DNA of 46,393 bases from Gammaproteobacteria bacterium (GTDB lineage Bacteria; Pseudomonadota; Gammaproteobacteria; Steroidobacterales; Steroidobacteraceae): the NCBI GenBank assembly GCA_024642505.1, contig JAHEAZ010000017.1:1-46393 (forward strand). Direction: 5' to 3'. Made by a program: the position numbers and the translations under genes. Every line of letters starts with the position of its first letter. Positions within the stretch are counted from its first letter, which is position 1. Below, piece by piece: positions 1 to 46,393 of this stretch. The notes under the pieces are model-generated. The model was not told the DNA's origin and made no database searches. It worked only from the letters and a program-made list of their open reading frames with translations.

Positions 1-297
1 CGCCGGCGCGACCGGGTGGCCGGTGGCGCGATCCCAGAGCACTACCGTTTCGCGCTGGTTGGTGATACCCACCGCGGCGAGGTCGGCGGGCGTCGCCTCG
101 GCGCGCGCGAGCACCTCTGCAATCGTGACCGCCTGAGACACCCAGATCTCGTCTGCATCGTGCTCGACCCAGCCTGGCTTGGGAAAGGATTGCGTGAACT
201 CGCGCTGCGCGCTCGCCACGATGTTGCCGTCGTGGCCGAACAGGATGGATCGTGAGCTGGTGGTTCCCTGGTCGAGTGCGAGGACGTAGCGTGACAC
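1..297 (-). CDS. glpK: Glycerol kinase, N-terminal part (cut by window edge)
   Basis: ATP-dependent phosphorylation of glycerol to sn-glycerol 3-phosphate in the cytoplasm. The reverse strand from a GTG at 297 reads [19 protein letters not shown], the FGGY-kinase phosphate-binding motif DQGTTSSR, followed by [14 protein letters not shown] and [14 protein letters not shown], all typical of glycerol kinase. Ninety-nine codons are present and the rest lies before base 1. A GGGGT stretch lies a few bases upstream of the GTG. The gene follows glpD on the same strand after 47 bases, so the two probably form a glycerol operon with the dehydrogenase first. No glpF or glpR is visible. Confidence 0.95.
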
Positions 298-344
298 TGT
301 TTACACCCCGTGCTGAAGCCCCGTTGTCACCCTTGGGGCTGGTT

Positions 345-1856
345 TCAGGTTGCGTTGCGAGCCAGCCAATCATCCAGGTGCCCGGCCGCGCCCGGTGCCT
401 GCCCCAGCCCGAGCTTGCTCCGCCGCCAGAGGATGTCCTCCGCCGTGCGGGCCCACTCCTCGCGCAGAAGATAGCCGATCTCGCGTTCGTAGAGGCCGGG
501 CAGCACCTCCTGGCCGAGATCGCCGGGACACCGCGCGTCACCGAGTACGCGCGCCATGCGCGTTCCATAGGCGCGTGCCAGCCGTTCCCGCAACCCGCCC
601 GGCAGCCACGGCCAGTGGCTCGCGGATTCCCCGAGGAACAGCTCGAAGCTCGCGCCGGGCAGGTCGCCACCCGGCAGGGGGACTCCTGCCGTCCAGGCAG
701 GCTGCCGGTTGCCAAGCAGCGGCGCGATGCGATCCACGACCTCCTCGGCCAGCTTGCGGAACGTGGTCAGCTTGCCGCCGAATACCGACAGGATTGGGGC
801 GCCCGCCGTGTCCAGCTCGAGGATGTAGTCACGCGTCACGCTCGGTGCGTCGGGCGAGCGGTCATTGAGTAGCGGCCGGACGCCCGAGTAGTTCCAGACC
901 ACGTCGTCCGGCGTGATGTGCGCCCGGAAGTAGCGGTTTGTCATGTCGCAAAGGTAGGCGACTTCATCCTCGCCGACGCCGGGTGCCACGTTCGGGTCGT
1001 CCGCGTGCTCGACATCGGTGGTGCCGATCAGGGTGTAGTCGCGCTCGTAGGGAATCGCGAAGATGATCCGGCCGTCCGGGCCCTGAAAGATGTACGCGTA
1101 GGGGTGGTCGAACAGCGCGCGCACGACGATGTGACTGCCCTTGACCAGGCGGACGCCATTCTCGCTCGCTACCGGCGAGCGCCTGAGCAGGAAACGCGAT
1201 GCCCAGGGTCCGGTCGCATTGATCACGCAGCGGGCCCGTAGTTCCTGCAGCACGCCATCCGTCGCCTTCAGCGTCGCGCGCCATTCGCCCTGTCCGCGCC
1301 GGATGGCCTCGCAGCGGGTGTGCGTCAGCACGCGTGCGCCGCGCTCGCGTGCGTCCATGGCGTTCAGCACGACCAGGCGCGCGTCGTCGACCCAGCCGTC
1401 GGAATACTCGAAGCCGCGCTGGAAACGGGGATCAAGCGCCGCGCCCGCCGGGTGCGTGTGCAGGTCCACGCCGCGCGAGGCCGGCAGCCGGACGCGCCGG
1501 GCCAGGTGATCGTAAAGGAACAGTCCGAGGCGGATCATCCACACGGGTCGCAGGTGATCATCGTGTGGCATGACGAAGCGCAGCGGCCACATGATGTGTG
1601 GCGCCACAGCCAGCAGCACCTCGCGCTCCTGCAGGGCCTTCCGGACCAGCCCGAACTCGTAGTATTCCAGGTAGCGCAAGCCACCGTGGATCAGCTTGGT
1701 GCTGGCTGAAGAGGTGTGCGAAGCCAGGTCGTCCTGTTCGCAGACAACGACGTCCAGACCGCGCCCGGCGGCATCGCGGGCGATGCCGCAACCGTTGATG
1801 CCGCCGCCGACCACGAGCAGGTCGCAGCGATCGTCGCGTGCTGCCCCAGCCATCAT
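345..1856 (-). CDS. glpD: Aerobic glycerol-3-phosphate dehydrogenase
   Basis: FAD-dependent oxidation of sn-glycerol 3-phosphate to dihydroxyacetone phosphate at the inner membrane, passing electrons to quinone. The 503-residue product is about as long as E. coli GlpD (501). It has the N-terminal dinucleotide motif GGGINGCGIARDAAGRG at about residues 17-33, then DDLASHTSSASTKLIHGGLR, the family FAD signature, and the usual C-terminal helical domain. Two adjacent ATGs (1856 and 1853) are possible starts. glpK follows 47 bases downstream. The product can donate electrons to the same quinone pool that the bd oxidase at 39-41 kb would drain; that link is inference. Confidence 0.96.
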   Translation of the reverse strand: MMAGAARDDRCDLLVVGGGINGCGIARDAAGRGLDVVVCEQDDLASHTSSASTKLIHGGLRYLEYYEFGLVRKALQEREVLLAVAPHIMWPLRFVMPHDDHLRPVWMIRLGLFLYDHLARRVRLPASRGVDLHTHPAGAALDPRFQRGFEYSDGWVDDARLVVLNAMDARERGARVLTHTRCEAIRRGQGEWRATLKATDGVLQELRARCVINATGPWASRFLLRRSPVASENGVRLVKGSHIVVRALFDHPYAYIFQGPDGRIIFAIPYERDYTLIGTTDVEHADDPNVAPGVGEDEVAYLCDMTNRYFRAHITPDDVVWNYSGVRPLLNDRSPDAPSVTRDYILELDTAGAPILSVFGGKLTTFRKLAEEVVDRIAPLLGNRQPAWTAGVPLPGGDLPGASFELFLGESASHWPWLPGGLRERLARAYGTRMARVLGDARCPGDLGQEVLPGLYEREIGYLLREEWARTAEDILWRRSKLGLGQAPGAAGHLDDWLARNAT

Positions 1857-1927
1857 GGCGCGGCCACCGATTCAGGCATCCAGGTACCGCAGGACAGCGG
1901 CCGCTGTGACGCCGCATTGCGCTCGAT

Positions 1928-2272
1928 GTGTCCTGCGCCGACCAGGAAAACCGCGGCCTGTGCAAGTCGCTGGATGGTTTCTGCGTACTCGGGCCCTGGC
2001 TCACCACTGCAGATGAGATTCCCGATCCGGCCGGCCTGTGTATCGGACTCGAATTCGATGCCCCCCCGACCCAGCAGGGACACACCGGCCAGATGCTGCA
2101 CGATGCCGCCAGCCTGGAGGTAGCAGCGTCGGCCTGGTTTGCCCTGAATCCAGGGGATGTTCTGCTCACCGGTGCACTGGCGGGCTTCAGTCTCCTCGTG
2201 CCAGGCGGGCGCCTTTGCGGCCACTTTGTTGGGCTGGGCACCATGAGCGTCATCGTCCGCGCAGCGTCTTAG
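1928..2272 (+). pseudogene. C-terminal remnant of a fumarylacetoacetate hydrolase (FAH) family protein
   Basis: The frame contains ENRGLCKSLDGFCVLGPWLT followed by TADEIPDP, the hallmark of FAH-family hydrolases such as ureidoglycolate lyase and 2-hydroxyhepta-2,4-diene-1,7-dioate isomerase. GHTGQMLHDAASL corresponds to the family's 'GNTxDMIFSVAEL', and NPGDVLLTGALAGF to 'EPGDVILTGTPAGVG'. Only about 115 C-terminal residues remain of a usual 220-330. The frame meets a stop at 1907 just upstream, and glpD starts at 1856 on the other strand, so the metal-binding N-terminal part is gone. The TGTPAG motif is degraded to TGALAG. The nominal GTG start is only the first possible codon. Confidence 0.72.
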
Positions 2273-2384
2273 GCGAATCGACGTCGCCGCAGAAAATTGC
2301 CGCAATCTGTCAGCCTCCGACCCGCTCCTGCGTTGTATCTCCCGAAGGCGTCGTGGACCGGCGCAGCAAGAGGAGCCACACAAC

Positions 2385-2633
2385 ATGAAACTCATCAACT
2401 ACCTGCCACTCGCCATGACGGCCACCATCCTGCTCGTCCCAGCCGCCTATGCCGACGACGCCGGGAACATCGGTCCTCGGGAGGCGCGGATCATCCGCCA
2501 CGAGGCCCACGAATACCACCAGATGCAGCGCTGGGCGCACGCAGACGGGCAGATTACCCGTGCCGAGCACGCCCGGCTGCAGCACAAGCAGCGCGAACTC
2601 CGCCGCCTGACCCACCGGGCGCGGAACAACTAG
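2385..2633 (+). CDS. Small secreted His- and Arg-rich protein
   Basis: An 82-residue protein with an N-terminal signal peptide (KLINYLPLAMTATILLVPAAYA, cleavage expected after about residue 23). The mature part of about 59 residues is highly charged and rich in His, Arg and Glu, with the EARIIRHEAHEYHQMQRW stretch predicted helical. It resembles short periplasmic proteins with an EF-hand-like 'ADGQITRAEHARL' segment; DADGxITxxE is loop-like but incomplete. An AGGAG lies about 9 bases before the ATG, so the start is well supported. A small GCCGCC-TT-GGCGGC hairpin overlaps the stop, with no T-run. Function is not recognised; metal or acid-stress binding is speculation. Confidence 0.8.
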   Translation: MKLINYLPLAMTATILLVPAAYADDAGNIGPREARIIRHEAHEYHQMQRWAHADGQITRAEHARLQHKQRELRRLTHRARNN

Positions 2634-2822
2634 CCGCCTTGGCGGCGCCCCGGACGGCCTGACCGCGCCCCCTCGGTCGGGTCGCTTCGGGGCAGACACG
2701 CGCGCGAGGCAAGGTCGAAAACCCCTAGGCGGAATCGCTAATGGCGCGCGGCAGGTCGCGGCCGGTAACTTTGCCCCAAATGACCGCCGCCATCGGGGCG
2801 GCATGGTTGGGGGAACCAAGCC

Positions 2823-4724
2823 ATGGCCGATTATCGATCCATCTACCAGCGTTCCATTGACGACCCGGACGGCTTCTGGGGAGATGCGGCCCGCGACATC
2901 GACTGGTACGCCCCGTGCAAGAAAGTTTTCGATCCGGCGGCGGGTCCCGTCGGCCGCTGGTTCGTCGGCGGCCAGCTCAACACCTGCCACAATGCGCTCG
3001 ACCGGCACATCGGTGCCGGGGCCGGGGACCGCCTTGCGCTGATCTACGACAGCCCCATTACGGGTCAGCAGCGTCGGTACACCTACTCGGAACTGCGCGA
3101 CGAAGTCGCGCGCCTCGCCGGCGTGCTGGTGGCGCACGACGTGCACAAGGGCGACCGCGTCCTGATCTACATGCCGATGATTCCCGAGGCGGCGATGGCG
3201 ATGCTGGCCTGCGCGCGGATCGGCGCGGTGCACTCAGTGGTTTTCGGCGGCTTCGCCGCACCGGAGCTCGCTACCCGCATCAACGACGCGCAGCCGAAGA
3301 TGATCCTGGCCGCATCCTGCGGCATCGAGCCCAACCGGGTCATTCCCTACAAGCCGCTGCTCGACGAGGCCATCCAGCTCAGCAGCCACAAGCCAAACGG
3401 CTGCCTGATCAAGCAGCGTCCGCAGGCCGAGGCGCCACTCATCGCCGGCCGCGACTATGACTGGGACGCCGCCATCGCGCAGGCGATACCCGCCGACTGC
3501 GTGCCGGTCGCTGCGACCGACCCGCTCTATATCCTCTATACCTCCGGTACGACGGGACAACCCAAAGGCGTCGTTCGTGACAATGGCGGACACGCGGTGG
3601 CGCTCTACTGGACCATGGGCAACATCTACGGATGTGATCCGGGCGATGTGTACTGGGCCGCCTCAGACGTCGGCTGGGTAGTCGGGCATTCGTACATCGT
3701 CTATGGGCCGCTGCTGCGCGGATGCACCACGGTCATGTACGAGGGCAAGCCGGTGGGCACCCCCGATGCGGGCGCGTTCTGGCGAATGATCTCGGAGCAC
3801 CAGATCAAGGTGCTGTTCACGGCGCCGACGGCTTTCCGTGCGATCCGCAAGGAAGATCCCGAGGGCAAGCTGCTGCACAAGTACGACCTGTCTCGCATGA
3901 CAGCCCTGTTCCTGGCGGGCGAACGTTGCGACCCGGAGACGCTCAACTGGGCACGCACCATGCTCGACAAGCCCGTCGTCGACCACTGGTGGCAGACCGA
4001 GACAGGCTGGGCCATCGCAGCCAATCCGCTCGGCATCGAGCAGCTGGAAATCAAGCCGGGCTCGCCCGCGGTTTCCATGCCCGGCTACGACGTGCGCGTG
4101 CTCGACGACAACGGCAAGGACGCGCCGGCCGGGGAACTCGGCAGTATCGTGCTGAAGCTGCCGCTGCCGCCGGGCTGCCTGCCCACGCTGTGGGGAAACG
4201 ACCAGCGCTTCATCAGCTCCTACATGACCGCATTTCCCGGCCATTACCTGACCGGCGACGCGGGCATCAAGGACGAAAACGGCTACCTGTGGATCATGAG
4301 CCGCACCGACGACGTCATCAACGTGGCGGGGCACCGACTTTCGACCGGTGCCATGGAGGAGGTCCTTGCCGGTCACCCCGACGTGGCGGAGTGCGCGGTG
4401 TTCGGGGTTCACGACCAGATGAAGGGTCAGCTTCCGCTCGGGCTGATCGTGCTCAAGGCCGGGGTCGATCGTGACGAGCGGGACATCGTGAAGGAACTGG
4501 TCGCGCGCGTTCGCGAGCAGATCGGCCCGGTGGCTGCGTTCAAGCAGGCGAAGGTCGTCAGCCGGCTGCCGAAGACCCGCTCCGGCAAGATCCTGCGCGG
4601 CACCATGGTGAAGATCGCCGACGGGACGAAATGGAGCATGCCGGCCACGATCGATGACCCGACGGTGCTCAAGGAGATCGAGGCCTCGCTCAAGGCGATC
4701 GGCTATCCGCGCGGCCCGGCCTGA
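2823..4724 (+). CDS. prpE: Propionyl-CoA synthetase (propionate-CoA ligase)
   Basis: Activates propionate (and probably acetate) to the acyl-CoA through an acyl-AMP intermediate. At 633 residues it matches PrpE (about 628) more than Acs (about 650). The AMP-binding P-loop YTSGTTGQPKGVVRDNGGH is at about residues 239-257; the RDNGGH ending is typical of PrpE. WWQTETGW and the hinge region YLWIMSRTDDVINVAGHRLS follow. The adenylation lysine sits in PKTRSGKILRG at residue 589; it is the position that protein acetyltransferases modify in this family. A GGGGGAA lies 7 bases before the ATG. No methylcitrate-cycle genes (prpB, prpC, prpD) occur nearby, so propionyl-CoA must be processed by genes elsewhere. 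Confidence 0.93.
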   Translation: MADYRSIYQRSIDDPDGFWGDAARDIDWYAPCKKVFDPAAGPVGRWFVGGQLNTCHNALDRHIGAGAGDRLALIYDSPITGQQRRYTYSELRDEVARLAGVLVAHDVHKGDRVLIYMPMIPEAAMAMLACARIGAVHSVVFGGFAAPELATRINDAQPKMILAASCGIEPNRVIPYKPLLDEAIQLSSHKPNGCLIKQRPQAEAPLIAGRDYDWDAAIAQAIPADCVPVAATDPLYILYTSGTTGQPKGVVRDNGGHAVALYWTMGNIYGCDPGDVYWAASDVGWVVGHSYIVYGPLLRGCTTVMYEGKPVGTPDAGAFWRMISEHQIKVLFTAPTAFRAIRKEDPEGKLLHKYDLSRMTALFLAGERCDPETLNWARTMLDKPVVDHWWQTETGWAIAANPLGIEQLEIKPGSPAVSMPGYDVRVLDDNGKDAPAGELGSIVLKLPLPPGCLPTLWGNDQRFISSYMTAFPGHYLTGDAGIKDENGYLWIMSRTDDVINVAGHRLSTGAMEEVLAGHPDVAECAVFGVHDQMKGQLPLGLIVLKAGVDRDERDIVKELVARVREQIGPVAAFKQAKVVSRLPKTRSGKILRGTMVKIADGTKWSMPATIDDPTVLKEIEASLKAIGYPRGPA

Positions 4725-4727
4725 ACC

Positions 4728-5012
4728 TCAGCGGCCGAAGAAATACCAGACGATCGCGGCGGCGAGCGCGAGGTCGATGATCAGTACCGTCTTGATCAGC
4801 TTGCGGCGCGCGCCGGCGCGCTGCTGATCCAGCTGGGCCTTCAGCATCGGGTCACGACCGACGTAGGCATCGACCCGGTCCTTGGCTTCCTTGAGACCGA
4901 GGCCTGCGGTGTTCTCGCGGACGATCTTGATCGCCTCGATCAGGCGGCCCTGGTTGATCGCGACAATGGCCGCTGCGGGCAGCCCTGCGCCATTTTCAGA
5001 TTCGGTGGCCAT
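4728..5012 (-). CDS. L7/L12 C-terminal-like domain protein with a C-terminal membrane anchor
   Basis: From the ATG at 5012 this is 94 residues. Residues 13-50 (AIVAINQGRLIEAIKIVRE, then NTAGLGLKEAKDRVDAY) match the ribosomal L7/L12 C-terminal fold, which includes GLGLKEAKDxV. A polar linker and a single hydrophobic helix (LIKTVLIIDLALAAAIVWYF) follow at the C terminus. Small proteins of this type are annotated as 'ribosomal protein L7/L12 C-terminal domain-containing' and have no known ribosomal role. A longer start at 5033 is possible but adds an unlikely MRAQVGS. It converges on prpE with a 3-base gap. Confidence 0.78.
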   Translation of the reverse strand: MATESENGAGLPAAAIVAINQGRLIEAIKIVRENTAGLGLKEAKDRVDAYVGRDPMLKAQLDQQRAGARRKLIKTVLIIDLALAAAIVWYFFGR

Positions 5013-5090
5013 GCTTCCAACTTGCGCGCGCACCGGCCGCCGCGCTCGAGCGACGGCCGGTCGGCGATCGATGGAATGGAACCGGGTCGG

Positions 5091-5354
5091 CTAGCTTTCC
5101 AGCTGGCGATCCTTCCAGTTCCACCACTTCAGCAGGTCCTCCTGGGGCTCCGGCGTTCGCGCGGCGTAGGTCGCGCAGCGGAACGTGTACAAGAGGCAGG
5201 GATCGTGATCGTGACCAGTGATCTCGCGCAGTCGCGCGAACAATTGCTCGGGGTCTGACTCGGCAAGTTCGCGTACCGAGTGCACGCCAAGGTGCCTCAG
5301 GTCTGCGGCGATGCTGGGCCCGACCCCGGGCAACGTGGTCAGTTCGTCGTGCAT
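5091..5354 (-). CDS. Helix-hairpin-helix (Cdd1/pathogenicity-locus-like) protein
   Basis: An 87-residue protein beginning MHDELTTLPGVGPSIAADLR; the TLPGVGPSIAADLRHLGV segment is a classic helix-hairpin-helix. It continues SVRELAESDPEQLFARL and a C-terminal CLLYTFRCATYAARTP, as in the 'pathogenicity locus' Cdd1 family, which carries conserved cysteines (C at about 53 and 60). The ATG at 5354 is preferred over 5363 because GGAGG lies 9 bases before it but directly abuts the other. Function is unknown; DNA binding is only suggested by the HhH motif. The gene diverges from the FAD oxidase across 294 bases. Confidence 0.82.
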   Translation of the reverse strand: MHDELTTLPGVGPSIAADLRHLGVHSVRELAESDPEQLFARLREITGHDHDPCLLYTFRCATYAARTPEPQEDLLKWWNWKDRQLES

Positions 5355-5648
5355 GGGATGCATCCTCCGGATTGTCTGTCCACCGCCCGAGGGTACTCCA
5401 TCCCTGCCGGCGACGTCGGCCCCTGCCAATCGCGTATTCCCTGCCGGGCCCGAGTCCGGTATCGTCGCCGGAATTCGCTCCCAGCCCCCGCTGCTGCACT
5501 GCAACGCAAAAGAGAGGACTGCCCCTCCTCTTGTAAGCCCTTGTTTCTCGTGCTGGCCGGCCAAACACATCGGCGGTAGAGTTCCTGCCTACAAGAATGC
5601 CGGGCAGGCGGACGCGCGCCTCCTCCGGTAGTCACGAGGGGGAACATC
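5355..5648. other. Divergent intergenic region, no gene seen
   Basis: These 294 bases separate the minus-strand helix-hairpin-helix gene from the plus-strand FAD oxidase and presumably hold both promoters. Reading frames across it show no recognisable product and no ribosome-binding site at a plausible start. The segment near 5510-5535 has a short purine/pyrimidine dyad (AGAGAGGA / TCCTCTT) but no convincing -35/-10 pair was found. Confidence 0.5.
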
Positions 5649-7124
5649 ATGAAAAGACGAGATTTCATTGGCTCGGGCCTGGCGCTTGCGGCTGCCTGGC
5701 CAATGCGTGGACTGGCCGAGGCGCTCAAGGACCTCGGCGATCTGCCGGCGAAGACCCTGGCCGGTGGCGACGTGATGCTCAGGGGCTCTTCGGTAGAGGC
5801 CCTGTCGGCGAGCATGCGCGGCGACCTGCTGCTTCCCGGCGGCACTGGCTACGATGCCGCGAGACGGGTCTGGAACGGCATGTTCGACAAGAGGCCCGCC
5901 CTGATTGCGCGCTGCACCGGGGCCGCCGATGTCATCGAGGCCGTGAACTTCGCGCGCGCGCACCAACTGCTCACCGCGGTGCGCGGCGGTGGCCACAGCT
6001 TCTCCGGCAAGTCCACCTGCGACGGCGGGATCCTGATCGACACTGCGCCGATGCAGGGCTGCCGGGTCGACGCGGAAGCAAAACGAGCCTACCTCGAAGC
6101 CGGGTCACTACTCGGCCAGCTCGACCGCGAAACTCAGGTGTTTGGTCTCGCAACTACGGCGGGCACCGTTTCCCACACCGGCGCCGCGGGCCTGACGCTC
6201 GGCGGCGGGACCGGTCGCCTGGGCCGACGCTTCGGGCTCGCCTGCGACAACGTCGTTTCCTTCGACATCGTCACGGCGGACGGTCGGTTCCTGCACGTGA
6301 CCGAATCCGAGCATCCGGACCTGTACTGGGGCCTGCGTGGCGGCGGCGGCAACTTCGGCGTGGTGACCGCCTTCGAGTACCGCCTGCACCCCGTCGATCC
6401 GGTCGTACTCGCCGGCGACATTACCTGGCCGCTGGTCCAGGCGCGTGACGCCATGCGCTTCTATGTCGAACAGGCCCTCGCGGCACCCGACGAGCTCAAC
6501 CTCGGCGGAGCGCTGGTCACCTCACCGGATGGCACCGGCGTCTTCAACATCGAGGTGTGCTGGTCCGGCGACCATGCGCAAGGGGAAGAGGCCATCAAGG
6601 CCCTGCGCGCCTTCGGCAAGCCCTTGAAGGACACCGTCGGGCCCATGAAGTACGTTGCACTGCAGTCGGCAGGCGACGGCGGGACTCCCTGGGGCCTCAA
6701 CTACTACGCCAAGAACGGCTTCCTCTCGTCCATCGACGAGGCGGGTATCGACCTGATCCTGGACGTCGCAAAAAGCGCCAATGGCCGCTTCTTCCTGTTA
6801 CTCGACTCGATGGGCGGGGCATACAGTCGCGTGGCGCAGAATGCGACTGCCTATGCCAACCGCGATGCGGCACTGTGGCTCGGCCTGATAGGCGGCTGGA
6901 AGGACCCGGCGGAGAGCGACGAACGTCTGGCTGCGATGCGGGCCGGCTGGAAGCGTCTCGAGCCGATCACCGCTGGGTTCTACAACAACCTCGCCGGTGA
7001 GGCCAGCAGTGCCGCGCTGCGCGCCAACTTTGGTGGGAACTTTGATCGGCTGGTCGCGCTCAAGGCCAAGTACGACCCGCTGAACCTGTTCAGGCTGAAC
7101 GCCAACATTCCGGTCAAGGCCTGA
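5649..7124 (+). CDS. Tat-exported FAD-linked oxidase (berberine-bridge-enzyme-like)
   Basis: A 491-residue flavoprotein of the PCMH/BBE superfamily. It begins MKRRDFIGSGLALAAAWPMR, a twin-arginine signal peptide (KRRDFIG), so the folded enzyme is exported with its FAD. The FAD domain includes VRGGGHSFSGKSTCDGGI, where the His is the usual site of covalent 8-alpha-histidyl FAD in this family. The cysteine used for bicovalent linkage is not obvious (the segment reads TVSHTGAAGLTLGGGTG). The C-terminal BBE element is complete (YDPLNLFRLNANIP). Such enzymes oxidise alcohols, sugars or lignin-like aromatics with O2 or another acceptor; the substrate cannot be read here. GAGGGGG lies 6 bases before the ATG. 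Confidence 0.88.
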   Translation: MKRRDFIGSGLALAAAWPMRGLAEALKDLGDLPAKTLAGGDVMLRGSSVEALSASMRGDLLLPGGTGYDAARRVWNGMFDKRPALIARCTGAADVIEAVNFARAHQLLTAVRGGGHSFSGKSTCDGGILIDTAPMQGCRVDAEAKRAYLEAGSLLGQLDRETQVFGLATTAGTVSHTGAAGLTLGGGTGRLGRRFGLACDNVVSFDIVTADGRFLHVTESEHPDLYWGLRGGGGNFGVVTAFEYRLHPVDPVVLAGDITWPLVQARDAMRFYVEQALAAPDELNLGGALVTSPDGTGVFNIEVCWSGDHAQGEEAIKALRAFGKPLKDTVGPMKYVALQSAGDGGTPWGLNYYAKNGFLSSIDEAGIDLILDVAKSANGRFFLLLDSMGGAYSRVAQNATAYANRDAALWLGLIGGWKDPAESDERLAAMRAGWKRLEPITAGFYNNLAGEASSAALRANFGGNFDRLVALKAKYDPLNLFRLNANIPVKA

Positions 7125-7280
7125 ATCCGTCCTGGCCCGGCGCCGGGTCCTGCGGAACCGCAACTCCGCACGGCCCGGCTTCTACAGAACCAGCGGGAAT
7201 GAGCCACTGACCGCTGGTGATTGGATTCTGCCGCGGCGTCAATCGAATAATCCCCTCGCCAGTGCAGGAGGGGAACGTCT

Positions 7281-7670
7281 GTGAGCCTGACCGCCCACGA
7301 CCTGATCAACGCCGCCAAGTCCAGGATCCGCGAAGTGGGTCCCGAGGAACTGCTTGCCATCCGCGGCAGCGGCGCACCGATCGTCGACGTGCGCGAGCCG
7401 GACGAATTCGCCGACGGCCACATTCCCGGCGCGGTGAACATCCCCCGTGGACTGCTCGAGTTCGAGGTCGACGGGCACCCGGCGGTGGCCAACCGGACCG
7501 CCGAGGCGCTATCGCATCGAGAACGGCCGGTGGTGCTCTATTGCCTGAGCGGCGGCCGCTCGGCGCTGGCGGCTGAAGCGCTGCAGCGGCTGGGTTTCAT
7601 GGCGCCAGTGTCGCTGGCGGGCGGGATCCTGGGCTGGGCCGATGCCGGCCTTCCCGTCGCGCTGCCCTGA
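7281..7670 (+). CDS. Rhodanese-domain sulfurtransferase
   Basis: Single-domain rhodanese of 129 residues. Residues 33-50 (PIVDVREPDEFADGHIPG) and NIPRGLLEFEVDG are typical, and the catalytic cysteine is C88 in the loop CLSGGRS; a six-residue active-site loop suits sulfane-sulfur transfer (thiosulfate or GSH-persulfide). The start is GTG, supported by GGAGGGG 6 bases upstream. An extra N-terminal helix (about 20 residues) precedes the domain. No signal peptide is seen, so it is cytoplasmic. The glutathione-transferase-like gene follows 54 bases on, which fits a persulfide/glutathione theme but is not proof. Confidence 0.9.
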   Translation: MSLTAHDLINAAKSRIREVGPEELLAIRGSGAPIVDVREPDEFADGHIPGAVNIPRGLLEFEVDGHPAVANRTAEALSHRERPVVLYCLSGGRSALAAEALQRLGFMAPVSLAGGILGWADAGLPVALP

Positions 7671-7724
7671 TCGCAACCCTCCAGGCTCGTTCCGGGCCCT
7701 CCGGGAATGCTACATTCGCGGCCA

Positions 7725-8357
7725 ATGCTGACTCTTTACGCGCGCGACGGCTGGGGTTCCGTGCTGGTCGAGGCCCAGCTGGACTGGTACGGCCTCGAAT
7801 ACCAGCGGGAGGAAGTCGCGGACCTGTTTGACTCCATCGAGGCTCGCGCTGCGCTCGCCCGAATCAATCCGCTGGCACAGATTCCGACGCTGGTACTGCC
7901 GGGTGGAGAGGTGCTGACGGAAAGCGCCGCCATTACCCTGTACCTGGCCGACCTCACCGGCAGCAACGGGCTGGTGCCGGCTGCTGGAGAGCCGGGGCGA
8001 GCCGCCTTCCTGCGCTGGCTGGTGTTCATGGTCACCAACATCTACCCGACCTTCACCTATGCCGACGACCCGTCGCGCTTCGTTGCGCTGGAGGAAGCTC
8101 GTCCAGCGTTCCGCGCCGCGGTTGCCGACTATGCCTGCCGCTTGTGGCGTATCGTCGAAACGGCTGCCGGGGAGCCCTGGTTCCTGGGTTCGAGATTCTC
8201 CGCAATCGACATTTACATTGCGGTCATGACACGCTGGCAACCGGGACGTGAATGGTTCAAGAACAATACCGGACGGGCGTACGCGATTGCGCATGCGCTG
8301 GACGGAGACAGCCGGTTTGGCGGCGCCTGGCATCGCAACTTCGGCAAGAGTGCCTGA
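7725..8357 (+). CDS. Glutathione S-transferase family protein
   Basis: A 210-residue protein with the two-domain GST layout. The N-terminal thioredoxin fold starts MLTLYARDGWGSVLVEAQLD and has the cis-proline and GSH-contact segment NPLAQIPTLVLPGGEVLTES (residues about 48-67) leading into AAITLYLADL. The C-terminal helical domain includes the N-capping-like FSAIDIYIAVMTRW. The usual N-terminal catalytic Cys/Ser is replaced by the GWGS loop. No Shine-Dalgarno is seen before the ATG; a TACATT hexamer lies 8 bases upstream, so the message may be nearly leaderless. An in-frame start 18 bases earlier is less likely. Confidence 0.87.
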   Translation: MLTLYARDGWGSVLVEAQLDWYGLEYQREEVADLFDSIEARAALARINPLAQIPTLVLPGGEVLTESAAITLYLADLTGSNGLVPAAGEPGRAAFLRWLVFMVTNIYPTFTYADDPSRFVALEEARPAFRAAVADYACRLWRIVETAAGEPWFLGSRFSAIDIYIAVMTRWQPGREWFKNNTGRAYAIAHALDGDSRFGGAWHRNFGKSA

Positions 8358-8380
8358 GCCAGGATTGAGGGGGTTGTGAA

Positions 8381-8860
8381 GTGAAGCCAACGATCCGTGA
8401 CGCGACGGTTGCCGACGCTCCGGCCATCTCGGAACTGATTTGCCGAGTCGCGCAAGAAACCATCTTTGCTGACGGCCCCGAGGAGGGGTGTCGGTACTTC
8501 CTGGCGATGAATACCCCAGCCGCGGTCGCCGGAAAGATGAGCGGCGACGCCTATCGCTACTACGTGGCGGAGCTGCCAGACCGGATCGTCGGCCTCGCGG
8601 CGATACTGAACAATGCCCACCTGTATCACCTGTGCATCGATACGAACGTGAAAGGCACTGGCGTTGGCCGCGGTTTATTGGAGCACGTCCGCGACCAATG
8701 CCTGCGCCGCGGCAACCCCGGGCGATTCACGGTTGATTCGACTCTCGACGCCATAAAGTTTTACGAGCGCTTCGGCTTCGTGGTGGCCGGCGAGGAACGC
8801 CCGCGCAACGGGCACGCCGCCGTGCCAATGACGCTCAATATCGTCGGCCAGCAACGCTAG
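8381..8860 (+). CDS. GNAT N-acetyltransferase
   Basis: A 159-residue GNAT protein. The fold is seen from TIRDATVADAPAISELI (strand 1), through LYHLCIDTNVKGTGVGRGLL, where VKGTGVGRG is the acetyl-CoA pyrophosphate loop (Q/RxxGxG/A), to FYERFGFVVAGEERP at the C-terminal strand. GTG start at 8381 with GAGGGGG 6-10 bases upstream. It follows the GST gene by 23 bases and may be co-transcribed. Substrate cannot be deduced; this subgroup (VDSTLDAIKFYERFGF) is usually of unknown specificity. Confidence 0.88.
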   Translation: MKPTIRDATVADAPAISELICRVAQETIFADGPEEGCRYFLAMNTPAAVAGKMSGDAYRYYVAELPDRIVGLAAILNNAHLYHLCIDTNVKGTGVGRGLLEHVRDQCLRRGNPGRFTVDSTLDAIKFYERFGFVVAGEERPRNGHAAVPMTLNIVGQQR

Positions 8861-8866
8861 CGCCAG

Positions 8867-9367
8867 CTAGCCCGGTTCCGCCAGCCTGGACTGGATCGCA
8901 AGCTCGCCCTTGAGCGTGCGGTGCACCGGACAGTTGCCGGCGATCTCCAGCAACCGGGCGCGCTGCGCTTCGGTCAGTTCACCCTTCAGCTCAATGTCCA
9001 TGCCGATGAGGTCGAGCCGCCGGTCCTCGCCACCGCAGTCCTCGACATCCTCTTCATGCACGTGCTTGTGGGTCAGCCGGACCACGATGTCCTCGAGTGG
9101 GATGTCCTTGTGCCTGGCGTAGAGCCGTACCGTCATGGAGGTGCAGGCACCGAGTGACATCAGCAGCAGGTCGTATGGCGTGGGCCCTTGGCCGGACCCG
9201 CCGTACTCGACTGGTTCGTCGGCCACGTAGCCGTGTTTCTCGCTGTAGACCCCGCGCATAAACTTCCTGTCGAGCTCGGTCACTACCACCTCGCGGGGAC
9301 CGACGACAGGCGCCGGCGCAGGCGGATTTTCGGATTCGAAGCTGATGCCTGGCATTCCAACTCCCAT
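8867..9367 (-). CDS. OsmC/Ohr-family peroxide-resistance protein
   Basis: A 166-residue OsmC-like protein (thiol peroxidase family acting on organic hydroperoxides). Both redox cysteines are visible: C75 in SLGACTSMTVRLYARHK and C146 in NCPVHRTL. YGGSGQGPTPYDLLLMSLGA and the metal-loving THKHVHEEDVEDCGGEDRR insertion resemble the subgroup related to YhfA and to domains fused with hydrolases. Start choice is uncertain: ATG 9367 has GGGA 9 bases upstream, ATG 9355 has GGGAG 5 bases upstream, and a TTG at 9373 is also open. It faces the GNAT gene at 8381 tail to tail. Confidence 0.9.
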   Translation of the reverse strand: MGVGMPGISFESENPPAPAPVVGPREVVVTELDRKFMRGVYSEKHGYVADEPVEYGGSGQGPTPYDLLLMSLGACTSMTVRLYARHKDIPLEDIVVRLTHKHVHEEDVEDCGGEDRRLDLIGMDIELKGELTEAQRARLLEIAGNCPVHRTLKGELAIQSRLAEPG

Positions 9368-9379
9368 GTTCAATCGTCC

Positions 9380-9832
9380 CTACAGGATGAGCCGCATGAC
9401 CTGCTCGCCCGCGTCCACCTCGCCGGTAAAGGCAAAGCCGAGCTTCTGGTAGAAAGGCCCGGGATTGCCCTCGCCCGGCACGACGCTGGTCAGCAGCTCG
9501 ACCGCCCCCGGTTGGGTCCTGACATGGGCGATCGCCTTTCCGATCGCCGCACGGCCGTAACCCCTCCCCTGCTGATGCTCGTCGATCATGAAGCGCCACA
9601 AGTAGTACTCGGGCTTGTCGGTGTCGATCTCCAGCATGATGAACCCGACCGCATCGTCGCCGGCATAGATCCCGCGGAACCATGCGGTCTCCGGATAGAA
9701 GTGCGCCTGTGCGATAGACTTGGCGTTGCTCGCCACGAAGCACTCCTGCGACGCAGCAACCTTGAGCCTCAGGATCGTACCCAGCGTCTCGCGGGTGACC
9801 TCTTGCAGCGACACTTCCTTGTCGGCCATCAC
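9380..9832 (-). CDS. GNAT acetyltransferase, spermidine/diamine-like
   Basis: A 150-residue GNAT enzyme. It opens with VSLQEVTRETLGTILRLKV and continues QECFVASNAKSIAQAHFYPE, a layout seen in PaiA/BltD-type polyamine acetyltransferases. FMIDEHQQGRGYGRAAI carries the acetyl-CoA loop QQGRGYG, and FYQKLGFAFTGEV ends the fold. Polyamine specificity is inference from this layout. The ATG overlaps the TGA of the upstream cupin gene by 4 bases, so the two are translationally coupled. Confidence 0.88.
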   Translation of the reverse strand: MMADKEVSLQEVTRETLGTILRLKVAASQECFVASNAKSIAQAHFYPETAWFRGIYAGDDAVGFIMLEIDTDKPEYYLWRFMIDEHQQGRGYGRAAIGKAIAHVRTQPGAVELLTSVVPGEGNPGPFYQKLGFAFTGEVDAGEQVMRLIL

Positions 9833-10338
9833 TTGTCCCGTTGCCCGATCAGGTCGAGGATCCTTGGCCGATCCGGCTCGCCATCCATGTACTCGGTGGC
9901 ACTCAGGTAGCCGACTTTCTTCTCGCTCCGCACCATGATCTTGCCGCTATCCGGGTACCCACATACCTCGTGTGGATCGTATGGCCCCACGGCCAGGTAC
10001 TCGAGGTCTTGATCGTAGGGATTGGCGATCTGGTGGGCAGTCCTGGTGCCGGCGGGGCAGGCGATGCAGTCGCCCGGATGGATGTCGATCAATTCGTCGC
10101 CGTAGCGCAACACGCCGCGGCCCGCCAGCACGTAGAACACCTCGTCCTCGCGCAGGTGGTAGTGGAACGGTACCGCCGCGTGGCCCGGCGGGATGCGCAT
10201 GTGGTTGACGCCGAGCGACCCGCCACGTTCACGCATGCCGGGTGTCAGGATCTTGTAAGTCGATGCCCAGCCTTCATGCCTTGCGGCGATTTCCTCGGCA
10301 TCGGCCAGGTTGCAGACCGGACCTCTGGGCTTCCTCAT
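9829..10338 (-). CDS. Cupin-domain protein
   Basis: From ATG 10338 this is a 169-residue single cupin. Motif 1 is FHYHLREDEVFYVLAGRG (two His and a Glu as metal ligands) and motif 2 is HPGDCIACPAGTRTAHQIAN with the last His, so the metal site looks complete. The rest (YLAVGPYDPHEVCGYPDSGK) resembles cupins annotated as sugar-phosphate isomerase-like or dioxygenase-like. A longer start at 10368 is possible. It is first of a coupled pair with the GNAT gene (4-base overlap) and diverges from the sigma factor gene. No substrate can be named. Confidence 0.85.
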   Translation of the reverse strand: MRKPRGPVCNLADAEEIAARHEGWASTYKILTPGMRERGGSLGVNHMRIPPGHAAVPFHYHLREDEVFYVLAGRGVLRYGDELIDIHPGDCIACPAGTRTAHQIANPYDQDLEYLAVGPYDPHEVCGYPDSGKIMVRSEKKVGYLSATEYMDGEPDRPRILDLIGQRDK

Positions 10339-10424
10339 GACCGGCTCCATCTGGGCGGACCCGGCCACGATACCGCGATTCGGAGCCTGTTGGGATCCCG
10401 CTGGCCGAAGCCGGGTAAAAGGAT

Positions 10425-10453
10425 TTGACCGCCTCCGGCGTCATATCTATCAA
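10425..10453 (+). promoter_or_regulatory. Candidate sigma-70 promoter for the sigma/FecR/receptor cassette
   Basis: TTGACC at 10425-10430, a 17-base spacer and TATCAA at 10448-10453 make a good housekeeping promoter match (5/6 and 4/6). Transcription would begin near 10460, downstream of the ATG at 10453, which argues that the sigma factor is translated from the GTG at 10498. Confidence 0.5.
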
Positions 10454-10497
10454 TGGGCCATCGGAATATTGGATCGCAGCAGGCAGTGGAAGACACA

Positions 10498-11106
10498 GTG
10501 CACCTGGACAAGGCGGTGGCGCGGCGAATCATGGCCGGTGACCAGGCTGCATTTCGTTCACTGTTCGACCGTTTTTTTCCGCGCCTGTATCGCTTCGCGA
10601 TTGCCCGCCTGGACGGGGACCACGATGCGGCGTCTGACGTGGTCCAACAGACGATCTGCAAGGGTATCGAACGACTTGACAGTTATCGCGGGGAAGCGGC
10701 GCTCTACACCTGGTTCTGCCAGATCTGCCGCAACACTCTCATTGATTACTGCCGTGCGCGCAACCGTGAAACAAAGGTCATCGTGCCGCTCGAGGATCTA
10801 CCCCATGTCAGGGCAATCCTGGAATCGGTAGCTGCGCCCGTTTCGACGGAACCGGAGACAGACGCATGGCGATCAGACATCCGCCGACTGGTCCAGGCGA
10901 CCGTGGATGCGCTTCCAGAGCACTATGGCGAAGTGCTCGAATGGAAATACGTCGAGGAAGTACCGGTCGTAGTCATTGCGGACAGGCTGGGCATCGGTGA
11001 GAAGGCCGCGGAATCGCTGCTCACGAGGGCGCGCGACGCCTTTCGTGGGGTGATGGTGGAGATGGCCGGCACGGCGGACGCGCTCGAGCCGCCACGCAAG
11101 AATTGA
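10498..11106 (+). CDS. ECF-type RNA polymerase sigma factor (FecI-like context)
   Basis: From the GTG at 10498 the protein has 202 residues. Sigma-70 region 2 spans FRSLFDRFFPRLYRFAIARL to TWFCQICRNTLIDYCRARN, including the DVVQQTICKG helix that binds core polymerase; region 4 is ALPEHYGEVLEWKYVEEVPV through IADRLGIGEKAAESLLTRAR, a helix-turn-helix. GGAAGA precedes the GTG by 4-5 bases. The ATG at 10453 would add 15 residues but has no Shine-Dalgarno and overlaps the predicted -10 box. The FecR gene starts 15 bases after the stop and a TonB receptor follows, so this factor is most likely held and released by the downstream FecR protein. Confidence 0.9.
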   Translation: MHLDKAVARRIMAGDQAAFRSLFDRFFPRLYRFAIARLDGDHDAASDVVQQTICKGIERLDSYRGEAALYTWFCQICRNTLIDYCRARNRETKVIVPLEDLPHVRAILESVAAPVSTEPETDAWRSDIRRLVQATVDALPEHYGEVLEWKYVEEVPVVVIADRLGIGEKAAESLLTRARDAFRGVMVEMAGTADALEPPRKN

Positions 11107-11121
11107 CGGAGACCGTGTGAC

Positions 11122-12120
11122 ATGAACCCGGAGAATCTCATGAATGTGGACGCCGTGCGGGCGCTCATCCGGATGGCCGGTCAACGCGAAGATCCGCCTG
11201 CCGGCGCCTACGATCGGGTATGGCCCGCCGCCGAGGCTACCTGGCTGACCTGCTTGCGACGGCGGCGCACGCGCCGCGCTGCCGGCTGGCTCGCCGCCGC
11301 CGCAGTGGTGGTAGCCGGCATAACGGCTGTGATCGGGCTCCGGCCGACGGTACAAGCTGTGGCGGAGGTCGCACGACTCGACCGGACCGTTGGTTCGCTG
11401 GAGATCCACGGGGCCGGTGGCGGTACCTGGCTGCCGGTTGACATCGGTTTGAGTGACGGGCTGATACCCGGTACTCGGCTCAGGACTGGGGTCGACGGCC
11501 GGGCTGGACTATTGCTCAGCGGCGAAATTTCCATTCGGCTCGCAGAATCGTCTGAAATCGAGCTGGCCGGCGAACGTCGGGTCCGTCTCGTTCGCGGAAT
11601 CGTTTACGTCGACACCGGCCCGGGCGGACGCGGTGGCCAGGTTCAGGTGATTACCGAGGGCGGTACGCTGCAGGACTTTGGCACCCAGTTCGAGGTCAGC
11701 TACGACGACAGCGGGTTGCGGCTACGCGTGCGGGAAGGACAGGTTGTCATGGCGCGGGAAGCCCAGAGGCTGGTGGCCCATGCGGAGCAGCAAATCGCCG
11801 TGAACGGGCAGGGCCGTATCAGCCGGGACGTTCTGTCCCGCAGCGATCCGGCATGGCACTGGGTCGAATCCGTGGCCCCATCAGCGACGACGGATGGCCA
11901 GCCGGTCACCGTCCTGTTCCAATGGGTGTCGCGCGAAACGGGTCGTGAACTACGCTATGCCGACCGGGCAATCGAGCAAGAAGCCGCGGCGACGATCCTG
12001 CACGGGCAGCTGTCAGGCCTGGCGCCCCTCGAGACGCTGGACGTCATGCTCGCCACCACCAAGCTCGCCTACAAGATCAGCGATGACGAGGCGATCGAGG
12101 TTGTGCAACGACCGGACTGA
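11122..12120 (+). CDS. FecR-family anti-sigma / transmembrane signal protein
   Basis: A 332-residue inner-membrane signal transducer. A cytoplasmic N-terminal segment (about 1-50, ending CLRRRRTRR) is followed by one transmembrane helix at about 54-72. The periplasmic FecR domain runs from about 110 to 215 (TRLRTGVDGRAGLLLSGEIS through VYVDTG and TLQDFGTQFEV). A small C-terminal STN-like domain (PVTVLFQWVSRETGRELRYA to YKISDDEAIEV) would contact the receptor's own STN domain. ATG 11140 has a better ribosome-binding site (GGAG, 7 bases) than 11122 and may be the true start. It sits directly between its sigma factor and receptor. Confidence 0.9.
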   Translation: MNPENLMNVDAVRALIRMAGQREDPPAGAYDRVWPAAEATWLTCLRRRRTRRAAGWLAAAAVVVAGITAVIGLRPTVQAVAEVARLDRTVGSLEIHGAGGGTWLPVDIGLSDGLIPGTRLRTGVDGRAGLLLSGEISIRLAESSEIELAGERRVRLVRGIVYVDTGPGGRGGQVQVITEGGTLQDFGTQFEVSYDDSGLRLRVREGQVVMAREAQRLVAHAEQQIAVNGQGRISRDVLSRSDPAWHWVESVAPSATTDGQPVTVLFQWVSRETGRELRYADRAIEQEAAATILHGQLSGLAPLETLDVMLATTKLAYKISDDEAIEVVQRPD

Positions 12121-12232
12121 CCTGGAACCGAGCTGACCGGCCCAATCCGGTCATTGGGGTAGACTCCCGCTTGATGCTGGTCTCAGCGCCAACTGGAGGC
12201 CGACGTCCGCACCGGGAACCCGAGCGGGCCTT
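12121..12232 (+). promoter_or_regulatory. Sigma/FecR to receptor leader with a small hairpin
   Basis: The 112 bases between FecR and the receptor include GACCGG-CCCAAT-CCGGTC (12135-12152), a 6-bp stem with a 6-base loop. It is not followed by a T-run, so it is not a clear terminator. It could tune expression between regulator and receptor, or this stretch could hold the promoter used by the ECF sigma factor; no consensus is known for this factor. Confidence 0.3.
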
Positions 12233-14608
12233 GTGATAGTCAGTTTGCGTGCCCCGAACGCGTGCCCTGCAGCTGCCCGGTACAGATCGCGCCACCCGCC
12301 TTGGCGGACCGCGGCAGTTTGTGCCATCGCTGTGCTTCTCTGCAGCGGATACCCGGTCTCGGCGCGAGCAGACCAGTACGCGGGACTGACGCTCGAGCAG
12401 GCCCTGCAGCGGCTGACGGCGCTGGGCCTCAACATCGTCTACAGCAGCGCCCAGATTCAGCCGGGCATGGGCGTCGATCGCGAGCCGGATGCCACCGACC
12501 CGCGCGTGATACTTGACGAAATCATCGCACCACATGGCCTGGCTGTCGTCGAGGTTGCTGGCGGCGCCCTGATGCTGGTTCGCAGTGACGCGCCGACTGC
12601 TGCGCAGTCCGCGCCGGTCGCGGCGCAAGCGCTGCCGACCGCGCTCGACGAGGTCGTGGTCAGCGCCAGCTACTATCGCCTCGCGATCGAGGCCGGACCG
12701 CCGGCCGCCCTGCTGACCGCGGGCGACATCGATATGCTGCCCGAAATCGGCGGCGATCCGATTCGAGCGGTTGCCCGGTTACCAGGTGTGGCGCGCCAGG
12801 ACTTCAGCAGCAAGCCGCATATGCGTGGTGGCGTCGCCGATGAGACGCTGGTGCGTTTCGATGACCTGCGGCTGTACAACCCTTACCACCTGAAAGATTT
12901 CCAGAATCTCTTCAGCACCGTCGATCCGAGCGTGATCAGCCGGCTCAACGTCTATTCCGCCGGCTTTCCGGTGACCTACGGCGATCGCCTGAGCGGCGTG
13001 ATCGACATTGCGCCATTCAGGCCGGAGCGGCCACTGCAGGGCAGGCTCGACATTGGTTTCTTCAACGTCGGTGGCCTGCTTGCCGGGCAGCTGCATGAGG
13101 GCGATACCGACTGGATCGTCTCTGCACGTCGCGGCACCCTCGACCTGGTGCTGGCGGCGACGGCGCCAGACCTCGGCCGACCGCGTTACACCGACATGTA
13201 CGATCATATTGGACATCGATTCAATGAAGACCTGGCCGTCTCAGGCAACATCTTGGTCTCTGAGGACGACCTGACCATCTTCGACAGCGACCAGGAAGAA
13301 GAGGCCTCGGCCGACTATCGTGACGAGTACTACTGGCTGAGATTCGATCTTGGCGATCCGGAGCGCGCAGGTGGCAAGCTGCTGGCGGCACACACGCGAC
13401 TGACCAGCGAGCGTATTGGCAGCGCCGACCTGCCCGGGGTGGCACAGGGATCGCTCACGGACAGACGCAACTTCCGCGTCGATTCGATCCAGGCCGAGGG
13501 CTGGTGGCCGCTGGCAAGTGGCGGTCGGGTGCAGGCAGGCGCGGAATGGCGGGGATTGCGCGGGCGTTATGAGTACCAGGACACCGCTCAATTCGACCTC
13601 TTGTTCCTGATCCCTGGCGCGCCGACCGAACCGACGCGCGCGCGGCAGCTCACGGTGCGCCCCGTCGGCGACCAGTACGGCGCCTACGTCAACTGGCGCG
13701 TGATGCCGATTGATTCAGTGACGGCCGACCTGGGCCTGCGCTGGGACAAGGAGACACTGAGCGGCGCAGACAGTTCGCAGTTCAGTCCGCGACTGGGACT
13801 ACTTTGGCAACTCGGCCAGCGGACACGCTTACGAGCCAGCTGGGGACGCTTTTTTCAGGCGCAGGGCGTCGACGAGCTACAGGTCTCCGATGGGGAATCA
13901 CAGTTCTTTGCCGCCCAAAGGGCCGACCATGTGGTAGCTGGCATCGAGCGTTCGCTTGGTCGGGGCTTCGACCTGCGGCTCGAGGCTTACCGCAAGACCT
14001 ACGACCGCCTTCGGCCGCGCTATGAGAACCTGTTCGACACGCTGGTGGTGCTGCCGGAGCTGAAGCCGGACCGCGCAAGGATCCTGCCCCGAGGCGCCAA
14101 GGCTGAGGGTGCCGAGCTGTCGCTGGGATTTGAAGATGGCTCGGGCCTTGGCGGCTGGTTGAGCTACAGCTGGTCAACCGTTACGGATCTTCTTCAAGGC
14201 GATCACGTCCGCCGCAACTGGGACCAAGCGCACTACCTGAGCGCCGGCATCAGCCGCCGCGGCAAGGCCTGGGAATGGAGCCTGGCCGGCGCCTGGCACA
14301 GCGGCTGGCCGACCACTGATATCGAGCTGGCGGCGACCGAACCCATACCGCTTGTCGCCGCCGGGCCGCGCAACACCAGGAAATTGGGATCCTACGCCCG
14401 CCTCGATGCCAGGGTCGCGCGACGTTTCGTCTTTGGCGATACCAGCGAGTTGACCGTCTATCTCGAGGTCAGCAATCTCACTAATCGCCACAACGACTGC
14501 TGTGTCGAGTACCAGATCGAACCTCAGGATGGCGTCACGCTTCTCGACGTCGCGACACGCGCGACGCTGCCGCTGATTCCCTCGCTTGGCTTTTCCTGGC
14601 AGTTCTAG
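12233..14608 (+). CDS. STN-domain TonB-dependent outer-membrane receptor (signalling type)
   Basis: A 791-residue receptor. After a signal peptide (RTAAVCAIAVLLCSGYPVSARA) comes an STN secretin/TonB short domain at about 45-115 (AGLTLEQALQRLTALGLNIV and on to VVEVAGGALMLVRS), used to signal to FecR. The plug follows (about 135-260: ALDEVVVSASYYR, LPGVARQDFSSKPHMRGG, SAGFPVTYGDRLSGVIDI), then the 22-strand barrel, ending in an aromatic residue (LGFSWQF). It is the third gene of the sigma/FecR/receptor set. The ligand is not evident; no siderophore or sugar genes adjoin. The GTG start at 12233 has no clear ribosome-binding site. Its stop shares a CTAG with the converging gene. Confidence 0.92.
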   Translation: MIVSLRAPNACPAAARYRSRHPPWRTAAVCAIAVLLCSGYPVSARADQYAGLTLEQALQRLTALGLNIVYSSAQIQPGMGVDREPDATDPRVILDEIIAPHGLAVVEVAGGALMLVRSDAPTAAQSAPVAAQALPTALDEVVVSASYYRLAIEAGPPAALLTAGDIDMLPEIGGDPIRAVARLPGVARQDFSSKPHMRGGVADETLVRFDDLRLYNPYHLKDFQNLFSTVDPSVISRLNVYSAGFPVTYGDRLSGVIDIAPFRPERPLQGRLDIGFFNVGGLLAGQLHEGDTDWIVSARRGTLDLVLAATAPDLGRPRYTDMYDHIGHRFNEDLAVSGNILVSEDDLTIFDSDQEEEASADYRDEYYWLRFDLGDPERAGGKLLAAHTRLTSERIGSADLPGVAQGSLTDRRNFRVDSIQAEGWWPLASGGRVQAGAEWRGLRGRYEYQDTAQFDLLFLIPGAPTEPTRARQLTVRPVGDQYGAYVNWRVMPIDSVTADLGLRWDKETLSGADSSQFSPRLGLLWQLGQRTRLRASWGRFFQAQGVDELQVSDGESQFFAAQRADHVVAGIERSLGRGFDLRLEAYRKTYDRLRPRYENLFDTLVVLPELKPDRARILPRGAKAEGAELSLGFEDGSGLGGWLSYSWSTVTDLLQGDHVRRNWDQAHYLSAGISRRGKAWEWSLAGAWHSGWPTTDIELAATEPIPLVAAGPRNTRKLGSYARLDARVARRFVFGDTSELTVYLEVSNLTNRHNDCCVEYQIEPQDGVTLLDVATRATLPLIPSLGFSWQF

Positions 14609-15537
14609 CTGCAGCGCTCCCGGGCATACATCCTGAGGATGAACTGTCCGGACGGCCGCTGCCTGAACGCCATGACCTCCTCCCGCCACGGTGACGACAG
14701 CGACTCCACCGCAGGAAAGCGTGTCGCCAACCTGCCACCGCCATAGTTGGTCGGCAGGACTGCCAGCGCGCCAAGACTCGCGAAGGTGATGTCAGCGAAG
14801 CTCAGTGTGTCGCCCAGCAGGTAGCGACGGCCGTCGGCGAAGCGTGCATCCATTTCATCGAAGACCGCACGGGTCCGCTCCAGCGCACGCGACGCCGACT
14901 CGGGGGTCACCCGCAGCATTCGCCTGACTGCCATTCGCAATACCGGTTGCAGTAATGGCAGTAGCACCCGCTGCCAGCCGGGGATCGTCGGCTCCTTCAC
15001 GCCCCACAGCTGAAGGGTAAGCGACGAATCTGCGAACAGGCGCTGGTACGCCCAGCGCCTGACCTGTTCGCCGAGCGCCCGGTCCAGGTGCTGCTCGAGC
15101 GCCAATGCTTCGTCGGTCGGCTGCAGGAAGGCGGCACGCCTGGACAGTTCATGGCCGTGCAGCCCCCAAAGCAATCGCAGGATCTCGGCCGAGTTGCCGA
15201 CACAGGTACGCGAGGCAGGCAGCTCCAGTACCGGCACCGTGCGGCCGAGCAGCAGCACGCCGAGGATGCCGATGTTCGGCACCTCCTCGTAGTCGATGCC
15301 GGCGTGGTCCAGGCACCAGCGAACCTTCTCGACGTAGTGCGAATAGGAAATCGTGTGCAGGCGTGGCCTGGCGGAGGCCGGGTTCATCGTGGCGCGAAGG
15401 CGGATGACCATGCCAACGAGCGCCAGCAGCAGCACCGCCACGATCGCCGCAGCTGCGCCCCAGCCGGTCCAGGCGACCAGTACCGGCAGCAGATACAGCA
15501 TCAATGCGTGCAGCGTCCTTGGGTCACTCAGGCGCAT
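14605..15537 (-). CDS. Membrane-anchored glutathione S-transferase-like protein
   Basis: A 310-residue protein with ATG 15537, supported by AAGGGGGG a few bases upstream. Residues about 8-46 hold two hydrophobic helices (LHALMLYLLPVLVAWTGW and AAIVAVLLLALVGMVIRL). A GST-like thioredoxin fold starts at LHTISYSHYVEKVRWCLDHA, in which the usual CPFC/CPYC active site is YSHY, so the redox cysteine is missing. The rest of the N-terminal fold and a C-terminal helical domain (LGDTLSFADITFASLGALAV) are complete. The anchor before a GST fold is uncommon. The last four bases overlap the TonB receptor's end through a shared CTAG. Confidence 0.82.
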   Translation of the reverse strand: MRLSDPRTLHALMLYLLPVLVAWTGWGAAAAIVAVLLLALVGMVIRLRATMNPASARPRLHTISYSHYVEKVRWCLDHAGIDYEEVPNIGILGVLLLGRTVPVLELPASRTCVGNSAEILRLLWGLHGHELSRRAAFLQPTDEALALEQHLDRALGEQVRRWAYQRLFADSSLTLQLWGVKEPTIPGWQRVLLPLLQPVLRMAVRRMLRVTPESASRALERTRAVFDEMDARFADGRRYLLGDTLSFADITFASLGALAVLPTNYGGGRLATRFPAVESLSSPWREEVMAFRQRPSGQFILRMYARERCS

Positions 15538-15754
15538 GGCACCCCCCTTTTCACGCCGCTCCCGGCACGACGCGCAGACACGATTCGAGGCCTTCATCAC
15601 GCAAAGGCGCCTCATCCTGCCATGGAACCTGCCGGCCGCGAAGGAGCGGTGACTGATGGAACTGACAGACGGCCGCCTTATGCGGCAGAATCGCCCGCAG
15701 GTCGCGTCCGGCGGCCCGCGTGGCTGAAGTTGCCGCGATGGCCCCTGTTGAAGC

Positions 15755-16693
15755 GTGAAACAGATGCTGACCAGATCTGCCAAGAAATCGAGCTGGACTC
15801 TGTGGGCGGCTATTCTCCTTGCGCCGCTGGGGAGTTCATCGCCTGTGCTGGGCCAGCAGCTCGAGCCGCGCGCCTTCGCCCCCAATCCGGTCGGTGCCCA
15901 TTTCGTCCTGGGATCAATGATCCATACCGAGGGCGACGTGCTCATGGATGCCTCCTCGCCCATCGAGGACTTCAAGGTCAACCTGAACGTCTATGCCGCG
16001 GGCTACGGCCAGACCTTCGCGCTCGGCGATCGCGTGGCCAGCATCGCCGTCGTCGCGCCCTACGCCGACGGCCGCGCCAGCGGCAAGCTCAACGGCGAGC
16101 CGCGTTCCGTGTCGCGCTCCGGTCCTGGCAATCTCACGCTGCGCGTCACCGCCAGCCTGTTGCCGGGTTCCGCGCTCGATCCGGCCAGCTTCGCCCGCCA
16201 CACGCCGGACCGAACACTCGGGGCCAGTCTGGTCATCATGGCCCCCACCGGTGAATACTTTAAGGACAAGCTGATCAACATCGGCACCAATCGCTGGGCC
16301 TTCAAGCCCGAGCTCGGGGCCGCCCGGCAATTCGGGAAATGGGGCGTAGATGGGTCGATTGGCGCCTGGTTCTTTACCGTCAATGACGATTACTTCGGCG
16401 GATTCCGTCGCAAGCAGGACCCCATCGGCGCGGTTCAGGGCCATGTCAGCTACACCTTCAGGCCCCGGCTGTGGCTTGCCGCTGACTTCACCTGGTACAC
16501 CGGCGGGCAGACGCACATCGACGGCGTTTCGCAGGGGGACAGGCAGGACAACTCCCGCGCGGGCCTGGCGCTGTCCGTGCCGGTATCCTCGCGCCAGTCC
16601 GTCAAGCTGTCGTGGAGCACGGGTACCTCGACGCGAATCGGCGGCGACTTCGACGCCCTGAGTCTTACCTGGCAGTATCTCTGGTTCAACTGA
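15755..16693 (+). CDS. Outer-membrane transporter, MetA-pathway-of-phenol-degradation family
   Basis: A 312-residue beta-barrel-type protein. A signal peptide (WTLWAAILLAPLGSSSPVLG) precedes LEPRAFAPNPVGAHFVLG, the usual opening of the Phenol_MetA_deg family, and the strands alternate hydrophobic and polar residues to the terminal WQYLWFN. Internal motifs LVIMAPTGEYFKDKLINIGT and RWAFKPELGAARQFGKW are typical of the family. Members are thought to bring aromatic or hydrophobic compounds across the outer membrane. It diverges from the GST-like gene across 217 bases in which no further gene is seen. No aromatic degradation genes adjoin. Confidence 0.83.
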   Translation: MKQMLTRSAKKSSWTLWAAILLAPLGSSSPVLGQQLEPRAFAPNPVGAHFVLGSMIHTEGDVLMDASSPIEDFKVNLNVYAAGYGQTFALGDRVASIAVVAPYADGRASGKLNGEPRSVSRSGPGNLTLRVTASLLPGSALDPASFARHTPDRTLGASLVIMAPTGEYFKDKLINIGTNRWAFKPELGAARQFGKWGVDGSIGAWFFTVNDDYFGGFRRKQDPIGAVQGHVSYTFRPRLWLAADFTWYTGGQTHIDGVSQGDRQDNSRAGLALSVPVSSRQSVKLSWSTGTSTRIGGDFDALSLTWQYLWFN

Positions 16694-16752
16694 GGGCGGC
16701 GGCAAACGACATCCAGTGACAGGCTGCAGAATGGCGGCCTACGGAGGCCTGA

Positions 16753-17445
16753 ATGTTCTTAGGGCACTTCGCCGTCGGCCTGGCTGCCAAGCCGCTCGCA
16801 CCAAGGGTTTCCCTCGGGACGCTGTTGCTGGCGTCGCAGTTCATCGACCTGCTGTGGCCGACGCTTGTGCTGCTCGGTATCGAGCAGGTGCGGATCGAGC
16901 CGGGTATCACCGCGATGACGCCACTGGACTTCATCCACTACCCGGTATCGCACAGCCTGCTTGCAGTGCTTGGATGGAGCGCAACATTTGCCGTGGCCTG
17001 CTTCGCGATTCGTCGCCAGCGGCGAGAAGCGCTGGTGCTTTGCCTGCTGGTCGTCAGTCACTGGCTGCTCGACGCCGTTGTCCACCGTCCCGACCTGCCG
17101 CTCTTTCCCGGCGACAGTCCGCGGGTCGGCCTCGGCCTGTGGCAATCGGTGCCGGGCACGTTGGCAGTGGAATTATCGCTGTTTGCCGCCGGCGTTTGGG
17201 TCTACCTGCGCACCACCGAGGCCCGCGACTCAACCGGCCGCTGGGCGCTCTATGGACTCGTCGCGTTCCTGCTGCTGATCTACGCCAGCAACGTCCTGGG
17301 TCCGCCGCCGCCGGGCGTCGAGGCAATTGCCTGGGCCGGGCATGCACAATGGCTGCTGGTCGCCTGGGGATACTGGGTGGACGCGCATCGCCGGATTCGA
17401 TTTCCGGTAGCGGCGTGCTACAACCCAGGGAGGGCAATGCGATGA
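16753..17445 (+). CDS. Multipass membrane protein with metal-dependent-hydrolase-like motifs
   Basis: A 230-residue protein with about six hydrophobic helices. The opening MFLGHFAVGLAAKPLAP and the later LDFIHYPVSHSLLAVLGW and VVSHWLLDAVVHRPDLPLFP resemble the YdjM/LexA-regulated membrane hydrolase family, in which His and Asp of GH, H(Y/P)xSH and SHxxxD line a possible metal site; this is inference. GGAGG lies 5 bases before the ATG. The stop overlaps the start of the FMN reductase by 4 bases (ATGA), so the pair is translationally coupled. Confidence 0.8.
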   Translation: MFLGHFAVGLAAKPLAPRVSLGTLLLASQFIDLLWPTLVLLGIEQVRIEPGITAMTPLDFIHYPVSHSLLAVLGWSATFAVACFAIRRQRREALVLCLLVVSHWLLDAVVHRPDLPLFPGDSPRVGLGLWQSVPGTLAVELSLFAAGVWVYLRTTEARDSTGRWALYGLVAFLLLIYASNVLGPPPPGVEAIAWAGHAQWLLVAWGYWVDAHRRIRFPVAACYNPGRAMR

Positions 17446-17990
17446 GTCGAATCATTGGCATCAGTGGCAGCCTGAGGAAGGCGTCCTACAACACCGCGCT
17501 GCTGCAGGCCGCCGTGGAGCTAGCGCCAGTGGGCCTGACCATCGAGACAGGCAGCATCCGCGGCATCCCGCTCTACGACGGTGACGTCGAGGCGACCGAA
17601 GGCAGTCCGACGGCGGTCGTGCAGTTGAAGGAGTTGATTGCCACCGCCGACGGCTTGCTGCTCGTTACGCCCGAATACAACAATTCGATACCTGGCCCAT
17701 TCAAGAACGCTTTTGACTGGCTGTCGCGCCCGGCGACCGACATGGCACGGGTGTTTGGCGGCAAGCCGGTCGCGCTGATGGGCGCCTCGCCAGGCCGTTT
17801 CGGCACGTTGAGCGCGCAGACCGCCTGGCTGCCCGTGTTCCGCGTCCTCGGACTGCGGCCCTGGTTCGCCTCGCCGCTGTATGTATCTGGCATCCACAAG
17901 GCCGTCGACGACCAGCATCGCCTGGTGGACGCGGAGACCCGGGAGCGGCTGCAGAAATTCCTGGCCGCCTTCGCCGTCTTTGTCGGCTGA
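17442..17990 (+). CDS. NAD(P)H-dependent FMN reductase / azoreductase-like flavoprotein
   Basis: A 182-residue flavodoxin-fold enzyme. ISGSLRKASYNTALLQAAVE binds the FMN phosphate and LLVTPEYNNSIPGPFKNAFD is the conserved loop of the NADPH-dependent FMN reductase family (ArsH, ChrR, YieF, SsuE-like). Cytoplasmic, no signal peptide. Such enzymes reduce FMN, quinones, azo dyes or chromate; no sulfonate or arsenic genes are near to narrow it. Its ATG overlaps the stop of the membrane protein gene, so the two may work together. Confidence 0.9.
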   Translation: MSRIIGISGSLRKASYNTALLQAAVELAPVGLTIETGSIRGIPLYDGDVEATEGSPTAVVQLKELIATADGLLLVTPEYNNSIPGPFKNAFDWLSRPATDMARVFGGKPVALMGASPGRFGTLSAQTAWLPVFRVLGLRPWFASPLYVSGIHKAVDDQHRLVDAETRERLQKFLAAFAVFVG

Positions 17991-18022
17991 AGAATCACAC
18001 GACTGGGCGCGGCGGTGCGTGG

Positions 18023-18694
18023 CTATCTGCGGGGCGGCAATATCCCGAGCAGCACGCGCCCATGAACGGAGCCCACCGCGGCGCCCGCGAGCCCGGCGAC
18101 GATGAACAGCCCCGCATACAACGGCGGCCCGCCGGACTCCCACGGCAGCCGGTCCATGCCGGCGAAGATCACGGGCATGCCGAGCGCCCAGGCCAGCGCA
18201 TTGGCCCAGATCCAGCGGCCGGCATGCGATACCTGCGCTCGCAGCACGTGTAACTGGGCTGCGGCGAGTACCGGTCCCAATACGAGTCCGAGCAGGACCG
18301 CCAGGCCCAATTGCATCAGCATGGATGGTTCCGGCGGCGGGCCGGTCGCTGCGGACTCACCGCGGTCAATCAGGGACATGATCGTGCTCGGGATCATGCC
18401 GAGCAGCCACGCCAGGCCCGCGCCAATGGCGGTCGCGACGATCCAGGGGCGTCGCGCCAGCGTTGGCAGTCGCCGGTGCAGCGCCTGCGCCTGGAAGAAT
18501 CCGACGACGACGCCCTCCAGAACCGTGCCCAGAATGATTGCCGCAGCGGCCCCTGCCAGCACCGCTGGCGTGCTTGTTTCTTCACCGAGCCAGGGCGCAA
18601 TCGCCACGCCGAGGACGAATGTCGTGCCGAGCCCCAATGCCTCGCCGAGGCTGTTAGCGGCGATCCAGCGGAGGTAGAAGCCTCGGTCGGGCAT
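18023..18694 (-). CDS. Hypothetical multipass membrane protein
   Basis: A 223-residue protein with about six membrane helices, for instance LGLGTTFVLGVAIAPWL, AGAAAAIILGTVLEGVVVGF, AIGAGLAWLLGMIPSTIM, MLMQLGLAVLLGLVLGPVLA and LYAGLFIVAGLAGAAVGSVH. The conserved-looking loop VGFFQAQALHRRLPTLARRPW lies between helices. No family is recognised. AAGGGA lies 8 bases before the ATG. It shares its strand with the LytTR regulator, 36 bases downstream of that gene's stop, so the pair may be one transcript. Confidence 0.8.
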   Translation of the reverse strand: MPDRGFYLRWIAANSLGEALGLGTTFVLGVAIAPWLGEETSTPAVLAGAAAAIILGTVLEGVVVGFFQAQALHRRLPTLARRPWIVATAIGAGLAWLLGMIPSTIMSLIDRGESAATGPPPEPSMLMQLGLAVLLGLVLGPVLAAAQLHVLRAQVSHAGRWIWANALAWALGMPVIFAGMDRLPWESGGPPLYAGLFIVAGLAGAAVGSVHGRVLLGILPPRR

Positions 18695-18730
18695 GCTTCG
18701 ATTCCCTTGTCACACGGCTCTCTGCGGCGC

Positions 18731-19582
18731 TCAGCCCAGCCGCTCGCGCAACTCCTTGCGAAAACGACGGCTCACCGGCACGCGCAGGTCGCCAGCCAGC
18801 CGCGCCTCACCATCGCCGGTGTCAAAAGGAACGATCTCCTGGACGCGATCCAGGTTGACGATGGCGGAACGGTGCACGCGCAGGAAGCCGGCGTCGGCAA
18901 GACGGGATTCGATGCCCGACATCGTTTCGCGCAACGGATAGGCCTTGGTGCCGACACGCAGGTTGACGTAGTTGCCGGAAGCCTCGATCCAGTCGATGTC
19001 CGCCACCTTGACCAGGAACTCTCGCCCCAGTTTCTTGACGAGGAAGCGGTCGGTGACCGGCTGCGGTGTGGTAACGGCGTCCTCCGCCCCTTCTGCGAGG
19101 AACTGCGCTTCGCCCTGGGCCCGGCGCAGCATGAACCGATACAGGTAGATCAGCGCGATGAAGCCTGCGTAACCGCGAAAGTCCTTCAGGTACTCGTAGA
19201 ACAGCTCGCTGGGCAACTCGCCGAAACGATAGGAGGCCCCCATCGTCATGTAGGCGAGCTTGCGTAACAGCACCATGCCGCCGACGTGCATCAGGGACCA
19301 CGGCACCGTGAACAGCGCATGCGCGATGACCCCCCGTCCGACCGCTCCACGGACAATGGGAAAACCACGGTCGAATGCCAGCAGGACAGGAATCATCAGG
19401 GCAAGGACCAGGAGGGACGTGCCTTCCCAGACCACCGGCTTCCAGCGCGGCACGTCGAATCCCATCTTCTCCAGGTCCAGCCAGACGACGACCGTGTTAG
19501 AGATGAAGTTCACCAGGAAGAAGACCGCCCACAGGCCGACCTCAAAGGATCGCCGGTGCCGCAGATACCGTTCCAGGGTCAT
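18731..19582 (-). CDS. Membrane-bound LytTR-family transcriptional regulator
   Basis: A 283-residue protein from ATG 19582 (GGGAGG 8 bases upstream; longer starts add an unlikely 19 residues). Four hydrophobic segments (about 12-30, 46-66, 80-100, 124-140) are followed by a LytTR DNA-binding domain at about 180-280: FLVKKLGREFLVKVADIDWI, EASGNYVNLRVG, ESRLADAGFLRVHRSAIVN and VPVSRRFRKELRERLG. This is the architecture of 'LytTR with N-terminal TM' regulators, which lack a response-regulator domain and may sense the membrane directly. The membrane protein gene downstream is a plausible target or partner. Confidence 0.88.
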   Translation of the reverse strand: MTLERYLRHRRSFEVGLWAVFFLVNFISNTVVVWLDLEKMGFDVPRWKPVVWEGTSLLVLALMIPVLLAFDRGFPIVRGAVGRGVIAHALFTVPWSLMHVGGMVLLRKLAYMTMGASYRFGELPSELFYEYLKDFRGYAGFIALIYLYRFMLRRAQGEAQFLAEGAEDAVTTPQPVTDRFLVKKLGREFLVKVADIDWIEASGNYVNLRVGTKAYPLRETMSGIESRLADAGFLRVHRSAIVNLDRVQEIVPFDTGDGEARLAGDLRVPVSRRFRKELRERLG

Positions 19583-19784
19583 GCGCCGCACCTCCCCGTT
19601 GGTCCCCCGAGACCGCCGCTGGTCCCAGGGATTGCGCAAATCATACCCGTAACGCCTTGATTCACTTTCGCCTCGTCCCCGTCAACCCGCCATTCGCCCC
19701 GATCCGGGGTCAGGCCGTCACCTTACGCTGGTCGCCCTGGGCTTCGGTCTCCAGTGTAGGGGCAAGCACCAGGAGGACCCAGCC

Positions 19785-21026
19785 ATGACGCCGACCCCCG
19801 CCACATCGGCCCGCCGCCACGATATCGACGCGCTGCGCGTGTGCGTCTTCGGCCTGTTGATCCTGTTCCATGTCGGCATGTTCTACTCGCCCTGGGACTG
19901 GCACGTGAAGTCCGATTACATCGCCGGCTGGCTCGAGCTGCCGATGACGCTGAGCCACCAGTGGCGCATGCAGCTGGTGTTCCTGGTCTCCGGCCTGGCG
20001 CTCAACTTCCTCAGACGCCGGACCGGTGACGGACAGCTGGCACGCCAGCGACTGGCCCGCCTCGGCATTCCGCTGCTGTTCGGCATGGCGGTCATCATTC
20101 CACCGCAGGCCTACCTCGAGGCACTCAGGAACGGCGCAACCGAGCCGGGGTATCTCGCCTTCCTGTGGCGCTATTTCACGTTCCAGCCCTGGCCGGAAGG
20201 CGCGTTCGCAGGCTGGCAACTCGGCATCACCTGGAACCACCTGTGGTACCTGCCCTACCTGCTTGCCTACACGCTGGTCGCCATTCCGCTGATGCGTTTC
20301 GTCGACGGCCCGGGCGCCGGCCTGCGTCGCCGCTTTCAGGCGCTGCGAGGCAGCTGGCTCGTGGCGCTGCCACTGGTACCGTTGATGGCATCCGGCCTGT
20401 TCATCTACCCGCACTTCCCGTACATGAACTATTCGCTGGTAGGTGACTGGTACGCCCACTCGCAGTATTTCACCTTCTTCTTCATTGGCTACCTGATCGG
20501 CACCGATGCCGGGCTGTGGGGCGAGTTGGCCCGGCTGCGCAGGCGCGCCCTGGCGCTGGCCCTGGCCAGCTTTGCCACGTTCCTGTTGCTGGCCAGGATC
20601 CTGCCGGACGATCCGACCGGCACGCAGCAGTTTGCGATGTTGCTGGTCACTTACCTGAACCGCTGGATCTGGATCGTCACCGTGCTCGGCTTCGCGCACC
20701 AGTACCTGAACCGACCGTTCCCCTGGCTCAGCTACGCCAACGAAGCCGTCTATCCCTGGTACGTACTGCACCAGACCATTACCGTCGTGACGGGCTACTG
20801 GCTGTCGCAGCAGGCCCTCGGACCGGTTGCCGAACCGACGCTGGTGATCGTTGCCACGATCGGCGGCTGCGCGGTACTGCATGAGTTCGTAATCCGCCGC
20901 AACCGCGTACTTCGCCCGCTGTTTGGCATGAAAGCCCTGCCGACGCGTCCTGCCTGCGACCCTGCTACGATCGCTGGCGGAGGCACCCCATGTCTGCAAG
21001 CGATCTCCGCCGGCTCGAGCGATTGA
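19785..21026 (+). CDS. Acyltransferase-3 family membrane acyltransferase
   Basis: A 413-residue protein with about ten membrane helices. It opens RRHDIDALRVCVFGLLILFH, whose Arg and His (RVxxxxxxxxxH) are the conserved catalytic positions of the family, and has SHQWRMQLVFLVSGLALNFL and TWNHLWYLPYLLAYTLVAIP typical of the OpgC-like glucan-modifying branch. It probably moves acyl groups onto a periplasmic or cell-surface glycan. AGGA precedes the ATG by 7 bases. The last 37 bases overlap the next gene, and the final residues (PACDPATIAGGGTPCLQAIS) may be an extension without function. Confidence 0.86.
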   Translation: MTPTPATSARRHDIDALRVCVFGLLILFHVGMFYSPWDWHVKSDYIAGWLELPMTLSHQWRMQLVFLVSGLALNFLRRRTGDGQLARQRLARLGIPLLFGMAVIIPPQAYLEALRNGATEPGYLAFLWRYFTFQPWPEGAFAGWQLGITWNHLWYLPYLLAYTLVAIPLMRFVDGPGAGLRRRFQALRGSWLVALPLVPLMASGLFIYPHFPYMNYSLVGDWYAHSQYFTFFFIGYLIGTDAGLWGELARLRRRALALALASFATFLLLARILPDDPTGTQQFAMLLVTYLNRWIWIVTVLGFAHQYLNRPFPWLSYANEAVYPWYVLHQTITVVTGYWLSQQALGPVAEPTLVIVATIGGCAVLHEFVIRRNRVLRPLFGMKALPTRPACDPATIAGGGTPCLQAISAGSSD

Positions 21027-22642
21027 AGGTTATCTATGGCAACGGCGGCGCCGATACAAAGCTGGTTGTTCTGCGGCGCCTTGCCCGTCAATCGCTGCGT
21101 ACCGCGGGCCAGGTGGAGCGCCTGCATGAAGCGCTCTGCTTCCTGCGCGCCTATCCGGACGATGAGCGGGTGCTGGCGCAGGTCACGCGCATGCTCGAGC
21201 GCTTCGACCGGCGCGCCGACCTGGTCCTCCACCGCGACCAGCTGACCGATACCGGCATCGCGGGAACGGCGATTCACTATCGCTTCTTCTGGTCGACAGC
21301 CCATTGGCTCGGCCGGCGCTGGCCGAATCAACTGTCTTTCCAGCGCGACGGCGGCGATGCGGCAGAGCGGCTCGGCAAGGCGCTGCCGCTCCTGGCGCCA
21401 CCGATCGCGTCCGAATGGCTGAGCAACGCGCCGCTGGCTGCTTTTTCGGCGATCGACCGGCTGCGTGGACGCCGCGGTGATGCCGCGTGGTTCGTGGAGC
21501 ACGTAGCGCGGATGGCGGGTGACAGCTTCACGCGCGAGGCCTTTGCCGACGCGATAGATGCGCCGTTCGTACTGGCCCCGGGACGCGAAACGCCCTCGCG
21601 CAGCCGTGCGCATTTCGCACCCGCGCCACGCGCATTCCAGTCGACGCCGCTCAGACGAACGCGTCCCGACCTGCGCGCGGCCATCTCGGTCCCGCCGCGC
21701 GGCATCCGGCCACTATCGCGGCGCGACGGCGCGGTGCTGGTCGAACTCGCCCGCGGCGCCATGATCACGCGCGCTCGCGACCTGGCGGCATTCGAGCATG
21801 GCGATGCCCGCGACGTGCGGCTGGTGGACGACGGCGACGGCCTGGCTTTTGCCTTCTGCGGGGTGATGCCGGAGCGGCGCGCGTTGCTGCCCGCGATCTA
21901 CGGTTGCCTGACCCTGAAGAACGGCGTGCCCATCGGCTACGTGCAGGCCGACGTGCTGGGCCCCTACGCGGCGGTGTCATTTAACACCTTCGAGACCTTC
22001 CGCGGCGGCGAAGCCGGTCATGTGTTCGGACGGCTGCTTTCGGCGATTCATCACGTGTTCGGCGCGGAGTCATTCAGCATCGAGCCCTACCAGCTCGGCC
22101 AGGGCAACGAGGAAGGCATCGACACCGGCGCGTGGTGGTTCTACCAGAAACTTGGCTTCCGCCCACGGTCGGTCCGGGCACGGCGGATCATGCGGGCGGA
22201 ACTTGCGCGCATGCGTAGCAGGCCGGGGCATCGCTCATCGGTGCGGACGTTGGCGCAGTTGGCCGAGTGGCACCTGTTTTTCGACCTCGATCCGGCAGTG
22301 GCTCGCGGCCTGCCGCCGGTGCAGGGGGCGCTTGATCGCGCCATCGACTGGCTGGCCCGGCGCGGCGGCGGCGCCGAGGCCGTGGCGGTAGCGGAGCGCT
22401 TAGCTCTCTCGATCACCGGACTGAAATCACTCGCAGGTTTTGGTCGCGACGAACGCGTCGCATGGCGTCGTTGGGCACCGCTTGTCGTTTCGCTACCCGG
22501 GGTATCGCGCTGGCGCCCGAACGAGCGTCGTGAATTGGCCGAAATCGTCCGTGCCAAGGGTGGACGACAGGAATTGGCCTTTCTGGTGCGTTTGGCCGCG
22601 CATCCGCGGCTCGCCAGGGCATTGTTTGGAGGTCAGAGATGA
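20990..22642 (+). CDS. Unrecognised 550-residue protein with a GNAT-like segment
   Basis: A soluble, Arg/Ala-rich 550-residue protein without signal peptide. GGAGG lies 6 bases before ATG 20990, inside the acyltransferase gene, so the two are translationally coupled. The N-terminal third is helical (LHEALCFLRAYPDDERVLAQ). Residues about 300-400 look GNAT-like: PIGYVQADVLGPYAAVSFNT (central strands), GHVFGRLLSAIHHVFGAESF (would-be CoA loop), then GAWWFYQKLGFRPRSVRARR (C-terminal strand). The consensus CoA loop Q/RxxGxG is absent. The C-terminal 150 residues (LAEWHLFFDLDPAVARGLPP) match nothing I recognise. Activity is not assignable from sequence alone. Confidence 0.8.
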   Translation: MSASDLRRLERLKVIYGNGGADTKLVVLRRLARQSLRTAGQVERLHEALCFLRAYPDDERVLAQVTRMLERFDRRADLVLHRDQLTDTGIAGTAIHYRFFWSTAHWLGRRWPNQLSFQRDGGDAAERLGKALPLLAPPIASEWLSNAPLAAFSAIDRLRGRRGDAAWFVEHVARMAGDSFTREAFADAIDAPFVLAPGRETPSRSRAHFAPAPRAFQSTPLRRTRPDLRAAISVPPRGIRPLSRRDGAVLVELARGAMITRARDLAAFEHGDARDVRLVDDGDGLAFAFCGVMPERRALLPAIYGCLTLKNGVPIGYVQADVLGPYAAVSFNTFETFRGGEAGHVFGRLLSAIHHVFGAESFSIEPYQLGQGNEEGIDTGAWWFYQKLGFRPRSVRARRIMRAELARMRSRPGHRSSVRTLAQLAEWHLFFDLDPAVARGLPPVQGALDRAIDWLARRGGGAEAVAVAERLALSITGLKSLAGFGRDERVAWRRWAPLVVSLPGVSRWRPNERRELAEIVRAKGGRQELAFLVRLAAHPRLARALFGGQR

Positions 22643-22647
22643 CTGGT

Positions 22648-22731
22648 GAAATCCGGGGACAGTTTACCTATTTGGTCCTGGCTTCAAGAACGGCAAGCGG
22701 CGTGGAAATAGGTAAACTGTCCCCGGATTTC
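22648..22731. repeat. 26-bp perfect inverted repeat (REP/BIME-like)
   Basis: Left arm 22648-22673 and right arm 22706-22731 are perfect reverse complements around a 32-base centre. The core of the left arm is GGGGACAGTTTACCTATTT. The element fills the gap between the 550-residue gene's stop (22642) and the next ATG (22734). Closely similar 'GGGGACAG...' palindromes flank REP-associated Y1 transposases in many proteobacteria; that resemblance is from memory and should be searched. Confidence 0.9.
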
Positions 22732-22733
22732 CA

Positions 22734-23240
22734 ATGAACCCGATTCGCCAGAACATTCCCCTGCTCGGCCGCCACGAGGGCATCTGGGAGGGCGAGTACA
22801 CGCACGTGGCGCCCGATCGCAGCGTCCAGGAACAGCAGCTGTTTCGCATCCTGGTCGAGTTTCCGGATGACGACCTGATGGCCTACCGCCAGACCAGCCA
22901 CTACTGGTGGCCGGACGGTCGCACACAGCAGCTGATGTATGAGGGCGAGTATCGCGATGGCCGCGTCGTGTTCGACACCGGTCGGATCCGCGGCGCCTGC
23001 TGGCAGGTGGACGACCTGACGATCTATATCCGCTTCGGCTTTCATGACGAGCCGGGGGGCTACGTTTGCGAGATGATCCAGCTGAGCCCCGACGGGGAGC
23101 ACCGCGCCCGCACCTGGCATTGGTTCCGCGACCACCAACTCTGGCGCATTACGCTGGTGCGCGAGCACCGGATCAGCAAGGATGTCGCGCTATTCCGGCA
23201 ATTGGAGGGATCGGCGCCGAAGCTGCCGTGGAAACCATGA
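22734..23240 (+). CDS. DUF3598-like protein
   Basis: A 168-residue soluble protein. It begins MNPIRQNIPLLGRHEGIWEG and has DGRVVFDTGRIRGACWQVDD and MIQLSPDGEHRARTWHWFRD, a layout I associate with the calycin-like DUF3598 family of unknown function; the assignment is moderate. The predicted strands suggest a small beta-barrel. The ATG lies 2 bases beyond the end of the inverted repeat and lacks a normal Shine-Dalgarno (only GGA of the repeat), so translation or promoter signals may have been altered by the repeat. Its stop overlaps the following GNAT start by 4 bases. Confidence 0.75.
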   Translation: MNPIRQNIPLLGRHEGIWEGEYTHVAPDRSVQEQQLFRILVEFPDDDLMAYRQTSHYWWPDGRTQQLMYEGEYRDGRVVFDTGRIRGACWQVDDLTIYIRFGFHDEPGGYVCEMIQLSPDGEHRARTWHWFRDHQLWRITLVREHRISKDVALFRQLEGSAPKLPWKP

Positions 23241-23794
23241 GCACCCTGCCCGATGTCATGCTCGAGACAGTTCGCCTGATCCTGCGCCCACCCAGGCTCG
23301 AGGACTTCGACGCCTGGGCGGCGTCGACCGCGGATCCCGAGGGCATGAAATTCCTTGGTGGCCCGCAGCCGCGCCCGACCGCATGGCGCGCCTTTGCGGG
23401 CATGGCCGGCTCATGGGCCTTGCTGGGATTCGGCATGTTCTCGGTGCTGGAGAAGTCCACCGGGCGCTGGGTCGGGCGTGTCGGACCCATCCGGCCCGAG
23501 GGGTGGCCAGGGCCAGAAGTCGGCTGGGCAGTCATCAGTGATGTGCAGGGAACGGGTATCGCTTTCGAGGCCGCCGTCGCCAGCGTCGACTTTGCCTTCG
23601 ACCAGCTCGGCTGGACCGAGGTGATCCACTGCGTCGACGACGTGAACCTGCGTTCCGCCGCGCTGGCGCAGCGGCTCGGCTCCGAACGGCTGCGCCGGGC
23701 AACCCTGCCACCACCGTTCGAAGGCACTGAGCTACAGGTGTGGGGCCAGAGCCGCGAAGCCTGGAGGGCCCGCCGCCCGACCCTGGCCGACTAG
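23237..23794 (+). CDS. GNAT acetyltransferase, RimJ/RimL-like
   Basis: A 185-residue GNAT of the ribosomal-protein-alanine-acetyltransferase type. It opens LETVRLILRPPRLEDFDAWA, the standard RimJ/RimL start, has VGRVGPIRPEGWPGPEVGWA and VIHCVDDVNLRSAALAQRLG. The acetyl-CoA loop (VQGTGIAFEA) is weaker than usual, lacking the R/QGxGxG consensus. Its ATG overlaps the previous stop (ATGA), which makes co-expression with the DUF3598-like protein likely. Its TAG shares a CTAG with a converging small gene. Substrate unknown. Confidence 0.87.
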   Translation: MSTLPDVMLETVRLILRPPRLEDFDAWAASTADPEGMKFLGGPQPRPTAWRAFAGMAGSWALLGFGMFSVLEKSTGRWVGRVGPIRPEGWPGPEVGWAVISDVQGTGIAFEAAVASVDFAFDQLGWTEVIHCVDDVNLRSAALAQRLGSERLRRATLPPPFEGTELQVWGQSREAWRARRPTLAD

Positions 23795-23889
23795 CCAGGG
23801 AGTATTGCCCACAGCGCCCACAGGATGCCGAAGCCTATGACACCGGTCTCGAAAAGCGCCCCGAACCGTTCGATCCTCGCCCACCACAT
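23791..23889 (-). CDS. 32-residue single-pass membrane peptide
   Basis: The reverse strand encodes 32 residues: MWWARIERFGALFETG, then a hydrophobic helix VIGFGILWALWAILP and a final Gly. A GGAG lies 8 bases before the ATG, which makes a real gene likely despite its size. The topology (short basic N-terminus, one helix) is that of small inner-membrane proteins. Its TAG shares four bases with the GNAT gene's TAG (CTAG). I believe similar short 'WxRIERFGxLFE' peptides exist in related genomes, but this is memory only and unverified. Confidence 0.6.
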   Translation of the reverse strand: MWWARIERFGALFETGVIGFGILWALWAILPG

Positions 23890-23963
23890 GGCCGGTCTCC
23901 TGCTGTTCAATTGCAGGAAGAAGGTAGCCAGGGGGCTGGCTCAGGCAGTGACCCAGGGGCCGG

Positions 23964-24569
23964 TCAGTGCCCGCCCTGCACGAACAGGCCGGCCGCGCGC
24001 AGCGCCTCGGCCAGTTCTTCTTCGATTCGCGCCGCTTCCGCACGGGGTATGAATTGCAGGTGCAGCACCGGGCCAGTGAGCACCTCGAGACCCCGCTTCA
24101 GCACACTGCCGGCCGCACGAATCCCAGCCTTGTGCTGGTCGAAGCGCTGTGCCGGCGGATACTTGCTCATGCCGACATAGACGCCGTGGGGATCGGCGCG
24201 GCTGTCGCTATAGTCGAGCAGCACCAGGTAGATGTTGGTCCGACCCTTGCCAGTCGCGTGACAACGGCCCGCCACCTCGTAGGCAGTCGGCAGCCAGTGC
24301 ACGTAACGCATCGGCATCCAGTCGGGAACGGTATCGGCCGCGGCTTCCCACAGTCGAGTTAGAGCAGTTTCCACATGAGCGGGAAACTCTCCGCGCATCC
24401 ATAGCTCGTGGACGCAATGCGAACCACCGGGTCCATCACCCGCGGCAATGGCCGCGTCGAATCGTTCCCGCAATGCCACGGCACCGAGCGCCCGGAACGG
24501 TCTGCTCGCAGGCGTCGGCGACTTCGGTGCTGGCCGGCGCTTGCCAGACTTCGTGGGATCAGCCTTCAT
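23964..24569 (-). CDS. GIY-YIG-like domain protein
   Basis: From ATG 24569 (GGAG 6 bases upstream) it has 201 residues; ATG 24587 is an alternative. The C-terminal half has the GIY-YIG layout: TNIYLVLLDYSD (first motif), GVYVGMSKYPPAQRFDQHKA (second motif with the conserved Arg), and a Glu-bearing helix ARIEEELAEALRAAGL. The insertion SRADPHG between the first two strands is unusual. The N-terminal 100 residues (LRERFDAAIAAGDGPGGSH, ELWMRGEFPAHVETALTRLW) are not recognised. GIY-YIG enzymes cut DNA; whether this one is active is uncertain. Confidence 0.78.
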   Translation of the reverse strand: MKADPTKSGKRRPAPKSPTPASRPFRALGAVALRERFDAAIAAGDGPGGSHCVHELWMRGEFPAHVETALTRLWEAAADTVPDWMPMRYVHWLPTAYEVAGRCHATGKGRTNIYLVLLDYSDSRADPHGVYVGMSKYPPAQRFDQHKAGIRAAGSVLKRGLEVLTGPVLHLQFIPRAEAARIEEELAEALRAAGLFVQGGH

Positions 24570-24675
24570 CCGCGGCTCCGACCTCATGCAAATCGAACTG
24601 CTCTATGATGGAGCCGAACAGCCCGCGAGTCATAGAACTACATTCACCGCAATTGCAGGATTTGCAGACACGAAC

Positions 24676-25272
24676 ATGAAAAGACAATCCAACCGCATCA
24701 AGGCGACCATTCTCGGCGGCCTGATTTTCCTGATTCCGTTCGGCCTGGTCATCGCCGTGGCAGGCAAGGTCTACATGGTGATGCGATCGATCGCACTACC
24801 CATAACCAATGCAATCGGCATCGACCACATTGGTGCCGTGGCTTTCATCGATCTGGTCACTTTGTCTGTGACTCTTGGCATCTGCTACCTGGCCGGTCTG
24901 GCGGCCACCAGTGATCGTGGACGACGACTCTATCGCAGCTTCGACGAGAAATTGCTCAACGTCTTCCCGCGTTACGGCTTCATCAAGTCGCTGACGCATG
25001 AGCTTGGCGGTGACGAGACACAGGCGACGATGAAGCCGGTGCTGGTGCACTTCGATGACCAGTCGCAGATCGCATTCGAGGTTGACCGCAACGAACAGTG
25101 GGTCGTGCTGTATCTTCCGGGTTCGCCCGACCCCTGGTCCGGTGTCGTCTCCTACTGCACCCCGGATCGCGTGCAACCACTTGAAGCGGAATTTTCGTCC
25201 ACGGTCCGCTGCCTGAAGGTCGCCGGCAGGGGCGGTCTGCGCCTGTTGCAGCGCGAAGCAGCGGGTAATTGA
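24676..25272 (+). CDS. DUF502 family membrane protein
   Basis: A 198-residue protein with ATG 24676. Two membrane helices at the N-terminal end (ATILGGLIFLIPFGLVIAVA and VAFIDLVTLSVTLGICYLAG) are followed by a soluble domain with FIKSLTHELGGDETQATMKP and VLYLPGSPDPWSGVVSYCTP, typical of DUF502 proteins (predicted transporters or integral-membrane scaffold proteins, function unknown). The frame stays open far upstream, but this ATG is the first that gives the family N-terminus. A small membrane-protein gene follows 58 bases on. The 88 bases upstream hold the divergent promoters. Confidence 0.85.
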   Translation: MKRQSNRIKATILGGLIFLIPFGLVIAVAGKVYMVMRSIALPITNAIGIDHIGAVAFIDLVTLSVTLGICYLAGLAATSDRGRRLYRSFDEKLLNVFPRYGFIKSLTHELGGDETQATMKPVLVHFDDQSQIAFEVDRNEQWVVLYLPGSPDPWSGVVSYCTPDRVQPLEAEFSSTVRCLKVAGRGGLRLLQREAAGN

Positions 25273-25330
25273 GTCAGCCGCGGTTCCTTCGGGCCCGGGA
25301 ATCCGGATGCGTTGCCATGGGAGGACAGGC

Positions 25331-25606
25331 ATGAGCTATTGGAATTTCCTCAAGGCCACCATGAAATACGTCCTGCCGACGGCGGTCGCGCTGGGCGTGA
25401 TACTGGCCGTGCTGGCGCTGTTCGTTGGCCAAGCCGAGTTCGACATTACCATTGAGCTGGCACGCGACGACGCGCTCACGCTGTTGCTGGGAGCGCCCAT
25501 CGTGCTCGGGATTCTGGCGCTGGTGATGTCGCCACTGTCGTGGCTGATGTACCGGGTCGGTTCACGCGGCCGTAATGTCGTCACCGGGGTAGATGACACC
25601 GCCTGA
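25331..25606 (+). CDS. Small two-helix membrane protein
   Basis: A 91-residue protein from ATG 25331, with GGGAGGA 5 bases upstream. It has two hydrophobic helices (VLPTAVALGVILAVLALFVG and GAPIVLGILALVMSPLSWLM) and a short basic tail. No family is recognised. It probably shares a transcript with the DUF502 gene. The last 45 bases run into the converging MOSC gene, whose own end is inside this gene. Confidence 0.75.
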   Translation: MSYWNFLKATMKYVLPTAVALGVILAVLALFVGQAEFDITIELARDDALTLLLGAPIVLGILALVMSPLSWLMYRVGSRGRNVVTGVDDTA

Positions 25607-26029
25607 GACGATCCGGGCACGCAGCCCTGCGCGATGCACGAGCGCTGGCAGTACCCGCGGATCTACCAGCCCAGCCAGGCGGGCACAGGGCTCGCACAGG
25701 CGTATGCCTTCCAGAATTGCCTTGCCGACGCGGAAGCGGATGCCAACCAGGTCGTTCAGGCGCACATCGCGCGTGACCACGTTGCGCCGCAGCGCGCCAG
25801 CGTCGAGTGACAGACCTTGCTCGCAGTTGAACCGGTCGACTTCCTCCTGCTCGATGAGGGTGATCTCGAAATCGGGTTTGCCGGCGAGCTTCGCCGAGAA
25901 GGTCCCTTCCCCCAGATGGTATCGATCGCCGATGATGCCGCGTCCCGCTTCGAGCGTCGCCTGGTTAACCGAGCCGAGAGCCGCGCCGGCCACCGCGCCG
26001 GTGTAAAGGGATGCAACGACGCCATTCAT
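25562..26029 (-). CDS. MOSC-domain protein
   Basis: A 155-residue MOSC (molybdenum cofactor sulfurase C-terminal) protein from ATG 26029. IIGDRYHLGEGTFS, FEITLIEQEEVDRFN, LRRNVVTRDVRLNDLVGIRF and EGIRLCEPCARLAGL contain the conserved family positions, including the two cysteines near the end. MOSC domains transfer sulfur or bind molybdopterin-type substrates, as in YiiM/MOSC proteins that reduce N-hydroxylated compounds. Its start overlaps the stop of the upstream ABC permease by 4 bases, so it belongs to the exporter operon. The end overlaps the small membrane protein gene by 45 bases. Confidence 0.87.
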   Translation of the reverse strand: MNGVVASLYTGAVAGAALGSVNQATLEAGRGIIGDRYHLGEGTFSAKLAGKPDFEITLIEQEEVDRFNCEQGLSLDAGALRRNVVTRDVRLNDLVGIRFRVGKAILEGIRLCEPCARLAGLVDPRVLPALVHRAGLRARIVSGGVIYPGDDITAA

Positions 26030-27183
26030 GCCTGGTACCTGAACCTGCTCACGGCCACCAGGCCTACGACCGCCGCGGCTGCGCACAGCACCAGGACCTG
26101 CGGCAGCGCCGATGCGGCCCCGGACTGGAAGCTGACCAGCTTGTGCAGCGCGTCCATCGTCCAGCCGGTCGGCAGGAAATTCTGCAGCGCCTGCGTCCAC
26201 TTCGGGGTGACCTCGATGGGCCACCAGCAACCGCCCAGCGCCGCCAGCGCGTTGGCAGTCAGCACGCCATATCCTGTCGCCTGCCCCTCGGTACGCGCCA
26301 GCGATCCAAGCAGCAGACCGGCCGAGGCGCAGAATCCGGCCCAGGCAATCAGCACCACCACGACCATCGCCAGGTCCGGTCCCCAGTGCATGTGGAACAG
26401 CAGCGTGCCGACCGTCATCGCCACCGCTATCTGCAGGATCGCCAACGCCATGCGGCCGACCCACTTGCCGAGCACGACCTCCTGCCGGCTGATCGGCGCC
26501 GAGGCCAGGCGCCTGAGCAAACCCTGTCGTCGCTCGATCACCAGCACCGTCGATCCGCTGGTCAGCAGCACCAGCAACGTGAACATCACCATGATGCCGG
26601 GGATGGCCTGGTCGAAACCGCTCGGCACCTCCAGTCGCTTGCCAGCCGGCGCCACGTCGAGGGTGAGCGTACGCGGCGCCGCATCCAGCGAGGCCAGCCC
26701 GGCTGCGGAAACGACGCCACTCTCGTCGACCCCGGCCACCGCGAGATCCGCCAGCAAGGTGTACAGCGCCCGCTGGATGCGGAATTTCTCGTAGTCGCGC
26801 ACGAGTACCGAGGCATCTGTCTGGTACAGGGCCCTGAGACCGGTTTCGTGACCGAGCCGTTCGCTGAGCCGGTCCGGTAGCGTCAGTATTCGTCCGGCTA
26901 GCGGCGTCTCGTCCGTCGCGGCAGCTGGCGCGGACTCGAGCCACTGCAGCGTGAAGTTGTTGTCCTCCAACCGGCGTCCGATCCGTTCCTTGAATTCGCC
27001 CGGCGAAGCGGCCACCACGATTAGCGAATCCGGCTTCTCGGTGCGGGGACCGCCCATGCCGCCGGTGGCGTTACCGATGAAGAACATGAAGACCGGCGGC
27101 ATGAGGAACAGCCACATGAGCGTGGCGCCCTGCCGCAGCTGGTGGCGGATGTCGCCGATGGCGATGAACCAGACATTTCTCAT
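26026..27183 (-). CDS. ABC-2 type transporter permease (second)
   Basis: A 385-residue permease with the ABC-2/YhhJ fold. One N-terminal helix (LMWLFLMPPVFMFFIGNA) is followed by a large periplasmic segment (about 45-190) and five C-terminal helices (from IMVMFTLLVLLTSGSTVLVI to VLVLCAAAAVVGLVAVS). The cytoplasmic loop ERRQGLLRRLASAPISRQEV is the coupling region typical of the family. ATG 27183 is preferred; the frame is open to 27246 but that region overlaps the upstream gene. It lies 7 bases from the first permease and overlaps the MOSC gene by 4 bases. Confidence 0.86.
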   Translation of the reverse strand: MRNVWFIAIGDIRHQLRQGATLMWLFLMPPVFMFFIGNATGGMGGPRTEKPDSLIVVAASPGEFKERIGRRLEDNNFTLQWLESAPAAATDETPLAGRILTLPDRLSERLGHETGLRALYQTDASVLVRDYEKFRIQRALYTLLADLAVAGVDESGVVSAAGLASLDAAPRTLTLDVAPAGKRLEVPSGFDQAIPGIMVMFTLLVLLTSGSTVLVIERRQGLLRRLASAPISRQEVVLGKWVGRMALAILQIAVAMTVGTLLFHMHWGPDLAMVVVVLIAWAGFCASAGLLLGSLARTEGQATGYGVLTANALAALGGCWWPIEVTPKWTQALQNFLPTGWTMDALHKLVSFQSGAASALPQVLVLCAAAAVVGLVAVSRFRYQA

Positions 27184-27190
27184 GATGCCG

Positions 27191-28429
27191 TCATCGCTGC
27201 GCGAATCCCCGGGACAGCTGCGTTGCCGCCACACCGAGACCGGCAATGCCGATCAACAGGATCAGTCCCCAGCTGGCCGGCGTGATGGCCCAGCCGGCGG
27301 CGCTCGTGATCTCGGAAGTAAGCTGTTCCGCCACGAATCCGTTGGGCGTCAGGCGCCCGAAAGCGGCGATCCAGTCCGGCAAGGCGGCCAGTGGGAAGAA
27401 ACTGCCACCGGCCATCAGCAACGGAAAGACGATGATCGACGAGATCAACCCCGCTGCGCGCCGGGTCGGGGCCAGCATCTGCACCGCCGCAAACCACAGG
27501 AACAGGCCGGCGCCCGACAGGACGGTCCAGGCCAGCGCCGGCGCCAGACGCGACCAGGCCATGCCATGCAGGGCGAAGCCCAGCACCAGCGTAATGCCGG
27601 TGATGCAAAACAGCACGAGGGTGGCGGCGAGCGTCTTGCCCAGCAGGAACTTGACGATGTCCTGCGGCGAGCTGGACAACCGCCGCAGCGTGCCCTGCTC
27701 GCGCTCCTCCCAGATGTCCGAAGCCAGCCCGCTGGCCGTGAACATGACCGCCATCAGGACGATCCCTGGCAGGAACAGCAGCGCCAGCGAGACCTTGTCC
27801 GCTTCCTGCCCTGTCTCGACCAGTTCCACCGTTACGGCTGGCGGCAGCAGGTAGGCCTTTACGGACTCCAGCCGGTCGCGGACTGCCGCGACAATGGCAT
27901 CGATCCGCCCGGCTTCCGCCTCCCGGCCTGTCTCGCGCCAGTCCGCGATGACCTTGATCTCCTCGCCAAACGCACGCTGCGCGTAGAAACCCGCGTCGAG
28001 CAGCAGTTCCAGGCCCTCGGTGATGATTTGCGGCAGGATCTTCTGCGCCGGGTTGGTTCGCAACGTCAGGGTCGCCGGCTGCTCGCGCAACCACGCCTCG
28101 CCGAAGCCCGCAGGTATCACCAGCAATGCGCTGGCGTCGCCGGCATCCATCTGCGTGCGACCGTCCTCGATGGACACGGCCTTGAGCGTGATCATCTCGG
28201 CCAGCTCGCCCTGGCCGAACATGCCAGTCACGGCGCGGCTGACCAGCGAGTCGTCCTGGTCAACGACCAGCAGGACGCCGGTGGGGCGCACCCCGCTCCC
28301 CCCGCCGCTCATCAGCGAGGTGATCAGGCCACCGATCAGCAACGGGATGCCGAGCCAGACCAGCAGCACCATCGGATCGCGCCACCAGCGCCGCAGGTCC
28401 TTGGCCGCCGCTGACAGGATGAAGCTCAT
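27191..28429 (-). CDS. ABC-2 type transporter permease (first)
   Basis: A 412-residue permease with the same fold as the next gene: N-terminal helix (VLLVWLGIPLLIGGLITSLM), a long periplasmic region (about 45-200), then helices from LALLFLPGIVLMAVMFTASG to LILLIGIAGLGVAATQL. The coupling loop EEREQGTLRRLSSSPQDIVK is present. Two different half-transporters plus one ATPase suggest a heteromeric exporter for drugs, lipids or other membrane-active compounds. It starts 23 bases after the ATPase stop. Confidence 0.86.
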   Translation of the reverse strand: MSFILSAAAKDLRRWWRDPMVLLVWLGIPLLIGGLITSLMSGGGSGVRPTGVLLVVDQDDSLVSRAVTGMFGQGELAEMITLKAVSIEDGRTQMDAGDASALLVIPAGFGEAWLREQPATLTLRTNPAQKILPQIITEGLELLLDAGFYAQRAFGEEIKVIADWRETGREAEAGRIDAIVAAVRDRLESVKAYLLPPAVTVELVETGQEADKVSLALLFLPGIVLMAVMFTASGLASDIWEEREQGTLRRLSSSPQDIVKFLLGKTLAATLVLFCITGITLVLGFALHGMAWSRLAPALAWTVLSGAGLFLWFAAVQMLAPTRRAAGLISSIIVFPLLMAGGSFFPLAALPDWIAAFGRLTPNGFVAEQLTSEITSAAGWAITPASWGLILLIGIAGLGVAATQLSRGFAQR

Positions 28430-28452
28430 CGGATCGGCGCCTGCTGCGGGCG

Positions 28453-29397
<945 letters not shown>

Positions 29398-29552
29398 TGG
29401 AATCCCCTCCTATGGCCAGCGCTCCGCCAGCCGTCGGCGATGTAGTTCAGGCCGCACCGGATGGCGTGCTGACGGAATATTCCTTCCAGATTTCTGCCAC
29501 ACCAGCGCGCGCCAGTCCGTCAGCGCACTGGTACCTTGGTGCCAAATAATTT
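29398..29552. other. Region upstream of the exporter operon, no gene seen
   Basis: The 155 bases before the exporter ATPase start carry no recognised gene. GGTACC near 29531 sits in a near-palindrome, TGGTACC-TT-GGTGCCA (29530-29545, one mismatch), of unknown role. An open frame on the minus strand (to 29604) lacks a ribosome-binding site and resembles nothing. Confidence 0.4.
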
Positions 29553-29634
29553 CAGTGACTTGCCGAGGTCCGACCCCAATACCAACCGACTCCAAGGTCA
29601 CCAAGGATTGGGGTCGGACCTCGCCAAGTCATTG
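29553..29634. repeat. 28-base imperfect inverted repeat (second REP-like element)
   Basis: Left arm 29553-29580 and right arm 29607-29634 are reverse complements with two mismatches, around a 26-base centre. The arm core is GAGGTCCGACCCCAAT. It differs in sequence from the repeat at 22648 but has the same general design (25-28-base arms, 26-32-base centre). It lies in the gap between the exporter ATPase and the 34-residue gene. Similar GGTCCGACCCC palindromes occur near REP transposases in other genomes; this is from memory. Confidence 0.88.
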
Positions 29635-29640
29635 TTCTTC

Positions 29641-29745
29641 TCAGTGCCGGCTCTGCTTTTTTTCCTGCTTGGCCGCACGCTTTTCGGCGAGCGTCTTCTG
29701 CGGCTTCTTCTTGGTTTCTTTCTTGCGTTCCTGGCCCTTGCTCAT
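29641..29745 (-). CDS. 34-residue basic protein
   Basis: The reverse strand encodes 34 residues starting MSKGQERKKETKKKP and ending QKTLAEKRAAKQEKKQSRH, 12 of them Lys and 4 Arg. GGAGAG lies 4 bases before the ATG, making a strong translation signal. Short highly basic proteins of the 'MSKGQxxKKxTKK' type recur in many proteobacteria, annotated as hypothetical; I recall the pattern but cannot verify it here. It probably binds nucleic acid or another acidic partner. Confidence 0.72.
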   Translation of the reverse strand: MSKGQERKKETKKKPQKTLAEKRAAKQEKKQSRH

Positions 29746-30017
29746 GCTGCTCTCCGTATTACGCCAACCTGGGCGCGATGATGTCCTCTCTAGATTATCG
29801 TAGGAAATATCTGCGCGATCATTCCCCTACCAATTGCCAACTTGGTCACCTGCAAATGGCAATGAAACTCAGTCCGCAAAATATGTTGCTTCTTGGCAAC
29901 AAATTTTTAAATCATCATGATGTCTGCTGGAAAACTCGTCCCGATTGCAACACACTGTTTGCAATGCGCCCGTCGACAGGGGAGTGGGGCGCTGCCTATC
30001 CACCCCGAGGGAGAGTC
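29746..30017 (+). promoter_or_regulatory. AT-rich, dyad-rich regulatory region upstream of the second TonB receptor
   Basis: This 272-base stretch is clearly less GC-rich than its surroundings. It holds a promoter match TTGGCA (29893-29898), 17 bases, CATGAT (29916-29921), and three dyads of the ATTGC/GCAAT type: ATTGCC...GGCAAT (29833-29863), GTTGC-TTCTTG-GCAAC (29885-29900, on the -35 box) and ATTGCAA-CACACTGT-TTGCAAT (29944-29965, in the leader). These look like operators for a repressor, but no regulator gene adjoins. Confidence 0.45.
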
Positions 30018-32492
30018 ATGAAGCACGATTCCGCGCGTCTCAAGTCAGCAATCCGCCTCGCCTTGTTGCCCGCCCTGGCCACCGTCACCGGACTGGCCAG
30101 CGCACCGGCTTTGGCGCAACAGACCACGCTGCTCGAAGAAGTCATCGTCACGGCCCGTAAGACGGCCGAGAACATCCAGTCTGTACCGATCGCCATCACC
30201 GCGATCGGAGCAGGCACCATCGAGGACCTGGGACTGAAGGACCTCGCGGATATTTCGAAGCTCACAGCAGGCCTCGTGTTCGACAATGAATTCAGTCGCA
30301 CAGGCAACCGCCCGGTGATCCGCGGCCAGGCGAATATCCAGGGTGCCTCGGGTGTGTCCTATTTCATCGACGGTGTATACATCTCTGGCTCGATCGCCGC
30401 CTACGACCTGAACGACGTCGAGCGCATCGAAGTGGTGAAGGGCCCACAGAGTGCGCTCTACGGTCGTAATACCTATTCCGGCGCCATCAATATCGTGACC
30501 AAGTCGCCGGGCGACGCCGTCTCGGGCAACCTGAAGCTGGAAGTAGCCGAGGACGATCAGTATGAGGTTGCGGCGACGATACGCGGACCGATTTCCGACA
30601 AGGTCGCAGGGAGTCTCACGGCGCGTTATTACTCGCGCGATGGCGCGTTCCAGAACACCTTCGACAACACGCCGATCGGCGAAGAGGAGTCGACGTCGGT
30701 CTCCGGCGTACTGCAGTTCACCCCGACCGACGCGCTGGACATACGCCTGCGCGCCTACTACTCGGAACTCGAGGACGGCCAGCCGCCGATCTTCGCGACT
30801 GCGGCCGATGAGAACAACTGTTACTTCGACAACGGCAGTCTCTATCGGGGTGCCGGGCGTTATTACTGCGGGGTCATCAAGCCCCATCCGATTGACAGCG
30901 ACTGGCGCATCCAGGCACCGGATGCCGTCCAGGCGAACGACGACTTACAGACCAGCTTGAACATCCGCTGGGACCTGAACGACAACTGGACGTTGGCATC
31001 GGTGACCGGTTACAACGACAGTGAAGAAACGTTCATCACTGAGGCCGACTACAGCGACACCGCCTTCCAGACCGCTGTCTTCGCGCGCTTCCCGATCGGT
31101 GGCACCTTCCCAAACTTTACCTACGGCTTCATTAATTCCGTCACCGATTTCACCTTTGCAAGCAACGTCCAGACCGACGACATCTCGCAGGAGCTGCGCC
31201 TTGAGTTTGACGGCGACCGCGTAGACTTCCTGATCGGCGGCTATTACTTCGACCAGAACATCAAGGATCGCAGCATCCGCGAGCTGCCGCCGAACGCCCA
31301 GGCGATCGCTACGGCCAACTTTCTCGGTCGCTACGCGCAGGAACAGGCCATCTGTGCCGCCAATCCATTCTGCGCGTTTACGGTTCCGATCGGCAGCACG
31401 GCCATAGCCGTGCCGCGCGACATCAACACGAGGGACATCACCAACCAGGCTATCTTCGGCCTGGTGTCCTTCGACGTCACAGATTCTTTCGGTATCACTG
31501 CCGAGGCCCGTTACCAGGAAGAGGACATCGAGCAGGTCGTAGTCCTGCAGAATCTTGGTGCTACAACCAGTGAAACAGTGAGGGCGAAAGCGAGCTTTGA
31601 CTCTTTTACGCCGCGAGTGACGCTGAACTGGCAGGTCTCTGACAACAGCATGCTGTATGCCCTGTATGCCGAAGGCACCAAGCCGGGCGGCTTCAACAGC
31701 GCGACCGCCATCAAGGCTGGGTTGCCGAGCTACGATGAAGAAGACGTCAAATCGTACGAGATCGGCTCGAAGAACGTATTCGCCGATGGGCAGCTGGTCG
31801 TCAATCTGGCCCTGTACTTCAACGACATTTCCGGTTACCAGCTGACTCAGAATGCACGCGCGGGCACCAGCACCACCTCCGCTATCCTCAATGCCGGCGA
31901 CGCCGAGGTCACCGGTGCGGAGCTCGAAGTCAGCTACCGCCCGGCGGCGATCGAGGGCTTGGCCTTCACGTTCAACTATGCCTATTCGGATCCCGAGTTC
32001 ACCAAGGCCGTCGACGAGAACCAGGGCTTGCTGAACGACGTGGACGACGATGGACTGAACAACTGTTCTCTCGGACTGCAGCAGCCTGACCTCGCCTGCA
32101 GCTCGACCAACATGTTGTTTGGATCCATCAAGGGCCACCAGATCCCGCGTACGGCCAATCACCAGGCTTATGCAGGCGTGGAGTTGCGCCGGCCGCTCGC
32201 CATCGGGGACGGCTGGGACTACATGGTCGGGGCAGACTATTCATACGAATCGACCAAGTACGCGCAGGTGCTGAACCTGGCCGAGACCGGGGATACGAGC
32301 CTGGTCAACGCGCGGGTTGGCATCATGTCGGACAGCTGGTCTGTCATGTTATGGGGCAAGAACCTGACCGGCGAGGACTCGGTGCCTAACGTCCTGCGCT
32401 ATGCGGACGGCGCGGCCGACTTCCGGCGGAATTTTGCCGCCTCGCAGCGGCGCGACACCTACCTGGGCCTGACGGTCACGGCTAAGTTCTGA
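30018..32492 (+). CDS. TonB-dependent outer-membrane receptor (without STN domain)
   Basis: An 824-residue receptor from ATG 30018 (AGGGAG 4 bases upstream). A signal peptide (RLALLPALATVTGLASAPALAQ) precedes LEEVIVTARKTAENIQSVPI, a TonB box plus plug start typical of sphingomonad, Steroidobacter and marine gammaproteobacterial receptors. The plug is at about 45-155 (NRPVIRGQANIQGASGVSYF, RIEVVKGPQSALYGRNTYSG), the barrel follows, and the C-terminus is YLGLTVTAKF with terminal Phe. This clade takes up diverse organic substrates rather than siderophores only; the ligand is unknown. The frame is open to 29778 but the upstream part has no signal-peptide character. A strong terminator follows. 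Confidence 0.93.
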   Translation: MKHDSARLKSAIRLALLPALATVTGLASAPALAQQTTLLEEVIVTARKTAENIQSVPIAITAIGAGTIEDLGLKDLADISKLTAGLVFDNEFSRTGNRPVIRGQANIQGASGVSYFIDGVYISGSIAAYDLNDVERIEVVKGPQSALYGRNTYSGAINIVTKSPGDAVSGNLKLEVAEDDQYEVAATIRGPISDKVAGSLTARYYSRDGAFQNTFDNTPIGEEESTSVSGVLQFTPTDALDIRLRAYYSELEDGQPPIFATAADENNCYFDNGSLYRGAGRYYCGVIKPHPIDSDWRIQAPDAVQANDDLQTSLNIRWDLNDNWTLASVTGYNDSEETFITEADYSDTAFQTAVFARFPIGGTFPNFTYGFINSVTDFTFASNVQTDDISQELRLEFDGDRVDFLIGGYYFDQNIKDRSIRELPPNAQAIATANFLGRYAQEQAICAANPFCAFTVPIGSTAIAVPRDINTRDITNQAIFGLVSFDVTDSFGITAEARYQEEDIEQVVVLQNLGATTSETVRAKASFDSFTPRVTLNWQVSDNSMLYALYAEGTKPGGFNSATAIKAGLPSYDEEDVKSYEIGSKNVFADGQLVVNLALYFNDISGYQLTQNARAGTSTTSAILNAGDAEVTGAELEVSYRPAAIEGLAFTFNYAYSDPEFTKAVDENQGLLNDVDDDGLNNCSLGLQQPDLACSSTNMLFGSIKGHQIPRTANHQAYAGVELRRPLAIGDGWDYMVGADYSYESTKYAQVLNLAETGDTSLVNARVGIMSDSWSVMLWGKNLTGEDSVPNVLRYADGAADFRRNFAASQRRDTYLGLTVTAKF

Positions 32493-32519
32493 AGTAGTCC
32501 GATTGCGGGATGACCGCGA

Positions 32520-32556
32520 GGCCTGCCCGGCGATGCCGGGCAGGCCATTTTCTTTG
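32520..32556 (+). terminator. Rho-independent terminator after the TonB receptor
   Basis: A perfect 12-bp stem (GGCCTGCCCGGC at 32520-32531, and its complement at 32535-32546) with a 3-base loop is followed by ATTTTCTTT. It lies 27 bases after the receptor's stop. Confidence 0.9.
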
Positions 32557-32608
32557 CAACTCGGCAGCCGATAGGCTTGGGCATGCAGCCCGTACCGGAA
32601 GCGACAAG

Positions 32609-32818
32609 ATGACTCACCCCGATCGACTTGAGGCACTGGAATTCAAGCTGGCCCACCTCGAGCGCGGGCTGCAGGAATTGAGCGACGTGGTGATCCGGCA
32701 GCAGCAGGATTTGGGCCGGCTGCTGCTGCGCAACCAACAATTGATGGAACAGCTGGAAGACCTGAGGGAACAGGGCGAAGGGCAGAAAGACCCGCACGAG
32801 GTTCCACCGCACTATTGA
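32609..32818 (+). CDS. slyX: SlyX family protein
   Basis: A 69-residue coiled-coil protein. It begins DRLEALEFKLAHLERGLQEL and continues IRQQQDLGRLLLRNQQLMEQ, the SlyX heptad pattern, ending in the family's PPHY. ATG 32609 is 6 bases past a GGAAG. SlyX is a conserved proteobacterial protein of unknown function. It converges on a minus-strand lipoprotein and shares a terminator hairpin. Confidence 0.92.
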   Translation: MTHPDRLEALEFKLAHLERGLQELSDVVIRQQQDLGRLLLRNQQLMEQLEDLREQGEGQKDPHEVPPHY

Positions 32819-32875
32819 ATCATTGAGGAGCAGGTCGGTACCGGGCCCGGGGTTTCGGGATCCTGCGGCGGAGAT

Positions 32876-32912
32876 ATAGAAAAAGGGCCGCGACCCGATG
32901 TCGTGGCCCTTT
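32876..32912 (-). terminator. Rho-independent terminator between slyX and the lipoprotein gene
   Basis: A 13-bp stem (AAAGGGCCGCGAC at 32882-32894 and GTCGTGGCCCTTT at 32900-32912, one G-T mismatch) with a 5-base loop. Read on the minus strand it is followed by a T-rich run, so it fits the lipoprotein gene, whose stop is at 32934; on the plus strand it could also end slyX. Confidence 0.85.
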
Positions 32913-32933
32913 CGCATCCGTCGGTGATGCCGG

Positions 32934-33800
32934 TTACGGCTTGACTTCGACCGCGCTGTCGAGCGTCAGGCTGATGACGGTTCCGGCCGGCAGTTCCACT
33001 TCGGTGCCCGTGTTCTTGGCAGCCGCCGTGCCGGCCGCCGCGCCGAGGATGCCGCCGATGACGGAGCCCTTGTCGCTGTCGACCTGGTGGCCGATGACGG
33101 CACCGGCCACCGCGCCGCCCGCGATCTTGGCGGTATCGCGTCCACCCTCGCTCTTGCCGGTCTGGGTGAACTTCGCGGACATCGCTACCGCGTGATCCGC
33201 ATCCGGCGCCAGCGTATCGAAGGCGACGCCGATCATCGGCGTGCTGCCAATCTGCTTGCTGCCGGAGACGCGATCGGCCACCGTACCGGAGACGATCGCG
33301 CCGGTCGGGATCGCCCGCTTGCCGTCGACCATCACATCGGCCAGGACCCTGGCCTCGATGCGGTCACCTCGGCGGTTCGTCTTGCTCGACACTGGCGTGA
33401 CCAGCTCGGCCGAAATCTTGGTACCTGCCGGGACGACTACCGGCTTCGGCGGCGGCGGTGGCGTTGCGCTGGCGACCGTTGCCGCGGCCGGGGCCGCAGC
33501 CGTGCTTGCCGGCTTCTTGGTAGCTGGAGCGGTCTTCCCCGCGAGCGCTGCCTCACGACGCGCCAGGTCGGCCTCGCGTTCCTTCAGGGCGAGGTCGGTC
33601 TCGCGCTTGGCCAGCTCCTCTTCCTTGGCCGCCAGCTCGGCAGCGGCCGCCTCTTCGGCCGACTGCGCAGTTCCGGCTGCTGGTTCTGCCTGCTGCGCAA
33701 CGGGCGTTGGCTCGGGCGGCTTGCCGCAGCCCGACAGTACGAATACCGCGAGGGCGGCGGGCAGCATCAGCACAGGCGACAGAATCTTCTTGCTCGGCAC
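32934..33800 (-). CDS. Lipoprotein with coiled coil and glycine-zipper region
   Basis: From GTG 33800 (GGGAGGAG 7 bases upstream) it has 288 residues. The signal peptide ends in the lipobox LSGC (residue about 25), so it is a lipoprotein; C is followed by GK, so outer-membrane sorting is plausible. An Ala/Glu/Lys-rich coiled coil spans about 40-95 (AAAELAAKEEELAKRETDLA), then a Pro/Ala linker (PPPPPKPVVVP). The C-terminal half has a beta-rich region (GTKISAELVTPVSSKTNRRG, IPTGAIVSGTVADRVSGSKQ) and a glycine-zipper-like helix (GGAVAGAVIGHQVDSDKGSV). The same zipper occurs in porin-like or stress-envelope proteins. Function not recognised. Confidence 0.85.
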   Translation of the reverse strand: MPSKKILSPVLMLPAALAVFVLSGCGKPPEPTPVAQQAEPAAGTAQSAEEAAAAELAAKEEELAKRETDLALKEREADLARREAALAGKTAPATKKPASTAAAPAAATVASATPPPPPKPVVVPAGTKISAELVTPVSSKTNRRGDRIEARVLADVMVDGKRAIPTGAIVSGTVADRVSGSKQIGSTPMIGVAFDTLAPDADHAVAMSAKFTQTGKSEGGRDTAKIAGGAVAGAVIGHQVDSDKGSVIGGILGAAAGTAAAKNTGTEVELPAGTVISLTLDSAVEVKP

Positions 33801-33983
33801 GTTGGGTCTCCTCCCATCAAGACAGGCCATTCGGCAGGACTGCCGCTGACCGTAAGGGTATTCTAACGATATGACCATTCGAGACTGTCTTCGTTCGGCG
33901 ACAGGGCGTAAAAATATCCATGTGAATCATGCCCTTGCCACCAGCAGTCTGAGTCCAGACTGCATGACGGCGAACAATTCACC

Positions 33984-34391
33984 TTGAAACCGCAGGGGTC
34001 ACAGGCAATCGAGATTTTCGTCCGCAGCACGCTCGGCTGCAAATGCCCGGACGAGGTGTTCCGCGACCTCTCCATCGACCCGAACGCCAGCGGCGATGTC
34101 GTGCTGCGGTTCACAAGGCTGGCTGTCGGCGGGCGACTGCTCATCTACGTGCTGGGCCCACAAACCAGCGACGGGTTGCCCGGTCGCATTCATGGACTCG
34201 CCTGCCAGGGTGTCCAGGAGCGCAATGCCTGCGGCTACAACCGTTTCCGCCTGGTGGTGGCAACGGGCGAATCATTGGGCCTGGAGGCCGCGGTGACGCA
34301 GGCATTCAATAGGGCCGCAGGAACCGACGATCGAGCCCATGTGCACCTGGTGGCGGCAAGAGACGTGCCCGCGGCATTGCTGCCGACGTAG
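33984..34391 (+). CDS. Hypothetical CxC-motif protein
   Basis: A 135-residue soluble protein with a TTG start at 33984 and no strong ribosome-binding site, so the start is uncertain. It contains IEIFVRSTLGCKCPDEVFRD and RLLIYVLGPQTSDGLPGRIH; the LGCKCPDEVF part looks conserved and could bind metal or form a disulfide. NRFRLVVATGESLGLEAAVT follows. No family name is known to me. It lies in a 300-base gap between the lipoprotein start region and the RDD gene. Confidence 0.6.
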   Translation: MKPQGSQAIEIFVRSTLGCKCPDEVFRDLSIDPNASGDVVLRFTRLAVGGRLLIYVLGPQTSDGLPGRIHGLACQGVQERNACGYNRFRLVVATGESLGLEAAVTQAFNRAAGTDDRAHVHLVAARDVPAALLPT

Positions 34392-34422
34392 CCCAAGGGA
34401 TCGCTCAGGGGGGGGCCTCCAA

Positions 34423-34890
34423 TCAAGTCTTCTGGTCGAATGAGACCGCCGCCGGCCCACGATTCCTCGGGCGTACGACTACGGTCCCAGCCAGTTTGTC
34501 GTGCCACCCCTGCTTGCGTGGGTCGAAGCCCACCCACATGAGCCCGAGGCCGAACGGAATCGTGGAGATGAAGTAGCCGAGGTAACGGATCACCAGCTGG
34601 CGTGTGCTGGGCGCCTGGCCCGTCTTGGCATCGACGATGCGAGCCGAGATCGCCATCTTTCCGGGCGTCGCCTGGCGATAGATCCAGAACAGCACGATCC
34701 CGACCGCAGGCAGGATCCAGGAGATAAGAAAATCCAGCGGACCCTTGATGAGGCGCGGGTCCAGCCAGTAGTCACCGCCGTACAACCAGGTGACCAGCGG
34801 CAGGCAGATCACCGCGACCAGCAGCGAGTCGATGATGCTGGCGCCGACCCGCGACCAGAAACCGACGTATTCCAGATCCATGGCTTCCAT
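34423..34890 (-). CDS. RDD-domain membrane protein
   Basis: A 155-residue protein of the RDD family. VGFWSRVGASIIDSLLVAVI has the R...D motif opening, and TPGKMAISARIVDAKTGQAP plus TRQLVIRYLGYFISTIPFGL complete the conserved pattern. Three hydrophobic helices are seen. Start at ATG 34890 with AGGA 6 bases upstream (34881 and 34932 are other candidates). The family is of unknown function, sometimes associated with Na+/H+ antiport. It converges on the CxC-motif gene. Confidence 0.88.
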   Translation of the reverse strand: MEAMDLEYVGFWSRVGASIIDSLLVAVICLPLVTWLYGGDYWLDPRLIKGPLDFLISWILPAVGIVLFWIYRQATPGKMAISARIVDAKTGQAPSTRQLVIRYLGYFISTIPFGLGLMWVGFDPRKQGWHDKLAGTVVVRPRNRGPAAVSFDQKT

Positions 34891-35183
34891 GGCGCGCATC
34901 CTACGCTCGTCGCCCACGCAAAGCGCCACCATGTCCCGCCGGCACGCAGCGACGGCGGGGTTCCCCTGAAGCGACCGTCGGCTTCCGCAGCGGAAGGGGG
35001 AATTCCCCGCCCGCAGCCAGCGCGCTGGCGCGGACTATTGCCATTGCGTCGTCAGCAAGCCGGGCGCTGGTCAGGCCGGTCCGCCCTGCGCTCGCTCGAA
35101 AAGGCAGAAACTCGCTCGCTCCAGGCGTCGGCCCTCCCGCGCCCGCGCAGAGCGTCACGGTGCCACGCTGGCACGCGGCCGGG
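34891..35183. other. GC-rich intergenic region with three close-set palindromes
   Basis: No convincing gene lies in these 293 bases. It contains three perfect palindromes within 47 bases: CTTCCGCAGCGGAAG (34982-34996, odd-centred), GGGGAATTCCCC (34997-35008) and CCAGCGCGCTGG (35017-35028). A minus-strand frame at 34901-35158 is open but has no ribosome-binding site and low-complexity Arg/Ala composition, so I do not call it. Confidence 0.5.
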
Positions 35184-35375
35184 CTATTTTTTTGCCGGGC
35201 CGGTGCTGATGCCGAACAGCGTATAGGCCGGACAGAACCCGACGAGGCCGGTCACGATCGGCAGCAGGCCGATATAGCCCCATGCGCTCTTTGGGCCGAT
35301 GAACGCCAGCGACAGGATGATGAGCCCGGCGATGACGCGCACGGCGCGATCGACGGTGCCTTCGTTGATAGTCAT
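35184..35375 (-). CDS. DUF2892 inner-membrane protein (YgaP C-terminal-like)
   Basis: A 63-residue protein with two membrane helices. It opens MTINEGTVDRAVRVIAGLII and includes WGYIGLLPIVTGLVGFCPAY followed by TLFGISTG, the pattern of DUF2892 / YgaP transmembrane proteins in which the Cys-Pro turn is conserved. These small proteins often pair with a rhodanese; the only rhodanese here is at 7281, so no direct pairing. A GGGGGATCACC stretch precedes the ATG. Confidence 0.88.
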   Translation of the reverse strand: MTINEGTVDRAVRVIAGLIILSLAFIGPKSAWGYIGLLPIVTGLVGFCPAYTLFGISTGPAKK

Positions 35376-35489
35376 GGTGATCCCCCGCTCGGGCCCGTCA
35401 ATATCGGGCCGCTGCGGACATCATACTCCCGTGCAAACTGGCGACCAGCTGGAGACCCGGACCGGCAGCGGACCTGTGGTTTACCGTGG

Positions 35490-35519
35490 TTAGCAGTCTG
35501 GCCCGATCACGGGTATCCT
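35490..35519 (+). promoter_or_regulatory. Candidate -35/-10 for a leaderless HIT-protein message
   Basis: TTAGCA (35490-35495), 18 bases and TATCCT (35514-35519) form a fair promoter match. The ATG of the HIT gene lies only 9 bases after the -10 box, and no Shine-Dalgarno is present, so a leaderless or near-leaderless message is predicted. Confidence 0.35.
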
Positions 35520-35528
35520 CGCGCCCCC

Positions 35529-35912
35529 ATGAGCACACCCTGCCCCTTCTGTACGCTCCCGGCGGAGCGCACCGTGGCGAGTAACGATCTCGCCATAGTC
35601 ATTCGTGACGGCTTTCCGGTCTCGCCTGGCCACACGCTGATCATTCCGAAGCGGCACGTCGCCTCGTGGTTCGATACTACGCCGGAGGAGCAGCGCGCCG
35701 TCATCGACCTGCTCGCTACGGTCAAGCGGCAACTGGATGACGAGTACTCCCCGGCCGGTTACAACATCGGCATCAACGACGGGCCTGCCGCAGGCCAGAC
35801 GGTCAGGCACCTTCACCTGCACCTGATCCCGCGCTACGACGGCGACACCGAGGATCCCCGCGGCGGGGTGCGCTGGGTGTTCCCGCACCGGGCGGCGTAC
35901 TGGAAGGAATGA
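35529..35912 (+). CDS. HIT-family nucleotide hydrolase
   Basis: A 127-residue histidine-triad protein. The triad is HLHLHLIPRY at residues 94-103, with H96 as nucleophile, and PGHTLIIPKRHV, NIGINDGPAAGQTVRHL also match. An N-terminal CPFC (C5, C8) pairs with His residues to bind zinc in family members such as the Hint branch. It should hydrolyse AMP-linked or dinucleoside polyphosphate substrates. There is no Shine-Dalgarno before the ATG. Confidence 0.93.
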   Translation: MSTPCPFCTLPAERTVASNDLAIVIRDGFPVSPGHTLIIPKRHVASWFDTTPEEQRAVIDLLATVKRQLDDEYSPAGYNIGINDGPAAGQTVRHLHLHLIPRYDGDTEDPRGGVRWVFPHRAAYWKE

Positions 35913-35970
35913 CGGCCGTATCGAGCCAGACCAGCAATCGGCAGGTGCGCCCAGACCCGTCTGACGATCC

Positions 35971-37002
35971 CTACATCTCCGGCCGCGCCTGGTCGCGCGG
36001 TGTCATCGCGCAGTTCACCAGCATCCATTTCATGTTGTTGCCAATGCGCGTAGCCATGGGATCGGTGAAGGCGTAGCCGTGCTCCTTCACGCTGCCGTCG
36101 GGCAGCTTCTCCATCGCGTACAGAACCAGCGAGTTGCGGTTGAAGTTACCGTTGTTCTCGTTGAGCACCTGCCAGGTGACAGCCTGCAGCATGATGCCGA
36201 TCTCGCGCGGCTCGGCCTCACGGGTCTGGAACCAGTAGCTGCCGCCCTTGTCATGAAGGGAGATTCCGTCGTAGCGCTCGAAGGGGATGTCGCGACCGCC
36301 ACCGACACCGGGAATGTCAGCGTAGCAATGGAAGGTTCGCGCGCGCTCCAGCCAGAAAGGCTCGCCCGAGGTCACACCGGTGATGCGCTCGCCGGACACG
36401 ATCAGGTACTTGTGGTCATGGAACCAGAGGTCGGAGGCGGAGAGTTCAATCGTGTTGTCCGTATAGACCCGCTGCCCATCCCAGGTGAAGCGACAAGCCT
36501 TGTCGCGTTGTGATCCACGGTACTGGCCGGCGCGCCGCTTGAAGAAATAGTCACAGCCGTCGGTACGGCGCAGGTCGGCAGGCGTGAGCGTCGCCAGCTC
36601 GGTCTCGGAGATCTCGCCGGCCGTGCGCAGGTAGTGGCGCATGACGACCTCATCGGCGTTGGTGCCCGCTTCCAGTGTGGCGATACGGTAAGACGCCTGC
36701 TCCCCGTCATCACTGGTGGATCGATTGACCCAAAGGAATGCGTGCGGGCCAAAGGCCGGCGCCTCGATCCGGGTGATGGTGGTACTGACTCGCGGGTGGC
36801 GGTCGGCCTCGGCCAGCTGGCGACGCTTGTCGAAGTAGGCCTGGTTGGCGTTGTCGTAGTAACCGGGTAGCAGCTCGGCCATCACCAGCAGGTTGCGCTG
36901 GCCCGGCGTCGAGTCCTGGCCCTGGGCGAGAATCGCTGGCGGCAGGGCCAGCAAGATGACTATCGACACCCCCAGAACCAGCCAGCTGGACACCTTGCGC
37001 AC
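35971..37002 (-). CDS. CpcT/CpeT-like secreted protein
   Basis: A 343-residue protein from GTG 37002 (GAGGGGG 7 bases upstream; the longer frame to 37056 overlaps nothing but lacks a signal). A signal peptide (WLVLGVSIVILLALPPAILA) precedes LLVMAELLPGYYDNANQAYF, RHPRVSTTITRIEAPAFGPH and CDYFFKRRAGQYRGSQRDKA, resembling the CpcT/CpeT chromophore-lyase fold, here in an organism with no other phototrophy gene in view. Two such modules are not needed; one domain at about 35-190 plus a C-terminal extension is seen. It follows an SDR gene by 54 bases. Role unknown. Confidence 0.72.
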   Translation of the reverse strand: MRKVSSWLVLGVSIVILLALPPAILAQGQDSTPGQRNLLVMAELLPGYYDNANQAYFDKRRQLAEADRHPRVSTTITRIEAPAFGPHAFLWVNRSTSDDGEQASYRIATLEAGTNADEVVMRHYLRTAGEISETELATLTPADLRRTDGCDYFFKRRAGQYRGSQRDKACRFTWDGQRVYTDNTIELSASDLWFHDHKYLIVSGERITGVTSGEPFWLERARTFHCYADIPGVGGGRDIPFERYDGISLHDKGGSYWFQTREAEPREIGIMLQAVTWQVLNENNGNFNRNSLVLYAMEKLPDGSVKEHGYAFTDPMATRIGNNMKWMLVNCAMTPRDQARPEM

Positions 37003-37056
37003 GGCAAACCCCCTCGTCGGATTTCGCGGTCCGACTATTCTAACTCGCTGCCGCAC

Positions 37057-37806
37057 CTACTCAGACTTGTTGACGATCCTGAATATCCCGCCGGGCGCCA
37101 GGCGCGAGCCGAATCGCGCCGCCTTCGCCAGCCCTACGGCAATCTCGTCCTGGCCCGAATCGAGTCCGCGCATCGCTGCGCCGACGAAATCCTCGAGCCG
37201 CATCTGGTTGATCTGGCGACGTGTCTGGTTGCGGTGCAAGTCCGTCTTTACCGCTGGTGGGATCAACTCCACGACTTGAACGCTGCTGCCCTTCAATTGC
37301 TCGCGCAGTGCGACGGTGAACGCATGCACCGCGGCCTTGGAAGCGGAATACAGGGGAGCCGCCACCAGCGGCACGAAAGCGAGTGCCGAGCTGACCTGCA
37401 CCAGCCGTGCGGCAGGCTGGCGCTTGAGCAGCGGCAGGAAAGCGTTGGTCACATGGATCAGGCCACGCAGGTTGATATCGATCTCCGTGTCGAGATCCTC
37501 TACCGCAAGTGGCTGGTTTCCCGCAAATGAGACCAGCCGCTGCACGCCAGCGTTATTGATTACGAGGTTAAGGTCACGATGACGCTCGGCGAGCCGCTGC
37601 GCACAGGCGGCAATCTCACTCGTCTTTGCCACGTCCAGTACCTCGACTTCCATGCCCGGACATTCCCGGGCGACGGACTCGAGGGCGGCACGATGGCGTC
37701 CGCTGATGATGACGGTGGCGCCGCGCGCGTGAAATGCCCGCGCCAGGCCGGCGCCGATACCCGTGTTGGCGCCGGTGATGAAGACGACCTGCGCTGCATC
37801 GTGCAT
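37057..37806 (-). CDS. Short-chain dehydrogenase/reductase (DltE-like)
   Basis: A 249-residue SDR. TGANTGIGAGLARAFHARGA is the NAD(P) glycine motif, NLVINNAGVQ the NNAG motif, VQVSSALAFVP the Ser, and YSASKAAVHAFT the catalytic YxxxK. The middle (LVSFAGNQPLAVEDLDTEID) resembles the DltE/YkvO-like 'oxidoreductase' branch. ATG 37806 with GGAGAG 5 bases upstream is preferred. It starts 13 bases after the Old Yellow Enzyme gene, in the same run as the bd oxidase. Confidence 0.93.
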   Translation of the reverse strand: MHDAAQVVFITGANTGIGAGLARAFHARGATVIISGRHRAALESVARECPGMEVEVLDVAKTSEIAACAQRLAERHRDLNLVINNAGVQRLVSFAGNQPLAVEDLDTEIDINLRGLIHVTNAFLPLLKRQPAARLVQVSSALAFVPLVAAPLYSASKAAVHAFTVALREQLKGSSVQVVELIPPAVKTDLHRNQTRRQINQMRLEDFVGAAMRGLDSGQDEIAVGLAKAARFGSRLAPGGIFRIVNKSE

Positions 37807-37819
37807 TCGGCTCTCCACC

Positions 37820-38899
37820 CTACGATGCCGTGACGAATCCCTGTCGTTTCCGCATGTAGTCGATCATCCCGGTGCCAAGCCCCTCCTTCCGCAGGTATTT
37901 CTCTGACACCGGCGTCTGCATCGCGGTGAACGCCGGGTCGGCCTTCACTTTCAGTGGAAAGTCATGATGCAGGATCGCGCCGCGGCCAATCACGACGAAG
38001 TCGGTTCCCGCTGCCAGCGAGCGTAGGGCGTCGCCGCCGCCGAGGATATTGCCGGCGGCGCCAAGCCGGACCTCCCCGCGCTCGAGCTCCGCAAAGTACG
38101 ACAGCAGGCTACGACCGCGAAACTGCTCCTCCTCGGGCTCCTTGAAGATGTCCCACAGTGACATGTCGAGGAAGTCGATGGCGCCCTCCTGCAGCAGTCG
38201 CTGGGCGACAGCGCGAACCTCCATCAGCTTCATCCCGAAGCGCTCCGGCGACAGGCGCACGCCGACCATGAAGTCACTGCGGCAGCGGCAGCGGACGCCG
38301 TCGATGATTTCGAACAGGAGGCGCGAACGATTCTCGAGCGACCCACCATAGCCGTCCACGCGGTGATTGATCTCCGCGCTCAGGAACTGGCACAGCAGGT
38401 AGCCATGGGCGCCGTGGATCTCGACGCCGTCGAAGCCAGCCTGCTCGGCGCGCAGGGCTGCTGTGACGAAGTCTTCCTTGACCTGCTCGACCTCGGCAGG
38501 ACTCATCGCGCGCGCGCAGGTTTCTGCGTTGTCGGAGGGGCACAGGGGCTGGGTGCCGATCAGCTTCGCAGGCGAGCGCATGCCGGCGTGGTGCAGCTGC
38601 GTGACCGCAACGCTGCCTGCTGCCCTGATTGCGGCCGCCAGCCGCGCCAGCCCGGGAAGATGTGCGTCGGAGAAGTTGCCGAGCTGGCCTGGGAATCCGC
38701 GGCCCTGTGCCTGGACGTGCGAGGCGCAGGTCATGGTCAGTGCGAAGCCACCCCGTGCGCGCATCGTCAGCCAGCGGAATTCGTCATTCGACAGGGTGCC
38801 GTCGTCGTGACTCTGACAATTGGTCAGCGGCGCCAGTACGAAGCGGCTCTTGAGCGCAGGGCCGTGCTCAAGATCAAGCGGGGTGAAAAGGTCTTGCAT
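37820..38899 (-). CDS. NADH:flavin oxidoreductase, Old Yellow Enzyme family
   Basis: A 359-residue TIM-barrel flavoenzyme. It opens LFTPLDLEHGPALKSRFVLA with the FMN-contact segment, has AVTQLHHAGMRS, GFDGVEIHGAHGYLLCQFLS (the His-X-X-His/Asn ligand pair region), and NHRVDGYGGSLENRSRLLFE, all diagnostic. It reduces activated C=C bonds, such as in enones or nitrate esters; the natural substrate is not known. It starts 12 bases after the DUF2474 gene, probably co-transcribed with the bd oxidase, an arrangement that could tie redox cofactor use to quinol oxidation. Confidence 0.93.
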   Translation of the reverse strand: MQDLFTPLDLEHGPALKSRFVLAPLTNCQSHDDGTLSNDEFRWLTMRARGGFALTMTCASHVQAQGRGFPGQLGNFSDAHLPGLARLAAAIRAAGSVAVTQLHHAGMRSPAKLIGTQPLCPSDNAETCARAMSPAEVEQVKEDFVTAALRAEQAGFDGVEIHGAHGYLLCQFLSAEINHRVDGYGGSLENRSRLLFEIIDGVRCRCRSDFMVGVRLSPERFGMKLMEVRAVAQRLLQEGAIDFLDMSLWDIFKEPEEEQFRGRSLLSYFAELERGEVRLGAAGNILGGGDALRSLAAGTDFVVIGRGAILHHDFPLKVKADPAFTAMQTPVSEKYLRKEGLGTGMIDYMRKRQGFVTAS

Positions 38900-38911
38900 A
38901 TCTAACCTGGA

Positions 38912-39061
38912 TTACATGAACAGCAGTGCCCGCATTCCGTAGGCGACCACGGCGGTCACGCCCAGGCCTGCCAGCCACAAGGCCGCAAACCAGACTAGAC
39001 GCCGGCCAAGCGAACCCGGTTCTTGGTCGCGCCGCCGCGCCCGCTCAGTGGTGGGCAGCAT
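38912..39061 (-). CDS. DUF2474 small membrane subunit of bd oxidase
   Basis: A 49-residue protein overlapping the 3' end of cioB by 17 bases, in another frame. MLPTTERARRRDQEPG is polar and basic; then GRRLVWFAALWLAGLGVTAV and VAYGMRALLFM form one membrane helix. The pattern RRLxWFAALWLAGLG...YxxR is that of DUF2474 proteins, which follow cyanide-insensitive (CioAB-type) oxidase genes and are the functional equivalents of CydX. The overlap with cioB suggests coupled translation and a third oxidase subunit. Confidence 0.85.
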   Translation of the reverse strand: MLPTTERARRRDQEPGSLGRRLVWFAALWLAGLGVTAVVAYGMRALLFM

Positions 39062-40070
39062 CCGCCGTGGCCTTGCCCCGGAACACCCAGTAGACGTAAG
39101 CGGTGTAGCCGAGAATCACCGGCAACATCACCGACACCCCGACCAGCATCAGCAGCAGCGCATTGTCGGCCGCAGCCGCCTCGCGAATGGTGATGTCATA
39201 GGGAATGATGTTGGGATAAGTGCTGAGTGCGAGTCCCAGGAACCCCGTGACAAAGATACCAACGGCGGCCAGCAGTGGAGCCAGCTCGGAACCCGGCTGG
39301 CCCGCATGCCACCAGCACAGCCCCATGGAGACTCCGGCGAGTACCGGCAGCGGCGCTACCGCCATGAAGGTGAGCCAGTCGATCGAGGTCATGGACACGC
39401 CCCAGTGATCTGCCACGGTCGGGTCGACCGACAGCATGGCAAGGCTTACCGCGAACATCGCGACACCAACACCTGCTGCCAGGCGCCGCGACACGCGTCG
39501 AGACTTCACGTTGAGCTCGCCCTCCGTCTTCAGAATCAACCAGCAGGACCCAAGCAGCGCATAACCAACGGCGAGCGAAGCTGCCACCAGCAGGCTGAAG
39601 GGAGTCAGCCAGTCCCAGTGACCGCCAGCGAAGCTACGGCCCTCGACGGTGATTCCCTGCAGGAACCCACCCAGTACCAGGCCTTGCGACAGGGCCGCGA
39701 CCAGCGAGCCGCCCGCGAAGGCCGCCGTCCAGAAACGCTTGCCGCGGAACCCCGCCTTGGCGCGAAACTCGAACGCGACCCCACGGAAGATCAGCGCCGT
39801 CAGCATGAATCCGATCGGCAGGTACATCGCTGGCATCAACGTCGCATAGGCGAGCGGGAAAGCTGCGAACAGGCCGCCGCCGCCAAGTACCAGCCAGGTC
39901 TCGTTGCCGTCCCACACGGGCGCGATGGATGCCAACATGATGTCGCGCTCCGAATCGCTGGCGAACGGAAAGAGAATACCGACGCCGAGATCGAAGCCGT
40001 CGAGCACAACGTACAGGAACGTGGCGGTTGCGATGATCACCGCCCAGATCATCGGCAGGTCGAGAGTCAT
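39045..40070 (-). CDS. cioB: Cytochrome bd-type quinol oxidase subunit II
   Basis: A 341-residue CydB/CioB homologue with eight or nine membrane helices. It opens LDLPMIWAVIIATATFLYVV followed by LDGFDLGVGILFPF, the family hallmark, and has WDGNETWLVLGGGGLFAAFP and FEFRAKAGFRGKRFWTAAFA. Together with subunit I it reduces O2 to water using quinol without proton pumping. The ATG overlaps the stop of subunit I by 4 bases. The DUF2474 gene overlaps its end. The short quinol loop of subunit I puts the pair in the cyanide-insensitive (Cio) group. Confidence 0.95.
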   Translation of the reverse strand: MTLDLPMIWAVIIATATFLYVVLDGFDLGVGILFPFASDSERDIMLASIAPVWDGNETWLVLGGGGLFAAFPLAYATLMPAMYLPIGFMLTALIFRGVAFEFRAKAGFRGKRFWTAAFAGGSLVAALSQGLVLGGFLQGITVEGRSFAGGHWDWLTPFSLLVAASLAVGYALLGSCWLILKTEGELNVKSRRVSRRLAAGVGVAMFAVSLAMLSVDPTVADHWGVSMTSIDWLTFMAVAPLPVLAGVSMGLCWWHAGQPGSELAPLLAAVGIFVTGFLGLALSTYPNIIPYDITIREAAAADNALLLMLVGVSVMLPVILGYTAYVYWVFRGKATADAAHH

Positions 40071-41467
40071 GGCGTCCCCCTTGCCGGTTCGGCATCGTCG
40101 ATGACGCCGCCGAGCGGATTACGCGCCGCCTCGCGGCCACGCTCCATGGGCTTCTCCCCGCTGCCGGGTCCCTTCATTATCAATCGCAGGATGTACAACG
40201 AGCCGGCGCTGAACACGATTGCGTAGACCGTCATGAACACCAGTAGCGACGAGGCGACCTGCCCGCCGGTTACCGGTGAGACTGCATCGGCTGTTCGCAG
40301 CACACCGTAGACCACGTAGGGCTGGCGGCCAACCTCGGCGGCGATCCAGCCGGCAAGCACGGCGATGAAGCCGGAAGGCGCCATGGCGATCGTGGCGTAC
40401 TGAAACAGGCTGGACTTCTCCAGGCCGCCTCGCCACCACAGCCACGTGCCCCAAAATCCGATGGCGATCATGGCGAGTCCGAGGCCGACCATGACGCGGA
40501 AGCTCCAGAACACCCAGGCCACTGGCGGTCGTTCCTCGGGCGCAAACGCATCCAGGCCCTGCAGCTCCGCATTCATGTCGCCGGCGACCACCCAGCTGCC
40601 GATGCGGGGTATGCCGACCTCGAGGCGGTTGCGCTCGCCCTCCTGGTCGGGCAGCGCGAACAGCAGGCTCGGCTGCCCGGCACGCGTACGCCACCAGCCT
40701 TCCATGGCCGCGACCTTGGCGGGTTGGTACTCCTCGGTGACAATCCCGCTTTCGTGCCCGATCAACATCTGCAGCGGCGCAAGCAGGACGATCATGCCGA
40801 TGCCCATGCGCCGCATCACTCGCGTCTCGGCATCATCACGATTGCGCAGCCACAGCCATCCAGCGGCACCGACCACCGCAAACCCGGTCGTCAGATACGC
40901 TGCTGCGACGACGTGCATCAGGCGCGAAGGGAACGAGGGGTTGAAGATCACTTCCACCCAGTCCACTGCGTGGAACAGCCCGTCGCGGATCTCGAATCCA
41001 GCCGGTGTCTGCATCCAGCTATTGGCCGCGATGATCCAGAAGGCGGAGAACAGCGTGCCGATCGCGACGCAGGCCGTCGCTACGAAGTGCAGCCGGCGGC
41101 CGACCTTGTCCCAGCCATACAGCATGATTCCGAGGAAGGACGCCTCGAGGAAGAACGCAGTCAGGACCTCGTAGCTCAACAGCGGGCCCAGCACGCTGCC
41201 CGTCTGGTCCGCAAATGCCGACCAGTTGGTGCCGAACTGGTAGCTCATTACCACGCCCGAGACGACGCCCATGCCGAATGCCAGCGCAAAGATCTTCACC
41301 CAGAACAGGTAGAGGTTTCTGAAGACCGCGTTACCGGTCTTGAGCCACAGTGCCTCCAGCACCGCGAGATAGCTGGCTAACCCGATGGTGAAGCTCGGGA
41401 AGATGATGTGGAAGGAGATCGTGAAAGCGAACTGCAGCCGCGACAGGAATACAGCGTCCCAGTCCAT
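40067..41467 (-). CDS. cioA: Cytochrome bd-type quinol oxidase subunit I
   Basis: A 466-residue CydA/CioA homologue. Heme and proton-channel positions are conserved: H20 (axial ligand of heme b595/d region), E100 and E108 in SYEVLTAFFLEASFLGIMLY, H185 in SRLMHVVAAAYL, M326 in WSFRVMVGLG, and GRQPYVVYGVLRTADA at 380-395. The quinol-binding residues K251 and E256 lie in EYQPAKVAAMEG, and the Q-loop is short (E. coli CydA has 522 residues), as in the cyanide-insensitive Cio branch. No cydC/cydD heme-export genes are near. It starts the probable six-gene run down to CpeT. Confidence 0.95.
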   Translation of the reverse strand: MDWDAVFLSRLQFAFTISFHIIFPSFTIGLASYLAVLEALWLKTGNAVFRNLYLFWVKIFALAFGMGVVSGVVMSYQFGTNWSAFADQTGSVLGPLLSYEVLTAFFLEASFLGIMLYGWDKVGRRLHFVATACVAIGTLFSAFWIIAANSWMQTPAGFEIRDGLFHAVDWVEVIFNPSFPSRLMHVVAAAYLTTGFAVVGAAGWLWLRNRDDAETRVMRRMGIGMIVLLAPLQMLIGHESGIVTEEYQPAKVAAMEGWWRTRAGQPSLLFALPDQEGERNRLEVGIPRIGSWVVAGDMNAELQGLDAFAPEERPPVAWVFWSFRVMVGLGLAMIAIGFWGTWLWWRGGLEKSSLFQYATIAMAPSGFIAVLAGWIAAEVGRQPYVVYGVLRTADAVSPVTGGQVASSLLVFMTVYAIVFSAGSLYILRLIMKGPGSGEKPMERGREAARNPLGGVIDDAEPARGTP

Positions 41468-41510
41468 GAGCAGTCCTCGTGACCCGGTAAGCGATCAGTC
41501 TAGCGCAGCT

Positions 41511-41589
41511 CGGTGCCGGGTCGGGGATTTCGGGGGTTCGACTGGCCCACACTGGCGGCGAAGCCCTGGAAATCCCAGTCCCGGCACCG
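41511..41589. repeat. 21-base imperfect inverted repeat
   Basis: Left arm 41511-41531 (beginning CGGTGCCGGG and ending GGGATTTC) and right arm 41569-41589 are reverse complements with two mismatches, around a 37-base centre. It lies between cioA (start 41467) and the adhesin-E-like gene (stop 41639), so it could form an RNA hairpin downstream of that gene. It is neither of the other two repeat sequences in the window. No T-run follows, so it is not a standard terminator. Confidence 0.75.
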
Positions 41590-41638
41590 CACGTCCCCGC
41601 ATATCCGTGGCCGACGAGTCACCAGGATCAGCAGTAAC

Positions 41639-42115
41639 TCAGGGCGATGCGCCGAGGCTACACGCGAACTGCAGCAACGTGTCACCCAGAGTCCCCGGCT
41701 CAACCGGGTGCCAGTCCGGCAGATTTGCCCTGGCCGTGACCGCATCGTTGTCGTCGAGATTCTTCCACCGGTAATAGACGACGTTCACGTTGGCCTTGCG
41801 CTTGCCCTTGCAGTCCCACTGGTCACGACTGGCGGCACTGCGGTGCGCACCTGGTTCCTGCGGCTCGCGATACTCGACGCGCGTCCACATCGTGACCATT
41901 TCACCCTTGCGCTCGTAGTCCTGCCGGGTGACGAAGTAGACCTCGTTTGAATAAGTCTCGATCCACTCCCAGTCCATGCGGCCCTTCAGGTCGAGCTCCT
42001 TGACCCAGTCATTGCCGACGCCCTTCATCGGCACTTCGTTGACCTGGGCCCAACTTGGGCCGAGCAACATCAATCCGGCGGCTGTTAGCGCCAGCTTCAG
42101 GAAACGACGGTTCAT
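41639..42115 (-). CDS. Secreted surface-adhesin-E-like protein
   Basis: A 158-residue protein from ATG 42115 (GGAGG 6 bases upstream). The signal peptide is FLKLALTAAGLMLLGPSWAQ. The mature part DWEWIETYSNEVYFVTRQDY, KGEMVTMWTRVEYREPQEP and VNVVYYRWKNLDDNDAVTAR, with two Cys (DCKG and FACS) likely disulfide-linked, resembles the surface-adhesin protein E domain (PF16747), a common small periplasmic or surface protein in proteobacteria. The tail LPDWHPVEPGTLGDTLLQFA is typical. Role in adhesion is only the family name. Confidence 0.75.
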   Translation of the reverse strand: MNRRFLKLALTAAGLMLLGPSWAQVNEVPMKGVGNDWVKELDLKGRMDWEWIETYSNEVYFVTRQDYERKGEMVTMWTRVEYREPQEPGAHRSAASRDQWDCKGKRKANVNVVYYRWKNLDDNDAVTARANLPDWHPVEPGTLGDTLLQFACSLGASP

Positions 42116-42277
42116 GATTGCCTCCGACGGATGCCCGGGAGCAAGTCCCTTCACGCGGGCTTCCGCGTCCATTGAACCGCCGTCCCGTGAGCGCGGATGC
42201 CGTGGCTTTCCACAAGCGTATATCGGCTGGCGCAACGGCGGCTGGCAGGGCGAAACGATCAACCAGGCCGACTGCCC

Positions 42278-43018
42278 TCAGCGGTCGTCGGCCTTCCTGA
42301 TGCCCTCACCCACGCCCGACATTCCGTGGCGGAATTTGACGACGTTCAGGTATCGCTGCAACGATTCCGCCCAGGACTGCATCGCCCGCTGCAGGGCCAG
42401 GTGGTTCTCAACCCAGGTGTAGCGCTCGAGCCGCCCTTCGGGGTCGATCCAGCGGTCGACCAGGCGGCCGAGCAGCGCGCCGCTCTCGCCATCGATCAGC
42501 TCCGCGACCAGGGTCAGCTCCCCGAAAGAGTGGGCATACTGGTCGGTGCGGCCGGCCGATTGAATGCCGGGCGCGTTGAGGAACACATCCACGACGCGCG
42601 CCCGGATGCGCAGCACGCCCGGGCCAGGATCGGTCACGACCGGATAACGCCGGTCACGATCCATGGAACTCCTGAAGGCATCCTCCAGCGCCCTGGCAAT
42701 GTCCTGTCGCAGGTTTTCCAGCTCCCGCTCGGACATCGAAAATGGGGATCCCGGCCGCGAGGGGTCCCATTGCTCTGCAAAGGACGCCTCGAGCGGGTCC
42801 AGCATCACCCGGTCGTAGACGGCAAGATTCGCAACCGGGCTGACATAGGCGATGTCGATGCCCTTGACCTCGACCGGCTCCAGCCCCGACCAGTCGATAT
42901 CGGCGACCAGATCCGCGCGAGGCAGGTTCGACACTCCGGCGCAGCCGGCGCCGAGTGCCACGGTGGCGCCGGCGATCAGGACTCGCAGCAGACCTTCACC
43001 AGGACCATGGCGCAGCAC
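42278..43018 (-). CDS. DUF3313 family lipoprotein
   Basis: A 246-residue lipoprotein from GTG 43018 (GGAGG 7 bases upstream). The lipobox is LGAGC (Cys at about residue 26) followed by AG. The mature part VKGIDIAYVSPVANLAVYDR, VTDPGPGVLRIRARVVDVFL and DGESGALLGRLVDRW fits the DUF3313 pattern (curli-related or outer-membrane lipoproteins of unknown role). It follows DUF2130 directly: the start codon is on the base after the DUF2130 stop, so the two are translationally coupled. Confidence 0.82.
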   Translation of the reverse strand: MLRHGPGEGLLRVLIAGATVALGAGCAGVSNLPRADLVADIDWSGLEPVEVKGIDIAYVSPVANLAVYDRVMLDPLEASFAEQWDPSRPGSPFSMSERELENLRQDIARALEDAFRSSMDRDRRYPVVTDPGPGVLRIRARVVDVFLNAPGIQSAGRTDQYAHSFGELTLVAELIDGESGALLGRLVDRWIDPEGRLERYTWVENHLALQRAMQSWAESLQRYLNVVKFRHGMSGVGEGIRKADDR

Positions 43019-44341
43019 CTAGTCTTCCTCCGTTTCGCCCGGACCCTCGAGCAGGTCGGATTCCATCTCCAGCTGCGGCAGCTCCTGTTGCGCCAGGCCC
43101 TGCAGGTCGCCGGCAATGCCAACCAGCTGCACCGTTGCCTGGTCGATCTGCTTGATTCGTCGATTCCAGCGCTGCTGCATCGTGGTTCGCTCGGTCTCCA
43201 GTTCCTCGCGCATCTTCCTGAACGCGAGGTAGACCGCCTTCAGCTTGTGCGCGAATTGCGGACTTGTAAGGTAGTCGTAGACCGCCTCCATCTTCTCGCC
43301 CTTGTTCGCGCTCGCCACCCTCGCCTTGAATGCCTCCAGCAGCCCCGCGCGCAGCGCACTTGCCAACGGAATGGCCGCCGATGGCGAGGTGACCCACACC
43401 TCGTCGTGTAGACCGAACAGCTGGCCCGTCGGCCAGCCGTTGGGGAAGGAAGTCGTCACGATCACGCCTGCTTCGGCGCCCAGGTCGCGCATGTCGGTCA
43501 TCAGCTTGGCAGGCCATGCGGCACTCCAGTTCTGCGCTCGCTTGGCCTCCCACAACATCGTGCCGGCCTGCTGACCGGAGCGGGTCATCACCTTCTGCAC
43601 AACGTCGCCGCCCCGCGCGCCTTTCTTGACCTCCTCGATCACGTCGATCGGGAAGGTGACACCGAGTTGTTCCTCGAGGATTACCTCGAGTACCTCGCCC
43701 TGCGCCTGCTGCGACCCCTGCTCGGCCTTGCGCTGCGCTTCGTCCAGCTGATGACGCATGTCGTCGAGCTTCTTCTGCAGGTCCGCCTCGCGAAGCTTGG
43801 CCCTTTCCGCCTCCGCGCCCCGCGCGTTGTCGGCGATCTGCTTGCGTTCCTCGTCGAGCTTGCGCTGTACCTCGAGCTCGAGCTGCTGCTGCCTCGCCTC
43901 CAGTTCCGCCCGCTCCTTTCGCAGCCGGTTTTCAGCCTTGCGAAAATCGTCGAGTTGTTTCGTCTGCGCCTGCAGCTGCTCCCTCATGTTAGCCTGGGCC
44001 TGGTCGGCGGCCTGCTTCTCAAACGCACGCGCCTTGGCCAACGACTCGGCATGCTGCTTCTGCTGCTGTTCCAGCAGTGCCTGGCTGTCCTTGAGTTGCT
44101 GTTGCAGCAGCTCTGCCTGTTTCGACGCGCGCTCCCGCGCTCGCCGGTCCTCGGCCGCACGGGCCTCCGCCCGCATTCTCTCCAGCGCGCCGTGGCTGGC
44201 GGTCTCGAGTTGCTCGAGCGACTGCTTGGCGAAACCCTCGGCGAGGCTGAACTCGTGCTCGCACTTCGGGCAGGTCACCTTGGTTGCGGGCGACAACAGC
44301 AACCGTTCCGCGCTGCTGTCACTAGCCATCTGATCGTTCAT
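43019..44341 (-). CDS. DUF2130 coiled-coil protein with zinc-ribbon-like N-terminus
   Basis: A 440-residue protein from ATG 44341. Residues 20-35 hold CPKCEHEFSLAEGFAKQ, a CxxC zinc-ribbon-like start. A long coiled coil of Glu, Gln, Lys and Arg heptads (about 40-205, for example KQAELLQQQLKDSQALLEQQ) follows. The C-terminal DUF2130 domain begins VLEVILEEQLGVTFPIDVIE and includes GTMLWEAKRAQNWSAAWPAK, ASANKGEKMEAVYDYLTSPQ. DUF2130 (PF09903) is of unknown function; its E...K motif (LWEAKR) recalls the PD-(D/E)XK nuclease core, an idea that needs structure comparison. It converges toward nothing and is coupled to the DUF3313 gene. Confidence 0.87.
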   Translation of the reverse strand: MNDQMASDSSAERLLLSPATKVTCPKCEHEFSLAEGFAKQSLEQLETASHGALERMRAEARAAEDRRARERASKQAELLQQQLKDSQALLEQQQKQHAESLAKARAFEKQAADQAQANMREQLQAQTKQLDDFRKAENRLRKERAELEARQQQLELEVQRKLDEERKQIADNARGAEAERAKLREADLQKKLDDMRHQLDEAQRKAEQGSQQAQGEVLEVILEEQLGVTFPIDVIEEVKKGARGGDVVQKVMTRSGQQAGTMLWEAKRAQNWSAAWPAKLMTDMRDLGAEAGVIVTTSFPNGWPTGQLFGLHDEVWVTSPSAAIPLASALRAGLLEAFKARVASANKGEKMEAVYDYLTSPQFAHKLKAVYLAFRKMREELETERTTMQQRWNRRIKQIDQATVQLVGIAGDLQGLAQQELPQLEMESDLLEGPGETEED

Positions 44342-44477
44342 TGCGGGTCCTGTTGCTGTCCTGAGTCCTGGGCCGAAGCCGGCAGTCGACTGCCAGGCGT
44401 GCCCCAAGCATACGACTGCTGGTAGCGCAGGTTGTGCACTGTATGTCCATCCAGCCCCGGAGAGGGCCGTGTTCCCG

Positions 44478-45242
44478 TCAGTCGGCGATCCAGTTCACCT
44501 CGGCCGCCGTCGCTGGCCCGACCACGACCTCGCGCAGGCTCCGCGGCATCTGCGCCTCATCCGCCGATACCGCAATGCGCCCGGCCATGATCTCTGCCCA
44601 CGCCTGCGGGAAGCGCGGCTCGGCATCCGGTTCGCCATAACCCTGCGGGAAGACCGGCAGGTTGGTCTGCGGATCGTACTTGTCGGTCGCGCCCAGCGTG
44701 TGCATCAGTTCGTGGGCGACTACCACGCTGTTGGCCGCATGCGCCGCCTGATCCGCATAGGCGTAGACGATCCCCAGCAGGCCCTTCTGCAACCCGAGCG
44801 AGTGCGGCACGGCATGGGTGCCTGCGGGATCGTGATAGAGCACGAAAATACGAACCCGGGCCAGCCTGTCACCGGCGACACGCCAGCTGTAGTAGCGCGC
44901 TTTCAGGCTCCACCACATCCTTCCCGGCAGGCTGACGCCCGGATCGAGCGTGGGCGGCGGCTCTCTCACCGGCGGGTAGAGTTCAATGTGCACGGGTCGT
45001 TCGAGCGCGACGCCGAAAGCCTGCGCCTCCTCAGCGAAGAAATCCTCGATGTCGGTGAACTGCTCGCGCGTCAGCGAGGCGACATAGTGGTCGGTAGCCT
45101 CGCGACCGTCGCCGTTGACCGGGAAGATGCCGACCCAAAGGGTGTTGTTCCAGTCGGTCGAGCTGAAACGATCGACCGCGGCGCCAAGCGCGACAAACGC
45201 CAGGACAGCCAGCAGGATGCTGATGCGAAGCACGCGCCACAT
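44478..45242 (-). CDS. Metzincin-like zinc metalloprotease-motif protein with N-terminal anchor
   Basis: A 254-residue protein with an N-terminal anchor or signal (VLRISILLAVLAFVALGAAV). Residues 173-190 read VVVAHELMHTLGATDKYD, which fits HExxHxxGxxD: H177, E178, H181, G184 and D187 as third ligand candidate. An EIMAG at 217-221 (M219) could be the Met-turn. This is the metzincin layout, though with Asp in place of the common His. The N-terminal half (DFFAEEAQAFGVALERPVHI, YYSWRVAGDRLARVRIFVLY) is not recognised. It is predicted to act in the periplasm. It lies 45 bases after the desaturase stop on the same strand. Confidence 0.78.
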   Translation of the reverse strand: MWRVLRISILLAVLAFVALGAAVDRFSSTDWNNTLWVGIFPVNGDGREATDHYVASLTREQFTDIEDFFAEEAQAFGVALERPVHIELYPPVREPPPTLDPGVSLPGRMWWSLKARYYSWRVAGDRLARVRIFVLYHDPAGTHAVPHSLGLQKGLLGIVYAYADQAAHAANSVVVAHELMHTLGATDKYDPQTNLPVFPQGYGEPDAEPRFPQAWAEIMAGRIAVSADEAQMPRSLREVVVGPATAAEVNWIAD

Positions 45243-45287
45243 GAGGCGATGATACCTTCGGGCAGGACGCCATTCGCCGCATGCTGC

Positions 45288-46292
45288 TCAGGCGGCGGCC
45301 GGGAACCCCACCAGGCGCTGTAGTCTTTCGTCCCACAGCTTGAGCGCCGCGCAATGCAGGCTGGACCGCAGCGTCAGGCGCGGTGCTGCCTGCAGCAACG
45401 AGCTCGATTCAAAGCACTCGCGCAGCCGGTAGTTCGGGATGCGCACGTCCAGGTGATGGATGTGGTGATAGCCGATGTTGCCAGTGAACCAGTGCAGCAC
45501 CGGTGGCAGGTCGTAGTATGAACTTCCCTGCATTGCCGCCGCCGTATGATCCCAGTGTTCATGGTCGGCCCAGTAGGCGGGATCGAACTGGTGCTGCACG
45601 TAGAAGAGCCACACGCCTGCGGCGCCGGCGATGAGCACCGTCGGCAGCATCACGGCCAGCACCACCTGCCAGCCCAGTGCCCAGCACAACGTGGTGACCA
45701 CCAGCGCCAGCGCCACGTTGTTATAGAGCACGCTCGCCCACTCCTTCTTCCAGGCCCGCGGCATATCGAAGGGCAAGCGATGCTTGATGATGAACTGGTA
45801 GAGCGGGCCGACGCCCAGCAGGACCGGCATGCTGCGATACAACCGGTAGGCCAGGCGCCCCGCGCGGGTGCGCGCCAGGTATTCCCGGACGGTCAGTGTC
45901 TCGATGTCACCCAGGCCGCGTCGGTCGAGATCACCCGAGGTCTTGTGATGGATGGCGTGGGTTTTCCTCCAGTAGGCAAACGGGAACAGCGTCATCAGCC
46001 CGATCACGGCGCCGACAATGCGGTTAAGCCGCTGGCTGGTGAGGAAGGATCCGTGGCCGCAGTCGTGCTGGATGATGAACAGGCGCACGTACAGCCCGGC
46101 GGTCGGCAATGCCAGCAGCAGCGACCAGCCGCGACTCGACTCCAGGGTGAGGGCCATCAGCGCCCACAGCGCCAGGAAGGGCAGAAACGTGTCCACCAGC
46201 TGAACGATCGCCTTGCGATCGTCCGCCACTGCGAACGGAGACGTGAGTCGGCGGAGTTCTGCCGCCGATGCGATGCGGCTGGTCGGTGTCAA
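45288..46292 (-). CDS. Membrane fatty acid desaturase
   Basis: A 334-residue desaturase of the acyl-lipid type. Three His boxes are complete: HDCGH (76-80, in [14 protein letters not shown]), HAIHH (112-116, in [14 protein letters not shown]) and HHIHH (276-280, in [20 protein letters not shown]), with another H at 234 ([11 protein letters not shown]). Four membrane helices flank them. It binds two irons and puts a double bond into membrane acyl chains using O2 and a ferredoxin-type donor; delta-12/omega-6 type is suggested by the QHDCGHGSF and VQHQFD contexts. GGAG lies 7 bases before the TTG start at 46292. Confidence 0.93.
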
Positions 46293-46393
46293 GTTGACAC
46301 TCCGGCAGAAGCTATCAAGGCCTCCAGCTTACACCCATGTGGGGTCATCGGGGCCGGGTCGGCGGTTTCAAGGGGGTTGCCGCCTGCGGGCAC

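Follow-up and report, generated by a model that had tools for sequence, protein, structure and literature searches.

Acyltransferases of the GNAT superfamily (PF00583; e.g., SpeG, RimL, and PseH) bind the pyrophosphate of CoA through a loop of the form [QR]-x-x-G-x-[GA], and a tyrosine on helix α4, typical of thioester chemistry with CoA, acts as the general acid. FemAB-like transferases (PF13480) have a GNAT-type domain, and the group includes proteins with donors other than CoA. For the AT3 (acyltransferase-3) membrane proteins, passages of one review (PMC9558356) give acetyl-CoA as the donor of CmmA, TmaT, and OatA. The window examined here, i.e., the whole stretch of 46,393 nucleotides from a Steroidobacteraceae genome (contig JAHEAZ010000017.1), encodes a protein of 550 residues whose gene starts inside an AT3 gene (Table 1). 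The family of this protein shares with GNATs the core fold, the RG at the CoA loop, and the N and FYxKLGF motif of α4. It differs from them in its R-x-x-E-x-[AG] loop, in having no Pfam match, and in the mainly helical residues, about 240 before the core and 150 after it, among which some are invariant. The AT3/MdoC-OpgC protein (PF01757) is an integral membrane protein encoded by a separate gene with no recurring adjacency to the family, and has just its position next door in the source genome in common with the 550-residue protein.

Table 1. Coordinates of the 550-residue protein, its parts, and the adjoining gene in the window.
Feature	Codons	Position	Strand	Basis or remark
AT3 (acyltransferase-3) protein, MdoC-like		19785..21026	+	PF01757, NF003014; neighbor only, not a conserved partner
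GGAGG, likely ribosome-binding site		20979..20983	+	sequence
ORF of the 550-residue protein		20990..22642	+	open frame, homologues, AlphaFold2 model
N-terminal region, mainly helical, invariant H46, A54, P56	1-215	20990..21634	+	AlphaFold2, alignment
GNAT-fold core, alpha/beta	about 238-395	21701..22174	+	AlphaFold2, Foldseek, VIA-align, hhalign
Altered CoA loop, R-G-G-E-A-G	338-343	22001..22018	+	alignment, hhalign
W-F-Y-Q-K-L-G-F, Tyr385 at the GNAT general-acid position	383-390	22136..22159	+	alignment, hhalign
C-terminal region, mainly helical, invariant E404, L421, K523	396-550	22175..22639	+	AlphaFold2, alignment

The ORF has its own GGAGG and overlaps the AT3 ORF by 37 nt, as a preliminary description of the window had stated; its ATG lies 6 nt downstream of the GGAGG. 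Homologues were found in six of 59 searched genomes, the source genome counted, and three of the others are near full-length at 65 to 70% identity (G029, 70%; G005, 68%; G004, 65%; the three closest relatives), with a methionine at the same start position in two of them (locus L003 of G005 and L004 of G004). Because of these close homologues and of relatives at 399 loci in a species collection, the coding status of the ORF is not due to chance, and it is a real gene. The upstream AT3 protein matched PF01757 (E 7.4e-29) and NF003014 (E 6.2e-38, under that family's own cut-off). The gap that separates the ORF from the following gene contains an inverted pair of CCGGGGACAGTTTACCTATTT (22653–22726). 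It resembles a REP-type palindromic element, and the source genome has seven copies as compared to none of a reversed control. Farther downstream are genes for a DUF3598_N protein (22734–23240) and an ordinary Acetyltransf_3-type GNAT (23234–23794), followed on the minus strand by an ORF (23967–24587) with a below-threshold GIY-YIG match (E 0.0074).

The 550-residue protein had no Pfam or NCBIfam match up to a limit of E 10, a search in which the HMMER filters discard most matches above about 0.1; no Pfam family reached its gathering score, the GNAT model included. No match was found among PDB sequences, and a profile of the family returned one PDB match (2g9w, E 0.08, over 74 positions of the C-terminal part), which was taken as chance. 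An Acetyltransf_1 signal was detected in just one of 101 member cores (E 0.18). No relative turned up in viral contigs, plasmids, or phages, and a mobile origin was rejected on this ground. Unknown families of uncultured taxa have been catalogued (e.g., PMC10849945); the literature searched names no such family, which may nonetheless be in print elsewhere. The preliminary description, which had called the protein unrecognised and its C-terminal 150 or so residues without match, thus agrees with these searches, and the protein is a member of a large, stand-alone, unnamed family.

Relatives are encoded at 399 of 444 pattern-matched stretches in a collection of species. The best 80 of these 399 loci, 40 to 70% identical to the 550-residue protein, were kept; they come mostly from metagenome bins and, judged from their record titles, span 11 named phyla, i.e., Pseudomonadota (39), Planctomycetota (13), Acidobacteriota (10), Gemmatimonadota (3), Actinomycetota, Eiseniibacteriota, and Krumholzibacteriota (2 each), and Myxococcota, Latescibacterota, Chloroflexota, and Cyanobacteriota (1 each), with five loci unassigned. 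Across almost their entire length, members from other phyla share 40 to 50% identity with the protein, in keeping with a conserved function. With a profile built from six members, the family was found in at least 48 of the 296 genomes sampled from the order and in at least one of 369 genomes spread evenly over the class, this one being the source genome itself; both counts are lower bounds because three or four candidates were scored per genome. Identity to the 550-residue protein fell to 25 to 30% within the order. A single family match was present in 47 of 50 carrier genomes. In a FastTree tree of 75 rows, the Pseudomonadota, Planctomycetota, and Acidobacteriota were each split, the well-supported branches forcing at least five, six, and four changes, respectively. 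This fits transfer between phyla, and mis-binned contigs or paralogues are also possible. At two loci (L108 and L140), open frames of about 1000 residues appear to reflect frame extension in GC-rich DNA rather than fusions. As the family is large, conserved at full length across phyla, and without a Pfam or NCBIfam match, naming it and testing donor binding would provide an annotation for a gene that hundreds of genomes carry.

Conservation was assessed in a set of 101 members, comprising the 550-residue protein, 74 of the 80 kept loci, and 26 of 30 loci from the order sample; six near-copies were left out, as were a duplicate of the source protein and three re-found loci. AlphaFold2 models were made of the full protein (pLDDT 95.7, pTM 0.93, with 101 homologues) and of the core alone (pLDDT 94.6, pTM 0.91). 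The full model reproduced the layout proposed in the preliminary description, with a helical N-terminal region, a GNAT-like middle, and a distinct C-terminal part, the latter mainly helical (residues 396–546). The GNAT-like middle had been placed at residues 290 to 410; its presence stood, while these limits did not, the modeled core extending further left. In the 550-residue protein, hydropathy over 19 residues reached a maximum of 1.18, with no strongly hydrophobic stretch, in keeping with a soluble protein; 13 of the 101 members have a 19-residue stretch above 1.6, a point against solubility. Sixteen positions were invariant (101/101), these being the flank residues named in Table 1 together with R263, R297, Y317, R338, Q368, G370, G380, W383, F384, and G389. 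Constancy near residues 49 to 57 and 379 to 386 is partly built in, because the loci of the species collection were found by two peptide patterns; the 26 order-sample loci, found by profile, agree with invariance in both places.

The fold of the core was compared with known structures and with profiles of ordinary GNATs. Foldseek returned nothing at E ≤ 0.001 with either model, and the GNAT match of the core is accordingly a distant one; among the matches listed, those of the full model were almost all GNAT proteins (best E 0.03), and the 50 listed for the core alone were GNAT proteins (E 0.002–0.03). VIA-align of the core gave Z 7.8 to 8.9 over 113 to 140 residues in the 50 rows listed, where a Z of 8 to 9 is near the typical value for models without a clear match. 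The best row was SpeG (7kwh_F; Z 8.9, rmsd 4.2 over 136 residues), and SpeG, RimL, PseH, PanZ, antizyme, and others were tied in this listing. Its rows were GNAT enzymes or proteins that share their fold, among them antizyme and phage Mu Mom. With the full model, GNAT rows reached Z 7.6 at residues of about 240 to 437, just below the two top rows, which at Z 7.9 and 7.7 were helical chains aligned to the N-terminal part. This likeness to helical chains (e.g., Integrator and COP subunits) lies below the level that the tool treats as meaningful for helical models and was set aside. In profile–profile alignment by hhalign against 30 ordinary GNATs, taken out of 100 listed matches in five related genomes, the family core scored 39.4 over 84 columns (probability 82.6), as compared to 10.7 and 11.0 for reversed controls. 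In this alignment, NGVPIGY fell on the GNAT strand region, R338-G339 coincided with the CoA loop, and FYxKLGF matched the lYexlGF motif of α4. Structure comparison and profile–profile alignment together support a GNAT fold for the core, in keeping with the likeness first proposed.

The loop expected to bind CoA is altered, as the preliminary description had noted in pointing to the missing Q/RxxGxG. R-x-x-E-x-[AG] was found at this place in 81 of 101 members and the canonical form in one, and for this reason the assignment to GNATs covers the superfamily fold and does not extend to a CoA-using family. Among individual residues, E341 occurs in 94 members, Y385 in 100, and R338 and Q368 in all. 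The altered loop together with the retained Y385 suggests an enzyme that would still handle a thioester, with the carrier held differently.

We consider it somewhat more probable than not (about 0.55) that the protein is a soluble, cytosolic, stand-alone GNAT-superfamily acyltransferase whose donor site has been remodelled. The computed features behind this reading are the GNAT-fold core, the conserved R-x-x-E-x-[AG] loop, the tyrosine kept in FYxKLGF, the invariant residues in both helical flanks, and the lack of a recurring gene partner. In such an enzyme, the core would bind an acyl thioester and Tyr385 would protonate the leaving thiolate, while the loop glutamate may alter how the carrier binds, or which carrier does. 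Both helical regions would pack on the core and help to shape the acceptor pocket, the acceptor probably being an amine, on either a small cytosolic molecule or a protein, and the gene's place behind an AT3 gene in the source genome would be due to chance. The loop glutamate should disfavour the CoA pyrophosphate, which counts against this explanation, as do the absence of Foldseek matches at E ≤ 0.001, the Z values near those of models without a clear match, the helical chains ranked above GNATs for the full model, and the single Acetyltransf_1 signal among the member cores. Should a different donor lie behind the altered loop, the known range of the GNAT fold would widen.

It is possible but unlikely that the protein is a transferase derived from GNATs in which the use of CoA has been lost, the loop holding no pyrophosphate and the donor being an acyl-carrier protein or some other activated carrier. 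The near-constant E341 and the single member with a canonical loop speak for it, and the invariant core arginines 263, 297, and 338 could hold another phosphate or a carboxylate; the retention of Y385, the residue typical of CoA thioester chemistry in GNATs, speaks against it. The FemAB-like profile also speaks against it, since its hhalign alignment to the family core, made with one set of 23 sequences, scored 13.9, not above reversed controls (12.4 and 13.4), and a FemAB-like origin was discarded for want of such a signal; FemAB-like proteins scored 27.9 against ordinary GNATs. Extended to the whole pan-phylum family, with the acidic loop replacing the CoA pyrophosphate loop, helical flanks, and group transfer from a non-CoA carrier throughout, the proposal appears less probable again. 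If true, a non-CoA carrier would be a new class of donor for the GNAT fold, in hundreds of mostly uncultured bacteria.

Alternatively, the GNAT fold might be noncatalytic and serve in sensing or regulation, as in PanZ and ornithine decarboxylase antizyme, a reading we regard as improbable and rank below both of the preceding ones. The fold comparison lists PanZ (4crz and 2k5t) and antizyme (4zgy) at Z 8.1–8.8, and a single copy in most carrier genomes would suit a regulator. However, both proteins tie with ordinary enzymes in the same listing, and the invariant polar residues are of active-site type. No neighboring gene recurs, although a regulatory partner need not adjoin.

Genomic context was surveyed in the closest relatives and in 50 carrier genomes, the latter representing 50 of the 80 kept loci and picked without regard to AT3. 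No AT3 gene was detected with PF01757 in G029 or G004 (95 and 87% complete), and G005 has two, both on contigs other than that of the family gene, such that in none of the three does the family gene lie behind an AT3 gene. Of the 50 carriers, 34 had an AT3 match and 16 had none. The genome-wide count of adjacency, proposed as a check in the preliminary description, gave 0 of 50, with the reservation that AT3 genes past contig ends in fragmented assemblies or on short contigs could escape. Only two contigs in these carriers, both single-contig chromosomes, held an AT3 and a family gene together, more than 200 kb apart. Searches with the source AT3 protein alone also revealed no AT3 near other members, a weak result in that they missed the AT3 genes of G005 found with PF01757. 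Moreover, AT3 proteins reported to use acetyl-CoA themselves do not require a soluble acyl supplier. The originally proposed GNAT-like partner, which would supply the AT3 membrane protein with acyl groups or redirect them, is suggested by the 37-nt overlap and common strand in the source genome but, as a trait of the family, is contradicted by the missing AT3 genes and absent adjacency and is rejected as very improbable. The AT3 gene next door is most likely a chance neighbor, and annotations should not carry forward a pairing between the family and a membrane acyltransferase.

No recurring Pfam family was found among adjacent genes in either of two samples. The first consisted of 124 genes of 90 to 1100 residues from 74 of the 80 loci, in which 191 families were represented, the commonest in 4 of 124. 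The second covered 25 further loci of same-order members and close relatives, with 87 of 94 listed genes used (of those left out, four belonged to a near-duplicate locus and three were doubtful or very long), and here the commonest family occurred in 3 of 87. Simple gene calling predicted the family gene at 68 of 81 loci, and 38 of 62 upstream and 23 of 65 downstream neighbors were on its strand. ORFs at the 80 loci, with flanks of up to 8 kb and many shorter, were also clustered, and the 45 largest clusters were inspected. These showed the family proteins with their shadow frames, runs common to betaproteobacterial loci, and clusters named by eye as ABC-transporter-like (16 loci), sensor-kinase-like (6 loci), and enoyl-CoA-hydratase-like (5 loci), all three of them large superfamilies present on both strands. 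An exosortase/PEP-CTERM link was also discarded, as PF09721 showed no positive association with the family in the order sample (16 of 48 carriers versus 98 of 248 noncarriers) and was not found in the source genome. Two divergent members of one genus (L134 and L137) adjoin apparent msbA and lpxK genes, as judged by eye; LpxK was matched in 2 of the 87 neighbors, presumably at these same loci.
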